A stretch of DNA of 64,000 nt from Alphaproteobacteria bacterium (GTDB taxonomy: Bacteria > Pseudomonadota > Alphaproteobacteria > Rhizobiales > Devosiaceae): NCBI GenBank assembly GCA_018828145.1, contig JAHJWO010000046.1, positions 124,001 to 188,000 on the forward strand, given 5' to 3'. Within the stretch, counting starts at the first letter, position 1; the number at the start of each line of letters is the position of its first letter. A model generated the notes under the pieces. It saw only the letters and a list, made by a program, of their open reading frames with translations. It was not told where the DNA came from and ran no database searches. Below, one piece after another: positions 1 to 64,000 of this stretch. A program made the translations under genes and the position numbers.

Positions 1-233
1 ATGGTGTGGGCACAAAACGACGCGCTCCGAGGGGTCTCTGTAGCTGCCAGACCTATGCGAGACTTGAACCACTGCCGATGGTCATCAACCAACGTCACCG
101 CGGCAATCGGCACCCGCAGGGCCGCTGCAACGATCCGCGTGAGGCGGTCGAAGGTCTCCTCTGGTGCTGTGTCGAGAATATCGTATCGGCGGAGGACCTG
201 CAGACGCAGATCCTCGTTTGTATCGCTGGACAA
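1..233 (-). CDS. GAF-domain signalling protein, N-terminal part only
   Basis: Reading leftward, the frame encodes the typical start of a GAF domain: a YDILDTAPEETFDRLT segment, then VPIAAVTLVDDHRQWFKSRIGL and ETPRSASFCAH. This block is common at the N-terminus of GAF-GGDEF proteins and GAF histidine kinases. The output domain lies beyond the left edge, so its activity cannot be told. The TTG start at 233 is chosen because an AGGAGG sits five bases upstream; an in-frame GTG at 239 is an alternative and a TAA closes the frame further up. It follows the sugar operon on the same strand after a gap of about 160 bases and is probably a separate unit. Confidence 0.68.
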   Translation of the reverse strand, partial: MSSDTNEDLRLQVLRRYDILDTAPEETFDRLTRIVAAALRVPIAAVTLVDDHRQWFKSRIGLAATETPRSASFCAHT

Positions 234-391
234 CAGCACCTCCTCTGCATCTGATTGGATCGTAATCTGCACAGCTTAACGATTGATCGCTCGGCCACGC
301 AGATCCCACCATCCATTGGCATTTGTGATGCCTAAACAGAGTTCACCTGCCTCTCAAGGCAAGCACGGACCTGACCACGTCACTCCGAAGC

Positions 392-1405
<1,014 letters not shown>

Positions 1406-1425
1406 GGATGCAATTCCGTGTCGTC

Positions 1426-2460
1426 CTAACGGACGAACACGGCCTTTTCGGTTTCGCGTTGATCGAAGAGACGGAAGGCGGTTTCGGCCTCGTCGAGCCG
1501 GAAGGTATGGGTGGCAAGCCGTTCCAGGTCGATCTTGTGCGTGCCGATGGTCGTCAGGATGTCCTGGTATTCGTTGATGCCGAAATACCAGGAGCCGAAC
1601 ACGGTCAGCTGTTTACGGATGAGCTGGTCGCTGGGGCGGATGGTGGTCTGGGCATTTTCTCCGACAAAGGCCATGCGGCCGAGCGGGGCGAGCGCATCGA
1701 GCGCCATATTGTGCGCGACGGTGTTGCCCGAGCAATCGATGGCGCCGGTGAGGCCCTCTCCGCCCGAGAACTCCCGGATGGCCTCAACCGCCTGGGGATC
1801 GGTGGGGTCAAGCACCAGGTCGGCACCGAGCCTTTCGGCGAACTCCCTTCTTTCGGCAATCGGGTCGAGCGCCACCACCTGGCCACCCAGCGCCTTGGCC
1901 GCGAGCACTCCGCTCGACCCCATCGGCCCCAGGCCCCAGATGCCGATGCGCGACAAGCCGTTGACGCCCACCTTGCGGCAGGCGGAGAACAGCGTGCCGA
2001 AGGCATCGGTGGAGATGGCGGCGGCCACCGCAGACATGTGCTCCGGGACCTTCAACAGGTTGCGCCCCGGCACTTTGAGGAATTCGGCATTGCCGCCATC
2101 CATGGTGAAGCCGAGGCATTTCCACTTGGCGCAGAGGTGCATGTCGCCCCGCCGGCAGTGGGCGCAGACGCCGCAACCGACAGCGAGATAGACAGCGACG
2201 CGATCGCCGACGGCGAACTCGGTAACCGCCTCGCCGGTCGCCACCACGGTGCCTGCCGGTTCGTGGCCGCAGACGAAACCGCCCGTTGCCTCCCCGCCCC
2301 CGACCACGGCATTGCCATAGTAGAGGCTCAGGTCGCTGCGGCAGATGCATGAGGCATGCATCTCGACCAGCACATCGTCGGGACCGACCTCGGGTACGGG
2401 GATCGAACGGATTTCCACCTGCTTGTTGCCGGGAAGGAAGACGGCTTGCATCTGGGACAC
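1426..2460 (-). CDS. Zinc-dependent alcohol/polyol dehydrogenase (MDR family)
   Basis: A 344-residue medium-chain dehydrogenase, likely NAD(P)-dependent and cytoplasmic. Catalytic zinc ligands are visible as the Cys of SCICRSDL (around residue 39) and the GHE motif. The structural zinc site is the four-cysteine lobe [16 protein letters not shown], and the Rossmann motif is GLGPMG. It lies between the permease gene (14-base gap) and the ATPase gene of a sugar transporter operon. It therefore probably oxidises a polyol or sugar alcohol delivered by that transporter, perhaps in series with the epimerase-like protein at the operon's start. The exact substrate is unknown. Confidence 0.9.
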
Positions 2461-2473
2461 GGAATCTCTCCTG

Positions 2474-3292
2474 TTATTTGACGGCGCCGGCCGTGAGGCC
2501 GCGCACGAAGGATCGCTGCATGGCGAGGAACAGCACGACGAGCGGCGCGAAAGCGATCAGTCCGGCGGCAGCGATGCCGCCATAGTCGACGCCGTAGCGG
2601 CCCTGCAGGCTTGCCGCCCCCACGGTCAACGGCTTGAGGGTTTCCGTCTGGAACACCACCAGCGGCAGCAGGTATTCCTGCCAGGCGAACAGAAAGACGA
2701 TCAGTCCCAGGGACATGAGCCCGGGCTTGACCACCGGTACGACGATGGTGAGGAAAATCTTGAGCAGGCCAGCGCCATCCATGACGGCGGCTTCGACCAG
2801 TTCATCGGGCACGTCCTGCATCACCGTGCGCATCATGAAGACCGAGAACGGCATCAGCAGCGCCGCCTGGGGCAGGATAACCCCGATACGGTTGTCGATG
2901 AGCCCGGCCGCCTGCAGGTTGCCGTAGAGCGCCACGATCACCGAAGGCGCCGGCACCACGAGGCCGGCCAGGAACAGTGCGAACAAGATTTCCTTGCCCG
3001 GAAAGCGCAGCTTGGCAAAGGCAAAGCCCGCCAATGGCGCCGTCAGCAGCACCAGGATGGTGACGCTGACCGCAGTGATGACGCTGTTCATGAAGTAGGT
3101 GGCAAAGCCCGCTTCATTCCAGATCCGGCCGAAATTGGCGAAATTGATCGGCCAGCTCAGCGTCAGCGGCCCGGAAAACAGGTCGGCCTCGCTGCGGATG
3201 GCGGCCAGGAAGACGAGATAGACCGGCACCAGCGCATAGAGCACAAATACCAGGAGGATGAGGTTCTGGATGAGACGGGTTTTTTTGGTCAT
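2474..3292 (-). CDS. Carbohydrate ABC transporter permease (MalG type)
   Basis: Inner-membrane subunit of a CUT1-type sugar importer. It has about six hydrophobic segments and the EAA coupling loop (EAAVMDGAG followed by LTIVVPVVKPG) expected for contact with the ATPase. It ends in the characteristic short basic tail with VRGLTAGAVK. Its start overlaps the stop of the partner permease by four bases, so the two are probably translationally coupled. 272 residues is normal for the family. Confidence 0.93.
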   Translation of the reverse strand: MTKKTRLIQNLILLVFVLYALVPVYLVFLAAIRSEADLFSGPLTLSWPINFANFGRIWNEAGFATYFMNSVITAVSVTILVLLTAPLAGFAFAKLRFPGKEILFALFLAGLVVPAPSVIVALYGNLQAAGLIDNRIGVILPQAALLMPFSVFMMRTVMQDVPDELVEAAVMDGAGLLKIFLTIVVPVVKPGLMSLGLIVFLFAWQEYLLPLVVFQTETLKPLTVGAASLQGRYGVDYGGIAAAGLIAFAPLVVLFLAMQRSFVRGLTAGAVK

Positions 3293-4149
3293 GGCTTCCT
3301 CAGGAGTGCAAAGGCGCCGGCGCTGATGCTGAGGACGATGATGAGCAGCACCACAGAGAGGGTGGCCGCGTAGCCGAAGTCACCGACCAGGAAAAAGGTC
3401 TTGTAGATGTGGGTCGTCAGCACCTCGGTCGCATAGCCGGGGCCGCCCTGGGTCGTGACCCAGACCAGGTCGAAGAAGCGCATCGCCTCGATGGCGGCAT
3501 AGAGCCCGAGAAAGAGCGTGGAGCCGCGCAGCAGGGGCACCGTGAGGTCCCGGAATTTGCGCCACCAGCTCGCTCCGTCGATTGAGGCGGCCTCGTAGAG
3601 GGCCGGGTCGATGGACTGGATGGCGGCGAGATAGATGATCACGCAGAAGCCGAAGAAGGTCCACGCGCCCACCACATTGAGCGACAGCAGCGCGGTGTCT
3701 TCCTGCGCCAGCCAGGCGCCGCCCAGCCCGCCCAGCCCGATTGCTTCCAGCCCGAAATTGAGCAGGCCGAAGATCGGATTGTAGATCCAGCCCCAGATGA
3801 TTCCGGCGACGACCAGGGGAATGGTGCGCGGGATGAAGTAGATCGCCGCCAGCCAGCGCACCACATTGGCATTGCGCTCGGCCAGAATGGCGGCAATCAC
3901 CAGCCCGGCCAGCAGTGGAAAGGCCAACGTCAGCACCACCCAGATGGCATTGTGCCAGAGCGCTACCCAGAACACGCCGTCACCGAGCAGTCGCTGATAG
4001 TTGGCAAGGCCGATGAAATCGCCGGCAATGCCGTTGTCCCAGTCAAAAAAGCTGAAGCCGAAGACCTGCAGGATCGGCAGGCCGACGAAGAGCAGGTAAA
4101 GGGCCAGTGAAGGCGCCAGAAACAGGTAGGCGGATCGGGTGGTCAGCAT
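3289..4149 (-). CDS. Sugar ABC transporter permease (MalF/UgpA type)
   Basis: Second channel subunit of the same importer: hydrophobic N-terminal segment, about six membrane spans and the EAA loop YEAASIDGASWWRKFRDLTVP. The ATG at 4149 is preferred (protein begins MLTTRSAYLF) because GGGAG lies just upstream. A longer frame to 4197 runs into the hairpin that follows the binding-protein gene and has no better start. The gene overlaps the downstream permease by four bases. Confidence 0.92.
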   Translation of the reverse strand: MLTTRSAYLFLAPSLALYLLFVGLPILQVFGFSFFDWDNGIAGDFIGLANYQRLLGDGVFWVALWHNAIWVVLTLAFPLLAGLVIAAILAERNANVVRWLAAIYFIPRTIPLVVAGIIWGWIYNPIFGLLNFGLEAIGLGGLGGAWLAQEDTALLSLNVVGAWTFFGFCVIIYLAAIQSIDPALYEAASIDGASWWRKFRDLTVPLLRGSTLFLGLYAAIEAMRFFDLVWVTTQGGPGYATEVLTTHIYKTFFLVGDFGYAATLSVVLLIIVLSISAGAFALLRKP

Positions 4150-4175
4150 GGCGCACTCCCATTGGGGCTTGAAGC

Positions 4176-4198
4176 GGTGGGCTCCCGTGGAGCCCACC
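4176..4198 (-). terminator. Intercistronic hairpin after the binding-protein gene
   Basis: A perfect ten-base inverted repeat (GGTGGGCTCC, three-base loop, GGAGCCCACC) lies 14 bases past the stop of the binding-protein gene and just before the permease start. It has no U-run, so it more likely protects or attenuates the operon mRNA than fully terminates it. Such a hairpin would let the binding protein be made in excess over the membrane subunits. Similar hairpins follow three other binding-protein genes here. Confidence 0.6.
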
Positions 4199-4212
4199 GG
4201 CAGCGAAGGGTG

Positions 4213-5517
4213 TCAGGGCACCCAGCGCTCGCCATTGTCGATGGCGGTCTGCCAGGCCGTATCCATGGCGGCCAGGAATTCATCGACGGTGACGTCGCCA
4301 CCGATGAGCCGCTGCAGTTCGGCATAGAGCACCTGCGTCATGCTTTCGGGGAGCGTGGTATGCAGGTCGTAGAAGTTGGTATCCGGCGTCGCCAGGCCTT
4401 GGGTGTAGAACGACTTGACGATGGGCAGCGCATCCCACTGCTCGAGCTCCTCGGGGGTCGTGCCGATCGGGACGAGGAAGCCCTTCTCCACCCAGACTTC
4501 GCGGCTCGCCGGCGAGATCAGGCAGTTGATGTAGGCTGCCGCAGCATCCTTGACGTCCTGGCTGGCGTTGGCGGAGACCTGCCACTGCGAGCCTTCACCC
4601 CACATCGTGCCGGGCGCTACGCCCTCCCCGATCGGAGGCAGCATGAAGACGCCGAGGTCGAACGAGGCTCCCCGCGCCATGTCCTGCAATACCCAGGAGC
4701 CGGTGATGGTCATGGCGGCCCGGCCGGCCAGGAACAGCGCATTGGCTTCATCATAACCGATGCCGTTGAATCCGTTGGGGAAGTAGCCGTTCTCAGCCCA
4801 GGATTGGAACGTCTCGGCGGCAAGCTTGAACTGATCGTTGGCCCATGGCGTATCGCCGAACAGCACCGCCTCCTCGGCAGCCTTGCCGGCGCTCAGGCCC
4901 AGCAGCAGGCTCAGCGTATTGGTGGCCGGCCAGCGATCGCGATTGCCGAAGGCGATGGGGGTGATGCCCTTTTCCTTGAAGGCCTCCACCGCCGCCTGGA
5001 ACTCGGCATAGGTGGTGGGGACGGCGATGCCGTTCTCCTCGAACAGAGCCGGGTTGTAGTAGACCCCCATCAGATCCTGCTCCATCGGCACGCCATAGAT
5101 GGCGCCCTCGAAGCTGTTGCGACCACGGTAGAAGTCGTTGATGCCCTCCCAGCCATACTGCGTGTAGTAGTCATCGAGCGGGGCAAGGGCGCCGACCCGG
5201 GCATAGCCCGCCAGCACCGACGCGGCCGGCCAGGTATAGGCGAGGTCCGGCGTCTTGTTGGCTGAAACAGCAAGTCGATAGCTGTCGCGGATGCCGATCG
5301 AGGGCGCAATGGTGCGCAGCACCGTAGCGCCGTTGAGATCAGGCTCGCAGGTGCCGATCAGCTCGTCCATCGCGGGCCCGGCGGCGGTAATGCCCGCCAT
5401 CGCAAACTGGTCCCACTGCGTTACCACAGTCTGGGCGGATGCCGTCTGGATCGAGACGCTGGCGGCGATGCCGGCAGCAAGCAGTAACGGCAGGTGCCGC
5501 TGGGTCGAAAGTGTCAT
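4213..5517 (-). CDS. Extracellular sugar-binding protein of an ABC transporter
   Basis: Periplasmic receptor that delivers a carbohydrate to the adjacent permeases. 434 residues with a Sec signal peptide (hydrophobic stretch LPLLLAAGIAASVSIQTASA, probable cleavage after AQA/TASA near residue 28) followed by a type-1 extracellular solute-binding domain. Recognisable segments are DLAYTWPAASVLAGYA, GVPMEQDLMGVYYNPALFEENG and the ITGSWVLQDM block common to the family. Second gene of the operon, 42 bases after the TIM-barrel gene, and followed by a strong hairpin. The ligand is not evident. Confidence 0.92.
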   Translation of the reverse strand: MTLSTQRHLPLLLAAGIAASVSIQTASAQTVVTQWDQFAMAGITAAGPAMDELIGTCEPDLNGATVLRTIAPSIGIRDSYRLAVSANKTPDLAYTWPAASVLAGYARVGALAPLDDYYTQYGWEGINDFYRGRNSFEGAIYGVPMEQDLMGVYYNPALFEENGIAVPTTYAEFQAAVEAFKEKGITPIAFGNRDRWPATNTLSLLLGLSAGKAAEEAVLFGDTPWANDQFKLAAETFQSWAENGYFPNGFNGIGYDEANALFLAGRAAMTITGSWVLQDMARGASFDLGVFMLPPIGEGVAPGTMWGEGSQWQVSANASQDVKDAAAAYINCLISPASREVWVEKGFLVPIGTTPEELEQWDALPIVKSFYTQGLATPDTNFYDLHTTLPESMTQVLYAELQRLIGGDVTVDEFLAAMDTAWQTAIDNGERWVP

Positions 5518-5559
5518 AGTTTCCTCCTTCTATGAACGGGAATTGGGTAGCGTGCCGTT

Positions 5560-6387
5560 TCAGGCCAGCAGTGAGCGGATGTAGTCGTGAGCGCGTCGGG
5601 CCAGGTCGTCAGGCTCGACGTTGCGGCGATTGAAGCCGATCTCCATCGTCAGGTAGCCATCGAAGCCCTCGGTCTTGAGGGCGTCGAGCAGGCTGCGGTA
5701 GTCGACCACGCCGCTGCCAGGCGGCTCGCGGTTGACGTCGGCGAGATGGATGTGGGTCAGGTCACGGCCCAGGCGATGCACGTAGTCGGTGGGCACTTCG
5801 TTGCGATAGAGCGTGTGGAAGGTGTCGAACATTGCCTTGACGTTGGGGCGGTCGACTTCCGCCAGCATGGTGATCAGGTCGTCGCAATCGTCGACCAGGT
5901 TGCTGTCGGACGCAGTCGGCTCGACGGCAACGGTGATGCCCAGCGGACGCGCGAAGTCAGCGATTTCCATCAACGCCTCGCGGCTCCAGGCCCAGGCCTG
6001 GTCGCGGCTGGTGCCGTAGACCTGCCAGCCGGCAACATAGAGCAGTGTCTTGCCGCCCCATTCAGCGCAGAGCTCGGCCACCTGCTTGTACTGATCGATG
6101 GCGCCGGCACGCTCCAGGGGATTGGCCGAGGCGACGTTGAAGCCGGGGCCGCCGCCGGGGGCGGGCAGCATGCTCGACACGGCCAGCCCGTTGTCGTCCA
6201 GCACCTGCCGGATCTCGCGGCGGCGTTCCTTGGTGAGATATTCGGGATAAGCGTGCGGACTGGCCGCGCCGATCTCGATGCCGTCATAGCCGATGCTGGC
6301 GATGCGCTTGATGACCTCTTCAAGCGGATAGGCCGGCACCCATACCGGAAAGCTCGAATAGACCCAGGTATTGAACGCCAGTTTCAA
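5560..6387 (-). CDS. Sugar phosphate isomerase/epimerase (AP-endonuclease-2-like TIM barrel)
   Basis: A 275-residue TIM-barrel protein resembling the D-tagatose/D-psicose 3-epimerase group. The four expected metal ligands can be placed: Glu156 (VEPTAS), Asp188 (MFDTFH), His214 (HIHLADVN) and Glu249 (TMEIGF). It is probably a cytoplasmic ketose epimerase or isomerase acting on the sugar imported by the operon it heads. GGAGGAGG sits right before the ATG. The exact sugar is inferred only loosely; a dehydratase activity of the IolE kind is possible. Confidence 0.86.
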   Translation of the reverse strand: MKLAFNTWVYSSFPVWVPAYPLEEVIKRIASIGYDGIEIGAASPHAYPEYLTKERRREIRQVLDDNGLAVSSMLPAPGGGPGFNVASANPLERAGAIDQYKQVAELCAEWGGKTLLYVAGWQVYGTSRDQAWAWSREALMEIADFARPLGITVAVEPTASDSNLVDDCDDLITMLAEVDRPNVKAMFDTFHTLYRNEVPTDYVHRLGRDLTHIHLADVNREPPGSGVVDYRSLLDALKTEGFDGYLTMEIGFNRRNVEPDDLARRAHDYIRSLLA

Positions 6388-6420
6388 AGGTTCCTCCTCC
6401 TTCAGGCAAAGCGGCTCCGA

Positions 6421-6443
6421 CTTGGGAATCGGGAGATTCCAAG
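6421..6443. promoter_or_regulatory. Imperfect inverted repeat upstream of the sugar operon
   Basis: CTTGGGAATC and GATTCCAAG flank a GGGA centre, pairing over nine positions with one extra G. It lies 34 to 56 bases upstream of the epimerase start, between the winged-helix/binding-protein fusion gene and the operon. This is the position expected for an operator. No T-run follows on either strand, so a terminator is less likely. Confidence 0.4.
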
Positions 6444-6567
6444 GGAGGGCGTCAGCTTTCTGCGCGCCGAAAAGTGTTTGTGTTGGTCCGTATGGCTTAG
6501 GGTACTGCGCCGGCCGGCAACACCCGAAAAGATGTCCAGAATGGATAAATTTCGCGCAGATTCGACG

Positions 6568-8337
6568 CTAGGAGAGATCGAGTTCGCGCATGACGGTTTC
6601 GGCGCGACTCTGCGCCGCCGCCAACGCGGCGGCACGGCTCTTCTGCCCGCTGAGCATGTCGTGAATTTCTTCTCCGGCAATGCCGATCAGGGCAGAAATG
6701 CCCGGTACTGGCGGACGTGGCCAGGCGCGCAGCACACCCTGGCGCGCGATGGCATCGACGATGCCGATGACCGGCGAAAGCGCCTGCACCTCGGGATCCC
6801 GGTTGACGCTGAAGCGCGGACTGGCAAGGCTGCCATTGGCCATGAACAGCTTGGCCGCGCCAGCCGATGTCAATGCCGTAAGCGCCGCCCAGGCGGGTGC
6901 TACCCTCTCCTCGGCAATGTTGCCCGGGATGGCGAGAGCGTAGCCGCCAAGCGGGGAAATCGGCCTGCCGCTCAGTCCCGTGGGCTGAGGCACATAGCCC
7001 GTCCTGCCGTAGGCCGGAGAAGCGGGGTCGCGCTCGAACAGGTTGACGAGCAAGGTGTGGGCATAGGCAAGCGCTGCATGGCCGCCTGCATAGGCACGGG
7101 CACGATCGTACCAGGTCATGGTGAGGATATTGGGCGGCGATACTGGCAGCAGTTCGGTCAGATAGTCGGCGGCGGCCTGGGCAGCTTCGCTGTCGAACAT
7201 CGGGCGCAGATGTTCTGCGGTGGTGTCCTCCGGCATGAAGCCGTCCGGCGTTCGACCAAGGTTCACGATGGGCTGGCCGTGCGCGGCCATTACGACCATG
7301 AAGGTGTGGCCCAGTGCCGTCCCCCTGCCACCATTCCAGGCGATGCCGAAACGGCCATGCTCGGGCGCATGGAGGGCCCGGGCGACCTCAAGCGTCTCGG
7401 CCGTTGTTTGCGGGGGCGTCAGGCCGGCATCCTTCAGCAGGTCCGTCCGGTAGGCGAGCAGCTCCGCCGTGCTCAGCAGCGGAATGCCATACTGACGGCT
7501 CCGGCGGCGTGTGCTCGCTACAGCGTCCGGCAGGAAGTCGGCCATGTCCATTTTCGACCCGGCGATCAGGTCATCGAGGGGGCGTAGCCGGTTCCTTCGA
7601 ACCATGTCGCCGAACCAGGGCAGGTCGCAGGCGATGAGATCGTATGCCGAGGCCAGGCGATGTCCGTTTTGGACGATTTCGTCCCGTAACCGGTCGATGG
7701 ACAAGGCCTTGGAGCGGATCGGAACGCCCAGGATCATCTCAAACTGCTGTTTGAGCGCGTTCATGGCCATGAACGTCGGGTCGGCGTGAACCAGCAGGCG
7801 CAGACCGCGTGGCAGTGCGAGCTTGCTTTCCAACACGGTCGGCGGGGCAATCACTGCCGACATGTTGTCTGCCGGCTTCCGCACCGGCTGCGCGCCACGA
7901 CCGGTCATCTGCTCGATCAGGCGGTGGGTATGGCCATTGAAAAGCTGCCACCGACGCAGCAGTTCGGAAGAGGGGTGCATGGAAAAGGAGCGGCCCGTGG
8001 TGGTGCGGGGACGCCTGACAATGAGGCCATCCTCGACCAACCCCTCGATAGCGCGGAAGGCCGTGCCGTAGCTGAGCCCGGATGCCGTTGCCAGGGACGA
8101 CATAGTGGTCAGCCGGCCGCTGACGTGATTGCGCATCAGATGGAGCACGATGCCCAGGTTCCGGGGATCGATGCTCAGGCTATCGCTGCCTTTGCCGCGC
8201 AGGGCAGCGATGAACTCGATGGTTTCCAGCATGGCGGCATTCGACGCCAACTGGATATGCGACGAATCTGCCTCATAGGGCCCTTCCGGGAGTCCTTCGG
8301 CCGTTTCAGACTTCCGGCGCTTGCGGTTTATCGCCAC
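6568..8337 (-). CDS. Winged-helix domain fused to an ABC solute-binding-protein domain, probably a cytoplasmic sensor-regulator
   Basis: Residues about 52-120 form a winged-helix DNA-binding region of the MarR/IclR kind (LGIVLHLMRNHVSGRLTTMSS, then LSYGTAFRAIEGLVEDGLIVRR). Residues about 175-570 look like a type-1 extracellular solute-binding protein (SAYDLIACDLPWFGDMVRRNRLRPLDDLI, YGIPLLSTAELLAYRTDLLKDAGL). There is no signal peptide or membrane segment, so both parts should be cytoplasmic. The GTG at 8337 (589 residues) has an AGGTG six bases upstream; an internal ATG at 8232 would still keep the helix. It lies just upstream of, and on the same strand as, the sugar operon ending at 392, which it probably controls. 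A remnant of a related gene lies upstream. Confidence 0.72.
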   Translation of the reverse strand: MAINRKRRKSETAEGLPEGPYEADSSHIQLASNAAMLETIEFIAALRGKGSDSLSIDPRNLGIVLHLMRNHVSGRLTTMSSLATASGLSYGTAFRAIEGLVEDGLIVRRPRTTTGRSFSMHPSSELLRRWQLFNGHTHRLIEQMTGRGAQPVRKPADNMSAVIAPPTVLESKLALPRGLRLLVHADPTFMAMNALKQQFEMILGVPIRSKALSIDRLRDEIVQNGHRLASAYDLIACDLPWFGDMVRRNRLRPLDDLIAGSKMDMADFLPDAVASTRRRSRQYGIPLLSTAELLAYRTDLLKDAGLTPPQTTAETLEVARALHAPEHGRFGIAWNGGRGTALGHTFMVVMAAHGQPIVNLGRTPDGFMPEDTTAEHLRPMFDSEAAQAAADYLTELLPVSPPNILTMTWYDRARAYAGGHAALAYAHTLLVNLFERDPASPAYGRTGYVPQPTGLSGRPISPLGGYALAIPGNIAEERVAPAWAALTALTSAGAAKLFMANGSLASPRFSVNRDPEVQALSPVIGIVDAIARQGVLRAWPRPPVPGISALIGIAGEEIHDMLSGQKSRAAALAAAQSRAETVMRELDLS

Positions 8338-8398
8338 GGATTGCACCTGATTTGGGCCGTGCCCCGACAGTCGGCGGTGGCCGGAGTTCAGCTTCGGT

Positions 8399-8505
8399 AC
8401 GATACGCTCGGCATCTTCAGGAAGCAGCCACCCATCTGCAAGAAGTTCGTCGGTCGGCGCACGCACCTTGGCCACGTAATTCTGCTGCGCGCCGACGACG
8501 CCGCA
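8399..8505 (-). pseudogene. Remnant of an alpha/beta-hydrolase C-terminus
   Basis: A short minus-strand stretch reads VVGAQQNYVAKVRAPTDEL then LADGWLLPEDAERIV. This resembles the C-terminal tail (YVAAVRAAAD...LLPEDA) of large alpha/beta-hydrolase-domain proteins. No start, no catalytic domain and no upstream continuation are present, so only the tail survives. It fuses by chance in frame with the binding-protein-fusion gene downstream. Identification rests on a short match and is tentative. Confidence 0.35.
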
Positions 8506-8626
8506 GAGTTTGTGAAGCTTTGGCTGTGCCAAAATCGACCTGAGATGCCCGAAGGACCAGGCGCAGGCAGTTCTTCGACAGGCGTCGCGCGCTTGAGATA
8601 GGTGGCGGTGGGGACGTCGAGGCAAG

Positions 8627-8769
8627 ACGCAGGGCTTCGACGAAGGCGATGGTCTCCAGCATGGCGGCATTCGAGGCCGAGCGGATCGGAGATGCCGCAG
8701 CGGCCCCGTAGGGACCTTCAGGCAGGTCACCGCCTTATCGGCTCTACGGGGTCGAGACGGTCTGGCCAC
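8627..8769 (-). pseudogene. Truncated, frameshifted copy of the winged-helix/binding-protein fusion gene
   Basis: From a GTG at 8769 the frame reads VARPSRPRRADKA. One base shift later it reads DLPEGPYGAAAASPIRSASNA followed by AMLETIAFVEALR. The intact gene downstream begins VAINRKRRKSETAEGLPEGPY and continues SNAAMLETIEFIAALR. The two therefore share start, spacing and most residues. After ALR the similarity stops. This is the 5' stub of a duplicated or displaced paralogue. Confidence 0.6.
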
Positions 8770-8812
8770 TGCTGGCTCACCTTTCACGGCATGATGGCCG
8801 GTCGCCCGGTCG

Positions 8813-9793
8813 TCAGGCGGGACGTGTGCCCGCCTGGCTCAGGGCCACGGCGAGGATGATGATCCCCCCACGGGCGATGAGTTGCTGGGAATATTCGAGG
8901 CCCATCAGGATCAGACCGTTGTTGATGACGCCGATCATCAGCGCGCCGATGATCGAACCGACCACCGTGCCCTTGCCGCCGAAGAGGCTGGTGCCGCCTA
9001 GCACGACGGCTGCGATCACCGACAGTTCGTCGCCTTCGCCGAGTTGGAAGCGCCCGGTCTGCAGCCGGCCGGCATAGAGCATGCCGGCGATCGCGGCGGT
9101 CACCGCGGAGATAACGATGACCCAAAGCTTGATCTGGGCGGTATTGATGCCGCTGTAGCGCGCCGCCACAACATTGCCGCCGACCGCCAGCACCTGGCGG
9201 CCGAACTTGGTGCGCCGCAACACGACATGGCCGATGACGCCGATGACCAGCATCCAGACCAGCAGGGTGGGCACCGGCCCGATATTGCCGCCGCCGAAAA
9301 TCGCCGGATAGGTGCGGTCGAGCACAGGAATGGCGGCGGTTCCCGAAATCCACATAGCCGTGCCCTTGGCGATGCCCATCATGGCCAGCGTGGTGAGAAA
9401 CGTCGGGATCATCAGTCGCGTCGACAGGAAGCCGTTGATCAGCCCGACGGTAACACCGGTCATGATACCCGCCGCGATGCCGGCGGGCAGTCCACCCCAG
9501 GCGACCGCCATTGCCGTGGTCACCGAGGCGAGACCCGCCACTGCACCAACAGACAGGTCGATCTCGCCGGACGACAGCACCAGCGTCATCGCCACCGCCA
9601 TGACGGCAATCACCGCGGTCTGCCGGGTGATATTGAGGATGTTGTTGGGGGTCAGGAAGCCCTTGTCGTGGAGCGTCAGGGCGAAGAACAGGAACACGAC
9701 GACGAAGCCGATATAGATGATGTTCTGCCGCCAGGTGCGCTTGAAATAGCCCCAGGGCGTTTCGCGACCCGCGGTTGCCATAGTTTCAGACAT
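8813..9793 (-). CDS. Sugar ABC transporter permease (RbsC/AraH type)
   Basis: Membrane subunit of a CUT2-type importer. 326 residues with about eight to ten hydrophobic segments and the family blocks LSSGEIDLSVGAVAGLASV, GINTAQIKLWVIVISAVTAAIAGMLYAGRLQTG and VLGGTSLFGGKGTVVGSIIGAL. Its start overlaps the stop of the double-domain ATPase by eight bases. Last gene of the leftward operon that begins at 14553. Beyond its stop lie only gene remnants. Confidence 0.94.
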   Translation of the reverse strand: MSETMATAGRETPWGYFKRTWRQNIIYIGFVVVFLFFALTLHDKGFLTPNNILNITRQTAVIAVMAVAMTLVLSSGEIDLSVGAVAGLASVTTAMAVAWGGLPAGIAAGIMTGVTVGLINGFLSTRLMIPTFLTTLAMMGIAKGTAMWISGTAAIPVLDRTYPAIFGGGNIGPVPTLLVWMLVIGVIGHVVLRRTKFGRQVLAVGGNVVAARYSGINTAQIKLWVIVISAVTAAIAGMLYAGRLQTGRFQLGEGDELSVIAAVVLGGTSLFGGKGTVVGSIIGALMIGVINNGLILMGLEYSQQLIARGGIIILAVALSQAGTRPA

Positions 9794-11342
9794 GATTTCC
9801 TCCCCGCTGCACGATCAATTGCAGCTTCTGTTCGGCGCGCAGTTCGTCTGCATCGCCGGTGCTGTTCAAAAGGTCAGACTTGTCGATCGTTTCGACCAGC
9901 CGGCCGCCCGACATCACCGCGATGCGGTCGCTGACGGCCGCCAGTTCGGCGAGTTCGGACGAGATGAAGATGATGGACTTGCCCTCGGCCGCCAGGGCGC
10001 GCACGAGGCGCAGCACTTCGCCCTTGGAGCCGATGTCGATACCGGCCGTAGGTTCATCCAGGATGAGAATGTCCGGATCAGTCGCCAGCCACTTGCCGAT
10101 GACGATCTTCTGCTGGTTGCCGCCGGACAGGGAATTGGCCGGCGCCTCGCGCGACGCCGTCTTGATGGCGAGGCGCTTGATCAGGTCGTCCGTCGTGTTG
10201 CGCGACTTGAGGCGATCGACAAAGGGGGTCGAGCCGAGGCGCTTGAGGATCGGCAGCTCGATATTGTCCTGGATGGAATGGTTGAGCACCAGGCCCTGCC
10301 GGCGACGGTCTTCCGGCACGAGGGCCAGGCCGAGTTCGGTGGCCTGCCGCGCCGAACCGATGGAAATCGTCTGGCCGCGCAGCGTAATGGTGCCGCCGGC
10401 AATTGGCTCGAGCCCGAACAGCATGCGGGCCAGCCGGCTGCGCCCTGCCCCCAGCAGGCCGGCAATTCCCAGCACTTCACCGCGCCGCAGCGAGAAACTG
10501 ACATCACCGCTGCGCCGCAGCTTGCTCGACAGATGCTCGACCTTGAGGATGATGTCATCCTGCGCCGCAGAATCCGTCGTGAATTCGGATAGGTCGCGGG
10601 TTTCCTTGCCCATGATGTCGGCGATCAACGTCGCCAGCGTGTACTCAGCGATAGGACGGCTGTCGATCAGCCGGCCGTCGCGCAGTACGGTCGCATGGTC
10701 GGCGATGCGGAAGATTTCATCCATGCGGTGGCTGACATAGATGATGGCCTTGCCCTCGCTCCGAAGGCGCCGCAGTAGATCGAAGAGGATATCGACCTCA
10801 CCCGCGGTCAGGGCGGAAGTCGGCTCATCAAGCACCAACACCTCGGCATTCTGCGAAAGGGCCTTGGCGATCTCGGTCAGTTGCTGCTGACCGGTGGAAA
10901 GGTCAGCCACCAGAGCAGCCGGATCCACGCTCACCCCCATCGAGGTGAATATCTCGGCACTGCGCCGTTCCATCACCCGGTCATCGATCAGCCCCGCCGG
11001 GGTCAGGGGTTCGTTGGCAAGAAACACGTTCTGCGCCACGCTCAGCGTCGGCACCAGGCTCATTTCCTGGAAGATCATGCCGATGCCCTGTTGCCGGGCC
11101 AGCTGCGGCGAGAGGCGATCGAACGCCCCTCTCCCGATGACGATGCTGCCGCTATCGGGCGCCTGGACGCCCCGCAGGATCTTGAGAATGGTGGACTTGC
11201 CGGCGCCGTTCTCGCCCAGAAGGGCATGGATTTCGCCACGCCGCACGCTGAGGCTGACGTCCCGCAGGGCATGGACGCCGCCAAAGCGCTTGGAAATGGC
11301 ATTCATTTCCACCGCGACTGGCTTTTCCGCCATCTCGATCAC
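9786..11342 (-). CDS. Sugar ABC transporter ATP-binding protein with two nucleotide-binding domains (RbsA/MglA type)
   Basis: A duplicated ATPase of about 515 residues powering the CUT2 permease. The first domain has Walker A GENGAGKSTILK, signature LSTGQQQLTEIAKAL and Walker B VLVLDEPTSAL. The second has the usual degenerate P-loop GLLGAGRSRLAR with LSGGNQQKIVIGKWL and ILILDEPTAGID. GTG at 11342 is preferred: it overlaps the stop of the oxidoreductase gene (GTGA) and has GGGTGG seven bases upstream. The ATG at 11333 (MAEKPVAVEM) is the alternative and has no spaced ribosome site. Confidence 0.92.
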   Translation of the reverse strand: MIEMAEKPVAVEMNAISKRFGGVHALRDVSLSVRRGEIHALLGENGAGKSTILKILRGVQAPDSGSIVIGRGAFDRLSPQLARQQGIGMIFQEMSLVPTLSVAQNVFLANEPLTPAGLIDDRVMERRSAEIFTSMGVSVDPAALVADLSTGQQQLTEIAKALSQNAEVLVLDEPTSALTAGEVDILFDLLRRLRSEGKAIIYVSHRMDEIFRIADHATVLRDGRLIDSRPIAEYTLATLIADIMGKETRDLSEFTTDSAAQDDIILKVEHLSSKLRRSGDVSFSLRRGEVLGIAGLLGAGRSRLARMLFGLEPIAGGTITLRGQTISIGSARQATELGLALVPEDRRRQGLVLNHSIQDNIELPILKRLGSTPFVDRLKSRNTTDDLIKRLAIKTASREAPANSLSGGNQQKIVIGKWLATDPDILILDEPTAGIDIGSKGEVLRLVRALAAEGKSIIFISSELAELAAVSDRIAVMSGGRLVETIDKSDLLNSTGDADELRAEQKLQLIVQRGGNHV

Positions 11343-12502
11343 GGAATGTCCACCCATTGGCCGGTCTCGCCCGAGGTCAGGATGGCGTCGGCGATGAGGG
11401 CGATGCGATAGCCATCCTCGAAATTCGGCGAGGGCTGCTTGCCGGTGACGATGGCGGTGCAGAGATCGAAGCATTCGACGATCTTGGTCTCACCATAGCC
11501 GATGCCAAGGGCCGGGATGGGCCAGAGCCCCGATCCATAGGGATGGGCCGGACCGGTATAGACCGTGCGGAAACCCCGGGCGTCACCGACGTCGTCGGCG
11601 AACATGACCTGCAGCTCGTCGCGTCGCTCGTAGTTGAAGGCCAGCGATCCCTTGGTGCCGTGGATTTCGAAGGTGAGGAAGTTGTTGCGGCCATAGGCGT
11701 TCCGAGTTGCTTCGATCGAGCCGATCGCGCCGTTGGCAAACTTGAGCATGGTCAGCATCTCGTCATCGACGTCGACCGGACCGCGTTCGGCATTGCGGTC
11801 ACCACCGCCGACGCCCAGCTTGTCGATACCACCGGCCTGCTTGGGACGGGTGGGGATATGCGTCTTGACCAGGGCATTGACCGAGGCGATTTCGCCGACG
11901 AGGTAGCGGGCAAAGTCGACCACATGTGTGCCGATATCCCCGACCGTTCCTGACCCTGCGACCGACTTCTGGAAGCGCCAGGACAGCGGGCTGTCGGGGT
12001 CGGCGGACCAGTCCTGCAGATAGGTACCGCGGAAGTTGAGGATGTCGCCTATGCGGCCTTCCTCGATGAGCTTCTTGGCCATCGCCACGGCGGGCGTGCG
12101 ACGGTAATTGAAGGCGACCATGTGGATGGAGCCGGACGCCTGGACCGCATCGAGCATGGTCAGGGATTCAGCGCCTGTTCGCGCCAGTGGCTTCTCGCAG
12201 ATGATGTGCTTGCCCGCCTTAGCGGCGGCGATGGCGATCTCGGCGTGGGAATTGTTGGGCGTGCAGATGTCGATGATGTCGATGTCCGGCCGAGCGATCA
12301 CTGCACGCCAGTCGGCGGAGGCCTCTTCGAAGCCGAAGCGATCGCGCGCCGTTTCGGCCATTTCCTGGTTGATGTCCACGACGACCTTGCGCACCGGGAT
12401 GGCGGGCGCCGGCCAGAAGAACATCGGCATAGCGGCATAGGCCATGGCGTGGGCCTTGCCCATGAAACCGCCGCCGATCATGGCAACATTGAGCTTCTGC
12501 AT
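11339..12502 (-). CDS. Gfo/Idh/MocA-family NAD(P)-dependent oxidoreductase
   Basis: A 387-residue sugar or cyclitol dehydrogenase. The N-terminal Rossmann fold is marked by MIGGGFMGKAHAMAY, the EKP motif occurs as CEKPLARTG, and the C-terminal alpha/beta domain carries GDIGTHVVDFARYLVG. It acts in the cytoplasm, probably oxidising the compound imported by the surrounding RbsABC-type system. With the inosose-dehydratase-like TIM barrel in the same operon it recalls the IolG/IolE pair of inositol breakdown, but the substrate is only inferred. Confidence 0.9.
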   Translation of the reverse strand: MQKLNVAMIGGGFMGKAHAMAYAAMPMFFWPAPAIPVRKVVVDINQEMAETARDRFGFEEASADWRAVIARPDIDIIDICTPNNSHAEIAIAAAKAGKHIICEKPLARTGAESLTMLDAVQASGSIHMVAFNYRRTPAVAMAKKLIEEGRIGDILNFRGTYLQDWSADPDSPLSWRFQKSVAGSGTVGDIGTHVVDFARYLVGEIASVNALVKTHIPTRPKQAGGIDKLGVGGGDRNAERGPVDVDDEMLTMLKFANGAIGSIEATRNAYGRNNFLTFEIHGTKGSLAFNYERRDELQVMFADDVGDARGFRTVYTGPAHPYGSGLWPIPALGIGYGETKIVECFDLCTAIVTGKQPSPNFEDGYRIALIADAILTSGETGQWVDIP

Positions 12503-12528
12503 TTGCTGTCTCGCTTTTGAAATGATGT

Positions 12529-12581
12529 GCGGGGACGGTCGAGGGAGGGCCGTCCCCGCTAAGGCGCCGGGAGGAGCGCCT
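12529..12581 (-). terminator. Double hairpin downstream of the RbsB-type gene
   Basis: Two inverted repeats follow the binding-protein coding region. AGGCGC/GCGCCT (12562-12581) overlaps its stop codon. The perfect ten-base pair GCGGGGACGG/CCGTCCCCGC (12529-12559) has an eleven-base loop. No U-run follows. They fit an mRNA-stabilising or attenuating structure between the highly needed binding protein and the downstream oxidoreductase and transporter genes. Confidence 0.55.
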
Positions 12582-13698
12582 AGTTCATGGAATCGCTGAC
12601 CGTGGCCGGCGCTTCGGTTGAGTAGACCGCCTGCCAGGCGTCGAGCAGGTTGCTCTTCTCCACCGGGAGGGCTGGCAGGGCAACATAGGGAGGCGCATCC
12701 TTGCCGAGCAGGCCGTAGCCGGCGAGCTTTGCCTCGGTCACGCCCTGGTCGAACGGCCGCTGCGCGCCCAGACCCTTGATGAAGCCGCCACGCGCCATGT
12801 CGATGGCGACGTTCTCGCCCAGGTCGATGGTGGTGATGACCAAGTCGTCGCGGCCGTTGGCGCGGGCGGCGGCGATCACGCCTTCGGCCGGCACGTCCCA
12901 GACCGCCCAGATGCCGTCGATATTGGCATTGCCCACCATCATTGCCGATGCGGCACGGTCGGCGTCACCGGTAAAGTCCGGCCCGCCGATGCCCTGTTCG
13001 GCGACAATCTCGATCTCGGGGTAGTTCTGCTCGATGGTCGCCTTGAACGCATCGTAGCGCTGGCGCGTCACGAAAAAGTCGGCAGCATGGAAGACGATGC
13101 CGATCTGGCCTTCGCCGTTCAGCGCCTTGGCCATCAGATGCGCCGAGGCGACGCCATTGCCGTAATTGTCGGCAGAGACCACGCTGACATAGTCGGTGCC
13201 GGCCACGAACCCGGCCGGGACATTGTCCATGAAGACCAGTTTGACACCGGCTTCGGCGGCCTGGCGGTAGGCTGCGGCCGTGGCCGTTGGATCGGTCGGG
13301 ATCGAGACGATGATGTCGGGGCTCTGTGCCATGATGGTTTCGATGTCGGAAACCTGCTTGGCCGAGTTGAAGCCGGCGTCGGTGGTGGCGATCACCTCGA
13401 TGCCCATGGCCTCGAACTGGGTCTCGAGACCATTGATCTGGGCCTGGCTCCAGTCGTCGCCGCCGTAGTGCATGACGATGGCGGCTGTGGCGCCCATGGC
13501 CTTTATCTGGGCCAGTTCGTCATCGGACAGCGTGATCTCGGAGGCCGAGACGGGGCTCTCGCCCCCCGGGCCGGTGCTCAGCGTCTGGTTGGCGAGTGCA
13601 GCCAGCGCCTCGTCCGGGCTCTGTGCGATGGCAGTCCCGGCGATGGTGCCGGCCAGCAAGGCTGCGGTCAGCAGCGCGGTGGTCTTCAGATGTCCCAT
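12580..13698 (-). CDS. Periplasmic sugar-binding protein (RbsB-like, type I fold)
   Basis: Periplasmic receptor for the RbsABC-type importer. 372 residues with a clear signal peptide (KTTALLTAALLAGTIAGTAIA, cleavage near residue 25) and a periplasmic-binding-protein type I fold: AAIVMHYGGDDWSQAQINGLE, DIIVSIPTDPTATAAAYRQA, KLVFMDNVPAG and GIWAVWDVPAEGVIAAAR. It is clearly paralogous to the signal-less protein at 16090-17163 (both have AVWDVPA, TTxDLGxxVAxDMAR and GAQxPxDQG). Second gene of the operon. Confidence 0.93.
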   Translation of the reverse strand: MGHLKTTALLTAALLAGTIAGTAIAQSPDEALAALANQTLSTGPGGESPVSASEITLSDDELAQIKAMGATAAIVMHYGGDDWSQAQINGLETQFEAMGIEVIATTDAGFNSAKQVSDIETIMAQSPDIIVSIPTDPTATAAAYRQAAEAGVKLVFMDNVPAGFVAGTDYVSVVSADNYGNGVASAHLMAKALNGEGQIGIVFHAADFFVTRQRYDAFKATIEQNYPEIEIVAEQGIGGPDFTGDADRAASAMMVGNANIDGIWAVWDVPAEGVIAAARANGRDDLVITTIDLGENVAIDMARGGFIKGLGAQRPFDQGVTEAKLAGYGLLGKDAPPYVALPALPVEKSNLLDAWQAVYSTEAPATVSDSMN

Positions 13699-13737
13699 GG
13701 TATCCTCCCTGTGGTGACTTTTTTGGTGTTGGCCTGG

Positions 13738-14553
13738 TCAGGCAAAGTGCCGTTGCAGGTATGCGTGGCTGCGCGCCGCCCCCTCGTGGGGATCGGGCCA
13801 GCTATCGAGCTCGGCCATGACCCAGCCCGAATACTTGGTGTCCTTGAGCGCCTGGATGACCGCGCCGTTGTCGAGGTCGCCGGTGTCGAGCGGGGTGAAG
13901 CCGAACGGCTCACGCTGCAGGCCCTTGAGGTGCACCAGGCTGATGCGCCCCGCAAATTCGCGAACCTGCGCCGCAGGGTCGCCGCCAGCTGCTGCCAGGT
14001 GGGCGGTATCGGGGCAGAAATCGAGGCCGGTAAGGCCGAAAATCCTGGTCACCTCAGCCGGACCTTCCACGATGGTGGAGAGATGCGGATGGTAGTGGGC
14101 GCGTAGTCCGGCGCGTCGGGCGATCTCGCCGACCCTATCAAGTGCTTCGCCCAGACGCTGGTAGTCGTCCGCCTGGATGCCGTCGGCCCGCTTGGCGCCG
14201 CCGCCGATCACATAGTGGCTGGCTCCAGCCTCGGCAGCCGCCGCTGCTACGCGCTCGATCCGGGCCAGTTCCTCGGGGAGAATGTCCGGAAAGATGAAGT
14301 TGCCGCCCGAATAGGTCGAGACCAGTTCAAGGCCGGCATCGGCGAGCTTGCGGCGAAGGTCCGCGGGCGTCTGGTCGAGCAGATTGCCATCGAAGATTTC
14401 CACACCCGCATAGCCGGCCCGCGCGATGTCGGCGAAGGCGCGATCCATGTCGGCAAAGGTCCGGTAGGTCAGCTGCGTGATCGACGTGACCCCGACGGCA
14501 TTGCCGCCGAGCGGGCCCCAGCAATTGGCGTGATAGGCAAATTTGACCGCCAT
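13738..14553 (-). CDS. Sugar phosphate isomerase/epimerase, inosose-dehydratase-like
   Basis: A 271-residue AP-endonuclease-2-like TIM barrel, first gene of the leftward operon. It shows the arrangement of IolE-type proteins: YHPHLSTIVE, FCPDTAHLAAAGGDP, SLVHLKG and AELDSWPDPHEGA, which supply the likely metal ligands Glu, Asp, His and Glu. Probably a cytoplasmic dehydratase or isomerase of a keto-cyclitol or ketose made by the neighbouring oxidoreductase. A GGAGGAA ribosome site precedes the ATG. Substrate unproven. Confidence 0.87.
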   Translation of the reverse strand: MAVKFAYHANCWGPLGGNAVGVTSITQLTYRTFADMDRAFADIARAGYAGVEIFDGNLLDQTPADLRRKLADAGLELVSTYSGGNFIFPDILPEELARIERVAAAAAEAGASHYVIGGGAKRADGIQADDYQRLGEALDRVGEIARRAGLRAHYHPHLSTIVEGPAEVTRIFGLTGLDFCPDTAHLAAAGGDPAAQVREFAGRISLVHLKGLQREPFGFTPLDTGDLDNGAVIQALKDTKYSGWVMAELDSWPDPHEGAARSHAYLQRHFA

Positions 14554-14670
14554 GCATTCCTCCTCAGTACAGATCGGCGTGCGCCGAAATGGGGTCCGTT
14601 GCCCCGGCTGTTGATCAAGGTTACGCAGCTTGAAAACACGAAGTCAACATTAAATCAGCATAAGGTTCGT

Positions 14671-14698
14671 ATCTTTTGCTGGAAAATAAGCAAAAGAT
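14671..14698. promoter_or_regulatory. Perfect palindrome in the divergent promoter region, probable ROK operator
   Basis: ATCTTTTGCT and AGCAAAAGAT are exact inverted copies around the eight-base AT-rich centre GGAAAATA. The site lies between the divergently transcribed inosose-dehydratase-like gene (start 14553) and the ROK regulator gene. It is thus placed to control both. ROK repressors such as NagC and Mlc use long AT-rich palindromes of similar shape. Confidence 0.6.
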
Positions 14699-14737
14699 CC
14701 TTCTTGATGCGGAGAACTACCCGGGTTAGGTTCCGAA

Positions 14738-16093
14738 ATGCAGCCGGCAAGGGATGGATTCGTGGCCGAGGAGAAGACAGCGCAGCGGTCGGTTGGCCGC
14801 CCCCGCAGTGTCGAGGCTGCCCAAGCAAGCCTGGCGCTGTTACTCAATCTTGTGCGAACCGGCACGGCGACCACGCGGCAGGAACTCGAACGCCGCTCCG
14901 AACTGGGGAGGGCGGTCGTCGCCGACAGACTAGCGACGATGATCGACCTGGGCCTGCTCAAGGAAGGCGAACTAGGTCAGGCCACCGGCGGCCGGGCGCC
15001 CCGGCAGATGCAGTTCCGCCAGGATGCCGGCTCGCTGCTGGTGTCAGTGATCGACCAGAGCTCCATCGCCCTTGGCATTGCCGATCTCAACGGCCAGATG
15101 CTGGTGGAACATCACGAAGCAGCCCAACTCGACGCTGGACCCGAGGCCATTCTCGACCGGCTGGCGACCATTTTCGACTGGCTGCTCAAGGAAACCGAGA
15201 AGCCGGCGCCGTGGGGGATCGGCCTGGCGCTGCCCGGACCGATCGAGAAGCCGGTATCTGACTTCGAGGCGGTGCCCGTGCTGCAGACGGTGCAGTCGTG
15301 GCAGGACTTTCCGTTCCTGGAACGCATGTCAATGCGGTTCGGCGTGCCGGTTTTCGCCCGCAGCGGCGTTCAGACCATGACCATGGGCGAGGCCAAGGCG
15401 GGTGGCGGCCGCGGCCTGAGCGACATGATCTACGTCAAGCTGGGCCGATCGATCAGCGCCGGACTGATTTCCGAGGGGCATCTGCACCGGGGCGCCCAAG
15501 GCGCCGCCGGCATGATTGGGCACAGCCGGGTTGGCGAGGATCTGCTCGAGGCCGTGGTCGGCGCCGACGCCATCGCGCGGGAGGGAATGATCGCAGCCGA
15601 AGACGGGCGCAGCCCCTACCTGGCGCAGGCATGGGCGCGGCAAGGCGAACTTTCGGTCGTGGACATCGGGCATGCGGCCCAGCTGGGCGACCTGTTCTGC
15701 GTGGACTTGCTTGGCCGCTGCGGCCGCCTGGTGGGCGAGGCGCTTGCCCCATTGACCAATCTGGTCAATCCCGCGCTGATCGTTATCGGCGGCGTCGTCT
15801 CAGAGTCGGGCGGCGACAGTCTCCTGGCCGGTATTCGCGAAGCGGTCTATCGCCAGTCCCATCCCATGGTATCGCGCGACCTGCAGATCATCCGCTCCCA
15901 GATGGGCGCCTCCTCCGGCCTGGTCGGAGCCGCCCAGGTGGTGGTGGAGGAACTGTTTGCGCCAACCATCCTGCAGGGCTGGGTGGGACAGGGGACACCG
16001 CTGCGCCATCCCGATTTCCAGAAGAGCCGCGAGCACGTGGCCGCAACCCTGGCAAGCAGAGCTGCCCCCCCAGCGGAGCGCGTCGCGCCATGA
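14738..16093 (+). CDS. ROK-family transcriptional regulator lacking the usual zinc motif
   Basis: A 451-residue cytoplasmic regulator: N-terminal winged helix (ATTRQELERRSELGRAVVADRL) and a ROK sugar-kinase-like domain (GIGLALPGPIEKPV, IYVKLGRSISAGLISEGHLHRG, ALIVIGGVVSESGG). Where ROK proteins normally carry CxCGxxGCxE after the GEIGH stretch, this one reads AGMIGHSRVGEDLLEAVVG with no cysteines. The usual catalytic Asp (NDANAAALGE) is replaced by RSGVQTMTMGEA. Sugar kinase activity and classical zinc-dependent ligand sensing are therefore unlikely. It overlaps the next gene by ATGA. GTG at 14762 with AAGGGA is an alternative start. Confidence 0.88.
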   Translation: MQPARDGFVAEEKTAQRSVGRPRSVEAAQASLALLLNLVRTGTATTRQELERRSELGRAVVADRLATMIDLGLLKEGELGQATGGRAPRQMQFRQDAGSLLVSVIDQSSIALGIADLNGQMLVEHHEAAQLDAGPEAILDRLATIFDWLLKETEKPAPWGIGLALPGPIEKPVSDFEAVPVLQTVQSWQDFPFLERMSMRFGVPVFARSGVQTMTMGEAKAGGGRGLSDMIYVKLGRSISAGLISEGHLHRGAQGAAGMIGHSRVGEDLLEAVVGADAIAREGMIAAEDGRSPYLAQAWARQGELSVVDIGHAAQLGDLFCVDLLGRCGRLVGEALAPLTNLVNPALIVIGGVVSESGGDSLLAGIREAVYRQSHPMVSRDLQIIRSQMGASSGLVGAAQVVVEELFAPTILQGWVGQGTPLRHPDFQKSREHVAATLASRAAPPAERVAP

Positions 16094-17163
16094 ACAGCAA
16101 GACTTTGGGCAGGATGCCAGGGGAGACGGCCATGTCGATCGCAGGCCTCGGCCCCCACGGCGAGCGCGCCGTTCCCGCGGACCAGATCCAGCTATCGGAA
16201 ACCGACGCCATCAATGCCCGGGCCCGCCGATTTTCGGTAGCTGTGGTCCTGCACACGACGACCAGCGACTGGTCCAAGCAGGAACTGGCCGGCATTGCCG
16301 CCACACTGGGTCTTCACTCGGCGGCACTGGTGGAAGTGGTCGACTGCAATTTCGATGTCGATCTGCAAATTGCCGCTTTGGCCAGACTGGCACGCCGGCC
16401 TGTAGATGCGGTGATCTCCATCCCCATTGGCAACGCCCGAGTGGCAGCGGCCCATAGCGCCCTGACGCAGAGCGGATGCAAGCTGGTACTGCTCGACAAT
16501 GCTCCGACCGGCATGCTGCCGGGTGCCGACTATGCCAGCGTTGTCTCGACCGACAATTTCGGGCTGGGACAGAGCTGCGCCTCGATGCTGTCGGCCCACA
16601 TTCCGGCCAATGGCGCTGCCGGCATTCTCGGCTATGGCATCGACTTCTTTGCCACCCACGAACGCGAGATCGCCTTTCGCAAGTGGATGGCCACCCACCG
16701 GCCCGATGTCACTCTCGTGCGTGAACGTTTTGCCGAACTGGAAGGGGCCGGGCCAGCCGCCCTGGCCATGGTCGACAAGACCCCCGGGCTATCAGGAATT
16801 TTTGCTGTCTGGGATGTCCCCGCGATGAAGGCGGTTCGGGCACTCGCCGAGCAGGGCATCGACATTCCGATTACCACGGTGGACCTCGGCAACGAAGTCG
16901 CGCTCGATATGGCTCGTCATGGCATGATCAAGGGGGTGGGCGCCCAGTTGCCCTACGACCAGGGCAGCGCCGCGGCGCGCGTGACCCTAGCTGCCTTGCT
17001 CGGACTGCCGGTCCCACCATGGGTGGCCCTGGCCGGACGGGAGGTCACGCCGGGCGATGTCATTGAGGCGTATCAGGTGATCTGGCACTTGCCCGCCCCC
17101 AGGGCCATCATTGACAGTGTGCAGACGATGGCCTCCGCCAAGACCTCAGATGCTACCCAATAG
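16090..17163 (+). CDS. Signal-less RbsB-like sugar-binding protein overlapping the ROK regulator gene
   Basis: A 357-residue periplasmic-binding-protein type I domain (FSVAVVLHTTTSDWSKQEL, DAVISIPIGNARVAAAHSAL, CKLVLLDNAPTGMLPGADYA, GIFAVWDVPAMKAVRAL). It closely parallels the exported protein at 12580-13698. Its N-terminus (MNSKTLGRMPGETAMSIAGL) is polar and lacks a signal peptide, so it should stay in the cytoplasm. The ATG shares bases with the TGA of the ROK gene, implying coupled translation and a joint function. The likely role is to sense the sugar inside the cell and pass this to the ROK protein. A lost signal peptide through decay is the alternative, but the domain is intact. Confidence 0.85.
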   Translation: MNSKTLGRMPGETAMSIAGLGPHGERAVPADQIQLSETDAINARARRFSVAVVLHTTTSDWSKQELAGIAATLGLHSAALVEVVDCNFDVDLQIAALARLARRPVDAVISIPIGNARVAAAHSALTQSGCKLVLLDNAPTGMLPGADYASVVSTDNFGLGQSCASMLSAHIPANGAAGILGYGIDFFATHEREIAFRKWMATHRPDVTLVRERFAELEGAGPAALAMVDKTPGLSGIFAVWDVPAMKAVRALAEQGIDIPITTVDLGNEVALDMARHGMIKGVGAQLPYDQGSAAARVTLAALLGLPVPPWVALAGREVTPGDVIEAYQVIWHLPAPRAIIDSVQTMASAKTSDATQ

Positions 17164-17276
17164 CGGGTATCCGTCGCCAAGCGGGCCAACACCCTCATTC
17201 TGCACGGGCGAAGATAGAGCTTCCTTAAGCTATTCTACTCAGGGTGCTGGCAAGGCCAGCGTTGAGTGCGTCTCCA

Positions 17277-17432
17277 ATGACCGTGTTTAGCATCATAAAG
17301 ACGTTCTTCACGAAAGAGACTTCGCCGCCGCATTTCCTTGCCAAACCAGCACGTGCCATACCCATGGGGGCACGCGTGGCCCCCCCCCGATACGACCTCC
17401 TGCCCCGGACGATGATCGCCTCGAATATCTGA
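17277..17432 (+). other. N-terminal segment of the degenerate GGDEF/EAL-like gene, out of frame with the rest
   Basis: The ATG at 17277 opens a frame reading MTVFSIIKTFFTKETSPPHF, then LAKPARAIPMGARVAP, which ends at a TAA soon after a run of nine C. The frame that continues the downstream gene is open before its GTG at 17465 and reads DDDRLEYLISRQGETSQSVV. The two segments would join if the C run had one base more or two fewer. This fills most of the otherwise gene-free stretch 17164-17464. Confidence 0.45.
17380..17388. repeat. Homopolymer of nine cytosines at a reading-frame break
   Basis: Nine consecutive C bases occur exactly where the frame beginning at 17277 must shift to reach the long frame ending at 18622. 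Ten or seven C would give one continuous protein. Such runs are prone to slippage in replication and also to sequencing error, so it may be a phase-variable switch or an artefact. Confidence 0.6.
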
Positions 17433-17464
17433 TCAGCCGGCAGGGCGAGACATCGCAATCAGTA

Positions 17465-18622
17465 GTGGCTGGCAGCTTCGAACTTGTCGGGCTGGACGAA
17501 ATCAAGGAGGCCTTGGGCGCGAGGTGGCCCGACCTGGCAGCCCGCGCAAGCGATCTGGCCGAACAAGGCATCAGGCGACGGCTTGCCGACCGCGACATCC
17601 TGCAGGTGCTCAGCGAGACGGAGTTCTCGATCTGCTTTGCCAGGCTCGACCGGAAGGCAGCGGTCGAGCGCGCCAAGCAGATATCGCGCGAGATCAAGCA
17701 GGAGATCTTCGCCGAACTTCCCGAATTTTCCTCGAGCGTCACCGTCAAGCAGTATGTCGCCGAAATCGAAATCAAGAACCTTGCCGGCGATACCGGCAGC
17801 CTGGCCGATCGGCTGGTGCTGACCCTGCGCCGCATGCGGCTCGAAGCGGATCGGGCGATTCTGAATTACCGCCGCCTACTGCTCAAGGACTTCCAGGTGC
17901 TCTTTGCCCCGCTGTGGGATCCCGAGCGCGCCATCGTCGACCTCAACCGCTGCGTGCTGGATCTCTCCCTGGGCTGCACCACGCTGTCCCAGTTCCAGGC
18001 CATTGCCGATCCCGACCAGATGGTCGACACGCTCGCTGACATGGACTGCCTCGCCCTGACCCGCACGCTGGAAGTGCTGCACCGCTACGGGAAGGCGAGC
18101 AACGTTGCCGCCATACTTGTCCCGGTGGGCTATCAGACGCTGGCCCGCAGTTCGACCCGGCGTGAGTACCTCAAGCTGCTATCCAGCGTGCCGGATGTCT
18201 ATTCGCCCTTTGTGAAGCTCGAAGTCACGAACGTGCCGGCACGTCCCAATGTTGATCAGCTAAACACTCTTCTGTTTACGGTCAGTGCCATACGTCGCGA
18301 CCTGACGCTGCAGGTCAACGCCAACGCCGGATATCTTTCGGCGCTGGATGCCGCACCGCTTTGGGGCCTGTCATGCAATCTCTCCGCCGGACAATTGCGC
18401 GACCCGACGCAGCGGACCGTGGCGCCGGCATTCATGGAATTTGCCAGAGACAATGGCCTTCGCACCATGGCGCATGGCGCCAATACAATCGGCCTGGCAC
18501 TGGCCGCTGTCGACAGCGGTTTCGATTATGTCAGCGGCACGGCAATCCATCTCTCTCAGGATACGCCCCGCGCGCCCTCGCGCCTGCACCCCCTGACTTT
18601 TCCCAAACGCATCTCGGGATGA
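17465..18622 (+). CDS. Degenerate GGDEF/EAL-like protein, probably frameshifted at its start
   Basis: The 385 residues resemble a decayed pair of cyclic-di-GMP domains. An N-terminal part (DILQVLSETEFSICFARLD) corresponds in layout to GGDEF but lacks that motif. A C-terminal part (VPVGYQTL, FVKLEVTNVPA, NGLRTMAHGANTIGLALAAV, GFDYVSGTAIHL) resembles an EAL barrel without EAL or metal ligands. Catalysis is unlikely; it could be a receptor or scaffold. The GTG at 17465 has no ribosome site and the frame is open upstream to a nine-C run, so the true start is probably the ATG at 17277 with a frameshift. It precedes a receiver-EAL gene on the same strand by 33 bases. Confidence 0.6.
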   Translation: MAGSFELVGLDEIKEALGARWPDLAARASDLAEQGIRRRLADRDILQVLSETEFSICFARLDRKAAVERAKQISREIKQEIFAELPEFSSSVTVKQYVAEIEIKNLAGDTGSLADRLVLTLRRMRLEADRAILNYRRLLLKDFQVLFAPLWDPERAIVDLNRCVLDLSLGCTTLSQFQAIADPDQMVDTLADMDCLALTRTLEVLHRYGKASNVAAILVPVGYQTLARSSTRREYLKLLSSVPDVYSPFVKLEVTNVPARPNVDQLNTLLFTVSAIRRDLTLQVNANAGYLSALDAAPLWGLSCNLSAGQLRDPTQRTVAPAFMEFARDNGLRTMAHGANTIGLALAAVDSGFDYVSGTAIHLSQDTPRAPSRLHPLTFPKRISG

Positions 18623-18655
18623 ATGCCATGAACATTTCGGCGGAGACCGTTGTCC

Positions 18656-19864
18656 ATGATTGACCTGCGCGCCGCACCCCCGGGACGGGATTCTGGTTCC
18701 CCGCTGCGTCTGCTGATCCTCGACGATGACCCGCTGGTTGGGGAGATGGTGCGGATGATGGCAGCGTCCATCGGCGCAGAAAGTGTCTATTGTCGAACCG
18801 CCAGCGAATTTTTCACCCAGGTCTCGGACTGGGCGCCGAGCCACATCCTTCTCGATCTGGTGATGCCCGGCGTTGACGGAGTGGAGGTGATCCAGCGTCT
18901 ATCGGAGCTGGGCTGCCAGGCGACACTGATCATTGTCAGTGGCGTCGACCGTCGGGTGCTGGATGCCGCCCAGCGATCCGCAAGACAGCACCGCCTGCCG
19001 CTGGCGGGCGCCCTGTCCAAGCCGTTCAGCCGCAGCGCGCTGGCCACCCTGCTGGAAACCGGCGACTCGGCCCCGAAGCCGCAACTGGTTGCCGCCTCGC
19101 CAAAATCGAATCCATCCGGCGATGAACTGGCGCACGCCCTGTCGGTGGGTGAAATCGGCCCGGTGTTTCAGCCCAAGGTCAGATGCAGCGACGGCAGCCT
19201 GATCGGCTACGAGGCGCTGGCGCGCTGGACGCGCGAAGAGACACACATCTGCGGGCCGGATGTGTTCGTTCCGCTGGCGGAGCGGACGGGACAGGCGGCC
19301 AGGCTCACGGAGATCATTGCGGATCGTTCGCTTGCCTGGCTCGGGACCAATTTTGCCACACTGCCGCATACGGTGGCGATCAACATCCCGGCGCAATGCC
19401 TGCGGGACGATCAGACCGTGCGGATGGTTGCCGACGCCTGTTCGCGTTACGATATCGCGCCGGAGCGGGTGGTGCTGGAGGTAACCGAAAGTGGCGCCAT
19501 CGACCCCGATTCCGGCGCGCTGGACGTTCTGACCCGGGCGCGACTCTTGGGCATGAAGCTCTCAATTGACGATTTTGGCGTCGGCTATTCGTCATTGGTG
19601 CAACTGGCCCGGATGCCGTTTTCGGAAATCAAGATCGACCGCAGTTTCGTGGCCGAGCTGTGCCATTCCTGCGAAGCGCAGGCCATTATCGCCGCCATCA
19701 TCGGCATGAGTGACGGGCTCGGCATGACCACGGTCGCCGAAGGGGTGGAGGATCTTGAGACCTATATGCGGCTCCGGGACATGGGGTGCCATGCCGCTCA
19801 GGGATACTTCATCGGCCGTCCCATGGCATCGGCTCGCGCGGTTGCCTGGTCCGACATAACGTGA
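18656..19864 (+). CDS. Response regulator with EAL domain, cyclic-di-GMP phosphodiesterase
   Basis: A 402-residue protein with an N-terminal receiver (acidic cluster LDDDP around 23-26, phospho-acceptor Asp67 in LLDLVMPG, Lys122 in LSKPF) and a C-terminal EAL domain. The EAL motif is in GYEALARW (186-188); NIPAQCL, EVTES, DDFGVGYSS and KIDRSFV supply the remaining catalytic and metal-binding residues. It should hydrolyse cyclic di-GMP under control of phosphorylation. ATG at 18656 has GGAG ten bases upstream; a TTG at 18650 is the other option. The hybrid kinase gene directly downstream is a natural partner. Confidence 0.9.
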   Translation: MIDLRAAPPGRDSGSPLRLLILDDDPLVGEMVRMMAASIGAESVYCRTASEFFTQVSDWAPSHILLDLVMPGVDGVEVIQRLSELGCQATLIIVSGVDRRVLDAAQRSARQHRLPLAGALSKPFSRSALATLLETGDSAPKPQLVAASPKSNPSGDELAHALSVGEIGPVFQPKVRCSDGSLIGYEALARWTREETHICGPDVFVPLAERTGQAARLTEIIADRSLAWLGTNFATLPHTVAINIPAQCLRDDQTVRMVADACSRYDIAPERVVLEVTESGAIDPDSGALDVLTRARLLGMKLSIDDFGVGYSSLVQLARMPFSEIKIDRSFVAELCHSCEAQAIIAAIIGMSDGLGMTTVAEGVEDLETYMRLRDMGCHAAQGYFIGRPMASARAVAWSDIT

Positions 19865-19946
19865 AGCATCGGACAGGGTGGGCATGTCGCGACCAGCCGA
19901 GGCGGCTGGATCCCACTCTGCCGGGCTCGCAAAAGGAAAACCCACG

Positions 19947-22289
19947 ATGGCATCCTCCGATCCATTCCAGTCCTTGCTCGGCCTGAATCCGAACCCAGGC
20001 AACGGGGACTTTGGCGGCGATGCCTCAACGCCGCTCGAGCCAGCGGAGACCGACCACCTGCGGCGCATGGCCGGCCGCATGGCGCGCCTGGGCGGCTGGC
20101 GCCTCGATCTCCGGCCGACCCGGTTGACCTGGAGCCCGGAAACAACCGAAATCCACGAAGAGGCCCCCGATGTCTCGCCCAATGTCGAGCAGGGATTGAG
20201 CTACTATGCGCCCGAGCACCAGCTGAGGATCCGCACGGCAGTCGCCGACTGTGTCGAAAATGGCCGATCCTTCGACGAGGTGCTGCAACTGGTCACCGCC
20301 CGAGGGAACCGCATCTGGGTCCGCTCGATCGGCGAGGCCGTCCGCGACGACGCCGGAAGCATCGTGGCCCTAGAGGGGGCATTCCAGGACATCTCCCACC
20401 TCGTCGCGATGCGCGATGAAGCCAATACGCTCTCCCGTCGCCTGCGGCAGACACTGGAGAGCATCAGCGATGCCTTCTTCCTGCTGGACAAGGAGTGGCG
20501 GTTCTCCTTCCTCAACGGCTAGGCCGAAAGACTCCTGGGGCGCCAGCGGGACGAGCTCGAGGGGCGGACGATCTGGACCGAGTTTCCCCAGGCGATGGGC
20601 AGCAGCTTCGAGACCAGCTATCGGGAGGCTGTCCGGGATGGCCATGCCGTGCGGTTCCAGGAGTATTTTCCACCGCTCCAAGCCTGGTTCGACGTCGATG
20701 CCTATCCCACACCGGAGGGGCTGGCGGTCTATTTCCGCGACATATCCCGCCGCAAGCGGTCCCAGGAAGAGGTCCGGATCAGCAACGAGCGGTTTCTGCT
20801 GGTCGCGCAGGCCACCAATGATGTGATCTGGGACTGGGACCTGGTCGACAGTTCCCTCTGGTGGAACGAAAACTTCAAGACCCTTTTCGGCTACGACGCC
20901 GCGGACGTGGAACCGGGCCCTGAAGCGTGGATAAACCGCATCCATCCGGAAGACGCCGACCGGGTCATTGACAGCATCCATGCAGTCATTGACGGCAACG
21001 AGAAGTCCTGGGTCAGCGAATACCGCTTCCTGCACCATGACGGGCATGCCCTCACGATCATTGATCGCGGCTCAGTAATACGCGACGAGAGTGGCAGGGC
21101 TATCCGGATGGTTGGCAGCATGCTGGATGTCTCCCCGCAGCGTGAGCTTGAGGGGCGGTTGCGGCAGGCGCAGAAGCTGGAGGCGATGGGCCAGCTCACC
21201 GGTGGAATCGCGCATGATTTCAATAACCTCCTGACGGTGATCCTGGGTAGTACCGAGCTGTTATGCGACGAACTGGAGAGCGGCCAGCAGCCGTACCTCC
21301 TTGCCAAAATGATCGCGACCGCCGCGCAGCGGGGGGCGGACCTGACCAGCCGCCTACTGGCCTTCGGTCGAAAACAGCCCCTGCAACCGCGACTACTCGA
21401 CCTGGGCGGCCTCGTCGCCGGCATGGAAGCCATGCTGCATCGAACCCTGGGGGAGCACATCGAAATCCGGGTCATCCGCCCAGCGATTCCCTGGACCGCC
21501 GAGATCGATCCCGCCTTGCTCGAAAGCGCGATCCTCAACCTTGCCATCAACGCCCGTGACGCCATGGGCAAGGGCGGCCGCCTGATCATCGAGACCTCCA
21601 ATGCCACGCTCGATGCCGAGCGGGCCGCGGAGGAGGATATCGCCCCTGGCCAATATGTGGTGCTGACGGTATCCGACACCGGCCAGGGCATCGCTCCCGA
21701 CGTCCTTGCCAAGGTCTTCGAGCCCTTTTTCACCACCAAGGAGGCGGGCAAGGGATCGGGTCTGGGGTTGAGCATGGTCTATGGCTTCGTCAAGCAATCG
21801 GGCGGTCATATCCGCATCCGCTCCGAGCTGGGGCACGGAACCACCGTCAGGCTCTATTTCTCGCGTTCCCTCAAGACCGCCCAGGCTTCGCCGGAGACCA
21901 CGCCTCGGGGGGCGCCCAAGGGCGGGAACGAGCTGATCCTGGTCGTTGAGGACGATTCCCTGGTCCGTGCCAACCTCTCGCGCCAGCTCGAGAGACTGGG
22001 CTATCGCGTGCTGGAGGCCAATGCAGGCGCCCCCGCCCTAGAACTGCTCGCGGCCGACCCCGACGTCACGCTGCTTTTCACGGACATCGTCATGCCCGGA
22101 GCCTTGAACGGCGCGGAGTTCGCGAGAAAGGCACTGGAAATCCGTCCCGGCCTCCGTGTGCTATTTACCTCCGGTTACACGGAAGACGCCATCACCCATG
22201 ACGGGCGCCTCGATCCCGGCGTCGAGCTCCTGAGCAAGCCCTATAGCCGGGAGCAACTGGCGACCACGTTGCGACGGGTCATGTCATGA
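19947..22289 (+). pseudogene. PAS-domain hybrid histidine kinase interrupted by an in-frame amber codon
   Basis: One continuous frame encodes PAS/PAC modules, a HisKA domain (GGIAHDFNNLL), a HATPase (NLAINARDAMGKGG, VSDTGQGI, FEPFFTTKEAGKGSGLGLSMV) and a C-terminal receiver (VVEDDSLVR, phospho-acceptor in FTDIVMPG, LSKPYS). A TAG at 20520-20522 cuts it inside the second PAS core, in WRFSFLNG*AERLLGR. Reading resumes at once in the same frame with no other stop. A fragment restarting at ATG 20595 would keep later PAS, kinase and receiver domains. ATG 19947 is chosen for its AAAGGA site; earlier starts exist at 19878 and 19884. Recent nonsense mutation, read-through or a base error could explain it. 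Confidence 0.8.
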
Positions 22290-22293
22290 TCAG

Positions 22294-22309
22294 GCCCTCT
22301 AGCGAGGGC
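22294..22309 (+). terminator. Hairpin after the hybrid kinase gene
   Basis: GCCCTC and GAGGGC pair perfectly around a four-base loop, five bases past the stop codon at 22289. There is no clear T-run, so termination strength is uncertain. The position before the LacI gene's promoter suits a boundary between the signalling genes and the fructoside locus. Confidence 0.4.
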
Positions 22310-22370
22310 AGCGGGCCCATTCTGTGATCGGCACGACCAGCAACGGAATAACGGGAACAATCCGCAGCCG

Positions 22371-22395
22371 TTGTCTCACGTGATCAATTGCTGTT
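22371..22395. promoter_or_regulatory. Probable operator upstream of the LacI-type gene
   Basis: TTGTCTCACGT at 22371-22381 is identical to the core of the right arm of the big inverted repeat before the binding-protein gene (23508-23518). Here it is embedded in the eight-base palindrome TCACGTGA. It lies about 70 bases upstream of the regulator's ATG, suggesting autoregulation by the same protein. Confidence 0.5.
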
Positions 22396-22453
22396 GTGGG
22401 AATGGCGAGGCCATGTCAGTACCGTCTGAGTGTTGAACGGGATCGAAATCTCC

Positions 22454-23446
22454 ATGCCGGCCACCCAACGCGAGGTCGCTCGTCGCGCCAAGACATCACT
22501 GAAGACGGTGTCACGCGTCATCAACAACGATCCACTGGTGAACGCGGAAACGCGTGCGCGCATCGAAGCCATCATCGCCGAAGTGGGCTACGAGCCCCAC
22601 CAGGCGGCAAGGATGATGCGCTCGCAGAAGAGCAATATCATCGGGTTTCTCGCCGACGGTGTCGCAACCTATCCGTCTTCCATCGATCTTGTGCGTGGCG
22701 CGCAGGATGTTGCCTGGGAGCGCGGCAAGCAGATGATGCTGTTCAACATCGAGCGCGGCAGGCCCAGTTCTGCAATGGCGGACAGCCAACTGGCCGCGTT
22801 CCGGGCCGAGGCGATCATTTACGCGGCAACGTTTCACCAGCAGGTCGACATCGAACCGACCAGCGTGCCGCACATCCTGCTCAACTGTTTCGATGGGGGT
22901 GGGCGCCACCCCTCAATCCTGCCGGACGATTATCAACTGGCTCGGGACATCACGCGCATCATCTTCGAGCGCGGCTATCGCAGACCCGTCTTTCTCAACC
23001 TCAACACCGACATCGTCGCCAGTCACCTGCGCGGGAAAGGCTTTATCGAAGGCGCCGCCGCGGCGGGCCTCGACGCGTCCGCCCGCGTCCATATCGCCGT
23101 GAAGTCCGCCGCCGGCGCGCCCACCGAGTTCGGCACCCGCCGCATCCTGGCCGACCTGTTCTCCGGAGGGGATCGGCCCGATCTTGTGCTCTGCGGGCAG
23201 GACATCATGGCGATGAATGTCTATTTCGAACTGGCCGAGCTGGGGCTCAAGGTGGGCAAGGACGTAGCGGTGGCGAGTTTTGACAATCTCGATCCCATTG
23301 CCGGCCTGTTGCAGCCAGGTCTCTCCACCATGGAACTGCCTTATTACGAGATGGGCAGAGCCGCGATGAACCTGGCAATCGATGGGGCGACGCATAATCA
23401 AGTGCTTCGTCTCAAAGGCAAATTCATCGAGCGAAGCTCCCTCTAG
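22454..23446 (+). CDS. LacI-family transcriptional regulator of the beta-fructoside operon
   Basis: A 330-residue repressor with the LacI helix-turn-helix at the extreme N-terminus (ATQREVARRAKTSLKTVSRV), the hinge region (YEPHQAARMMRSQKSNIIGF) and a type I binding-protein effector domain ending PYYEMGRAAMNLAID. It probably senses a fructo-oligosaccharide or its product and controls the genes that start 111 bases downstream on the same strand. ATG at 22454 places the helix at the usual distance from the N-terminus; a GTG at 22430 would add eight residues. Matching TTGTCTCACGT sites precede this gene and the transporter genes. Confidence 0.9.
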   Translation: MPATQREVARRAKTSLKTVSRVINNDPLVNAETRARIEAIIAEVGYEPHQAARMMRSQKSNIIGFLADGVATYPSSIDLVRGAQDVAWERGKQMMLFNIERGRPSSAMADSQLAAFRAEAIIYAATFHQQVDIEPTSVPHILLNCFDGGGRHPSILPDDYQLARDITRIIFERGYRRPVFLNLNTDIVASHLRGKGFIEGAAAAGLDASARVHIAVKSAAGAPTEFGTRRILADLFSGGDRPDLVLCGQDIMAMNVYFELAELGLKVGKDVAVASFDNLDPIAGLLQPGLSTMELPYYEMGRAAMNLAIDGATHNQVLRLKGKFIERSSL

Positions 23447-23476
23447 CCTCCGATTTTGCACAGCAGCCATGCGCTA

Positions 23477-23522
23477 TTGACAACGTGAGACAATCTGCTC
23501 TAGCAATTGTCTCACGTTGTCA
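23477..23522 (+). promoter_or_regulatory. Promoter overlapped by a 17-base perfect inverted repeat, probable LacI operator pair
   Basis: TGACAACGTGAGACAAT (23478-23494) and its exact complement ATTGTCTCACGTTGTCA (23506-23522) are separated by eleven bases. TTGACA at 23477-23482 is a consensus -35 box inside the left arm. A weak -10 such as TAGCAA follows with 18-base spacing in the loop. A bound repressor would cover the promoter. The structure could also form an RNA hairpin, but it has no T-run and lies before, not after, a transcription unit. Confidence 0.65.
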
Positions 23523-23557
23523 TAAGGCGACAAACTGCAATTGGGAGGAGAAATACC

Positions 23558-24835
23558 ATGAAGCAAACTCTCTATGCCGGGGTGGCCCTGGCCGCATGCC
23601 TGACGTCTTCGCATGCCCTGGCCGGTCAGCTCACGGCCTGGGTAATCGATGGCGAGAGCGAGAAGCCCTACTTCACGCAGCTCGAAGAGACGTTCAACGC
23701 CAAGTATGGCGCGCAGGGAACCACGCTCGATGTCGTGCCGATCCCGAGCTACAATGAGGCCATCCAGGCCGCGACGCTCGCCAACGACCTGCCCGACATC
23801 ATCATGCTCGATGGTCCCAACATGGCCAGCGTCGCCTGGGCCGGCACGATCCAGCCGATCGGCGATTTGATCGATCCTGAAATCGTGGCCGACCTGCTGC
23901 CCGCCATCAAGGACCAGGGGACCTATGGCCCGGCCGGCGAATTCTACTTCGTCAGCCCCTATGATTCCGGCACTATCCTTTGGGGCAACAAGGCACTTCT
24001 CGAGAAGGCCGGCGTCCGTATCCCGACCACCGTCGAGGATGCCTGGACACGCGAGGAGATGCGCGACGCGCTGGAGAAGCTCGCCGCCCTGCCCGAGGTC
24101 GAATGGCCGCTGGACGTCAAGATGAACTACGGCGCCGGCGAGTGGATGACCTACGGCTTCTCGCCGCTGGCCCAGTCCAATGGCGGCGACATCATCGACC
24201 GCACCACCTGGGTGGCCGAAGGCACGATCAATTCGGCGGCTAATGTCGAGACGCTGACGGAGATCCAGACCTGGAACAAGAACGAGTGGATCGTTCCGGC
24301 CAGCGCTGGCGACAACAAGTTCTACGGCGAAAAGACTGCGGCCCTGTCATGGGTCGGCAACTGGATGTGGCCCGCCCATCGCGAAGGGCTCGGTGACGAT
24401 CTCGTGCTGATCCCGCCGCCCAATTTCGGTGCTGCCGGACCTGTCTCGGCTAATGGCGGCTGGGGCTGGGCCGTGCCGACGAGCTCGACCAACCTCGAGG
24501 ACGTCAAGCTGTTCCTCAACTACGCCATGTCGAGCGAGCAGGTCGCCGCCTATGCCGATACGACCGGCTATGTGCCCTCCCGCACCTCGGCCATCCCGCT
24601 CTCGGCCACCTATGGCGAGGGCGGTGAAGGCGAGATTTTCGCCAAGCTCGCCGACTGTTGCGCCGTGGTGCGCCCGGTGCATCCGGCCTATCCGGTGATC
24701 ACCTCGGCCTGGTCGCAGGCCGTCGTCAACATTCTCTCCGGCGATGTCGACGTGAAGGCCGAACTCGATCGCGCGGCACAGACCATCGATCAGGACATTG
24801 CCGACAACGACGGCTACCCGCCCTTCGGCGAGTAA
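23558..24835 (+). CDS. Extracellular sugar-binding protein of the fructoside transporter
   Basis: Periplasmic receptor of 425 residues with a signal peptide (MKQTLYAGVALAACLTSSHALA, cleavage after ALA/LAG near residue 22) and a type-1 extracellular solute-binding domain (DLPDIIMLDGPNMASVAWAG, YDSGTILWGNKALLEKAGVRIP, ALSWVGNWMWPAHRE). The ATG at 23558 follows GGGAGGAG, whereas the longer frame begins inside the operator. First gene of a six-gene operon with two GH32 enzymes, so the ligand is probably sucrose or a fructo-oligosaccharide. Confidence 0.93.
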   Translation: MKQTLYAGVALAACLTSSHALAGQLTAWVIDGESEKPYFTQLEETFNAKYGAQGTTLDVVPIPSYNEAIQAATLANDLPDIIMLDGPNMASVAWAGTIQPIGDLIDPEIVADLLPAIKDQGTYGPAGEFYFVSPYDSGTILWGNKALLEKAGVRIPTTVEDAWTREEMRDALEKLAALPEVEWPLDVKMNYGAGEWMTYGFSPLAQSNGGDIIDRTTWVAEGTINSAANVETLTEIQTWNKNEWIVPASAGDNKFYGEKTAALSWVGNWMWPAHREGLGDDLVLIPPPNFGAAGPVSANGGWGWAVPTSSTNLEDVKLFLNYAMSSEQVAAYADTTGYVPSRTSAIPLSATYGEGGEGEIFAKLADCCAVVRPVHPAYPVITSAWSQAVVNILSGDVDVKAELDRAAQTIDQDIADNDGYPPFGE

Positions 24836-24841
24836 CCCAGC

Positions 24842-24867
24842 GGGACGCGGCGCCATCGCCGCGTCCC
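24842..24867 (+). terminator. Strong intercistronic hairpin after the fructoside binding-protein gene
   Basis: GGGACGCGGCG and CGCCGCGTCCC pair perfectly over eleven bases around a CCAT loop, seven bases past the stop and 37 before the permease start. There is no U-run. It is likely a partial terminator or 3' protective structure favouring binding-protein synthesis over the downstream genes. Confidence 0.6.
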
Positions 24868-24904
24868 ATTCGTCCAGACGCAAAGTCGGACCGGAGGAGC
24901 CCCC

Positions 24905-25792
24905 ATGTCGATCAAGTCCCGCAGCCAGCGCCAGGAACTGGCCATGCTCCTGCCCGCCGTGATCTTTCTCATCGCGCTGATCGTGGTGCCATTCGCGCTC
25001 TCGATCTGGTTCTCCTTCACCGACCAGCGACTGGTGCCCCGTCCGATCCCCACCAAGGTGATCGGCTTCACCAATTACCTCCGCATGTTCGATGATCCGC
25101 TGTTCTGGCAGGCAATCTGGAACACGGTCCTGTTCGCGCTGCTGGTCGTGCCGTTCCAGCTCGCCATATCCCTGGGTGCCGCACTGATCCTCAATGCCGC
25201 AATTCCCTTCCGCAGCGTGTTCCGAGCGATTGCCATCCTGCCGCTACTGCTGCCGATGACCGTTATCGTCGCCATCTGGGCGGTACTGTTCCGCATCCCC
25301 AATGGCCCGCTTAATGCGGCCTACCAATGGTTTGCGGGGTCGGGGAACTATGTCGACTGGATCGGCAACCCTTCCACCGCCATGGTTTCGATCGTCGTGC
25401 TCTCGGCCTGGGCCACGTTCCCCTACCAGATGCTGATCTACCTCGCGGGCCTCCAGGACATTCCCCAGGACCTCTATGAGGCCGCCAAACTGGACGGCGC
25501 CAAGAGCTGGCAGCGGTTCCGCTATGTCACCTGGCCCGGGCTGCGCAACGTCAACATCTTCCTGCTCATCATCACCACCATCGGGGCGCTCAAGCTGTTC
25601 ACCCAGGTCAATATCCTGACCAAGGGCGGACCCAACGGGGCGACGACGACCATCATCCAGTACCTGTTCCAACAGGGCTACGCGACCCAGAAGGTCGGCT
25701 ATGCCTCGGCCGTGGCGGTGTTCTTCTTCCTGGCCGTCACCGCCATCGCCCTGCTGCAGCGCAGGTTCCTCAAGAACGAGGGAGAGGCGTGA
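24905..25792 (+). CDS. Sugar ABC transporter permease (MalF type)
   Basis: Inner-membrane channel subunit of the fructoside importer. 295 residues, about six membrane spans, with EAA loop YEAAKLDGAKSWQRFRYVTWPGL and the family end ATQKVGYASAVAVFFF. The ATG follows GGAGGAG. Its TGA shares a base with the ATG of the next permease, indicating coupled translation. Confidence 0.94.
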   Translation: MSIKSRSQRQELAMLLPAVIFLIALIVVPFALSIWFSFTDQRLVPRPIPTKVIGFTNYLRMFDDPLFWQAIWNTVLFALLVVPFQLAISLGAALILNAAIPFRSVFRAIAILPLLLPMTVIVAIWAVLFRIPNGPLNAAYQWFAGSGNYVDWIGNPSTAMVSIVVLSAWATFPYQMLIYLAGLQDIPQDLYEAAKLDGAKSWQRFRYVTWPGLRNVNIFLLIITTIGALKLFTQVNILTKGGPNGATTTIIQYLFQQGYATQKVGYASAVAVFFFLAVTAIALLQRRFLKNEGEA

Positions 25793-26640
25793 TGACCACG
25801 TTACGCATTCCGCGCGGCGCCGTGCTGCCGCTGCTCTTTGCCGGCATTCTGGCTCTGGGCGTGCTTCTGCCGCTGCTGATGATGGTGACCATCAGCCTCA
25901 ATCCCAACGAGCAGGACATCATGGTGTCCATGGGCTCGATCCGCTCCTTCATTCCCCAGGTCTTCTCGCTTGAGAACTATGTGCAGGTGTGGACCGATCC
26001 CGTGCATCCGTTTCCCCGCTATCTGTGGAACACGCTGCTGATCACCGGATCAACGCTGTTGCTGTCGATCCTCTTCAATTCCATGGCGGCATTCGTTCTG
26101 GCGCAGGGCACGCTCAAGGTGCGCAAGCTGGTCATGATCCTGATCCTGGCGACCCTCGCCGTCCCCGGCGAAAGCTTGGTGCTGCCGCAGCTCATGCTGG
26201 CGAGCTGGGCAGGACTGATCGACAGCTATCAGGTGCAGATCATTCCCGGCGTCGCCAACGCCATGTCCATATTCCTCTTCTACCAATTCTTCTCGCGCCT
26301 GCCCAAGGAGCTGATCGAGGCGGCGCGGATCGACGGTTTTTCGTTCTTCCAGATCTACCGCTACGTCGCCATGCCGCTATCCAAGCCGGTGATCTCGGCG
26401 ATTGCCGTGCTGCAGTTCCTCGAAATCTGGAATGCTTATCTCTGGCCGGTCATGGTCACGCGCGGGCCGGAATACCGGCCGCTCTCGGTGGCGATGTCCG
26501 CCTATTTCGGCACCAACCAGGCTGCCTGGGGCAACATCATGGCCTTCGCGGTTTCGATGGCCATACCCGTCATTCTTTTCTTCCTCATCATGCAGCGCCA
26601 GTTCATCGCTTCGGTGATGAGCTCGGGTGTCAAAGGTTAG
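25792..26640 (+). CDS. Carbohydrate ABC transporter permease (MalG type)
   Basis: Partner channel subunit of 282 residues with about six membrane spans and the EAA loop EAARIDGFSFFQIYRYVAMPLSKP, ending in the short tail ASVMSSGVKG. The start overlaps the stop of the first permease (TGATG) and has GGGAGAGG upstream. It is followed after six bases by the cytoplasmic GH32 gene. Confidence 0.94.
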   Translation: MTTLRIPRGAVLPLLFAGILALGVLLPLLMMVTISLNPNEQDIMVSMGSIRSFIPQVFSLENYVQVWTDPVHPFPRYLWNTLLITGSTLLLSILFNSMAAFVLAQGTLKVRKLVMILILATLAVPGESLVLPQLMLASWAGLIDSYQVQIIPGVANAMSIFLFYQFFSRLPKELIEAARIDGFSFFQIYRYVAMPLSKPVISAIAVLQFLEIWNAYLWPVMVTRGPEYRPLSVAMSAYFGTNQAAWGNIMAFAVSMAIPVILFFLIMQRQFIASVMSSGVKG

Positions 26641-26646
26641 TCCGCC

Positions 26647-27975
26647 GTGTCCGAAAAATTCCGTCCAAAGTTCCACTTCGCGCCGCGCGCCGGCTGGATG
26701 AACGATCCAAACGGCATGATCCGGGTCGATGGCGCCTATCACCTGTTCTTTCAGCATGATCCGGACAGCACGCTGCATGGGCCGATGCATTGGGGCCACG
26801 CCCGCAGCACCGACCTGGTCAACTGGGAAGAACTTCCGGTGGCGCTCTATCCAACCGAACTGGGCACCTGCTTTTCCGGCAGCGCGATCGAGACAGGCAA
26901 TGGCGAATTGAAGCTGTTCTATACCGCGCATCAGAGGCACGGCGACCGGGACTTCCAGACGCAGTGCCTGGTGCATGCCGACCGGGCTCTGACCACCTTC
27001 GCCTTGGAACCGGGCAATCCTGTCGTCGCCAATCCGGGGATCGAGTGCTTCCGGGATCCCAAAGTGATCTGGCATGCGGGCACCGCCCGCTGGATCATGG
27101 CTGTGACCCAGGGCCAGAGCATCGGCTTTTACTCTTCGACGGACCTGATCGACTGGACCTTCGAAAGCGCCTTCGGCGAGACAGACGGTCGGCACAGCGA
27201 CGGTCCGTGGGAATGCCCCGACCTCGTCGCCATGCGGGCTCCAGATGGATCCGAACACTGGATCCTGCTGGTCGGTATCGGCTCCGGCGCCTATGGCCAT
27301 GGTTCGGGCGGCCAGTATTTCCTCGGCCAGTTCGATGGCCACCGCTTCGTCAATGCCAATACGCCCGAGACAGAGCTGTGGCTCGACTACGGGCGAGACT
27401 CCTATGCCGCCCAGACCTTCTTCGACCGAATGGGCGCTGCGCCGGTCAGCATCGCCTGGGCCAGCAACTGGACCTATGCCCGCGCTACCCCAACCCAAGC
27501 CTTTCGGGGCGTCATGTCCCTGCCTAAGGAGATGCACCTCGTCGAGACGGCACAAGGTCTCCGCCTTGCCCAGCGCGTTCCGGCGTCCGTGAAACAGGCA
27601 TTTGCGGCGCTCGCCGGGCCGACCGGCACCTATCGGCAGGATATCGCAGTCGATCTGGCCATCGGCCAGCAGGCCGCCATCGCCCTGTTTGGCGAGCGGG
27701 CGCCCCATTTCATTGTGCAGCGAATATCCGGCGCCAGCGCGACCATCAGGACCATCCGTGCCGGTGTTACCGGCATGCCCGACTTCGCGCACGACTATAC
27801 CGTCGATCTTGCCTATCCCGCCGAGGGACCGCTAGCGCTCGAACTCTATGTTGATCGCGGCCTGGTCGAACTGGGGTCAAGCGATGGACTGGTCTGGATC
27901 ACCAACCTGTTCTTCCCCGAACATCCGGCCGGCGAGGTTGCGATCGTGACCCGGGAAGAGACGGAAAATGCCTAG
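26647..27975 (+). CDS. Cytoplasmic glycoside hydrolase family 32 (sucrose/fructan beta-fructosidase)
   Basis: A 442-residue invertase-type enzyme releasing fructose from sucrose or short fructans. The GH32 nucleophile motif is WMNDPNG with Asp20, the RDP transition-state Asp is residue 137 in CFRDPKVIW, and the acid/base Glu189 lies in WECPDL. The C-terminal beta-sandwich (LALELYVDRGLVEL) is also present. There is no signal peptide, so it acts on imported sugar. The GTG start lies six bases after the permease stop. Its 3' end overlaps the following exported GH32 gene by eight bases. Confidence 0.93.
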   Translation: MSEKFRPKFHFAPRAGWMNDPNGMIRVDGAYHLFFQHDPDSTLHGPMHWGHARSTDLVNWEELPVALYPTELGTCFSGSAIETGNGELKLFYTAHQRHGDRDFQTQCLVHADRALTTFALEPGNPVVANPGIECFRDPKVIWHAGTARWIMAVTQGQSIGFYSSTDLIDWTFESAFGETDGRHSDGPWECPDLVAMRAPDGSEHWILLVGIGSGAYGHGSGGQYFLGQFDGHRFVNANTPETELWLDYGRDSYAAQTFFDRMGAAPVSIAWASNWTYARATPTQAFRGVMSLPKEMHLVETAQGLRLAQRVPASVKQAFAALAGPTGTYRQDIAVDLAIGQQAAIALFGERAPHFIVQRISGASATIRTIRAGVTGMPDFAHDYTVDLAYPAEGPLALELYVDRGLVELGSSDGLVWITNLFFPEHPAGEVAIVTREETENA

Positions 27976-29357
27976 GGCGAAGGTCCGGTTGATCGCGGCA
28001 CTGCTCGCCACGACCCTATTTGGCCCAGCCGGCCATGGGCAGCAGGCGGTCTACTTTGCCGGCGAAACGGCGGGGGTGGGCGACCCCAACCCCTATGCGG
28101 AGGACGGCGTCTATTCGGTGTTCTACCTGCAGAACAAGGGGCGCCATCCCTGGTGGCTGACCCAAACAACTGATCTCTCCAGCTATTCCGCGCCTGTCGA
28201 AGTCATTCCGGTGGGCGAGCCTGGCGCGCCAGACTACTGGACGGGCTCGGGCAGCGTGGTGCGCGCCGACGACGGGCAGTACCACATCTTCTATACCGGC
28301 CATGACCCTGAGGCGCAGCCCAAGGAAGTCACCATGCATGCCACTGCGTCCGCCCTGGACGGCCCGTGGCAAAAGCATGAGGCGAACACCTTTTCGGGCC
28401 TGCCGACATACGACGAATGGGACTTTCGCGACCCCTTCGTGTTCTGGAATTCCGAGGCAGAAGCCTGGTGGATGCTGATGACCACCCGCCACGAGGGCAA
28501 GGCAGCCGTCGGCCTCTACACGTCGCCCGATCTCGAAAACTGGGTGGCGGATGCTCCAATCTACAGCGAGGTCTCAGACCTCAACCTGGAGGTACCAGAC
28601 CTGTTCCCGGTGGGCGACGACTGGTTCCTGCTCTATTCGGACCAGCGCGGCGATTCCCGGCAGGTCCGCTATCTGAGCGCCGCCAGCAGCGATGGCCCCT
28701 ATGCCTACGGCCCATTCGACGCCCTGGACGGCAAGGCGTTCTATGCCGGCAAATCCGCCGGAGGCGAGGATGAGCGGCTGCTGTTCGGCTGGGTGCCACA
28801 CAAGCAGCTGCGCAAGGACGCCATGGACTTCGTCTGGGGCGGGGACCTCGTGGTGCATGAACTGGAGCGCACCGGCGACGGAACGCTTGGCGTGCACCTG
28901 CCCGACATGATCCGCTCCCAGTTCGACAGCGAACGGCAGGCGATCGGACCTGATGAAGCCGACCTCGGCCTGGCCGATACGCCCCTGCTGATCACGGCTT
29001 CGCTCGACATCGCCGAGGGTGACCATTTCGGCATTGCGCTGACCGCTGCCAATAGCGGCCGTGTCAGCTCCATCGAGCTGGATGATGCCCGCGGCGTGGC
29101 CAGCTTCCTCTACAACGGGGACACCAACTTTGCGCCCTCGGTGCGCTATCCCGTGCCCGAGGACGGCCAGTATCGGCTCGATCTCGTCATCGATCCCGTG
29201 CTGGGGCTCGGCATCCTCTACATCAACGATTTCCGCGCGCTGAGCTTCCGCTACTACAAGGTCGGCGCCGCCGATCTGTCCCTATTCTCCGACACCGGGT
29301 TTACCGCGCTTGAGGGCACGGTCTTCACCCGCAGTCGCGACACCGAGGAGGCCAACA

Positions 29358-29365
<8 letters not shown>
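27968..29365 (+). CDS. Exported GH32-type beta-fructosidase or levanase-like enzyme
   Basis: A 465-residue protein with a signal peptide ([19 protein letters not shown], about residues 6-24) and a five-bladed GH32 domain. The likely nucleophile is Asp39 ([12 protein letters not shown]), the RDP Asp is residue 155 ([10 protein letters not shown]) and the acid/base is Glu208 ([11 protein letters not shown]); [11 protein letters not shown] and a C-terminal beta-sandwich follow. It should cut fructans in the periplasm or outside, feeding the importer. Its nucleophile motif differs from the WMNDPNG of the cytoplasmic enzyme, so it belongs to another subgroup. It overlaps both neighbours by eight bases. 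Confidence 0.85.
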
Positions 29366-30359
<994 letters not shown>

Positions 30360-30532
30360 GCCAAAATAGCAGGGCGCCGGCTCATCGCTTGCATCCGCGA
30401 GACGCTGGAAGTCTGCTGGCGCCCCTGCCCTGCCGGGCGGCGTGGCGCCCCTTCGGCCGCACGATCAACATCCGCTATTCCCAAAGCGGACAGGGCGGAT
30501 CACGCAGCAGGCTCGATCGACTATCCTCCAAT

Positions 30533-31513
30533 TCAGCCCAACCCTGCCTGCGCCACGCAGATGCGGTCGACGAGGGCGTCGAGGTCGCCCCTGGGCGGGC
30601 GGTGTGCCGCGAGGCGCTGCTTGAGATGCATGATGGGCTCGGCAAGGATCTCATCGAGCTGCTGGGCGCAGGAAAAATCGCCGACGACACCCTTTACCTT
30701 GGAATTGTCGAAGATCGCTGTCCATGACTTGTCGCCCAGCAGCGGGCCGACCCATTCGGGATTGTAGCGCACCAAGGTATCGGTGGGGACATGCACGATC
30801 CTGGCTTCGACGCCGAGCAGGCGGGCGATGGCGTTCTGGATGTCATCCCAGATATGGGCGCGATCATTGGTGATGTGGAAGATGTCGTTGAGTGCTGCCG
30901 GTTTGCCGAACAGCCGGACGAAGGGCACGGCGAAATCCGCCGACCGGGTCAGGGTCCAGGGGGTGTTGCCGTCGCCGGCCACGATGGTGGGTTCGCCCTC
31001 GAGCATGCGTCGCGCCATGATGTCGCTGTCGCCGATCATGACGGGCAGGCCGGTGCGTACCGTGTGGCTGGGCCGCACGATGGTCCAGGGCAGGCCCGCC
31101 GAACCGGCCAGCAGGTCTTCGCAGGCGATCTTGGCCTGGCTATAGGGCCAGTAGGGATTGATGGCCGGCGTCGCCTCGGTGATGACGTAGTGGCGGGCCG
31201 GCTTTTCGTAGACCGAGGCGGACGAGATGAAGATGTACTGGCCGCAATGGCCGGAAAACACCTCGATATCGCGCGCCACCTGATCAGGCGTGAAGGCGAT
31301 GAACTGGCAGACAACGTCGTATTTCGCCTTGGCCAGCTCGGCATATTCGGGCCCGCCCAGATCGCCGACAATCGAGGTCACGCCCCTGGGCAGCGCATCG
31401 GGCCGCTTGCCGCGGTTATAGACACTGACGCTGTGCCCCTGCGCGACGGCATCCTCGACGCAGGGATGGGAAATCTGACCGGTGCCGCCGATGAATAGAA
31501 CCGTCATAGCCAT
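30533..31513 (-). CDS. NAD-dependent epimerase/dehydratase (extended SDR)
   Basis: A 326-residue extended short-chain dehydrogenase-like protein. The nucleotide-binding motif is GGTGQI at the N-terminus, the active-site Ser is in FISSASVYEKP and the YxxxK pair is YSQAK. Probably a cytoplasmic sugar or sugar-derivative oxidoreductase/epimerase. It is the last of a minus-strand run with a TIM barrel, a zinc dehydrogenase, a LacI regulator and a VOC protein, so it probably takes part in the same catabolic route. GAGGT precedes the ATG at 31513; ATG 31507 is an alternative. Confidence 0.86.
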   Translation of the reverse strand: MAMTVLFIGGTGQISHPCVEDAVAQGHSVSVYNRGKRPDALPRGVTSIVGDLGGPEYAELAKAKYDVVCQFIAFTPDQVARDIEVFSGHCGQYIFISSASVYEKPARHYVITEATPAINPYWPYSQAKIACEDLLAGSAGLPWTIVRPSHTVRTGLPVMIGDSDIMARRMLEGEPTIVAGDGNTPWTLTRSADFAVPFVRLFGKPAALNDIFHITNDRAHIWDDIQNAIARLLGVEARIVHVPTDTLVRYNPEWVGPLLGDKSWTAIFDNSKVKGVVGDFSCAQQLDEILAEPIMHLKQRLAAHRPPRGDLDALVDRICVAQAGLG

Positions 31514-31552
31514 TGCAGTAACCTCGAAGTCGGACAGGAATGATGGATGCGG

Positions 31553-32419
31553 CTAGGCTGCCGCACCGGCAACTGCCTTGATATGGGCTAGGCCGCGCCG
31601 GTATCCGGGAACATCGAAATGTTCGAGCATCAGGGGCACGTCGCGCCCCAGTTTTTCGATCTCGGCGATATAGGCGCCATAGTCGAGATTGCCCTGGCCG
31701 GGGGGCACTTCGTCGAAGTGGAAGGAGATCGTGCCTGGCCCGCCCTGCATGACGATATCCTTGGCGTGGCAGGAGACAATCCAGGGACCCAGCAGCGCAA
31801 AGGCCTCGCGGATCATGCGCCCGGTATTGAAGTAGAGGCGCGGGGTGATCACCATATTGACCGCATCGATATGGGCGCCGAATTGCGGGCGATCGATGGC
31901 CTTGAGCAGCTTGAGGTAGTTCTCGGCCGTATCGGTGACCAGCCAGGGCACCATTTCGAGCGAGAACTTGGCGCGCCTTGGCTTGACCGCATCGATGACA
32001 TAGCGGGCGGTCTCCACCGCGCGCTGGAAACCGGCCTCGCTCTGGTTGTCGGGATGGGGGCCGTAATCATAGTTGTCGCTGAGCTGCCAGGGATCGCCGG
32101 CGTACCCGACCGTGCCGTGAAAGGCGACGCAGGCGCGGGCGCCCAGCTCGTCGGCCAGGGCCAGCTGGTGGACGGCATAGTCGAGATTGGCCTGACGCTG
32201 GTCGGGGTCATGGGCAATCAGGTTCTTCCAGGCGCCGCCCTCGGCAATCACCACGTCGGCATCCGCCATGGCCTTGACCAGGGCGGCGATCTCGTCGCGA
32301 CTGTCGATGCTGATATTGGGCATATAGGCCGCGTTATAGCCAAAGGCGACATGCGCCCGGGCATAGGCCTCGGGGTCGCCGGTATAGTCGATGCCGTAGC
32401 CGCCGAGTCTGAGGGTCAT
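31553..32419 (-). CDS. Sugar phosphate isomerase/epimerase (AP-endonuclease-2-like TIM barrel)
   Basis: A 288-residue TIM barrel with the usual metal-ligand blocks FSLEMVPW, FGAHIDAVNM, SCHAKDI and LEHFD. The ATG at 32419 overlaps the TGA of the zinc dehydrogenase gene by four bases, which decides the start over a longer frame. The coupling suggests it works directly with that dehydrogenase on one sugar or keto-sugar. Substrate unknown. Confidence 0.85.
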   Translation of the reverse strand: MTLRLGGYGIDYTGDPEAYARAHVAFGYNAAYMPNISIDSRDEIAALVKAMADADVVIAEGGAWKNLIAHDPDQRQANLDYAVHQLALADELGARACVAFHGTVGYAGDPWQLSDNYDYGPHPDNQSEAGFQRAVETARYVIDAVKPRRAKFSLEMVPWLVTDTAENYLKLLKAIDRPQFGAHIDAVNMVITPRLYFNTGRMIREAFALLGPWIVSCHAKDIVMQGGPGTISFHFDEVPPGQGNLDYGAYIAEIEKLGRDVPLMLEHFDVPGYRRGLAHIKAVAGAAA

Positions 32420-33441
32420 GCGCGGTCTTCCTGTGCGGGCTGGCCCGGGTAAAGCAGGACCTTGCCGCATTGGCCGGTTTCCTGCAGCGCAAAGGCCTCG
32501 TTGACATCGGCCAGGGCGAAGCGATGCGTCGTCAGCCTGTCGAGCATCGGGCGGGCATCGCGCACCCGCTGCATCATGCGCTCGCCCGCCTGGTCGTGGT
32601 TCCAGTGCCAGCAGCCGAAGATGTCGACGCCCTTGCCGGTGATGCGATTGACCGGCAGCGCCCCGCTCCAGGTGACGAAAGCGAGGCGGCCCCGCGCCCG
32701 CACCAGCTCGAGCACGACCGGTGGCGCAGCCTCGTTATTGCTGGTCTCGATGGCGGCGTTGGCGCCATGGCCCCCGGTCAAGGCCCGGACCTGCTCGGCC
32801 AGATCGGGCGCGCGGGGATCAAGCACATGCTCGGCGCCAAGCGCGTGGGCGAGGTCGGCCCGGAAGGGCTGGAGTTCGAGCGCGATGACGCGCGCCCCGA
32901 TAGTGCGGGCATTGACGATGGCCCCAAGCCCGACTGCGCCACAACCCGAAACCACGATCGTATCGGCAGGCGACAGCTGCATGCGCTCCATGGCCGTGAA
33001 GCTGGGACCGAGAGCGCAAAGCGCCATGGCCGCATGATCGGTGTCGATGTCGTCGGGAACCGGATAGAGCAGATAGTCGGGCTTGAGCAGATATTGCGCA
33101 TAGCCACCCAGGCCGCAGCTCGAGCCAGTCTCGGCGAGCAGATCGCGCTGCTCGGTGCAGTGGATGTGGTCACCCGCGAGACAAGAAGGGCACTGGCCAC
33201 AGCCCCAATGCGGCATGGCGATGACGCGATCGCCGACCTTGAGCCGCGTCGAGGCGGCAGCATCCACCACGACGCCGACGGCCTCATGCCCGAGCTCGCC
33301 GCCGCCCAGCTTGCCGGCACGCCAGGACTGCCACTCGGTGCACATCGGCGCCACGAGCACCTCGATCTTGACGACATCCCCCGCGGCCTGCGGCTCGGGT
33401 TGCTGCGATACCAGAGCCTGGCGCGCGCCTGTTATTTCCAC
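32416..33441 (-). CDS. Zinc-dependent alcohol dehydrogenase (MDR family)
   Basis: A 341-residue medium-chain dehydrogenase. The catalytic zinc site is indicated by APMCTEWQSW and GHEAVG, the structural zinc lobe by GCGQCPSCLAGDHIHC, and the cofactor site by VSGCGAVGLGAIV. The Cys-Thr-Glu pattern at the catalytic cysteine is less common than the usual CxSD and may mark a distinct substrate group. It is translationally coupled to the following TIM-barrel gene. The LacI-type regulator lies 46 bases upstream. Confidence 0.88.
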   Translation of the reverse strand: MEITGARQALVSQQPEPQAAGDVVKIEVLVAPMCTEWQSWRAGKLGGGELGHEAVGVVVDAAASTRLKVGDRVIAMPHWGCGQCPSCLAGDHIHCTEQRDLLAETGSSCGLGGYAQYLLKPDYLLYPVPDDIDTDHAAMALCALGPSFTAMERMQLSPADTIVVSGCGAVGLGAIVNARTIGARVIALELQPFRADLAHALGAEHVLDPRAPDLAEQVRALTGGHGANAAIETSNNEAAPPVVLELVRARGRLAFVTWSGALPVNRITGKGVDIFGCWHWNHDQAGERMMQRVRDARPMLDRLTTHRFALADVNEAFALQETGQCGKVLLYPGQPAQEDRA

Positions 33442-33487
33442 GCTTAGAATTTCGCTTCCTCCTCAGAAAACCAAAGCCGGCCCGTGC

Positions 33488-34510
33488 CTAGTCTCCCCTG
33501 CCCGCAGTGCTGTCGCGCACGATCAGTTCGGGATCGATCAGAGTGACCCGCGGCTCGGGGAGGCCATCGGGCGCCGCGATCAGTTGCAGCAGCCGCTCCA
33601 CCGCCAGCTCGGTCACCATGTCGACTTCATACTTGACCGAAGAGATCGGCGTGGCCGCATGTTCGGCGAATTCGATATTGTCGAAGCCTATGATGGCGAC
33701 ATCCCGGGGGACGCGCAGACTGTTCTTCTGGGTCCAGCGCAGGGCGCCGATGGCGAGGGAATCGTTGGCGGCGAATACCGCGCTCGGCCGAACAGGCATG
33801 CTCATCAGGCGATCCATGGCCCAATAGCCCCGGATCACCGAATTGCCGAGCGGATCGGCCAGCAATTCCATGTCGACCGCGATGCCTGCCTCCTGATGGG
33901 CCTGGAGGTAGCCGTCGCGCTTTTCGAGGTTCCCCTTGGCATTGGAGGTATCGATGATGCCAATCCGGCGGTGGCCAATATCGATGAGGTGGCGCACCGC
34001 GCGATAGGCACCGCGCCGCTCGTCGACACAGACGGCGTCGATTCCGGCATCGGGATCGCCCACCAGCAGCACCACCGGATAATTGGCCTCGCGAAGCCGG
34101 CGGATATGAGCCAGTTCGCGGTGGCTGCGCGGATAGATCAGCATCCCGTCCACCTGCCGGGAGCGGAACATCTCGATGACGCGCTTTTCCTCGTCGAGAT
34201 CATTGTTGGAGGTGGCAAAGAGCGTGGAATAACCCCGCTCGGAGAGCGCCATCTCGATGGCCTGGGCCACCTGCGTCAAAGCCGGGTTGGTAATATCGGT
34301 CAACACCAGGCCGATGGTCTTGGTCTCGCGACTAACGAGCGATTTGGCCACGTGGTTTGGCAAATAGTTGAGCGCCTCGGCCGCCTCGCGAATGCGAATC
34401 GAGGTCTCTTCGGGGATGCGCGGACTCTGTCGCAGCGCCAGCGACACCGTATTGACCGAAAAGCCGGTGCGGTCGGCGATATCCTTCAGGCGGATGGTGG
34501 ACTTGCCCAT
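33488..34510 (-). CDS. LacI-family transcriptional regulator
   Basis: A 340-residue regulator with helix-turn-helix IRLKDIADRTGFSVNTVSLAL, hinge NYLPNHVAKSLVSRETKTIG and a type I effector domain with MLIYPRSHREL and AVFAANDSLAIGALRW. The ATG at 34510 gives the standard N-terminus MGKSTIRLKDIA; the longer frame to 34558 is Pro/Arg-rich and unlike the family. It lies inside the minus-strand catabolic group and probably regulates it and perhaps the divergent plus-strand transporter operon at 36252. Confidence 0.92.
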   Translation of the reverse strand: MGKSTIRLKDIADRTGFSVNTVSLALRQSPRIPEETSIRIREAAEALNYLPNHVAKSLVSRETKTIGLVLTDITNPALTQVAQAIEMALSERGYSTLFATSNNDLDEEKRVIEMFRSRQVDGMLIYPRSHRELAHIRRLREANYPVVLLVGDPDAGIDAVCVDERRGAYRAVRHLIDIGHRRIGIIDTSNAKGNLEKRDGYLQAHQEAGIAVDMELLADPLGNSVIRGYWAMDRLMSMPVRPSAVFAANDSLAIGALRWTQKNSLRVPRDVAIIGFDNIEFAEHAATPISSVKYEVDMVTELAVERLLQLIAAPDGLPEPRVTLIDPELIVRDSTAGRGD

Positions 34511-34627
34511 GGTCTCAACATGCCCAAGGCGGCAGGGAGGCGGCGCAGGCCGCCCCACGGGCGCGTTTACGGGGCCGAAATGGAAGGATAAAAATCATGG
34601 GCGACCATACACATCAGAAGCGGCCGT

Positions 34628-34663
34628 AAACTAGACATCTTCTGCAAACTAGACACCTTCTGC
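34628..34663. repeat. Tandem 18-base duplication over the 3' end of the VOC gene
   Basis: AAACTAGACATCTTCTGC and AAACTAGACACCTTCTGC are adjacent copies differing in one base. The second contains the actual stop of the VOC gene (TAG at 34649-34651). The first repeats the last codons and a second TAG just downstream. A short slippage duplication with no evident effect on the protein. Confidence 0.7.
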
Positions 34664-35092
34664 GTGAAGGCGCCGGATGGCCTGATACTGCAGGCAGTCG
34701 GGGTGCATTTCCATCAGTTCGATGCGGTTGCCATCGGGATCCTCGAGCCACGCCTGGCGATTGCCATCCAGCCCGGCCTTGGGTTCGGAAAGCAGGGTGA
34801 TGCCAGCAGCCTTGATGCGGTCGCAGGTGGCGTCGAGATCATCGATGGTCCAGCACATATGCGTCATGCCATTGGTGTGCCAGCTGGCGGGTGCACGGTC
34901 GTTTTCGGCGCCCGGGAAGATCTCCAGGTACTGCTCGTCGGTGATGCGCAGATAGACCAGCCAGGTTTGACCGTCATCGCGCTTGAGCCGCAGCATTTCG
35001 GGAAAGCCCAGCTTGTTGACGTAGTAGTCGAGTGATTTTTCGAGATCGATCACGTTGATCGCCACATGCCCGAGACTGGTAATGCCCTTCAT
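34649..35092 (-). CDS. VOC-family protein (glyoxalase/dioxygenase fold)
   Basis: A 147-residue vicinal-oxygen-chelate protein similar to lactoylglutathione lyases. Two beta-alpha-beta-beta-beta modules supply candidate metal ligands: His in SLGHVAIN, Glu in QYLEIFPG, His in GMTHMCW and Glu in NRIELMEM. The ATG at 35092 follows GGGAGGAATT. It heads the minus-strand group with the LacI regulator and dehydrogenases, and a second VOC protein is encoded in the facing operon at 40521. It may isomerise or detoxify a pathway intermediate; the true reaction is unknown. Confidence 0.85.
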   Translation of the reverse strand: MKGITSLGHVAINVIDLEKSLDYYVNKLGFPEMLRLKRDDGQTWLVYLRITDEQYLEIFPGAENDRAPASWHTNGMTHMCWTIDDLDATCDRIKAAGITLLSEPKAGLDGNRQAWLEDPDGNRIELMEMHPDCLQYQAIRRLHAEGV

Positions 35093-35182
35093 AATTCCTC
35101 CCGCCGACCTTGCGGCATGACTGATCGTTTCCGCTGGCGACAGGCCAGCGGACCGCCCTGACATGACAGCAAGGGCGACCAA

Positions 35183-35231
35183 GTAGGAACGTTAATACGA
35201 CAGCTATTATCCCAAGCCGCGACGTTGTCAA
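35183..35231 (-). promoter_or_regulatory. Promoter and LacI-type operator of the VOC-regulator-dehydrogenase group
   Basis: On the minus strand TTGACA (35231-35226) is followed after 16 bases by TAATAG (35209-35204), a good -35/-10 pair. Just downstream lies GTAGGAACGTTAATAC (read on the plus strand, 35183-35198). This imperfect palindrome is centred on CG and matches at five of seven outward positions, the usual form of a LacI operator. The spot between -10 and the start codon suits repression. Confidence 0.5.
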
Positions 35232-35246
35232 CTGCCGCCAATGATC

Positions 35247-36062
35247 TCAATCCCAGTCCGGCCCCCAAGCTGGATCGATGACGCGCTGACCGCGATCAAT
35301 CGCCTCGATAGCAGCAATATCGTCATCGGAAAGGACCAGCTTGGTTGCCAGAAAGTTGGACCGGATGCGCTCGGGCTGGCCCGATGTGGGGATAGCGATG
35401 TAGCCCTTGGCGAACTCGAAAGCCAAGGCCACCTGCTCCGGCGTCGCGCCGTGGCGGCCGGCGATTTCAGCGATGACCGGTACGTCACCGAGAATGCCGC
35501 GCGCGATGGGCAGGTAGCACGTGACAGAAATTCCGTTTTTTACACAATAGCTTGCAAGCTTTTTGTTCTGCAGGAGCGGGTTGAGCTCGACCTGATTATT
35601 GGCGATCGGCAGATTGCCGAGGATCGTCCGAGCCTGGTCGAGCATGGCTATGGTGAAATTGGAAACGCCGATCAGCCCGGTCAGGCCGAGGGCATGGGCC
35701 TCGGCCAGCTGCTCGATATAGACCGGCAGGGGCACGGCATTGTCTGGCGATGGCCAATGGATCAGCGTCAGGTCCGGCCGGTCGGTCTGCAGGTTGTCGA
35801 GGCTTTGCCGCAGCGAGGGAAGCAGCGCGCCTGCGCCCAGGTTGCCGGTGGCGATCTTCGTCGTGATGAAGATCTCGCCACGATCCAGGCCCGAGCGCCG
35901 CACGGCCTGGCCGACCTCCTTTTCCGTGCCGTAGTCCTGCGCCGTGTCGAGATGGCGGTAGCCGGTCTCCAGCGCCACCAGCATTGCGGCAGTACCCGCC
36001 TCCCCGGTCCGGCCATAGGTTCCGAAACCCATGGCAGGTATATCATATTGATTTTTCATCAT
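35247..36062 (-). CDS. Aldo/keto reductase
   Basis: A 271-residue NADPH-dependent reductase of the AKR fold. The catalytic tetrad can be placed in HLDTAQDYG (Asp and Tyr), FITTKIA (Lys) and LIHWPSP (His), with LIGVSNFTIAML and the cofactor-binding C-terminal segment IPTSGQPERIRSN. Cytoplasmic, probably reducing a sugar aldehyde or ketone. GGGGGAAA precedes two adjacent ATG codons (36062 and 36059). It lies between the two divergent catabolic groups and is transcribed leftward, ahead of the VOC gene. Confidence 0.9.
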   Translation of the reverse strand: MMKNQYDIPAMGFGTYGRTGEAGTAAMLVALETGYRHLDTAQDYGTEKEVGQAVRRSGLDRGEIFITTKIATGNLGAGALLPSLRQSLDNLQTDRPDLTLIHWPSPDNAVPLPVYIEQLAEAHALGLTGLIGVSNFTIAMLDQARTILGNLPIANNQVELNPLLQNKKLASYCVKNGISVTCYLPIARGILGDVPVIAEIAGRHGATPEQVALAFEFAKGYIAIPTSGQPERIRSNFLATKLVLSDDDIAAIEAIDRGQRVIDPAWGPDWD

Positions 36063-36251
36063 TTTCCCCCACATCGAGAGGATCGCTGGCGACCCGCTCC
36101 CATCATTGGTCGATCAAAACATCCATCGGGCAAGCGAAATGTCTATTGACGGATCGTTCTGCATGAACCTAGTTTAACGATAATACTGCCCGCAAGAGCT
36201 GACACGACGAAGAGCGGAAAAATCCGTCGCGACGTGCAAGGGAGGACGAGC

Positions 36252-37145
36252 ATGACCTTTCGGTGGAGCCGATGGTCACCCCAACTGGCCCTGGTGCCGG
36301 CTGGACTGGTGACTCTGGTTGCCTTCATTGGCGCCATCCTGTGGACCATCTACCTGTCGCTGACGCGCAGTCGCCGGCTGCCGGAATATGCGATCGACTG
36401 GTCCGAATGGGGCCGGCAATACGAGCGTCTGTTCAAGGACGACGCCTGGATGATCTCGTTGCAAAACCTGATCGTACTCGGCCTGGGCAGCGCCCTGGCA
36501 ATTGTCTTCGGCTTTGTGCTGGCCGCGATGATCGATCGGGAAAAACGCGGCGAGAGCCTGTTTCGCACGGTGTTTCTCTATCCCCTGGCCATTTCGCTGA
36601 TCGTGACGGGCGCAGCCTGGCGCTGGATCTTCAATCCCGAACTGGGGGCCGAGCATTTCATCCATTCCATCGGCCTGACCTGGGTCAATGCCAGCTGGCT
36701 GGCCCGGCCGGAAACCGCCATGTATGGCGTCATTCTCGCCTCGGTCTGGCAGAGCGCCGGATTCTACATGGCGCTGATGCTGGCCGGCCTGAAGTCGATC
36801 AATTCGGAAATCTGGAGCGCCGCCCGCCTCGATGGCGTGGGCATGTTCAAGCTCTATACCGAGATCATCATCCCGATGATGAAGTTCACCTTCGTCACCT
36901 GCGCCATCCTGCTCTCGCTGGGCGTGATCAAGGCCTATGACGTCATCGTCGCCATGACCAATGGCGGACCGGGCCAGTCGACCTATGTGCCGGCCTATTT
37001 CACCATCCAGGCCCTGTCGGCCAAGGGCAATCTCGGCTTTGCCTCCGCCGCCGCGGTGATGATGCTGGTGCTGACCGCGGTCATCTTCCTGCCGCTGGTC
37101 CTGCTCACCGCCTGGCAGCAACGCCGCTCGGGAGCGCGCGCATGA
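36252..37145 (+). CDS. Sugar ABC transporter permease (MalF/UgpA type)
   Basis: Inner-membrane subunit of a CUT1 importer, 297 residues and about six spans. The coupling loop is WSAARLDGVGMFKLYTEIIIPMMK and the periplasmic GGPGQST block is typical. ATG at 36252 has GGGAGGA upstream. It is the first gene of the eight-gene plus-strand operon and overlaps the second permease by ATGA. Confidence 0.93.
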   Translation: MTFRWSRWSPQLALVPAGLVTLVAFIGAILWTIYLSLTRSRRLPEYAIDWSEWGRQYERLFKDDAWMISLQNLIVLGLGSALAIVFGFVLAAMIDREKRGESLFRTVFLYPLAISLIVTGAAWRWIFNPELGAEHFIHSIGLTWVNASWLARPETAMYGVILASVWQSAGFYMALMLAGLKSINSEIWSAARLDGVGMFKLYTEIIIPMMKFTFVTCAILLSLGVIKAYDVIVAMTNGGPGQSTYVPAYFTIQALSAKGNLGFASAAAVMMLVLTAVIFLPLVLLTAWQQRRSGARA

Positions 37146-38074
37146 ACGATCTGAGCAATGCCCAAAAGGCCGTCGGGGCCGATATCGCGGTGCGCAGCGC
37201 GCCCTATTTTCCGCGCCGGAAAAAGGCCATTACCGGCCGGTCCATCGCCATCATCGCCTTTCTGTCCGTCTGTGCGCTGTTCTTCTGCGTACCGCTCTAT
37301 GTGGTGGTCGTCACCTCGTTCAAGACGATGGACCAGATCCGCGAAGGCGCCATGTTCGCCCTGCCCAATGTGTGGACGCTGGAAGCCTGGGACCATGCCT
37401 GGAACTCGGCCTGCTCGGGAACGCGATGCGAGGGGCTCAAGGTCGGGTTCTGGAACTCGGTCTTCATCCTCGTTCCCTCGCTGATCCTGTCGATCGGGCT
37501 GTCCATCGTTACCGGCTATGCGCTGGCGCTGTGGAACGTCAAATGGGCGGGACCCTTCCTCTTCGTGCTGTTCATCTGCGCCTTCGTGCCCTTCCAGATC
37601 ATCATGTTCCCGCTGATCTCGATGACGGCAACGCTCAAGGTCTATGGCAGCATCTGGGGCGTGGCGATCATCCATGCCGTCCTGGCCATGCCGGTGCTGA
37701 CGCTGATCTTCCGCAATTACTACAAGGACATTCCCCAGGAGATCATGAGCGCGGCCGTGATGGATAGCGGTTCGTTCTGGAAGATCTTCGTCGAGATCAT
37801 CCTGCCCATGAGCGGCAATATCCTGATTGTGGTGCTCATCCTGCAGATCACCTCGATCTGGAACGACTACCTGATCGGGGTGACCTTCGGGGGCATGGGC
37901 GCCCAGCCAATGACGGTCAACCTGGCCAATCTCATCACCATCTCGACCGGCACGGTTCGCTACAACGACAACATGGCGGCGGCCCTGCTCACCGCCATTC
38001 CCCCCCTCGTCATCTATTTCCTCGTCGGCAAGCTCTTCGTCCAGGGCATTACCGCCGGCGCCATCAAGGGTTGA
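37142..38074 (+). CDS. Carbohydrate ABC transporter permease (MalG type)
   Basis: Partner subunit of 310 residues. It has about six spans, a long polar N-terminus (MNDLSNAQKAVGADIAVRSA), the coupling loop SAAVMDSGSFWKIFVEIILPMSG and the end FVQGITAGAIKG. It overlaps the upstream permease by four bases and is followed at once by the ATPase gene. Confidence 0.93.
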   Translation: MNDLSNAQKAVGADIAVRSAPYFPRRKKAITGRSIAIIAFLSVCALFFCVPLYVVVVTSFKTMDQIREGAMFALPNVWTLEAWDHAWNSACSGTRCEGLKVGFWNSVFILVPSLILSIGLSIVTGYALALWNVKWAGPFLFVLFICAFVPFQIIMFPLISMTATLKVYGSIWGVAIIHAVLAMPVLTLIFRNYYKDIPQEIMSAAVMDSGSFWKIFVEIILPMSGNILIVVLILQITSIWNDYLIGVTFGGMGAQPMTVNLANLITISTGTVRYNDNMAAALLTAIPPLVIYFLVGKLFVQGITAGAIKG

Positions 38075-38079
38075 TCGAC

Positions 38080-39174
<1,095 letters not shown>

Positions 39175-39199
39175 GAAGATAAACTAGGGAGAGAGAACG

Positions 39200-40447
39200 A
39201 TGTCTACCAAGAGGCTTGCCGGCATAATTGCCGGTCTCATGCTCAGCACCGCTTCGTTTGGTGCCATGGCCACCGACCTGGTCATCTACCATAGCTGGTC
39301 TGCCCCGCCGGAAATCGCTGCCCTTAACGTCCTCAAGTCCGGCCTCGAGGCCAAGGGCCACGCCTGGTCAGATATCGCCATTCCGCACGATACCGGCTCC
39401 AACGTGAACCTGATGAGCCTGATCACCGGCGGCCAGCCACCCAATGTGTTCATGGAATCCAATCCAGGCGTCTATCGCGACATTGCCGGCATGGGTATGG
39501 GCTTTCCGCTGACGCAGTGGTTCAACGAGCAGGGGATCGTCGAAAAGCTGCCGGCTGCGGTTGCCGCGTCGATCTCGGTCGATGGCGAGATCGTCAAGGT
39601 GCCGCAGGCGCTGCATATCGACGGCATGGTCTACTACAATATGGAAGTGGCCAAGGCGGCCGGGGTCGATCCTGCCGCCTGGACATCGGTCGACGCCATG
39701 TTTGCCGACTTCCAGAAGATCCGCGACGCCGGCTATGCGCCGCTCGCCGTGGGGAGCCAGCCCTTCCAGGTGGGCTATCTCACCCATGCCCTGGTCGCGG
39801 CAATTGCCGGCCCAGACATCTACAAGAAGCTTTATGGCGAAGAGGTCGATCCGACGGCGCTGGACGACCCGGCTTTTGCCAAGACGCTCGAAACCCTGCG
39901 CCTGTTCGCCAATGAAGCGGGTCCGGAAGCACAGAACCGCCCCTGGAACGAGACCACCAACGAGGTGATCACCGGCAAGGCACTAATGCAGATCCATGGC
40001 GACTGGATGAAGGGGGAATGGCTTGGCGCAGGCAAGGTTGCCGGCACCGATTTCGGCTGCATTGAAATCCCCGGCGCACAGGCCGTGGTGGTGACGGTGG
40101 ATGCCTGGGGCCTGCTCGGCGGCACCGCCGAGGACGTCAAGACGGCCGAACTCGACTTTGCCGCCGAGGTGCTCGATCCGGCTGGCCAGGCCAAGTTCGC
40201 TGCCGCCAAGGGCTCGACCCCGGTGCGCCTGGACGCGCCGGCCGAAAGCCTCGATGCCTGCTCGACCGAGGTGCTGCGCATTCTCGATGACCCATCCCAG
40301 CAGGTGCAGAACCCGCATAACACCGCCGACGCCGACTGGCAGGATTCGATCTGGAACGTTGTCTTCAACTTCTGGAGCGATCCCGACATGAGCGTGGAAG
40401 ACGCCATCGCCCAGATGCATGAGAACTACGAGACCATCCTGGGCTGA
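39200..40447 (+). CDS. Extracellular sugar-binding protein of an ABC transporter
   Basis: Periplasmic receptor of 415 residues with a signal peptide (MSTKRLAGIIAGLMLSTASF, cleavage after GAMA near residue 25). The domain is a type-1 extracellular solute-binding fold of the glucose/mannose-binding kind (LVIYHSWSAPPEIAALNVLK, QPPNVFMESNPGVYRDIAG, QALHIDGMVYYNMEVAKAAG). Fourth gene of the operon and followed by a hairpin. The ligand is not evident; the downstream TIM barrel and cupin point to a sugar or sugar acid. Confidence 0.93.
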   Translation: MSTKRLAGIIAGLMLSTASFGAMATDLVIYHSWSAPPEIAALNVLKSGLEAKGHAWSDIAIPHDTGSNVNLMSLITGGQPPNVFMESNPGVYRDIAGMGMGFPLTQWFNEQGIVEKLPAAVAASISVDGEIVKVPQALHIDGMVYYNMEVAKAAGVDPAAWTSVDAMFADFQKIRDAGYAPLAVGSQPFQVGYLTHALVAAIAGPDIYKKLYGEEVDPTALDDPAFAKTLETLRLFANEAGPEAQNRPWNETTNEVITGKALMQIHGDWMKGEWLGAGKVAGTDFGCIEIPGAQAVVVTVDAWGLLGGTAEDVKTAELDFAAEVLDPAGQAKFAAAKGSTPVRLDAPAESLDACSTEVLRILDDPSQQVQNPHNTADADWQDSIWNVVFNFWSDPDMSVEDAIAQMHENYETILG

Positions 40448-40463
40448 CACGAGTCCCTCCCCG

Positions 40464-40490
40464 GGCCGGCGACCACCGTGGCCGCCGGCC
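40464..40490 (+). terminator. Intercistronic hairpin after the binding-protein gene
   Basis: GGCCGGCG and CGCCGGCC pair over eight bases, with an inner CCAC/GTGG that can extend the stem, 16 bases past the stop and 30 before the VOC start. There is no U-run. Same position and type as the hairpins after the other binding-protein genes. Confidence 0.5.
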
Positions 40491-40520
40491 TCTCCCAGAA
40501 GCTGAAATGGACCGTTTGAA

Positions 40521-41000
40521 ATGGACAAGCGCCTGCTTGATGAAGACGAAGTGATGCAGATCTGCTTCGTCACCGACGATGTGGTGAAATCCGCGCAATG
40601 GTTCGCGGACCTCACCGGCAAGCCCCTGCCCAAGGAAGGGCGTGCAGCCGAGCCGGCAGAGGCTCAGGCCATCTACATGGGCCAGCCGGCCGATGTCGGC
40701 TGCCGCATCATGATGTTCAAGTTCGGCAATATCGATGTGGAGTTCCTGCAGCCGGGCCCGGAAAAGAGCGCCTGGCGCGACCTGCTGGAGCAAAAGGGCC
40801 CTGGCTGCCACCACATCGCCTTCCGCACCCGCAACCTGACCAAGCGCGACGCGTATCTTGAATCCAAGGGCCACAGACTTTTGCAGCGCGGCGAATTCGA
40901 CGGCAGCCATGGGCGCTACGCCTATTACGACACGGTCAAGGAGCTGGGCGTGATGATCGAGCTGCTCGAGTTCGACAAGGACAAGGAAGCCCAGCCCTAG
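40521..41000 (+). CDS. VOC-family protein (glyoxalase/dioxygenase fold)
   Basis: A 159-residue vicinal-oxygen-chelate protein. Candidate metal ligands are Gln/Glu/His/Glu in MQICFVT, IDVEFLQPG, GCHHIAFRT and VMIELLEF, a pattern shared with methylmalonyl-CoA epimerase-like and lactoylglutathione-lyase-like members. It lies in a sugar-import operon between the binding-protein and TIM-barrel genes. A second VOC gene (34649) opens the facing group, so both may act on one pathway. Reaction unknown. Confidence 0.84.
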   Translation: MDKRLLDEDEVMQICFVTDDVVKSAQWFADLTGKPLPKEGRAAEPAEAQAIYMGQPADVGCRIMMFKFGNIDVEFLQPGPEKSAWRDLLEQKGPGCHHIAFRTRNLTKRDAYLESKGHRLLQRGEFDGSHGRYAYYDTVKELGVMIELLEFDKDKEAQP

Positions 41001-41059
41001 CGCCCCATGCGCCTCCGCCCGTCGGGGCGGCAGGCGCGCGCCAACCATCTGAAGGCACC

Positions 41060-41818
41060 ATGTCCTATCCCATCGCCTACCAGCTCTATTCCTCGCGCAA
41101 TTTTCCACCACTGGCAGGCCAATTGCCCCTGCTCAAGGCCATGGGCTATGACGCAATCGAGCCGTGGCTGCCGGCCTACGAGGCTGATCCAAGACTGTTC
41201 CGCCGCCAGCTCGATGACGCGGGCCTGGCCTGCTACGGCTTTCACATGCCGCTGGCCGGGCTGGTGCAGGAGCCGAACCGCTTCATCGACATTGCGCTGA
41301 CGCTGGGCGCCACGGTGATGATACCGCCCTATGTCACGGCGGAGGAGCGCCGCAATACATCCGACTACTGGCGAGGTCTGGGACACAAGCTGGGGCAAGG
41401 CGCGGACCTGGCAGCCCCCCACGGCCTCAAGGTCGCCTGGCACAACCACGATTTCGAATATGTTCGGCTGCCCGATGGCACCCGGCCCATCGACCATATC
41501 TTCGAGGGAGGCGGGCCCGATGTCTGGTTCGAAATCGACTGCGGCTGGATCACCCGTGCCGGTGCCGACCCGGCCGCCGAACTGAAGCGCTACGCCGACC
41601 GCATCATCGCCATCCAGACCAAGGACACCGCGCCCCAGGGTACGCTGGCCGATGATGGCTGGACCGCGACGGGCGACGGCATCATCGACTGGTCCGCCCT
41701 GGTGCCGCTGTTCCGCCAGACCAGAGCCGATCACATCGTCACCGAACATGACAATCCCAGCGACTGGCAGCGTTTCGCACGGCGTTCCATCGACCATATC
41801 AGGGCCTTGGGGGTCTAG
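41060..41818 (+). CDS. Sugar phosphate isomerase/epimerase (AP-endonuclease-2-like TIM barrel)
   Basis: A 252-residue TIM barrel with metal-ligand blocks KVAWHNHDFEY, WFEIDCGW, IIAIQTKD and VTEHDNPSDW. Probably a cytoplasmic isomerase, epimerase or dehydratase of the imported sugar or its oxidised form. Fourth such TIM barrel in the window, each tied to a different transporter operon. It ends two bases before the UPF0303 gene. Confidence 0.86.
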   Translation: MSYPIAYQLYSSRNFPPLAGQLPLLKAMGYDAIEPWLPAYEADPRLFRRQLDDAGLACYGFHMPLAGLVQEPNRFIDIALTLGATVMIPPYVTAEERRNTSDYWRGLGHKLGQGADLAAPHGLKVAWHNHDFEYVRLPDGTRPIDHIFEGGGPDVWFEIDCGWITRAGADPAAELKRYADRIIAIQTKDTAPQGTLADDGWTATGDGIIDWSALVPLFRQTRADHIVTEHDNPSDWQRFARRSIDHIRALGV

Positions 41819-41820
41819 CC

Positions 41821-42303
41821 ATGACACCACCAAGCCTGGCTGATCTCGACAATGAGCAGAGCCAGCTCGAACTCCCGAGCTTCGACTATGCGACGGCGTG
41901 GACCCTGGGGCTCAGGATGCAGCTTGAGGCGAGCGCGCGGTCTTTGCCGGTCGCGATAGAAGTCAGCCACGGCAATACTGTGGTGTTTTTCGCCCTTCTG
42001 CCGGGAGCCACGCCCGACAATCCGGACTGGACGCGGCGAAAGCGGGCTGTCGCTTTGCGCTACCACAAGAGTTCGCTCTACATGCGTTTGCTGTGCGAGC
42101 AGCATGGCTGGGACTTCCATGATCGTTTTCGCCTGCCGCAGGTCGATTTTGCGGCCAGCGGCGGCGGCGTGCCCATCGTGGTGCGGGGTGTCGGCGTGGT
42201 GGGCGCCGCTGCGGTGAGTGGCCTGCCCGATGTGGAAGACCACGGTCTGGTGGCCAGCGCCATTGCCGGTCACCTGTTGCCGGACCCCAGGGAGGGACAG
42301 TGA
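41821..42303 (+). CDS. UPF0303/HbpS-GlcG-like family protein
   Basis: A 160-residue cytoplasmic protein of the DUF336-related UPF0303 group. Conserved-looking blocks are WTLGLRMQLEASARSLPVAIEV, the DNPDWTRRKRAVALRYHKSS segment and a Gly-rich C-terminal stretch (FAASGGGVPIVVRGVGVVGAAAVSGLP). Members are often called heme-degrading domain proteins but their role is not settled. Embedded in a sugar catabolic operon and overlapping the cupin gene by one base, it probably serves that pathway. Confidence 0.8.
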   Translation: MTPPSLADLDNEQSQLELPSFDYATAWTLGLRMQLEASARSLPVAIEVSHGNTVVFFALLPGATPDNPDWTRRKRAVALRYHKSSLYMRLLCEQHGWDFHDRFRLPQVDFAASGGGVPIVVRGVGVVGAAAVSGLPDVEDHGLVASAIAGHLLPDPREGQ

Positions 42304-42872
42304 TGAGTACCAGCGAAACCGAGCAATTCTGGTCCAAACCGAACGGCATGATCCCGAACAGCCGCTACCCACTCCTGGTCCACCGCTCAGCCGTGCCGGG
42401 CGGCGGCGAGGACCTGGTGGTCGCGCGGTTCAGGGAAAATGTCTGGTTGAACAACTGGCACTATCCTGGCGTCTATACCTACCGCCATTTCCACTCCACC
42501 ACGCATGAATGCCTGGGCGTTGCGCGCGGCTGGATGCAGGTGGAAATATTCGGTGAAGGCGGCCCCATCTTGCGGGTCAGCGCCGGCGACGTCATCGTGA
42601 TGCCGGCCGGTGTCTCACATATGATGGTTGGGCACTCCGAGGACGTCAGCATGGCGGGCGGATATGCTGACGGTCGCGACTGGGATAACATGCGTCATGA
42701 CCACCTGACCGAAGATCTGCGCCGCGATGCTGCCAAACGCATCATGATGCTCCCCATCCCTGGACGTGACCCGGCAACGGGAGCTCCCATGCAGCACTGG
42801 ATCGACGCACCATCTTCGGTTGACGCCGGTCTGAATGACTTCCGCGATGGCCTGGAAGTCAGTGACAGCTAG
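42303..42872 (+). CDS. Cupin-domain protein
   Basis: A 189-residue single cupin. Motif 1 is seen in YTYRHFHSTTHECLGVARG (His, His, Glu metal ligands) and motif 2 in GDVIVMPAGVSHMMVG (terminal His). Likely a metal-dependent isomerase, epimerase or oxygenase of the imported compound, or a regulatory sensor. ATG at 42303 shares a base with the stop of the UPF0303 gene. Last gene of the plus-strand operon; convergent with the CitE-like gene. Confidence 0.85.
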   Translation: MSTSETEQFWSKPNGMIPNSRYPLLVHRSAVPGGGEDLVVARFRENVWLNNWHYPGVYTYRHFHSTTHECLGVARGWMQVEIFGEGGPILRVSAGDVIVMPAGVSHMMVGHSEDVSMAGGYADGRDWDNMRHDHLTEDLRRDAAKRIMMLPIPGRDPATGAPMQHWIDAPSSVDAGLNDFRDGLEVSDS

Positions 42873-42923
42873 GCAAACGTGGAAACCACGATGCGGGACC
42901 CGGCTCGGGCGTAGTGGCCCAGA

Positions 42924-43760
42924 CTATCGCCGGGGCAAGGTCCGGTCTGGGGACATGATTGCCTGGGCTCGGGCGATAATTGGAGCGTCGATCATCTTGC
43001 CGTCCAATTGAAAGGCCCCGTCGCCGGCAGCGGCACGTTCCAACACGCGCTTGGCCCAGGCCTGCTCCTCCGCGCTTGGCGCAAAGGCGGCGTTGAGCAG
43101 CGGCACAACGGCTGGATGAACGCAGGTGGCCCCGTCGAAGCCATGCGCCCTTGCCTCGCGGGCAGCCGCGGTGATGCCGGCCAAGTCGGAGTAGTCAGCC
43201 ACGCTGCGCAGCAGGCCAAACGAGAGCAGCCCCGCGGCCTTTGCCGCGTAGTGCACCAGCAGCTTGGGCAGGTGCAGCACGTCCGGAGTTGGCTGGGCAC
43301 CGAGCGCCAGCGCCAGGTCTTCGCCACCCAGAGAGAGCGCGACAAGGCGCGGTGCCTTCGCTATTTCACTGGCGCTGAGCACGGCTGCCGGGTCCTCGAT
43401 CAAGGCGACAAAGCCCATTGGCGCCCTGCCCGCCTGTGTCTCCACACCTTCCAGCACTGACGCCAGTGTGCCGAGCTCTTCTGCGCTCCGGACTTTGGGC
43501 ACATAGAGCGCGTCGGCGCCGGCGCGGCAGGCAGCAAGCGCATCGTCGTGCTGCCGATCGCCGCTATTGACGCGGACCATCACTGTCGCGCCGCCCCGGC
43601 GCACCATGGTCACCGCTTCGGCAAGGCCCAGGCGCGCCTGATCTTTGGCGTCTTCGGGTACCGAGTCCTCGAGATCAAGGATAATGGCGTCCGCCCCGCG
43701 CTCATGCGCCTTGGCAAGGAAACGTTCGGAATGCGCGGGAACGTAGAGGAGAGAGCGCAT
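42924..43760 (-). CDS. CitE/HpcH-HpaI-type CoA-ester lyase
   Basis: A 278-residue TIM-barrel lyase of the citrate lyase beta/malyl-CoA lyase group. RSLLYVPAHSERFLAKA, the acidic DAIILDLEDSVPEDAK (metal ligand), FVALIEDPAAVLSASEI and GFDGATCVHPAVV are typical. It probably cleaves a hydroxyacyl-CoA such as malyl- or citramalyl-CoA. Its ATG shares a base with the stop of the CoA-transferase gene, so the two enzymes are likely consecutive: CoA activation, then carbon-carbon cleavage. Last gene of the long minus-strand operon. Confidence 0.9.
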   Translation of the reverse strand: MRSLLYVPAHSERFLAKAHERGADAIILDLEDSVPEDAKDQARLGLAEAVTMVRRGGATVMVRVNSGDRQHDDALAACRAGADALYVPKVRSAEELGTLASVLEGVETQAGRAPMGFVALIEDPAAVLSASEIAKAPRLVALSLGGEDLALALGAQPTPDVLHLPKLLVHYAAKAAGLLSFGLLRSVADYSDLAGITAAAREARAHGFDGATCVHPAVVPLLNAAFAPSAEEQAWAKRVLERAAAGDGAFQLDGKMIDAPIIARAQAIMSPDRTLPRR

Positions 43761-44962
43761 CAAGTGGCCCCGATCCTGATGGACTGGGGATCGATCCCGG
43801 CTGCCAGCAGCACTTCGTCATTGTGCTGGCCAAGTTCGGGCGCCGGCAGCCGCCATGCTCCGGGCGTGGCGGAAAGGCGCGGCACGATATCGTGCATCGG
43901 CAGGGTACCGAAGGTCTCGTCTTCGACATCGACGATGATCTGGCGCGCCTCGAAATGTGGATCGGCCATGGCGTCGGCAATGTTGAAGATCGGGCCCACC
44001 GTTGCGCCGGATTTGCGCATGGTTTCCAGAGCTTCTGCGCTGTCGTGGCGGGCAAACCAGGCACCCACCGCCTCGTCGACCAGCGCGCGGTGCTTCACCC
44101 GGTCGGAATTGGTGGCAAAGCGCGGGTCCTCATTCATGTCCGAACGTCCGATGACCTCGAAGATACGGCGCGCCACGGCCGGGGTCGAGCCGGACAGTGC
44201 CAGGAACTTGCCATCGGCGCACTTGTAGACATTGCGCGGCGAGGCGGTATTGGAAGCGCTGCCGACGCGCTGTTTGACCTTTCCGGTGATCGCGTGGATT
44301 GATGCTTCCGGTCCCAACACCGAAAACATCGGCTCAAGCAGCGACAAGTCGATCACCTGCCCGCGTGCCCTGCCCGTCTGGCGCGCGAACAGCGCCATCA
44401 TCGTGGCCGAGGCGCCATAGATGCCCGCAATCATGTCGGCAAGCGCCAAGGGCGGCAGCACCGGCTCGCGATCTGGAAACCCAGTGCGATCGGCAAAGCC
44501 GCTCATCGCCTCGACAATGGTGCCAAACCCCGGAAACTGTGCATAGGGGCCGGTCTGCCCGAAGCCGGATATTCGCACCACGATCAGGTCCGGATTGCGT
44601 TCGAGCAACCTTTCGGGCGCCAGCCCCATCGCCTCCAGCGTCCCGGGCCGGTAGTTCTCGATGAACACATCAGCCGTCTCGATCAGCGCCCACAGCGCCG
44701 CCATTGCCGGCGCCTGCCGCAGGTTCAACACCACCGAGCGCTTGTTCCGGCCATAGGTTTTCCAGAACAGGGAATGCCCGTCATCCTTCCAGTCGCGCAA
44801 CGGATCGCCCTCGGGCGGCTCGATCTTGATCACATCGGCGCCGAAATCGGCCAGTTGCAGGCTCAGCATGTTGCCCGCCATGAGGCGCGAAAGATCGAGC
44901 ACCCGGATGCCCTCGAGCGGCCCGGTCTCGGCAGGGTCGAAGGACTTGCGGGCGTGGTTCAT
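43760..44962 (-). CDS. CaiB/BaiF-family CoA-transferase (class III)
   Basis: A 400-residue class III CoA-transferase. [45 protein letters not shown] and [15 protein letters not shown] are family blocks. The catalytic Asp is probably in [13 protein letters not shown]. It would move CoA onto a carboxylic acid made from the imported substrate. It overlaps the upstream ATPase gene by ATGA and is coupled to the CitE-like gene downstream. The acyl donor and acceptor cannot be read. Confidence 0.92.
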
Positions 44963-46017
44963 CGCAGGCGCAGCCCGGTTGCCTTGTCGAACACGAAGAG
45001 CTTGGCTGGATCGATCACCAGATGGATGGTGTCATCCGGGCGCAACGGCGCATGATCGCGCACGACCACGGAAATATCCTCTTCTCCAATCCGGGCCAGG
45101 ACCTCCTGCGCATCGCCAGTCGGCTCCACCACCAGCACCCTGGACGGCACGCCGACCTCGCCCAGCGTGATGTGCTGCGGCCGCACGCCATAGACGATCT
45201 CGGTGCCCGCCGGGATATCCAGGGTGGCCCCCAGCGGCAGGGTCTGCCCGCCTTTCACCTGCACATCGGTGCCTCCTTGATAGCGCGCGTCGAACAGGTT
45301 CATCTCGGGTGAACCTATGAAGCTGGCGACAAAGAGGTTGGCCGGGTTGTTGTAGAGCTCGAGCGGGGCGCCAGCCTGCTCGATGCGGCCGCCACTGAGC
45401 ACGACGATCTTGTCGGCCATGGTCATGGCCTCGGTCTGGTCATGCGTCACGTAGATCATGGTCTTGCCCAGTCGCTGGTGCAGCCGCTTGATCTCGCCGC
45501 GCATCTTGACCCGCAGCTTGGCGTCCAGGTTGCTCAGCGGCTCGTCGAACAGGAAGGCCCGAGGGTTGCGCACGATCGCGCGCCCCATGGCGACGCGCTG
45601 GCGCTGGCCGCCCGAAAGTTCGCGGGGCAGCCGGTCGAGCAGGTCTTCAAGCCCCAGGATATCCGCCGCCTCGCCGACGCGTCGCTTGATCTCGGCCTTG
45701 GGGGTGCCCGCCAGACGCAGCGAGAAGCTCATATTGTCGGCCACCTTCATCTGCGGATAGAGCGCATAGCTCTGGAACACCATGGCGATGTCCCGCTCCT
45801 TGGCCGGCATGTTGTTGACCACCTTGCCGCCGATTGTGATCTGGCCTGAGGTGATGTCCTCGAGACCGGCAATCATGCGCAGGAGGGTCGACTTGCCACA
45901 GCCCGAGGGGCCGACCAGCACAACGAATTCTCCATCTCCCATCTGCAGCGAGATGTCGTTGAGCACGGTCACCGCACCATAGCGCTTGCCGACATGGGCG
46001 AGTTCGATTTCCGACAT
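44959..46017 (-). CDS. Sugar ABC transporter ATP-binding protein (MalK/UgpC type)
   Basis: ATPase of 352 residues with Walker [15 protein letters not shown]-loop [10 protein letters not shown], signature [14 protein letters not shown], Walker [14 protein letters not shown]-loop YVTHD and the OB-fold segment [10 protein letters not shown]. It sits downstream of the two ADP-ribosylglycohydrolase-family genes, far from its presumed permeases (51055-52967) but in the same operon. It overlaps the CoA-transferase gene by four bases. Confidence 0.93.
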
Positions 46018-46035
46018 GCTGGTCTCCTTGGTGGC

Positions 46036-48135
46036 CTAAACCGTTTCGACGATCTCGATACGCCCCACGCTCATGCGCCCCGCGGCGGCCAGGCGAATGC
46101 CGGCCATGCCATGGGCATAGCTGGCATCGGTGGTGTTCAACAGGGGCACGCCGTCGACGGCCAGGCTGAGAGCATCGCCCGTGACGCTGAATGCGAGCTG
46201 GTAGCTCTTGCCCGTCTCCACCCTGAACGGCGCCCGCGCCAGTACCGTGCTGCCGAAATCCTCCCTGAGGATCACGACCTCGTCGCCCTCAAAGCCCGCC
46301 GCATAGAACCGCCCGGTGCCCTGCACCCGCGCCGTCACCAATTGCGACGCCCCCGCCAGCCGCCGCATATCGGCCTTCACCACCACGTTTCGCGCATAGT
46401 AATGGCCGGTCCACATGTCGGCATCGCCCGCCGTATGTCCGTGGATGCGGCTATCCTGTTTCGTCCAGTGCCCGCGATTGTAGGTGAACCGCGTGATCGC
46501 GCCCCATTCCTGCGTCTCGGTCTTGGGCTCGATCACCGTATGACCGGCGCCCTTGACCCTGAAGTCCGCCAGGAACAGCCGCCCGAGAAACTTCAGCCGC
46601 CCGAAATACTCGATGGAGATGCCGACCTCGTCGATCGCTTCATCGCCCGCCGGCACGACGAAGCTGTAATCCTGCCATCCCGCCGCCGAGGGCACATCCC
46701 ACGCCCCGGTCTCCTCGATGGCCCCGCTCATGGTCCGCCGCACATAGGGCGCGACGCGCAGGTTGCCGTCGCCGTTCCAGGGGTCGAGCCACAGCTTGAA
46801 GCTCACGGTCTGCCCACCATCCACCACCGGGGTGAACATGGGCCGGTAGCGTTCGTCGTCAAAATCGCTGCGGCGGTAGAACGGCTTCCAGAACACCCGT
46901 CCGCCCTGCCCGCGCTCCAGCCGGTCGAGCTGGATTTCCAGCGACCCGCGCGAGCCCTCGACATGGCGCTCGGCGGAGTGGCGCAGTGAAATCTGGTTGA
47001 AGCCCTCGGTACGGAAACCATGGGTGGAACCCGGCAGGTCAAAATCGAACCGCAGCCCGCGCCGGGTAAAATCCTCCAGCCAGAGCTGTGGCACGTCACG
47101 CCCCGCCAGTTGCAGCGCCAGCACCGTCAGTTCGCGGGCAAAGCTGGGAATGTCGACAATGTTGATCGACCCCACGATGCCCGAGGCCACGAGGAAATCG
47201 TTGATCGGCTTGCGATACTTGTCCCAGCCTTCATGCAGGCCCTGGAACGTCGCGACGATGGCCGCAGCGTTGCCCGCGTTGCAGTCGGTGTCCCAGCCCG
47301 CCATGGTGGCGATTTCTGCCGTCCTTGGCAGGTCGCCCTTGCCATAAAGGATAGCCATGATGGTCACCCCTGCATTGGGGATGATGTGGCAGACGCCCGG
47401 ATAGCGGTCATAGCCCCACTCCGCTTCCAGCATGTCGCGGCAGGCGCGCCAGTCGTCCGGGTTGGCCGTGTAGAAATCGATCACCGCGCGGCAGACCCTG
47501 GCATAGGTCGAGGCTGCGTCGATGGTGCCCATCGCCGTCTTGATGATCTCGTCTATGCTCTTGGCTTCAAACGCGGCGGCAATCGCCGCGGCGCAGAAGC
47601 GCGCGCCGTTGAGGCCATCACCATCGTGGGCGACGCTGGCGGCCATGGCCGACATGTCCGCGGCCCGCTGCGGATTGCCCGGGTTCACCCAGCCCCAGCT
47701 GTCGATGAAGATCTGCCCGCCGATCTGCTCGGCCACGGTGGTGCCGTTCTGGGCGATCGAGCCGGACTGCGGTGCCGGTATGCCGGCGCGCAGGTTGCGA
47801 TAGGCGGTGTGCTCGGTCGAGACGCCGAAGCCGCCCCACCAATACATGCCATGCTCTTCGGCGGCGTAGTTGAGCCAGGTCCTGCCCACGTCCTCGGCGG
47901 TTGCATCCAGCCCGTAGTCGCGCAGCGCGCGGATGAAGTAGACCGGCCCGTTGGTGTCGTCGTCAGCGGCAAAGTTCTTGAAATCGCGCAGGTACTGCGT
48001 CACCTCGCCATAGGTCTTCTGGATGCGCTCATAGTTCCAGATGGTCGGCTCGACGGGAGCGCCCAGGCGCACGCCGATCGCCTTGCCGATAAAGCCGGCA
48101 TAGATCTTTTCGAGGATTTGGATTTCGGAGAGCAT
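46036..48135 (-). CDS. ADP-ribosylglycohydrolase-family protein with C-terminal beta-sandwich modules
   Basis: The 699 residues begin with an ARH/DraG-type all-helical domain (to about residue 345). Its two metal-binding motifs are present as ADDDT (58-61) and GWDTDCNAGNAAAIVA. They are followed by two predicted beta-sandwich regions: about 380-530 (TVSFKLWLDPWNGDGNLRVA, GWQDYSFVVPAGDEAIDEVG), like a carbohydrate-binding module, and about 555-699 (GTGRFYAAGFEGDEVVIL, SLAVDGVPLLNTTDASYAHG), like a concanavalin/DUF1080 sheet. No signal peptide. It probably hydrolyses an N-glycosidic or similar bond in an imported, possibly bulky glycoconjugate. The module calls rest on composition and pattern only. 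Confidence 0.82.
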   Translation of the reverse strand: MLSEIQILEKIYAGFIGKAIGVRLGAPVEPTIWNYERIQKTYGEVTQYLRDFKNFAADDDTNGPVYFIRALRDYGLDATAEDVGRTWLNYAAEEHGMYWWGGFGVSTEHTAYRNLRAGIPAPQSGSIAQNGTTVAEQIGGQIFIDSWGWVNPGNPQRAADMSAMAASVAHDGDGLNGARFCAAAIAAAFEAKSIDEIIKTAMGTIDAASTYARVCRAVIDFYTANPDDWRACRDMLEAEWGYDRYPGVCHIIPNAGVTIMAILYGKGDLPRTAEIATMAGWDTDCNAGNAAAIVATFQGLHEGWDKYRKPINDFLVASGIVGSINIVDIPSFARELTVLALQLAGRDVPQLWLEDFTRRGLRFDFDLPGSTHGFRTEGFNQISLRHSAERHVEGSRGSLEIQLDRLERGQGGRVFWKPFYRRSDFDDERYRPMFTPVVDGGQTVSFKLWLDPWNGDGNLRVAPYVRRTMSGAIEETGAWDVPSAAGWQDYSFVVPAGDEAIDEVGISIEYFGRLKFLGRLFLADFRVKGAGHTVIEPKTETQEWGAITRFTYNRGHWTKQDSRIHGHTAGDADMWTGHYYARNVVVKADMRRLAGASQLVTARVQGTGRFYAAGFEGDEVVILREDFGSTVLARAPFRVETGKSYQLAFSVTGDALSLAVDGVPLLNTTDASYAHGMAGIRLAAAGRMSVGRIEIVETV

Positions 48136-48160
48136 AGTCCGTCTTTCTCGGCAAAGGTGG

Positions 48161-49348
48161 TCAGGAAACCAGCGCCTGGGCTGGTACGATCAGGGCGGCG
48201 CGGGCGGCGTCGCGCTTGGTGGCAATCGCGCGGTCGGTCGCGAAGATGGCGGTTACCGTGCGCGTAAAGGCATCGGCGGAAGCCAGCAGATCGAGGCGGT
48301 TGGCAGCGTCGATCTGGGCGCGATCAGCGGCATCGATGACACTCTCGCCATGCAGCGCCCCCAGGATTGCGCCAGCCATCACCCCGATGGAATCGGTGTC
48401 CCGGCCCGAATTGATGCCGTCCTCGATGGAACGCCGGAAATTCCCGTCATTGAGCAAGCAGAAGCCCAGCGCGAGAGGCAGTTCTTCGATGGCCTGCAAG
48501 CGGCTCGGGCGATAGGCATCGGTGGGTCGCCCGACCTTTTCGGGCATGTGATTGACGTCGTCGCCCATCACAGAATAGCGGGCGATCACGCTGTGGAAGG
48601 CGTCGCAGGCGCCGGCATGGTCGGTGCCGCTGGCGCGCAGGGCACGCGCCGTTTCGGCTATGGCTATGATGGCCGTGCGCGTACCGTCCTTGGCGAGCCC
48701 GATGACGGTGTCGACGATGGCGTCGATCGTTGCGCCAGGCACGAAGGCCGCGGCAACGGCTGCGGCCATTACGCCGGCGGCCTCGAGGCCATAGCTCTCC
48801 TGATGGCCGGCGGCAAAGGCGATGGCCTCGTCATAGGCCGCCTTCGGATCGGCGGCGTTCACTACGCCGACCGGAGCGATATACATCGCAGCCCCGCAGT
48901 TGACCATGTTGCCGATACCGCCCTGGCGGGGGTCGCAACTGGAAAGCTGGTGGCGCTGGAAAATCCATTTTTCGGGGTAGAACAGGCGGTCGATCAGCAT
49001 CGCTTCGCGTTGCAGCTCGGGTACCCACCGCTTGATCCAGGCGATCTGGCGCACCATGCCGTCGGCCATGTCCCAGGCGTCAAGATGCCGGCGCGTATCG
49101 GCATATATGTCCATCATCGCCAGCGTCATCAGCGTGTCGTCGGTGACGATGCCGTCGCCCCGTACGCGGTGGTTTCGCTGCTCGGGCGGCAGGTCCATCT
49201 TGTGCCAGCGCGTCATCACGGAGGTCACCCGACCGTAGCGCTCGCGGATCTGGGCGGCGGAGAGCTTTTCCACCGGCGCACCGAGCGCATCGCCCAATGC
49301 AATGCCATGCAGCATGCCGCGAATGCGAGATTGGAGGGATTGGGTCAT
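48161..49348 (-). CDS. ADP-ribosylglycohydrolase-family protein
   Basis: A 395-residue cytoplasmic protein of the ARH/DraG family (COG1397-like). The N-terminal GMLHGIALGDALGAPVE block, the metal site GIVTDDTLMTLAMMD (Asp70, Asp71, Thr72) and the second site SGRDTDSIGVMAGAILGALHG give a complete two-metal centre. It lies directly next to a second, larger family member in a transporter operon, so its substrate is more likely an imported N-glycoside than a modified protein. No partner ADP-ribosyltransferase is encoded nearby. Confidence 0.88.
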   Translation of the reverse strand: MTQSLQSRIRGMLHGIALGDALGAPVEKLSAAQIRERYGRVTSVMTRWHKMDLPPEQRNHRVRGDGIVTDDTLMTLAMMDIYADTRRHLDAWDMADGMVRQIAWIKRWVPELQREAMLIDRLFYPEKWIFQRHQLSSCDPRQGGIGNMVNCGAAMYIAPVGVVNAADPKAAYDEAIAFAAGHQESYGLEAAGVMAAAVAAAFVPGATIDAIVDTVIGLAKDGTRTAIIAIAETARALRASGTDHAGACDAFHSVIARYSVMGDDVNHMPEKVGRPTDAYRPSRLQAIEELPLALGFCLLNDGNFRRSIEDGINSGRDTDSIGVMAGAILGALHGESVIDAADRAQIDAANRLDLLASADAFTRTVTAIFATDRAIATKRDAARAALIVPAQALVS

Positions 49349-49408
49349 GACGCTTCGACTTTCATTCCGGTTGTGCCATCGGGCCTATGGACGATGGTTC
49401 AGTCGATA

Positions 49409-49520
49409 CCCTCCCCATTGCAGGGAGGGATCTGGGGGTTGGGGGTTCCGGCTTCTCCACCGTTGGGAGATCGTGGATGGTTCAGAACCCCCACCCACCC
49501 CCTCCCGAAGGAGGGGTTCT
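49409..49520. repeat. Palindromic intergenic repeat with two hairpins
   Basis: CCCTCCC/GGGAGGG around a seven-base loop (49409-49429) is followed by CCCCTCC/GGAGGGG around CGAA (49499-49516). A longer-range AGAACCCC/GGGGTTCT can compete. On the minus strand the second loop is the stable TTCG. Related elements lie at 62260-62335 and 63730-63766. It separates the binding-protein gene from the first ADP-ribosylglycohydrolase gene and may act there like the intercistronic hairpins of the other operons. Confidence 0.6.
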
Positions 49521-49532
49521 GGGCACTTGTTC

Positions 49533-50966
49533 CTAGTCGCCCAGCACTGTCGCCGCGTATTCAGCCATGCGCTGGCCACCAGCGGCGTTGTACTCGCTCA
49601 CGAATGTGTCCCACTGGTCGAGCGAAGCCTCGCCGGTGATGAACCGGGCGACCCAGGAGCGATAGACCTGCTCGGCCGCGTCCACATCGGCTGCATAGTC
49701 GGCCGGCCAGACGAAGGCATTGTCGGCGGTGAAGTCAGCCTTGATCGTGTCGAGCGCAGACTGCGCCGTGGGCGACAGCAGAGCCGTCGGCGGAGTCCAG
49801 TTGGCGGCATTGAAGAAGCGCGCATACCAGGTCGAGATCTGGTCGGTGAAGGTTACCGCGCCATCAGCGCCCACCGTGTGGTGCACATCCGCAAAACCCA
49901 TGCGGTCGATATCCTGGCCTTCCTTGGAGGCCATGAAATCGAGAACGGCAAAGGCCTCTTCCTTGTGCTCGGAGAGCGACGACATCGCCCAGCCGCGGGC
50001 TTCCTTGGATACGTCGACGGCTGCGAGCCCCTGGCCACCAGGGCCGGAGGGAACAGGCAGCAGGGCCAGCTCGATGTTTTCGCCGGGATGGGCCTGACGC
50101 ATCTTGCCGGCATAGATGTCAATGACTTCCGGCGACGAGCCGAAGATCACCCCAGCCTTGCCGGTGTAGAACTTGTCTTCCTTCACGTCGAACGTGTTGG
50201 TCACATATTCCCTGTCGTAGAGACCCTTCTCGGCCAACCGGGCGTAAAACTCGATCTTGGCCTTTTCCGCATCCGTGACGCGGGCATTGACCCAGGCTCC
50301 ATCGGCATTCTTCATCCAGGTGCCGGTGATGCCGAAGGCCTGGTTGAAGACGGAGTCGAGCTCGGTGGTGTTGCCAAAGCCGGTGAGGCCAAGCGTGTTG
50401 CCGGGCGTGCCGTCGCCATCGAGGTCGGCGTCGTGGATGGCCTGGAACAGGGCCTCGTATTCTTCCACCGTGGTCGGGGCCGCAAGACCCAGCTGGTCCA
50501 GCCAATCCTGGCGCATCACCGGCTGGGGCGCACGCGGCGGATAGACATAGAGCAGGTAGGGATAGTTGGCGAGGCGCTCCACGTTATGCGGCCACAGCGC
50601 CGCCTTGATGTGCTCGGACTTTTCGATCCAGGGATTGAGGTCTTCGAGGATGCCCTGCTCGGCCATCTTCTGGTCGCCCCCCTGGAAGTAGATGATGTCG
50701 GGAATATCGCCCGACAGCAGCATCACGCCGAGCGCATCGACATAGGCCGACGTGCCGCCGGGCAGGTCGATGGTCTGGATGTCGATGTCGTGGCCCTGGG
50801 CCTTGAGCGCGGCCTCGATGGCCTCGATCTCCTTGACATCGTCAGGGTTGGTGGTGAGCAGGTCCTTGCTGACCAGCCGGATCGTGGTCTGGGCGAAGGC
50901 CGGTGCGGCAAGCGCCCCCAGCGTGGCGATGGCGGTTGTCGCCAGCAGCAGTTTCTTCAGCGTCAT
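49533..50966 (-). CDS. Extracellular solute-binding protein of an ABC transporter
   Basis: Periplasmic receptor of 477 residues with a signal peptide (MTLKKLLLATTAIATLGALA, cleavage after AFA near residue 25) and a large type-1 extracellular solute-binding domain (LSGDIPDIIYFQGGDQKMAEQG, YVYPPRAPQPVMRQDWLDQLGL, AGVIFGSSPEVIDIY). It resembles LplA/YtcQ-type receptors that go with the YteP/LplB permeases used for oligosaccharides. ATG at 50966 follows GGAGGAG; the longer frame adds only a polar leader. Probable ligand: an oligosaccharide or glycoconjugate. Confidence 0.92.
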   Translation of the reverse strand: MTLKKLLLATTAIATLGALAAPAFAQTTIRLVSKDLLTTNPDDVKEIEAIEAALKAQGHDIDIQTIDLPGGTSAYVDALGVMLLSGDIPDIIYFQGGDQKMAEQGILEDLNPWIEKSEHIKAALWPHNVERLANYPYLLYVYPPRAPQPVMRQDWLDQLGLAAPTTVEEYEALFQAIHDADLDGDGTPGNTLGLTGFGNTTELDSVFNQAFGITGTWMKNADGAWVNARVTDAEKAKIEFYARLAEKGLYDREYVTNTFDVKEDKFYTGKAGVIFGSSPEVIDIYAGKMRQAHPGENIELALLPVPSGPGGQGLAAVDVSKEARGWAMSSLSEHKEEAFAVLDFMASKEGQDIDRMGFADVHHTVGADGAVTFTDQISTWYARFFNAANWTPPTALLSPTAQSALDTIKADFTADNAFVWPADYAADVDAAEQVYRSWVARFITGEASLDQWDTFVSEYNAAGGQRMAEYAATVLGD

Positions 50967-51054
50967 TTTAGTCTCCTCCTTGGTTTCTTGGTCTTGGTCG
51001 TTCACCGCTTGCGCGGAATTCTTGTTCACCCCGTTGGGGTGGTCGTCTGCGCTC

Positions 51055-51954
51055 TCATCCCTTGAGCGCTCCCGACATCGTTCCCTTGGTGAAGAACTTC
51101 AGGATCAGCGGGTAGATCGCCAGGATCGGCAGGATGGTGATGAAGATCATCCCGGCCTTGAGCGCGCGGATGTTGATCTGGGCCAGGCCGATATTGTTGT
51201 TGGCATTGTTGGCGCCCACGATGGCGATCTTGTCGCCTTCGATGACGAACTGCCGGAGTACGACCTGCAGCGGCCATTTGGTCTGGTCGTTGAGGTAGAT
51301 CATCGAGCGGAAGAACTCGTTCCAGTGCAGTACGAGATAAAACAGCGCGATGGTGGCGAGCGCCGGCTTGGCCAGCGGCAGCACGACCATCCAGAAGGTC
51401 TGGAACGGGTTGGCGCCATCGAGTTCGGCCGCTTCCAGCAATTCCTTGGGAATTTCCTCGAAGAAGCGGATCAGGATGATCAGGTACCAGGCGCTGATCG
51501 CCTTATACATGATCACCGACCAGGGCGTGTTGAGCAGGCCCAGGCGCTTCATGAGGAAGTAGTCCGGGATAATGCCGGGCTCGAAGACGATGGTCACCAG
51601 CACCAGGATAAAGATCAGCCGGCGCCCCGGCAGACCGGGTCGCGACATGCCCCAGGCCATCAGCGCCGTGCCGAAGACCCCGATGCACACGCTGGTGGCG
51701 GTCATCCAGATCGAGTTGAACAGACCGCGCTGCACGTTGGGATGCTGCAGCAACAGGGCCCAGACATCGATCGAAAACCCGTCGGGAATGATCGACAGAC
51801 CCGAGAAGCCGGCGACCTTGCTGGGGTCGGTGAATGACAGGGCCAGCAGATTGAGCAGTGGCTGCAGGGTGAACACCACCAGCAGCAGCAGCGTCGAGAC
51901 GATCAGCACATATTCGACCCGCTCGAGCGGCGTCCGGCGCGATTGGCTGGCCAT
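51055..51954 (-). CDS. Carbohydrate ABC transporter permease (LplC/YtcP-like)
   Basis: Inner-membrane subunit of 299 residues with about six spans, coupling loop LEAAELDGANPFQTFWMVVLPLAKP and the end KFFTKGTMSGALKG typical of YtcP/LplC proteins. Its ATG shares the A of the stop codon of the other permease. The frame stays open far upstream over the partner gene, but that part is only an overlapping shadow. Confidence 0.92.
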   Translation of the reverse strand: MASQSRRTPLERVEYVLIVSTLLLLVVFTLQPLLNLLALSFTDPSKVAGFSGLSIIPDGFSIDVWALLLQHPNVQRGLFNSIWMTATSVCIGVFGTALMAWGMSRPGLPGRRLIFILVLVTIVFEPGIIPDYFLMKRLGLLNTPWSVIMYKAISAWYLIILIRFFEEIPKELLEAAELDGANPFQTFWMVVLPLAKPALATIALFYLVLHWNEFFRSMIYLNDQTKWPLQVVLRQFVIEGDKIAIVGANNANNNIGLAQINIRALKAGMIFITILPILAIYPLILKFFTKGTMSGALKG

Positions 51955-52967
51955 CACCACACTCCCTTGCCGGTCAGGCGCTTGCTGACGAGATGGGAGG
52001 TAACGACGAGGATCATGCCGATCACCGCCTTGAACAGGCCCGCGGCCGTGGCCAGCGCGTATTCGCCCGTCGACAGCCCCATCCGGTAGACATAGGTGTC
52101 GAGGATATCGATGGCCGAAGCGTTGACGTCGTTCTGGAAGTTGATGACCTGGTTGAGGTCGGCGCTCAGGAACATGCCCATGTTGAGGATGAACAGCGTC
52201 GCAATGGTGGGGATGATGCCCGGAATGGTGACGTGCCAGATCTTCTGCCAGCGACTGGCGCCATCCATCTCGGCGGCCTCGTAGAGCGCCGGATCGATGG
52301 CAAAGATGGCTGCAAGATACAGCAGGCTGTCCCATCCAGCCGAGCGCCAGATCTCCGAGATCACCAGCACCCAGCGGATCGTGCCGGTATTGGTCAGGTA
52401 ATTGGTGGTGCCGAAGCCCATCGCCTGCTGCACCTGATTGACGGCGCCATCGGTCGGCGACAGCAGCGCGATGAACACGCCGGCAATCACCACCCAGGAC
52501 AGGAAGTGCGGCAGGTAGATCGCTGACTGGATCACGCCGCGCAGCTTGCCATTGCGCACCTCGTTGAGCAGCAGCGCCACCATGATCGGCACCGGGAAGA
52601 CGAAGAGAATCTTCATGCCCGAAATGATCAGGGTGTTGGCCAGCACCTGGTAGAAGATCGGCGACGAGAACAGCTGCTGAAAGTTCTTCAGCCCGACCCA
52701 GATATTGGGCGGAATGATGCGGACCTGCTCGAAGGCCATCTTGGCTTCCCAGATCGGCACATAGTGCCAGATGAAGAAGAACAGCAGGCCTGGCGCCATC
52801 ATGGCGTAGTACGGCCACCATTGGCGGACAGCACGCAGAAAACCACCAGCTTGCTGCAAGCTACCTGCAGGCAAACCGCCAGCATGCTGACCGCGTTGCA
52901 TGCCATCTGCGGGAACGTTCCCATCAGGTAGCGCAGCAGTAACCCGTTGTCCGTCACTGGCAACCAT
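51954..52967 (-). CDS. Sugar ABC transporter permease (LplB/YteP-like)
   Basis: Partner permease of 337 residues with a long polar N-terminus (to about residue 50), then about six spans with MAPGLLFFFIWHYVPIWEAKMAF and coupling loop YEAAEMDGASRWQKIWHVTIPGI. ATG at 52967 lies two bases after the regulator's TGA and has GGGAGGG upstream, which decides it over earlier starts. The regulator and permeases are therefore on one transcript. Confidence 0.91.
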   Translation of the reverse strand: MVASDGQRVTAALPDGNVPADGMQRGQHAGGLPAGSLQQAGGFLRAVRQWWPYYAMMAPGLLFFFIWHYVPIWEAKMAFEQVRIIPPNIWVGLKNFQQLFSSPIFYQVLANTLIISGMKILFVFPVPIMVALLLNEVRNGKLRGVIQSAIYLPHFLSWVVIAGVFIALLSPTDGAVNQVQQAMGFGTTNYLTNTGTIRWVLVISEIWRSAGWDSLLYLAAIFAIDPALYEAAEMDGASRWQKIWHVTIPGIIPTIATLFILNMGMFLSADLNQVINFQNDVNASAIDILDTYVYRMGLSTGEYALATAAGLFKAVIGMILVVTSHLVSKRLTGKGVW

Positions 52968-52969
52968 GG

Positions 52970-54025
52970 TCAGACCCTCCCTGCCCCCGCAACGCGCTGG
53001 GGTGCCGCGATCGACAGATCGGCGAGTGAGCCTCGCTCCATCAGTCGACACGGCATGTAGATGCGCCGGTGTTCCGGCTTGTGTTGTATTTCGTCGAACA
53101 GACTTTCAACGGCCTTCTCGCCGATATCCCGGCCAGGCTTTGCCACCGTGGTCAAACCCGGCCAGGCGAATTCGCCAGATGGAATGCCGTCGAAGCCCAG
53201 AATGGAAACGTCGCGCGGGCAATCGAGGCCGGCATCGCGCACCGCCATCATCGCGCCCAGCGCCATCAGGTCGTTCGCGGCGAACACTGCAAGATGGCCG
53301 ACCCGCGGCCGGTCGAGCAAACGGCGCATCGCCTGGCGACCACCTTCGACGGTATATTCGCCGTCTTCTATCGCAAGGATGGCCGGATCGACATCGCGCT
53401 CGATGCAGTGCTCATGCACCGCCCGCAGGAAGCGGGCCCGCGCCAGACGCGACTTGGGCCCCAGGATCAGTGCTGGCGCCCTGTGTCCCTTGGCCACAAG
53501 ATGGTCCAGCCCCAGTCGCACAGCCTGGGCAATGTCCGATCCGACGCTCGAAATATCGGGAAAGCGCTCGGCGCTCGAGCCGATGAAAACGCAGGGCAAA
53601 CCGAACCGGTCCAGATCGTCAAAATTGTCGGACACCGGATTGACGATGGCGCCATCGACCCGCGCCCGGCGCAGCGTCTTGAGGTGCGTTGCCTCGGCCT
53701 TGGGGTCCCAATCAGACGAAAACACCAGCAGAGACGCCCCTGCCCGAGCCGCCCGATCCTGGGCACCGCGCGCCACATCGGCCCAGAACGGATTGGCAAT
53801 ATCGGGAATCACGAGGCCAAGCATGCCGCTGCGCCCCGAACGCATGCCCACGGCGAGGTGATTGCGCTCGTAGCCCACCGAAGTCGCCGCAGCGACCACA
53901 CGCTCCCGCGTCTCGTCAGTAATATTGGACGAACCGGCCAGGGCCCGCGCCGCGGTGCTCTTGGACACCCCTGCGCGCTCGGCAACATCAATAATGGTGG
54001 GCCGACGTGTCCGGCTCTGTCCCAT
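52970..54025 (-). CDS. LacI-family transcriptional regulator, first gene of the ADP-ribosylglycohydrolase operon
   Basis: A 351-residue repressor with helix-turn-helix PTIIDVAERAGVSKSTAARAL, hinge YERNHLAVGMRSGRSGMLGLV and a type I effector domain ending with the FDEIQHKPEHRRIYMPCRL segment. ATG at 54025 is nearer a GGGATGG site; ATG 54037 adds four residues. It is cotranscribed with the transporter and catabolic genes downstream, implying autoregulation through the operator-like site at 54068. Its effector is presumably the imported glycoside or a breakdown product. Confidence 0.91.
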   Translation of the reverse strand: MGQSRTRRPTIIDVAERAGVSKSTAARALAGSSNITDETRERVVAAATSVGYERNHLAVGMRSGRSGMLGLVIPDIANPFWADVARGAQDRAARAGASLLVFSSDWDPKAEATHLKTLRRARVDGAIVNPVSDNFDDLDRFGLPCVFIGSSAERFPDISSVGSDIAQAVRLGLDHLVAKGHRAPALILGPKSRLARARFLRAVHEHCIERDVDPAILAIEDGEYTVEGGRQAMRRLLDRPRVGHLAVFAANDLMALGAMMAVRDAGLDCPRDVSILGFDGIPSGEFAWPGLTTVAKPGRDIGEKAVESLFDEIQHKPEHRRIYMPCRLMERGSLADLSIAAPQRVAGAGRV

Positions 54026-54067
54026 GATCCATCCCATGACGTCGGCCGCAACAGCTCCAAGACGTCA

Positions 54068-54100
54068 TGGGAACGTTACCGCACACATTCCATTTGTCAA
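54068..54100 (-). promoter_or_regulatory. Promoter with overlapping LacI-type operator
   Basis: On the minus strand a consensus TTGACA (54100-54095) is followed after 17 bases by AACGTT (54077-54072). That weak -10 hexamer is the centre of TGGGAACGTTACC, an imperfect CG-centred palindrome of LacI-operator form. Repressor binding would block the -10 region. The remaining gene-free stretch up to the tRNA gene (54101-54335) shows no convincing gene or RNA; only a modest CCGCCG/CGGCGG inverted repeat is visible. Confidence 0.5.
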
Positions 54101-54335
54101 CTGACACCCGTTGATAATTCCGGAAACCGCCGGGAATCAAACGGCGGCTGGCGTGGTCAACATCGCGTTTCCCGCCACAGCGCCAAAGCCTTGATCGACC
54201 ATTTGCGTATCGCGATGCGGCTCTGGATCTGTGCCCCGCAGCGTCGGAAGGATCGATGCGACCTGCCGCTGCATTCAATCAGCGCTGAATGTCGGACCAG
54301 GTGTGGACTTTGCCGATGAGGTAGGAGGTGGAAAA

Positions 54336-54425
54336 TGGCGGAGAGAAAGGGATTCGAACCCTTGAGACGGTTCCCCGCCTACACACTTTCCAGGCGTGCG
54401 CCTTCGACCACTCGGCCATCTCTCC
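54336..54425 (-). tRNA. tRNA-Ser (anticodon GGA)
   Basis: Read on the minus strand the 90 bases begin GGAGAGATGGCCGAGTGGTC and end TCTCTCCGCCA with an encoded CCA. The seven-base acceptor stem pairs fully. The anticodon loop CTGGAAA carries GGA, the long variable arm (GGCGGGGAACCGTC) is that of serine tRNAs, and the T arm contains GGTTCGAATCC. It stands alone between the LacI operon and a small membrane-protein gene, with no integrase nearby. Confidence 0.97.
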
Positions 54426-54660
54426 GCATCGCCTTGTCTCCGGTCTGGAAGGCCGGAGGGGCCGGGGTTAGCCGGCGCGAGCGAGGCGCAATATACTTAT
54501 CGCGGGCGGGGGCGCAAGGGATCACGACGCCGGGATGACAATTGTTTTTGTCGCAGGGGCCTGCCATCTTGTGAGCGAGCGGCCCGCCATGGCACAAACA
54601 AACTTGTGCACGGGGTGGAACGGGTGGGCCAGCCCCAACTTATCCCCGTCAGCACAGGGG

Positions 54661-54990
54661 ATGGGAATGCGGCTGATCCTGAGAATATTGGGCACTTGGC
54701 TGATCGGCCTGGCGCTGGTTCTGCTTGTCGTTGACGGCACCAAATCGCTGGCCGCCAATGCGGTGGTGTTCACGAGCCTGGCGGATCTGTGGATGCAGGT
54801 GCATCCGCCAAGCCTCGATGCAGTGGCCGGGTTTTTCGAGAGCCGGTTCTTTGCCGCGCTGCTCGATGCCGCACTCAAGGCGGTGCTGGATTATCCGGCT
54901 TTTGCGGTGTTCGGGCTGCCCGGAATTGCGCTGGCGCTAGCCGGGCGCGCACCGCGGCGGGAGCGTTTCCTGCGGCAGGACCAGATCTGA
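54661..54990 (+). CDS. Small hypothetical membrane protein
   Basis: A 109-residue protein with an N-terminal membrane segment (LILRILGTWLIGLALVLLVV) and a second hydrophobic stretch near the C-terminus (YPAFAVFGLPGIALALAGR), then a basic tail APRRERFLRQDQ. No catalytic motif is seen. ATG 54661 and 54667 are both possible and the preceding GGGGATGG serves the second. The reading frame extends further upstream without a good start. It precedes msrA by 57 bases on the same strand; function unknown. Confidence 0.6.
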   Translation: MGMRLILRILGTWLIGLALVLLVVDGTKSLAANAVVFTSLADLWMQVHPPSLDAVAGFFESRFFAALLDAALKAVLDYPAFAVFGLPGIALALAGRAPRRERFLRQDQI

Positions 54991-55047
54991 GCCGGGCTGT
55001 AACCTGGACGCCGGCGCGAGCGAATAGGGCTGTGAAAGGAAGATATC

Positions 55048-55710
55048 ATGTTCTTCAAATCCAAACCGACGACGATCCCCAATGCGGCCGAGGCGCTGCC
55101 GGGCCGCGACATGCAAATGCCTGTGGCGGCTGAGCATTTCGTCAACGGCCAGGCGCTCAAGGGCCCCTATCCCGAAGGCGCCGAGACGATCTATTTCGGC
55201 CTGGGCTGCTTCTGGGGCGCCGAGCGCCTGTTCTGGCAATTGCCGGGGGTGATCGTCACCGCGGTCGGCTACCAGGGCGGGGCGACGCCCAATCCGAGCT
55301 ATGAGGAAGTCTGCTCGGGCCGCACCGGCCATACCGAGGCGGTGAAGGTGGTCTATGACCCCAAGGCGATCAGCCTCGAGATGCTGCTCAAGACCTTCTG
55401 GGAAGAACATGACCCGACCCAGGGCATGCGCCAGGGCAATGATGTGGGCACGCAGTATCGCTCGGCCATCTATACGACCACGCCCGAACAGGCGGCGGTG
55501 GTGGAGCAGAGCCGGCAGGCCTATCAGGCAGCGCTGAACGCCAAGGGGCTGGGGCGAATCACCACCGAGATATCCCCGGCGGCCGAGTTCTTCTATGCCG
55601 AGACCTATCACCAGCAGTACCTGGCCAAGAATCCGCGCGGCTATTGCGGGCTGGCCGGCACCGGAGTGTCCTGCCCGATCGGGCTGGGCGTGACGGCTGC
55701 CGCAGAATAG
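55048..55710 (+). CDS. msrA: Peptide-methionine (S)-S-oxide reductase
   Basis: Repairs methionine-S-sulfoxide in proteins, using thioredoxin. 220 residues with the catalytic motif GCFWG (Cys54) inside [15 protein letters not shown], the substrate-binding GYQGG, the [11 protein letters not shown] block and C-terminal resolving cysteines in [15 protein letters not shown]. Length and motifs fit the longer MsrA form. AAGGAAGA precedes the ATG and a strong terminator follows the gene. Confidence 0.97.
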
Positions 55711-55741
55711 TCACCACTGTTAACGATGAATGAATAGACTG

Positions 55742-55779
55742 AACGCCGATCCGGACACCGGGTCGGCGTTTTTCGTTTT
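55742..55779 (+). terminator. Rho-independent terminator of msrA
   Basis: A 13-base stem (AACGCCGATCCGG / CCGGGTCGGCGTT, one G-U pair) with an ACA loop is followed by TTTCGTTTT. It lies 32 bases past the msrA stop and is the clearest intrinsic terminator on the plus strand in this window. Confidence 0.9.
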
Positions 55780-55817
55780 GCCGGACCATTTCCTTGGCCA
55801 ACAGCTATCCCCCCATC

Positions 55818-56180
55818 ATGCATCGCGACGGTTTCGAGGCGTTCATCCTGACGCTGCCGAAGGCCACCCTGGTGCGCCAGTGGCGCGACGATTCCGTTGC
55901 CAAGGTGGGCGGCAAGATCTTCGCGCTGCTCGACCAAGACCCCGGCGAGGTGTGGCTCAAGGTGTCGGAGCTGGCCTACCCAATGCTGACCGAACTCGAT
56001 GGCGTGCGGCCGGCGCCATATTTCGCGCGGGCGGGGTGGGTGGCGATTTCGGCCGCCAGCCCGCTCAGCGGCGATGAGGTGGAAGCCTATATCAGGGAGG
56101 CGCATCGTCTGGTGGCTGGTAAGCTGAGCCGGAAGGTGCGGGCCGAGCTGGGGCTGGACCAGGCGGTCATCTCGCGCTGA
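55818..56180 (+). CDS. MmcQ/YjbR-like DNA-binding-domain protein
   Basis: A 120-residue protein resembling the MmcQ/YjbR family: LTLPKATLVRQWRDDSVAKVGGKIFAL, WLKVSELAYPML, APYFARAGWVAIS and a C-terminal helix with EVEAYIREAHRLVAGKLSRKVRAELGL. Members have a double-wing-like fold, with DNA binding proposed but not generally proven. ATG 55818 gives the family's usual N-terminus; a TTG at 55794 would add eight residues. It stands alone between the msrA terminator and a convergent membrane-protein gene. Confidence 0.8.
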   Translation: MHRDGFEAFILTLPKATLVRQWRDDSVAKVGGKIFALLDQDPGEVWLKVSELAYPMLTELDGVRPAPYFARAGWVAISAASPLSGDEVEAYIREAHRLVAGKLSRKVRAELGLDQAVISR

Positions 56181-56256
56181 GAGACCTCCAACCGGCCGCC
56201 CCCTGGAAGGGCGAGGAGCCGGCCGGTGGGTGGGGCGGTATGGCGCCAATGTGAAG

Positions 56257-58047
56257 CTAGTTGGGCATGACCGCGAAGACCTGGAGCGGGGTGCCGGGCA
56301 GACTGACATCAGCGAGCCAGGGTGGCAGCGTGCCGGCGGCATGGAGCTTGACGAAGCTGTCCTCAGCAGCTCCGGGAATGCCCTGCAGTTCCGGCATGGC
56401 GGGGCAGAGGACGACGAGGCCAATGCCGCGGGCATCGAGAATGGCGCGGGCCTCGGCAATCGGCTCGTTGAAGAAGCGGAAGGCGTCGAGGACGCCCTTC
56501 TCGTTGCGGTGATAGGGGGCCGCAACCACTTCGTGCGGGGTATAGAGCAGGAGGTGGGCGCCCAGATCGATGGGGCTCATGATGCGCTCGGGCGGCAGCG
56601 CCGCCAGATCGGCGAAGGCCGCGGGAACAAGGCATGGCTCCTTGCTGGCGCGGACCTCGGACACGGTCTGGGCGCGGCTGGGCACGACATTGACCACCGC
56701 CGTCACCAGCAGCGACAGCACCACCCCGGAAAAGGCCAGCCAGCTCAGCACCAGGCCGGCAATGGCGGGCGCGCGCGGGGCGGCAAGGTAGCGATGGCGG
56801 GCAGAGACGATGAGCCAGGCGGCGGCCGGCATGGCGGGCATGACGGCAAGACGGGCGCCACGCACCTGGGCCAGCATGACGATGGCGGTGAGCGCCAGGA
56901 AGACCAGCAGGGCGGCCCACTCGGCCCGGCCCTCGCGCACGAACCACAGCCGCCAGAGCACGACAATGGTGCCGAGCAAGGCCGGCACGCCGACGGCCAC
57001 GGCATAGGCCGGCAGGTCGAACAGGTTGGTGAACCAGGGGCGCGCCTCGACGATGGCGCCGATCCAGTTGGCCTGCAGCCAGGGATCGAGATTGCCATAG
57101 GGGCCACCCAGGCATTGCGGATAGGCGGCGACAACCAGCGCCAGACCTGCGAGGCCCAGCCCTGCCAGCAGCAGGAAGCGCTGCCAGGCCGCGCGCGGCG
57201 GCGGCAGCAGGCTGGCAAGGGTGAAGACGGTGCCCACGACCAGGGCGACCGCGACATAGACCGGGGAGATGACATCGCAGGCCGCCTCGAGCCAGCGGGC
57301 GGGCGGGCGGAAGATGGCGAGGTGGATGATGGCGCCGGCGGCAAAGGCGAGGCCGAAGCCGCGCATGGCGGCGGCGCGGGCGGTGTCGAGGGTCCAGGCC
57401 AGACCCATGACGAGAATGGCCGCGGCAATGGTGGGCAGCGCCTCGGTGGCAATGGCAAGAGCGGTGGCGGCGCAAAGCCCGCAGAGCAGGGCACAGCGCG
57501 GCCGGCGCAGGGCCTCGATGCCGGTCCAGACCATGATGAGGGTGAGCAGAATGATGACGTTGTGATGATCGACCCGGCCGGGCATGAATTCGGCCGTGAT
57601 GGCGGGGCTCAGCACCGGCAGGACGAGAGCGGGCAACACGCCCTCGGGACCGACGAGGCGCTGGGCCAGTCGGGCACTGACCCAGAGCAGCAGGGCCAGC
57701 AGCAGCATGGGCCAGACCGAACCGGCAGCGACCAGAGCGCCATCCGTGCCCAGGAGCGGGGTGAAGATCATGACCAGAATGGCCAAGGGCAGGTCTACCA
57801 GGCGCGACCAGTGCAGCTCGGCGCCCCAGGGCGTATTGAGGCGATGGGCCGTGAGGTCGTACCAGCCCTGCCCGCCGAGAAAATCGCGCACCATGACCAT
57901 GCGCATGGCATCGTCGGTATCGGCGAAAAAGGGCAGGCCGGCGCGGCCGTAGAGCGTGCGGACCAGCAGGATGGTCACCGCTGCCAGGAAGACCAGGGCA
58001 AAGAGGTGGAGATCAATGCCGCGGCGGGCGGAAGTCTGGCCGATCAA
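56257..58047 (-). CDS. GT-C-type membrane glycosyltransferase-like protein, resembling STT3
   Basis: 596 residues with about eleven to thirteen hydrophobic segments followed by a soluble C-terminal domain from about residue 480 (PCLVPAAFADLAALPPERI, then FAVMPN at the end). A periplasmic first loop has LPFFADTDDAMRMVMVRDFL, with acidic residues placed like the DxD of GT-C enzymes, and the second loop has PGRVDHHNVI, recalling the DHH-type motif of oligosaccharyltransferases. It may transfer a lipid-linked sugar, but the family assignment is inferential. Convergent with the YjbR-like gene, divergent from the MFS gene. Confidence 0.62.
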   Translation of the reverse strand: MIGQTSARRGIDLHLFALVFLAAVTILLVRTLYGRAGLPFFADTDDAMRMVMVRDFLGGQGWYDLTAHRLNTPWGAELHWSRLVDLPLAILVMIFTPLLGTDGALVAAGSVWPMLLLALLLWVSARLAQRLVGPEGVLPALVLPVLSPAITAEFMPGRVDHHNVIILLTLIMVWTGIEALRRPRCALLCGLCAATALAIATEALPTIAAAILVMGLAWTLDTARAAAMRGFGLAFAAGAIIHLAIFRPPARWLEAACDVISPVYVAVALVVGTVFTLASLLPPPRAAWQRFLLLAGLGLAGLALVVAAYPQCLGGPYGNLDPWLQANWIGAIVEARPWFTNLFDLPAYAVAVGVPALLGTIVVLWRLWFVREGRAEWAALLVFLALTAIVMLAQVRGARLAVMPAMPAAAWLIVSARHRYLAAPRAPAIAGLVLSWLAFSGVVLSLLVTAVVNVVPSRAQTVSEVRASKEPCLVPAAFADLAALPPERIMSPIDLGAHLLLYTPHEVVAAPYHRNEKGVLDAFRFFNEPIAEARAILDARGIGLVVLCPAMPELQGIPGAAEDSFVKLHAAGTLPPWLADVSLPGTPLQVFAVMPN

Positions 58048-58203
58048 GGGGATGTCCTGGGCTGGGGCGGCGGCAGGATGACCCTAGACGGGTTAAGACG
58101 GGGTGGAAACCGATGAGCGGCGATGACCGCTTTGCCAAACCGCCCAAACAAGCGCATTGCTTTTGCCTCGGACTGAATATACCAAGATTGTCCTTTTTTA
58201 ATT

Positions 58204-59640
58204 ATGGGCTGGATCATGTCGGATTCGCAAAGCGGCAGCTGGGCCGAGATCTTCACGCCGCGCTTTGCGCCGGTGACGCTGATCATCGGGCTGGGCGTGG
58301 CCCTGCTGGCATTCAACTCCTTCGTGGCGACGGTGTCGCTGCCCACGGCGGTGCAGGAAATGGGCGGCGTCGCGCTGATCTCCTGGGCCATCACGCTCTA
58401 TCTGGTCTTTGCCATTGTGGGCGGGTCGGGGGCGGCGCTGCTCAAGCAGCGGCTGGGCGCACGGCTTGGCCTGCTGGTTTCGGCAAGCGTCTTCCTGGCG
58501 GGGACGCTGATTGCGGCCGGTGCCGGGGACATGCCGCAGGTGCTGGTGGGGCGGGCGCTGCAGGGTCTGGGCGAGGGCGTGGTCGCCTCGATCTGCTTTG
58601 CGCTGATCCCCGAGCTGTTTCCCTCGCGGCTGGTGCCCAAGGTGTTTGGGCTCAATGCGATGATCTGGGCCGTGGCGGCGTTTGGCGGGCCGGCGGTGGC
58701 GGGCCTGCTGACCGAGATGGTGTCATGGCGGGCGGCGTTCCTGTTCAGCGTGCCGCTGGTGCTGATCTTTGGCGCCATGGTGGCCTTCGTAGTGCCGGCC
58801 AAGGACGCGGGGGCTGCCAAGCCAGTACAGTTTCCCGGGCTGCGGCTGCTGGCCATCGGCATTGGCATCATGCTGGTGGCGCTGGCGGCGGTGACCGGCC
58901 CCTGGCAGGCGACGGGCCTCCTGCTGGGCGCGGGTCTGCTGCTGACTGGCGCGGTCTGGTTTGACGGGCGCAGCCGCGACCGCTTGATGCCGCTGGATGC
59001 GTTCCGGCCGATCTCGGTGGTGGGAACGGGGCTGTGGATGACGCTGCTCATCAACGTGGCGGGGGCCGGGTCGGCGGTCTATCTGGTGCTGGTGGTGCAG
59101 CAGATGTGGGGCTTCGGCCCGACCATGGCCGGCGTCATCGCGGCCGTATTGGCGGTGGCCTGGAGCATCTCTGCCGTTGCCGTGGCCAATGTGCGGCAGA
59201 AGGAAACGCGGAAGATATTGATCAAGCTCGGGCCGGCCATGATCGGCACGGGGCTGATCCTGGTCCTAGCCGGGTTGCAGCTGGACCAGGTGGCCGTGGT
59301 GGTGATCGGGCAATTGATCATCGGGGGCGGCTTTGGCAGCTGCAACGGCTATCTCAACCTCGCCATGATGGAAGCGGCCAGCGACGGGGAGCGGGACCGC
59401 ACCTCGGCGCTGATGCCCACGACGCAATCGGCCGGCAATGCCATAGGCGCGGCCCTGGCGGGCGTCGCCGCCAATTCGGCGGGCCTGGCCACCGCCGCCT
59501 CGACGGGTGAGATCCGGAGCGCCATCATCCCGGTCTATCTGCTGGGCGCCGCCATGGCCGCACTGGCCTTTGCTGCGGCCTGGCAAACGGTTCGCCTAGT
59601 GCGCCCGCAGGACCCCGCCTCCAGCTTTGCGGCGGGGTGA
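58204..59640 (+). CDS. MFS transporter, drug-efflux-like
   Basis: A 478-residue membrane protein with about 14 hydrophobic segments, in the layout of the DHA2-like major facilitator branch. Motif-A-like basic residues occur after the second span (LLKQRLGARLGLL), and GRALQGLGEGVVASICFALIPELFP corresponds to motif C/B regions. Residues 180-200 hold the loop between halves. Likely exports a small molecule. Start at 58204 or 58216; neither has a strong ribosome site. It faces the peroxiredoxin gene across a terminator. Confidence 0.88.
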   Translation: MGWIMSDSQSGSWAEIFTPRFAPVTLIIGLGVALLAFNSFVATVSLPTAVQEMGGVALISWAITLYLVFAIVGGSGAALLKQRLGARLGLLVSASVFLAGTLIAAGAGDMPQVLVGRALQGLGEGVVASICFALIPELFPSRLVPKVFGLNAMIWAVAAFGGPAVAGLLTEMVSWRAAFLFSVPLVLIFGAMVAFVVPAKDAGAAKPVQFPGLRLLAIGIGIMLVALAAVTGPWQATGLLLGAGLLLTGAVWFDGRSRDRLMPLDAFRPISVVGTGLWMTLLINVAGAGSAVYLVLVVQQMWGFGPTMAGVIAAVLAVAWSISAVAVANVRQKETRKILIKLGPAMIGTGLILVLAGLQLDQVAVVVIGQLIIGGGFGSCNGYLNLAMMEAASDGERDRTSALMPTTQSAGNAIGAALAGVAANSAGLATAASTGEIRSAIIPVYLLGAAMAALAFAAAWQTVRLVRPQDPASSFAAG

Positions 59641-59676
59641 TCTCTGGCTCGCGAGCTGGGCAGGGCGCAAAAGAAA

Positions 59677-59700
59677 GGGCGGCAGCTTCTGCTGTCGCCC
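59677..59700 (-). terminator. Terminator between the convergent peroxiredoxin and MFS genes
   Basis: GGGCGGCAGC and GCTGTCGCCC pair over ten bases (one G-U) around a TTCT loop. On the minus strand the stem is followed by TTTCTTTT, which makes a good intrinsic terminator for the peroxiredoxin gene. On the plus strand only AGTTT follows, so it may stop MFS transcription less efficiently. Confidence 0.8.
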
Positions 59701-59732
59701 AGTTTCGTCAGGGAGAAAACGCTCTTTTCGCG

Positions 59733-60368
59733 CTATGCGCGGGGCTGGGGAACAATGCGGAGATAGGGCTTCAGTTCCTTCCAGCCTTCGGGGTACTTGG
59801 CCTTGGCCGCCTCGTTGGTGACGGCGGGCACGATGATGACATCCTCGCCATTCTTCCAGTTTACCGGGGTCGCCACCTGGTGCTTGGCGGTGAGCTGGAG
59901 GCTGTCGATGACGCGGATGACCTCATCGAAATTGCGGCCGGTGGAGGCGGGATACTCGATCTTGAGCTTGACCTTCTTGTCGGGGCCGATGACGAAGACC
60001 GAGCGCACGGTCAGGGTGTTGTCGGCATTGGGATGGATCATGTCATAGAGGCGCGCCACCTCGCCCCTGGTATCGGCCAGGAGCGGAAAGTTCAGCGCGG
60101 TGCCCTGGGTTTCGACAATGTCCTTGGCCCAGCCGGCATGATCTTCGAGCCTGTCGACGGAAAGGCCCAGCACCTTGACGCCGCGCTTTTCGAATTCGGG
60201 CTTGAGCTTGGCGGTATAGCCCAGCTCGGTGGTGCAGACCGGGGTGAAATTCTTGGGGTGGCTGAACAGCACCGCCCAGGCGCCATCGATATAGTCGTGG
60301 AAATGGATCGGGCCTTCGGTGGAATCGAGGGTAAAATCGGGGGCGGTATCGCCAATCAGAATTGCCAT
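59733..60368 (-). CDS. 1-Cys peroxiredoxin (Prx6-like)
   Basis: A 211-residue cytoplasmic peroxidase reducing hydrogen peroxide and alkyl hydroperoxides. The peroxidatic Cys lies in NFTPVCTTELGYTAKLKPEF near residue 46, with the PxxxTxxC context and the downstream Arg-containing FVIGPDKKVKLKIEYPASTGRN. The long C-terminal region without a resolving CxxC marks the Prx6/1-Cys class. Monocistronic, with its own terminator. Confidence 0.95.
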   Translation of the reverse strand: MAILIGDTAPDFTLDSTEGPIHFHDYIDGAWAVLFSHPKNFTPVCTTELGYTAKLKPEFEKRGVKVLGLSVDRLEDHAGWAKDIVETQGTALNFPLLADTRGEVARLYDMIHPNADNTLTVRSVFVIGPDKKVKLKIEYPASTGRNFDEVIRVIDSLQLTAKHQVATPVNWKNGEDVIIVPAVTNEAAKAKYPEGWKELKPYLRIVPQPRA

Positions 60369-60530
60369 CTTTTTGCCTGTTCCTTGTTGGGCCTAAAGGC
60401 CCTTATGCGGTTGACTTGAATATCGGCTGCCGCGCCGCCAAAAGCAGCGGTCGCGGGCGAAATGCTTTTATGTTGTGAGCGAGGGCAGCGCCATGGCGTT
60501 CCAAACGGCGCAGCCTTGGGAGAACAGCGC

Positions 60531-60734
60531 CTAGCTCAGCAGCGCGAGCAGGCTGACCGGGCTGCGGGGATTGCCGACCATATAGGCCAGCAGCGGCGGC
60601 AGCACACCGAAGCACATCGCCACCAGCGGGGATGCATTGAGTAGCCGGGCGATGAGATAGACGATGAGAAAGGCCGCCGAGGCAAAAAGCAGGTTGGCCG
60701 CATTGTCGGCCAGCAGTGCCATCAACCGTCCCAT
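60531..60734 (-). CDS. Small hydrophobic protein of unknown function
   Basis: A 67-residue protein with two membrane segments (NLLFASAAFLIVYLIARLLN and PLVAMCFGVLPPLLAYMVG). ATG 60734 follows GGGAGGG at the right spacing, which decides it over a longer frame. Not recognised as a known family; it resembles other small two-span proteins of alphaproteobacteria. Stands between the CreA-family and peroxiredoxin genes. Confidence 0.62.
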   Translation of the reverse strand: MGRLMALLADNAANLLFASAAFLIVYLIARLLNASPLVAMCFGVLPPLLAYMVGNPRSPVSLLALLS

Positions 60735-60824
60735 AGCGACCCTCCCAGATGCGCCCGTCCATTCAGGGTGGGCGCGGGATGTTTTCATTCCATGGCGGAA
60801 TGAACTCGCATTTGGCTAAAGTTG

Positions 60825-61325
60825 TCAGCGGGTGGAAGCGGGGGCGCCGTTGCTCCAGGTGACCTGCTCGCCGGCGAGCGGAATGACCGACAGGCTCATC
60901 TTGCCGCTGCCCTGCTGGATTTCGCGGGCATGGGCCAGGTAGATCAGCGAGTCATTGGCGGCGTCATAGATGCGGCTGACGCGCAGCGACTTCCAGATCA
61001 GCGAGCGCCCTTCGCGGAAGATTTCCTCGCCGCCCGAGCGGGTGGCGATGTCGCCGATGGTGATGGGGCCGGTGACCGAGCAATCGAGCGCGGAATAGGA
61101 GGGGTCCTCGAACCAGTTGCCCTGCTGCAGGCGATCGATGAAGGAGCGGTTGAAATAGGCCAGGTGGCAGGTGACGCCATCGACTTCGGGATCGGCGACG
61201 GCATCGATGGCGATGTCATTGCCGGTCCAGTCTACCCCGACGCTGCCCACCTCGCGGCTATCGCCGCAGGCGGCAAGCGTGACGGCGAGAGTGGCGGTCA
61301 TGGCGAGGGCGGCGAGACGGTGCAT
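60825..61325 (-). CDS. CreA-family lipoprotein
   Basis: A 166-residue exported protein. The N-terminus MHRLAALAMTATLAVTLAAC ends in an LAAC lipobox, so it is probably lipid-anchored. The mature part matches CreA-type proteins of unknown role: VGSVGVDWTGNDIAIDAVADPEVDGVTCHL, GDWFEDPS-like NWFEDPSYSALDCSVTGPI and SLIWKSLRVSRIYDAANDSLIYL. The ATG at 61325 is chosen because it starts the signal sequence. Located downstream of the amino-acid permease gene on the same strand. Confidence 0.88.
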   Translation of the reverse strand: MHRLAALAMTATLAVTLAACGDSREVGSVGVDWTGNDIAIDAVADPEVDGVTCHLAYFNRSFIDRLQQGNWFEDPSYSALDCSVTGPITIGDIATRSGGEEIFREGRSLIWKSLRVSRIYDAANDSLIYLAHAREIQQGSGKMSLSVIPLAGEQVTWSNGAPASTR

Positions 61326-61392
61326 CAGCGGGGCTCCTGTAGGTCGGGGCATAGATGGCCCTTCGGTGCCACCACCGCAAGGGCGGACGGGC

Positions 61393-62193
61393 TCAGTAGC
61401 GCTTCTGGCGCAGATGCCGCTCCAGCCAGCGGACCAGCAGGGACAGCGAAATGGTCATGGTGAGGTAGAGGAAGGCCACGACATTATAGGTCTCGAAGAA
61501 CAGGAAGGTGCCCGAGGAATAGACCTTGCCGAGCTGGGTAATGTCCTGCACCCCGAGCGCCGAGACCAGCGCGCTGTCCTTGATCATGGAGACAAAGTCA
61601 TTGGCCAGAGGCGGCAGGATGGTGCGCAGGGCCTGGGGGAAGATGATGAGGCGGAAGCATTTCCAGCGCGAAAAGCCGAGCGCCCGGGCCGCCTCGATCT
61701 GGCCGCGGTCCACAGCCTCGATGCCGGCGCGGAAGATTTCGGCGATGAAGGCGGAGTAGCAGATGGTGAGCGCCACGATGGCGCGCCAGACGAAATCGAA
61801 CTGGCGGACGGTGATGGCGGTATCGAAGGGCTGCAGCAGCCAATTGACGCCGCCCACCATGGCCGGGGCGCCGACAAAGGCGACGTAGAACAGGAAGACC
61901 AATACGGGAATGCCGCGGATGATCTCGACATAGAAGGTGGCGAGTTCGACGAGGATCCGATTGCCGGAGGTGCGCGCCAGGGCGATGAGCAGACCGAGAA
62001 TGGTGGCGGCAAAGAAGGCGACGGCGGTGACCCAAAGCGTGGTGGCAATGCCGCCGGACAGGGCGCGGAAGATCTGGGAATAGCCGGTATCGCCGGTTAT
62101 GCCCCACAGGCCGAGCACGAAGAGCAGCGTGATGGCGAGCAGCCACCACGGGATGCGGGAGAGGATGGAGGGCTTGCGGGGGGTGTAGGTCAT
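61393..62193 (-). CDS. Polar amino acid ABC transporter permease (HisM/GlnP type)
   Basis: Inner-membrane subunit of 266 residues with about five spans, the family opening [20 protein letters not shown] and the coupling loop [23 protein letters not shown]. It should import an amino acid delivered by the binding protein encoded upstream. No ATPase gene is adjacent, so the ATPase must be encoded elsewhere or be shared. ATG 62193 gives the normal N-terminus ([15 protein letters not shown]). Confidence 0.93.
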
Positions 62194-62259
62194 GTGTTTT
62201 CCGGCGCCGGCGTGGGCGAAGTCCGCATCCGGCGTGTGTGGCCCCACCCCACCCTTTAT

Positions 62260-62335
62260 CCCTCCCCATCAAGTGGGAGGGAGGCGCCAGCGCGGGTATT
62301 GGGGTTCATCGTCTCCCCTCCCCGCGAGGGGAGGG
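62260..62335. repeat. Palindromic intergenic repeat with two hairpins
   Basis: CCCTCCC/GGGAGGG with an eight-base loop (62260-62281) and CCCTCCCC/GGGGAGGG with a GCGA loop (62316-62335) stand side by side between the amino-acid binding-protein and permease genes. Sequence and layout echo the element at 49409-49520. It looks like a dispersed chromosomal palindrome family and may also serve as an intercistronic hairpin. Confidence 0.65.
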
Positions 62336-62361
62336 TGTCGAGTGGGAATTCAGCGCCTCAA

Positions 62362-63162
62362 CTACTGCGCGGAATTGTATTCGTAGAACCACTTCTGCTG
62401 CAGGGCATCCATGGTGCCGTCGGCCTTGATCTGGGCGAGGGCGGCGTTGACCGGGGCGACGAGGTCGGAGCCGGGCGGGAAGATGAAGCCGAAATCCTCG
62501 GTGCCGAGCGGGGTGCCGACGACTTTGAAGGCACCCGGATTGGCGCCGATATAGCCATTGGCCGAGGTCTGGTCCATCAGCACGGTATCGATGTCGCCGG
62601 ACAGCAACGCCTGGACCGAGGCGCCGAAAGTGTCGAACAGCTTGATGCGCGGATTGGCTTCGTCGCCATCCAGCACATTATAGACCGCGACGTAGAAGTT
62701 GGTGGTGCCGGCCTGGGCGCCGACCAGGAAGCTGGCATCGGCGGCAAAGCTCTCGGCGTCGGTGAAGCGGCTCTCATCGGCCCGCACCAGCATGAGCTGC
62801 TGGGAGGTGAGGTAGGAGTCGGAGAAATCGACCTGGCCCTTGCGCTCGTCATTGATGGTGATGCCGTCCATGCCGACATCGAACTGGCCATCGCGCACCG
62901 ACTGGATCATCACATCCCAGGAGGTCAGCTCCCAGCGGACGCCGGCATTGAGGCGCTTGGCGATCTCGTTGAAGAGATCATATTCAAAGCCGATGCCCTC
63001 GCCGGTGGCCGGATCGGCGAAGTTGAGCGGGACATAGGCATTTTCGGTGACGGCGACGATCTCGCGGCCGGCCAGATCGGGCAGGTCCTGCGCCTGCGGG
63101 GCAGCGACGCCCAGGGCGAGAATGGCCGCGGCGGCGGCAAGCAGCTTGTTCAGGTTTGGCAT
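62362..63162 (-). CDS. Amino acid ABC transporter substrate-binding protein (family 3)
   Basis: Periplasmic receptor of 266 residues with signal peptide ([20 protein letters not shown], cleavage near residue 23) and a family-3 solute-binding fold: [50 protein letters not shown] and [12 protein letters not shown]-like [18 protein letters not shown]. Ligand presumably a polar amino acid. ATG 63162 marks the signal sequence; the longer frame upstream runs into the YegP-like gene region. Confidence 0.93.
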
Positions 63163-63244
63163 GAGGCAGCAGTCTCCCGGTGCATAGGTTTGCCGGGAGA
63201 CTAGACCAGACGGAGAGGGGTTGGAAACGGGGATTTCCCGCTTG

Positions 63245-63613
63245 TCAGCTCTCGTCGACGACTTCGGCCTCCGGGCCGTTCTCCTTGACGGATTCGATGG
63301 CGTTGACCGCGCTGGCCTTCTGCTTGTAGCGCTCGGAGCGGACCATGGTTTCGCCATTGGAGGCGACGAAGCGGACGAAGAACTGTTCGTCCTTGGAGGC
63401 ATCGATTTCGAAGCGATAGCCCTTGCCTGCCTCGCCCTTGGTCAGATCGACCGTGGCGGCGCCGGGGGCGTTCTTCTTGACCGATTCGATGGCCGACTTG
63501 GCGCTGGCCTTCTGCTGGTAGTTTTCCGACCAGACGATGGGTTCGGCATTGTAAACAAAGGCGAATTTGAACTGATCGTTGGCGGCGGCGGTGATCTTGA
63601 ACTTATGCGCCAT
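63245..63613 (-). CDS. YegP-like protein with two DUF1508 repeats
   Basis: 122 residues made of two tandem copies of the short YegP/DUF1508 unit. Repeat 1 is [16 protein letters not shown] and [20 protein letters not shown] (about 4-48); repeat 2 is [17 protein letters not shown] and [20 protein letters not shown] (about 66-112). Small cytoplasmic family of unknown function. ATG 63613 opens with MAHKFKI and follows GGAGGG. It lies downstream of pheT, separated from it by a palindromic repeat. Confidence 0.9.
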
Positions 63614-63729
63614 GACGCTGGCCCTCCTCAGGAGCGGCCCGCGACCGGGCCGCTTTGCAGGAAGCAGAGTAACGTACTGACGGCGGAAGAATAGAGGGAG
63701 CCAGCGCCAAATCGCGGGCCCCCTCACCC

Positions 63730-63766
63730 GGCGCTACGCGCCGACCTCTCCCCCGAAGGGAGAGGT
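63730..63766 (-). repeat. Palindromic intergenic repeat, probable pheT terminator
   Basis: GGCGC/GCGCC around TAC is followed by ACCTCTCCC/GGGAGAGGT, whose minus-strand loop is the stable TTCG type. It starts eleven bases past the pheT stop. Similar CCCTCACCCGGCGC...CTCTCCC elements are scattered in many alphaproteobacterial genomes. It can act as a terminator, although no T-run follows. Confidence 0.6.
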
Positions 63767-63776
63767 CAGAAATAGA

Positions 63777-64000
63777 TCAGGTGCGCAGCACGCCGCCAGA
63801 TTGCTTGGTGACTGCTGCAATTATGCTGGCGGAAATCTTGTCGATTTCTTCCTCGGTCAGCGTCTTGTCGGTGGGCTGGAGCGTCACCGCGATGGCGACA
63901 GACTTCTTGCCCTCGCCAACGTGGCTGCCTTCGAAGACGTCGAAGACATTGACGTCGCGGATCAGCGCCTTGTCGGCGCCGCGGGCGGCCTTGAGGATGG
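63777..64000 (-). CDS. pheT: Phenylalanine-tRNA ligase beta subunit, C-terminal end
   Basis: The last 73 residues of PheT run off the right edge. DVNVFDVFEGSHVGEGKKSV, AIAVTLQPTDKTLTEEEIDK and the final GGVLRT are the ferredoxin-fold anticodon-binding domain (FDX-ACB) that ends bacterial PheT. The enzyme charges tRNA-Phe together with PheS in the cytoplasm. Stop TGA at 63777-63779. Confidence 0.93.
   Translation of the reverse strand, partial: ILKAARGADKALIRDVNVFDVFEGSHVGEGKKSVAIAVTLQPTDKTLTEEEIDKISASIIAAVTKQSGGVLRT

Follow-up and report, generated by a model that had tools for sequence, protein, structure and literature searches.

The window analysed here is a stretch of 64,000 nucleotides from an alphaproteobacterium of the Devosiaceae. 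On its reverse strand lies an operon that starts with the gene of a TIM-barrel, sugar isomerase/epimerase-like enzyme (13738-14553; PF01261, 1.7e-31). This is followed by the genes of SBP1, an exported substrate-binding protein of an ABC transporter with a signal-like N-terminus (12580-13698; PF13407, 1.4e-43), of a levoglucosan dehydrogenase of the LgdA type (LGDH; 11339-12502; NF052479 at 728 bits, where 650 is the cut-off), and of a sugar ABC transporter ATPase (9786-11474; PF00005, 4.9e-57, in two stretches) and permease (8813-9793; PF02653, 3.9e-40). Judging from the translation, the true start of the ATPase is probably near 11333. Enzymes of the same kinds occur in the pathway of Bacillus smithii, where a LacI gene adjoins the SBP gene (PMC7676230). 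A sample of 299 genomes from the phylum gave two with the dehydrogenase, including the window's own.

Two genes on the forward strand are divergent from this operon. The first (14738-16093) is an open reading frame of 451 amino acids for a ROK-family regulator whose sensing site appears dead. The second, SBP2 (16090-17163; 357 amino acids), encodes an RbsB-like binding protein that lacks a signal and that we propose to be a cytoplasmic ligand sensor. The stop codon of the former and the start codon of the latter share the ATGA at 16090-16093, just as originally described. Between the two transcription units there is a palindrome, ATCTTTTGCT-N8-AGCAAAAGAT, at 14671-14698, for which we propose the role of ROK operator; its position was given correctly in the original prediction, and its two 10-nt arms, separated by an 8-nt spacer, match exactly.

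The ROK protein probably starts at GTG 14762 rather than at the first codon of the frame, because orthologous frames (e.g. that of locus L005) begin at RGGFVAEE without an ATG. It has a ROK domain (PF00480, 1.6e-32, above the cut-off). A profile search gave no separate Pfam match to a helix-turn-helix domain; the alignment to the winged-helix N-terminal region of Mlc starts at residue 35, and a structural model has helices at 24-40, 47-54 and 58-70 with strands after them. Foldseek matches this AF2 model to near full-length Mlc, which is the closest, and to operator-bound Lmo0178, although its pLDDT of 74 makes it weaker than the model of SBP2. Alignment and model thus fit the expectation that the N-terminal winged helix is the predicted DNA-binding region, as in Mlc. 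We take the sugar-site residues of ROK proteins to include a catalytic Asp and the acid of the GxIGH motif. In the window protein these positions are occupied by G210 and M259, as seen in an alignment to Mlc, the nearest PDB structure (3bp8, 1z6r), and to further relatives. The zinc segment is deleted, and both the CxCGxxGCxE motif and the zinc cysteines are absent. The earlier observation that this ROK protein has neither zinc motif nor catalytic Asp is therefore correct, and by sequence comparison the fold is kept and residues of the ROK sugar site are lost.

A start of SBP2 at 16090 is plausible. There is an alternative at ATG 16132 with a stronger Shine-Dalgarno sequence, and the corresponding Met is missing in two relatives (L010 and L011), each of which has an in-frame GTG nearby. 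A four-base overlap with the ROK gene is found in 12 of 25 named loci, once with GTG as the start codon; the remaining 13 have their first start downstream of the ROK stop. On this comparison the ATGA overlap is a lineage-specific feature. The Peripla_BP_4 fold is kept, as had been claimed: SBP2 matches PF13407 (1.5e-26), its AF2 model has a pLDDT of 88 and resembles ribose-type SBP folds, and the top Foldseek matches are ribose- and sugar-type SBPs. The consensus sequences of SBP1 and SBP2 are identical at 119 of 295 positions overall, and 46 positions are near-invariant and identical between the two. The near-invariant residues common to both include H55, D60, W61, D136, N137, R192, W241, D242, D265 and Q286. 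By analogy with RbsB we assume that W61, D136, N137, R192, D242, D265, Q286 and others among them line the pocket, and by that analogy the pocket residues of the exported SBP1 are preserved in SBP2. A further 29 positions are fixed differently in the two proteins; of these Y182, E191, E193, R197 and W199 are, we infer, candidates for a surface that faces ROK.

The two genes travel together. In 397 genomes of the order, the 17 places with a ROK match of at least 520 bits are the same 17 as those with an SBP2 match of at least 420 bits; below the threshold, one genome (G005) has an SBP2 remnant of 378 bits without ROK. When 385 genomes were sampled at class level, the pair turned up in two more places (G797, G818), and one SBP of the sister kind, with a signal, was also found. 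The original prediction had proposed a search for ROK genes followed by overlapping RbsB-like genes without signals. The pairing itself was borne out, as ROK lies directly upstream on the same strand for 41 of 43 distinct SBP2-class proteins of the fetched loci, but the overlap was not general (12 of 25, as above). Of the 41 SBP2 proteins with an upstream ROK, 40 are full-length and one (L042) ends early. The two others are remnants without an intact pair: one is truncated and has no ROK (L013), and one is frame-broken beside a C-terminal remnant of ROK (L057). Named carriers of the pair include Devosia, in which the nearest named loci are found, Pelagibacterium, Mesorhizobium, Chelativorans, Bauldia, Acidisoma and Roseiarcus. 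What looked like a ROK-SBP2 fusion in G220, an open frame of 929 amino acids, was ruled out, since it consists of two genes in different frames.

The module is also carried by plasmids, some of them typed as conjugative. From 28 matching plasmid records 15 stretches were fetched and 11 have SBP2, two of these 11 (L195 and L204) sharing identical ROK and SBP2 accessions. An intact ROK stands beside SBP2 in 10 of the 11; in Ochrobactrum (L192) ROK is truncated and SBP2 is full-length. The plasmid carriers include Agrobacterium, Rhizobium, Sinorhizobium, Ensifer, Shinella, Paracoccus and Mesorhizobium. Judged by these comparisons, the adjacency of ROK and SBP2 is not due to chance. The divergence of the two proteins is also correlated beyond the share of SBP1, with a partial r of 0.78, though this is a weak figure that comes from only 11 loci.

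In 26 named loci ROK is adjacent to SBP2 in 25, and the TIM-barrel enzyme is likewise present in 25. An LGDH of more than 70% identity is found in 21 of 26; in the other five the flank that was fetched shows none, which leaves the ligand of the pair uncertain. As for the proposed operator, 20 of the 32 intergenic regions contain ACTTTTG-N11/12-CAAAAGT with at least 12 of its 14 bases matched, a count to be read with the reservation that the motif was derived from some of the same sequences that were scored and that the shuffles were mononucleotide. The other 12 regions, including those of Acidisoma, Roseiarcus and Bauldia, stay under the threshold; Bauldia does have 12 of 14 palindrome matches, but with a spacer of 8 bases.

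ROK proteins beside SBP2 differ in their sensing residues from related ones that are not. Among 41 paired ROK proteins the Asp is retained in none, the acid of GxIGH in none and the zinc motif in 11; the 10 paired ROK proteins of plasmids likewise have neither Asp nor acid. In the comparison set, which comprises every order-level ROK listed with an E value of 1e-60 or lower and without SBP2 next to it (at most four candidates scored per genome, some of the 28 near-identical), the Asp is present in 28/28, the acid in 26/28 and the zinc motif in 28/28. Two further unpaired alphaproteobacterial proteins (L104, L149) keep the Asp and the zinc motif and have Asn in GxIGH. The best-scoring ROK without SBP2 among those examined (405 bits) is encoded on an Arthrobacter agilis plasmid (NZ_CP117872), where it is divergent from genes for an SBP1-type protein, ABC components, a Gfo/Idh protein, an isomerase and LGDH (68%). 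SBP2 is absent from this levoglucosan-type operon locus, and the ROK protein has DNDAN, GDIGH and CRCGKRGC all intact.

In a tree of 54 ROK rows a 100/100 branch parts 15 controls from all paired ROK proteins (one row, L050_p, is a wrong fragment that is 11% filled, and its position is meaningless). The counts of Asp loss are not independent events, because the loss seems to have arisen a single time, at the root of the paired clade; Fisher values for the paired and unpaired counts disregard common ancestry and make the evidence look stronger than it is. With the controls as root, the tree points to a single loss of Asp and acid that preceded any loss of the zinc motif. The distribution of zinc-less paired proteins needs two changes on the tree, although well-supported branches force only one; the zinc losses probably happened twice.

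Loss of the zinc motif, which the original prediction had pointed to, is rejected as a mark of outsourced sensing: it is kept in 11 of the 41 paired proteins and missing from six of the seven ROK proteins of the window's own genome. In that genome the Asp is lost only in the window ROK and in one other, L167. The latter still has the zinc motif and an acid (in TEFGH), and the stretch fetched around it contains no neighbour of the SBP2 class. Therefore loss of the Asp by itself is no proof of outsourcing. Several of the other five have no acid at the GxIGH position. Among the seven, Asp, acid and zinc motif are all lost together only in the window ROK.

We consider it likely that ROK and SBP2 form a two-protein regulator, in which SBP2 would sense the ligand in the cytoplasm and act on the ROK repressor of the divergent operon, itself sensing-dead. 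Such outsourcing of the sensor is the simplest account, because residues of the sugar site are gone from ROK and kept in a seemingly unexported, near-constant partner. SBP2 would stay in the cytoplasm and close on sugar that has been imported, either levoglucosan or something derived closely from it. SBP2 would then either bind or release ROK, and ROK would come off the ACTTTTG-N11/12-CAAAAGT operator. With ROK off the operator, the TIM-SBP1-LGDH-ABC operon would be induced. The resting state may be a ligand-free complex, by analogy with NasS-NasT. The original proposal that SBP2 replaces the sensing function of ROK agrees with the comparative tests that were run, while the mechanism itself is something we infer.

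Several known systems invite comparison. AmiC has a periplasmic-binding-protein fold, and LacI regulators use the binding-protein fold as an intracellular sugar sensor. Mlc is held by EIIB, which is part of a membrane PTS protein, and this is a mechanism of sequestration. NasS-NasT is a nitrate sensor. NasS has no NrtA-type signal sequence and keeps the nitrate-coordinating residues, and its complex with NasT dissociates once nitrate or nitrite is sensed (PMC3795266). The likeness is that of a signal-less binding protein with its ligand residues, encoded with a separate output protein and sensing in the cytoplasm; here it is seen in genes and sequence only. In contrast to the window pair, whose output is ROK, NasT is an ANTAR RNA-binding antiterminator, and NasS is a nitrate (NrtA-like) protein whereas SBP2 is a sugar (RbsB-like) one. 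AmiC-AmiR, an amide sensor that is likened to NasS-NasT in the same paper, is alike in having a small-molecule-binding sensor complexed with a separate regulator (PMC3795266); for the window pair such a complex is proposed. AmiC-AmiR is unlike the pair in its antitermination output, its amide ligand and the lack of a ROK protein. Gene arrangement and sequence thus fit the type of a two-protein, binding-protein sensor. Cytosolic proteins that match SBP profiles have been noted in a survey (PMC9602780). Among the titles and abstract beginnings of open-licence papers we found none on a ROK protein paired with a signal-less SBP.

The original prediction had stated that ROK repressors normally sense sugar through their own domain. 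This does not hold for all of them, as Mlc has been crystallised with EIIB (3bp8), a complex of a ROK repressor with a protein partner that is like the one proposed here, except that the zinc motif is intact in Mlc and deleted in the window ROK. The same structure gives some room to another explanation: ROK might respond by itself or be driven by some other signal, such as a protein partner in the manner of Mlc, and SBP2 might buffer or carry sugar in the cytoplasm to supply the levoglucosan enzymes, an idea in keeping with its retained pocket residues. We regard this as unlikely. The most constant partner of SBP2 is ROK (25 of 26 loci, against 21 of 26 for LGDH), the SBP of the Bauldia transporter belongs to a class other than SBP1, and the loss of the ROK site follows the presence of SBP2.

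Less probable still, and in our opinion very unlikely, is that SBP2 works in transport, as an ordinary SBP or one exported non-classically, whose signal was lost or mis-annotated, and that its adjacency to ROK has no regulatory meaning. SBP2 does belong to the RbsB-like family, and it has a signal-bearing sister clade with its own ABC transporters. In the SBP tree, rooted at the midpoint, SBP2 forms a single 100/100 clade (29 rows, delimited from the tree itself, as the labelling motif missed 8 of the 29), and it lies closest not to SBP1 but to SBPs with signals that belong to other ABC transporters (G244, G431 and that of Bauldia). On this placement the idea that SBP2 is a recent duplicate of the divergent SBP1 was rejected. 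The N-termini, however, do not look exported. SBP2 of the window has no hydrophobic N-terminal segment, as was originally noted, and its paralogue SBP1 has one. By a hydropathy rule, not SignalP, there is no convincing signal in the 40 readable N-termini of the 43 SBP2-class proteins (three are unreadable; in L056 the usual start codon is absent at the conserved place). The only one flagged, L052, owes this to an upstream TTG. Signal-bearing homologues in the same position, which the original prediction had named as counting against it, were thus not found in convincing form among these 40. By a similar rule a signal-like N-terminus is present in 59 of 60 SBP1-class proteins. In many relatives the first start codon past the ROK stop coincides with the conserved GLGPHGE, and in the loci examined SBP2 lies behind ROK on the ROK strand, opposite the transporter genes.

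The pair could also be decaying, with SBP2 a redundant paralogue on its way to being lost and ROK a constitutive or inactive relic. There are four damaged cases that one could cite for this (G005/L013, L057, L042 and Ochrobactrum L192). Yet dN/dS is 0.065-0.115 for SBP2 in six comparisons, indicating purifying selection, and 0.064-0.098 for ROK in the relatives compared, and a ROK accompanies SBP2 in 40 distinct cases where the latter is full-length. Decay is disfavoured already by these selection data, and we hold it to be highly improbable.

Finally, that SBP2 is a LacI-family regulator minus its DNA-binding head is barely credible and such an origin was rejected, even though LacI regulators adjoin comparable operons in Klebsiella and Bacillus smithii (PMC7676230), since its best family is PF13407 (1.5e-26), LacI-like PF13377 is under the cut-off, no helix-turn-helix match was found, and the tree, from which LacI sequences were left out, joins it to exported SBPs.

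The LacI regulators are nevertheless instructive by their position next to such operons (in Klebsiella the LacI gene is upstream). In them the sensor and the DNA-binding head are one chain; the window pair has two genes, with ROK as the DNA-binding half. This brings us to a broader reading of the two-protein regulator, which we favour with somewhat less assurance. In a clade of ROK repressors the task of sensing the ligand would have passed to another protein, which binds sugar in the cytoplasm, as though LacI had been split in two. The site of the repressors themselves would then have decayed in steps: Asp and acid would have gone first, and the zinc motif would have followed, probably in two lineages. 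The Arthrobacter agilis plasmid ROK is like the window protein in being divergent from a levoglucosan-type operon, and is the nearest plasmid ROK found without SBP2; unlike it, it has no SBP2 partner and its sensing residues and zinc motif are intact.

If correct, this would mean that in the ROK family of transcription factors, known for sensing through a kinase-like domain of their own, another protein can take the place of the sensor. Intermediates of the process, with the zinc motif kept and the Asp lost, would have survived, together with a ROK-only counterpart in Arthrobacter. Some of the signal-less genes annotated as 'substrate-binding domain-containing protein' beside regulators would be sensors and not parts of transport systems. 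For rhizobia and related bacteria, the pair would also be the regulator that probably governs levoglucosan-type catabolism.

At the Bauldia locus (L051), the transporter binding protein that adjoins the ROK-SBP2 pair (2018-3151, minus strand) belongs to a class other than that of SBP1, the exported binding protein of the operon divergent from the pair in the window. In genome G797, just a fragment resembling this Bauldia protein was matched (L174, 6408-6662, plus strand). The TIM-barrel enzyme, ROK and SBP2 are all retained at both loci. The pair itself is sometimes damaged or duplicated. On an Ochrobactrum plasmid (L192, 5457-7041, plus strand) a truncated ROK is followed by a full-length SBP2. 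In Devosia sp. ZB163 (L042, 5001-5858, plus strand) a complete ROK is followed by an SBP2 whose frame ends early. Genome G120 has the pair twice, at two places on C1, and an SBP1-type gene lies close to each copy.

ABC operons of the SBP1 type also occur at three loci (L155, L156 and L157) where no ROK or SBP2 match was found within the fetched stretches. In the first two of these a GH35/GH42-like gene adjoins the operon, and therefore relatives of SBP1 may transport other glycosides. Another ROK of the window's own genome (L167; G000:C60:141210-141932, minus strand) has HKR at the expected position of the catalytic Asp and retains the zinc motif; no SBP2-class protein was found near it within the fetched stretch.

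Downstream of SBP2 lies a 385-aa ORF (17465-18622, plus strand) that matches neither a Pfam family at 0.001 nor an NCBIfam family at 1e-10. The window also encodes a second sugar ABC transporter (392-5517, minus strand), comprising a UgpC-type ATPase, a permease and an SBP_bac_8 binding protein. Between the two sugar ABC operons sits a gene (6568-8232, minus strand; its open frame reaches 8787) whose domain matches place a MarR_2-like winged helix, which scores below the Pfam cut-off, before an SBP_bac_1 domain in one protein. It is possibly a second instance of a binding-protein domain serving as an intracellular sensor, here within a single chain.
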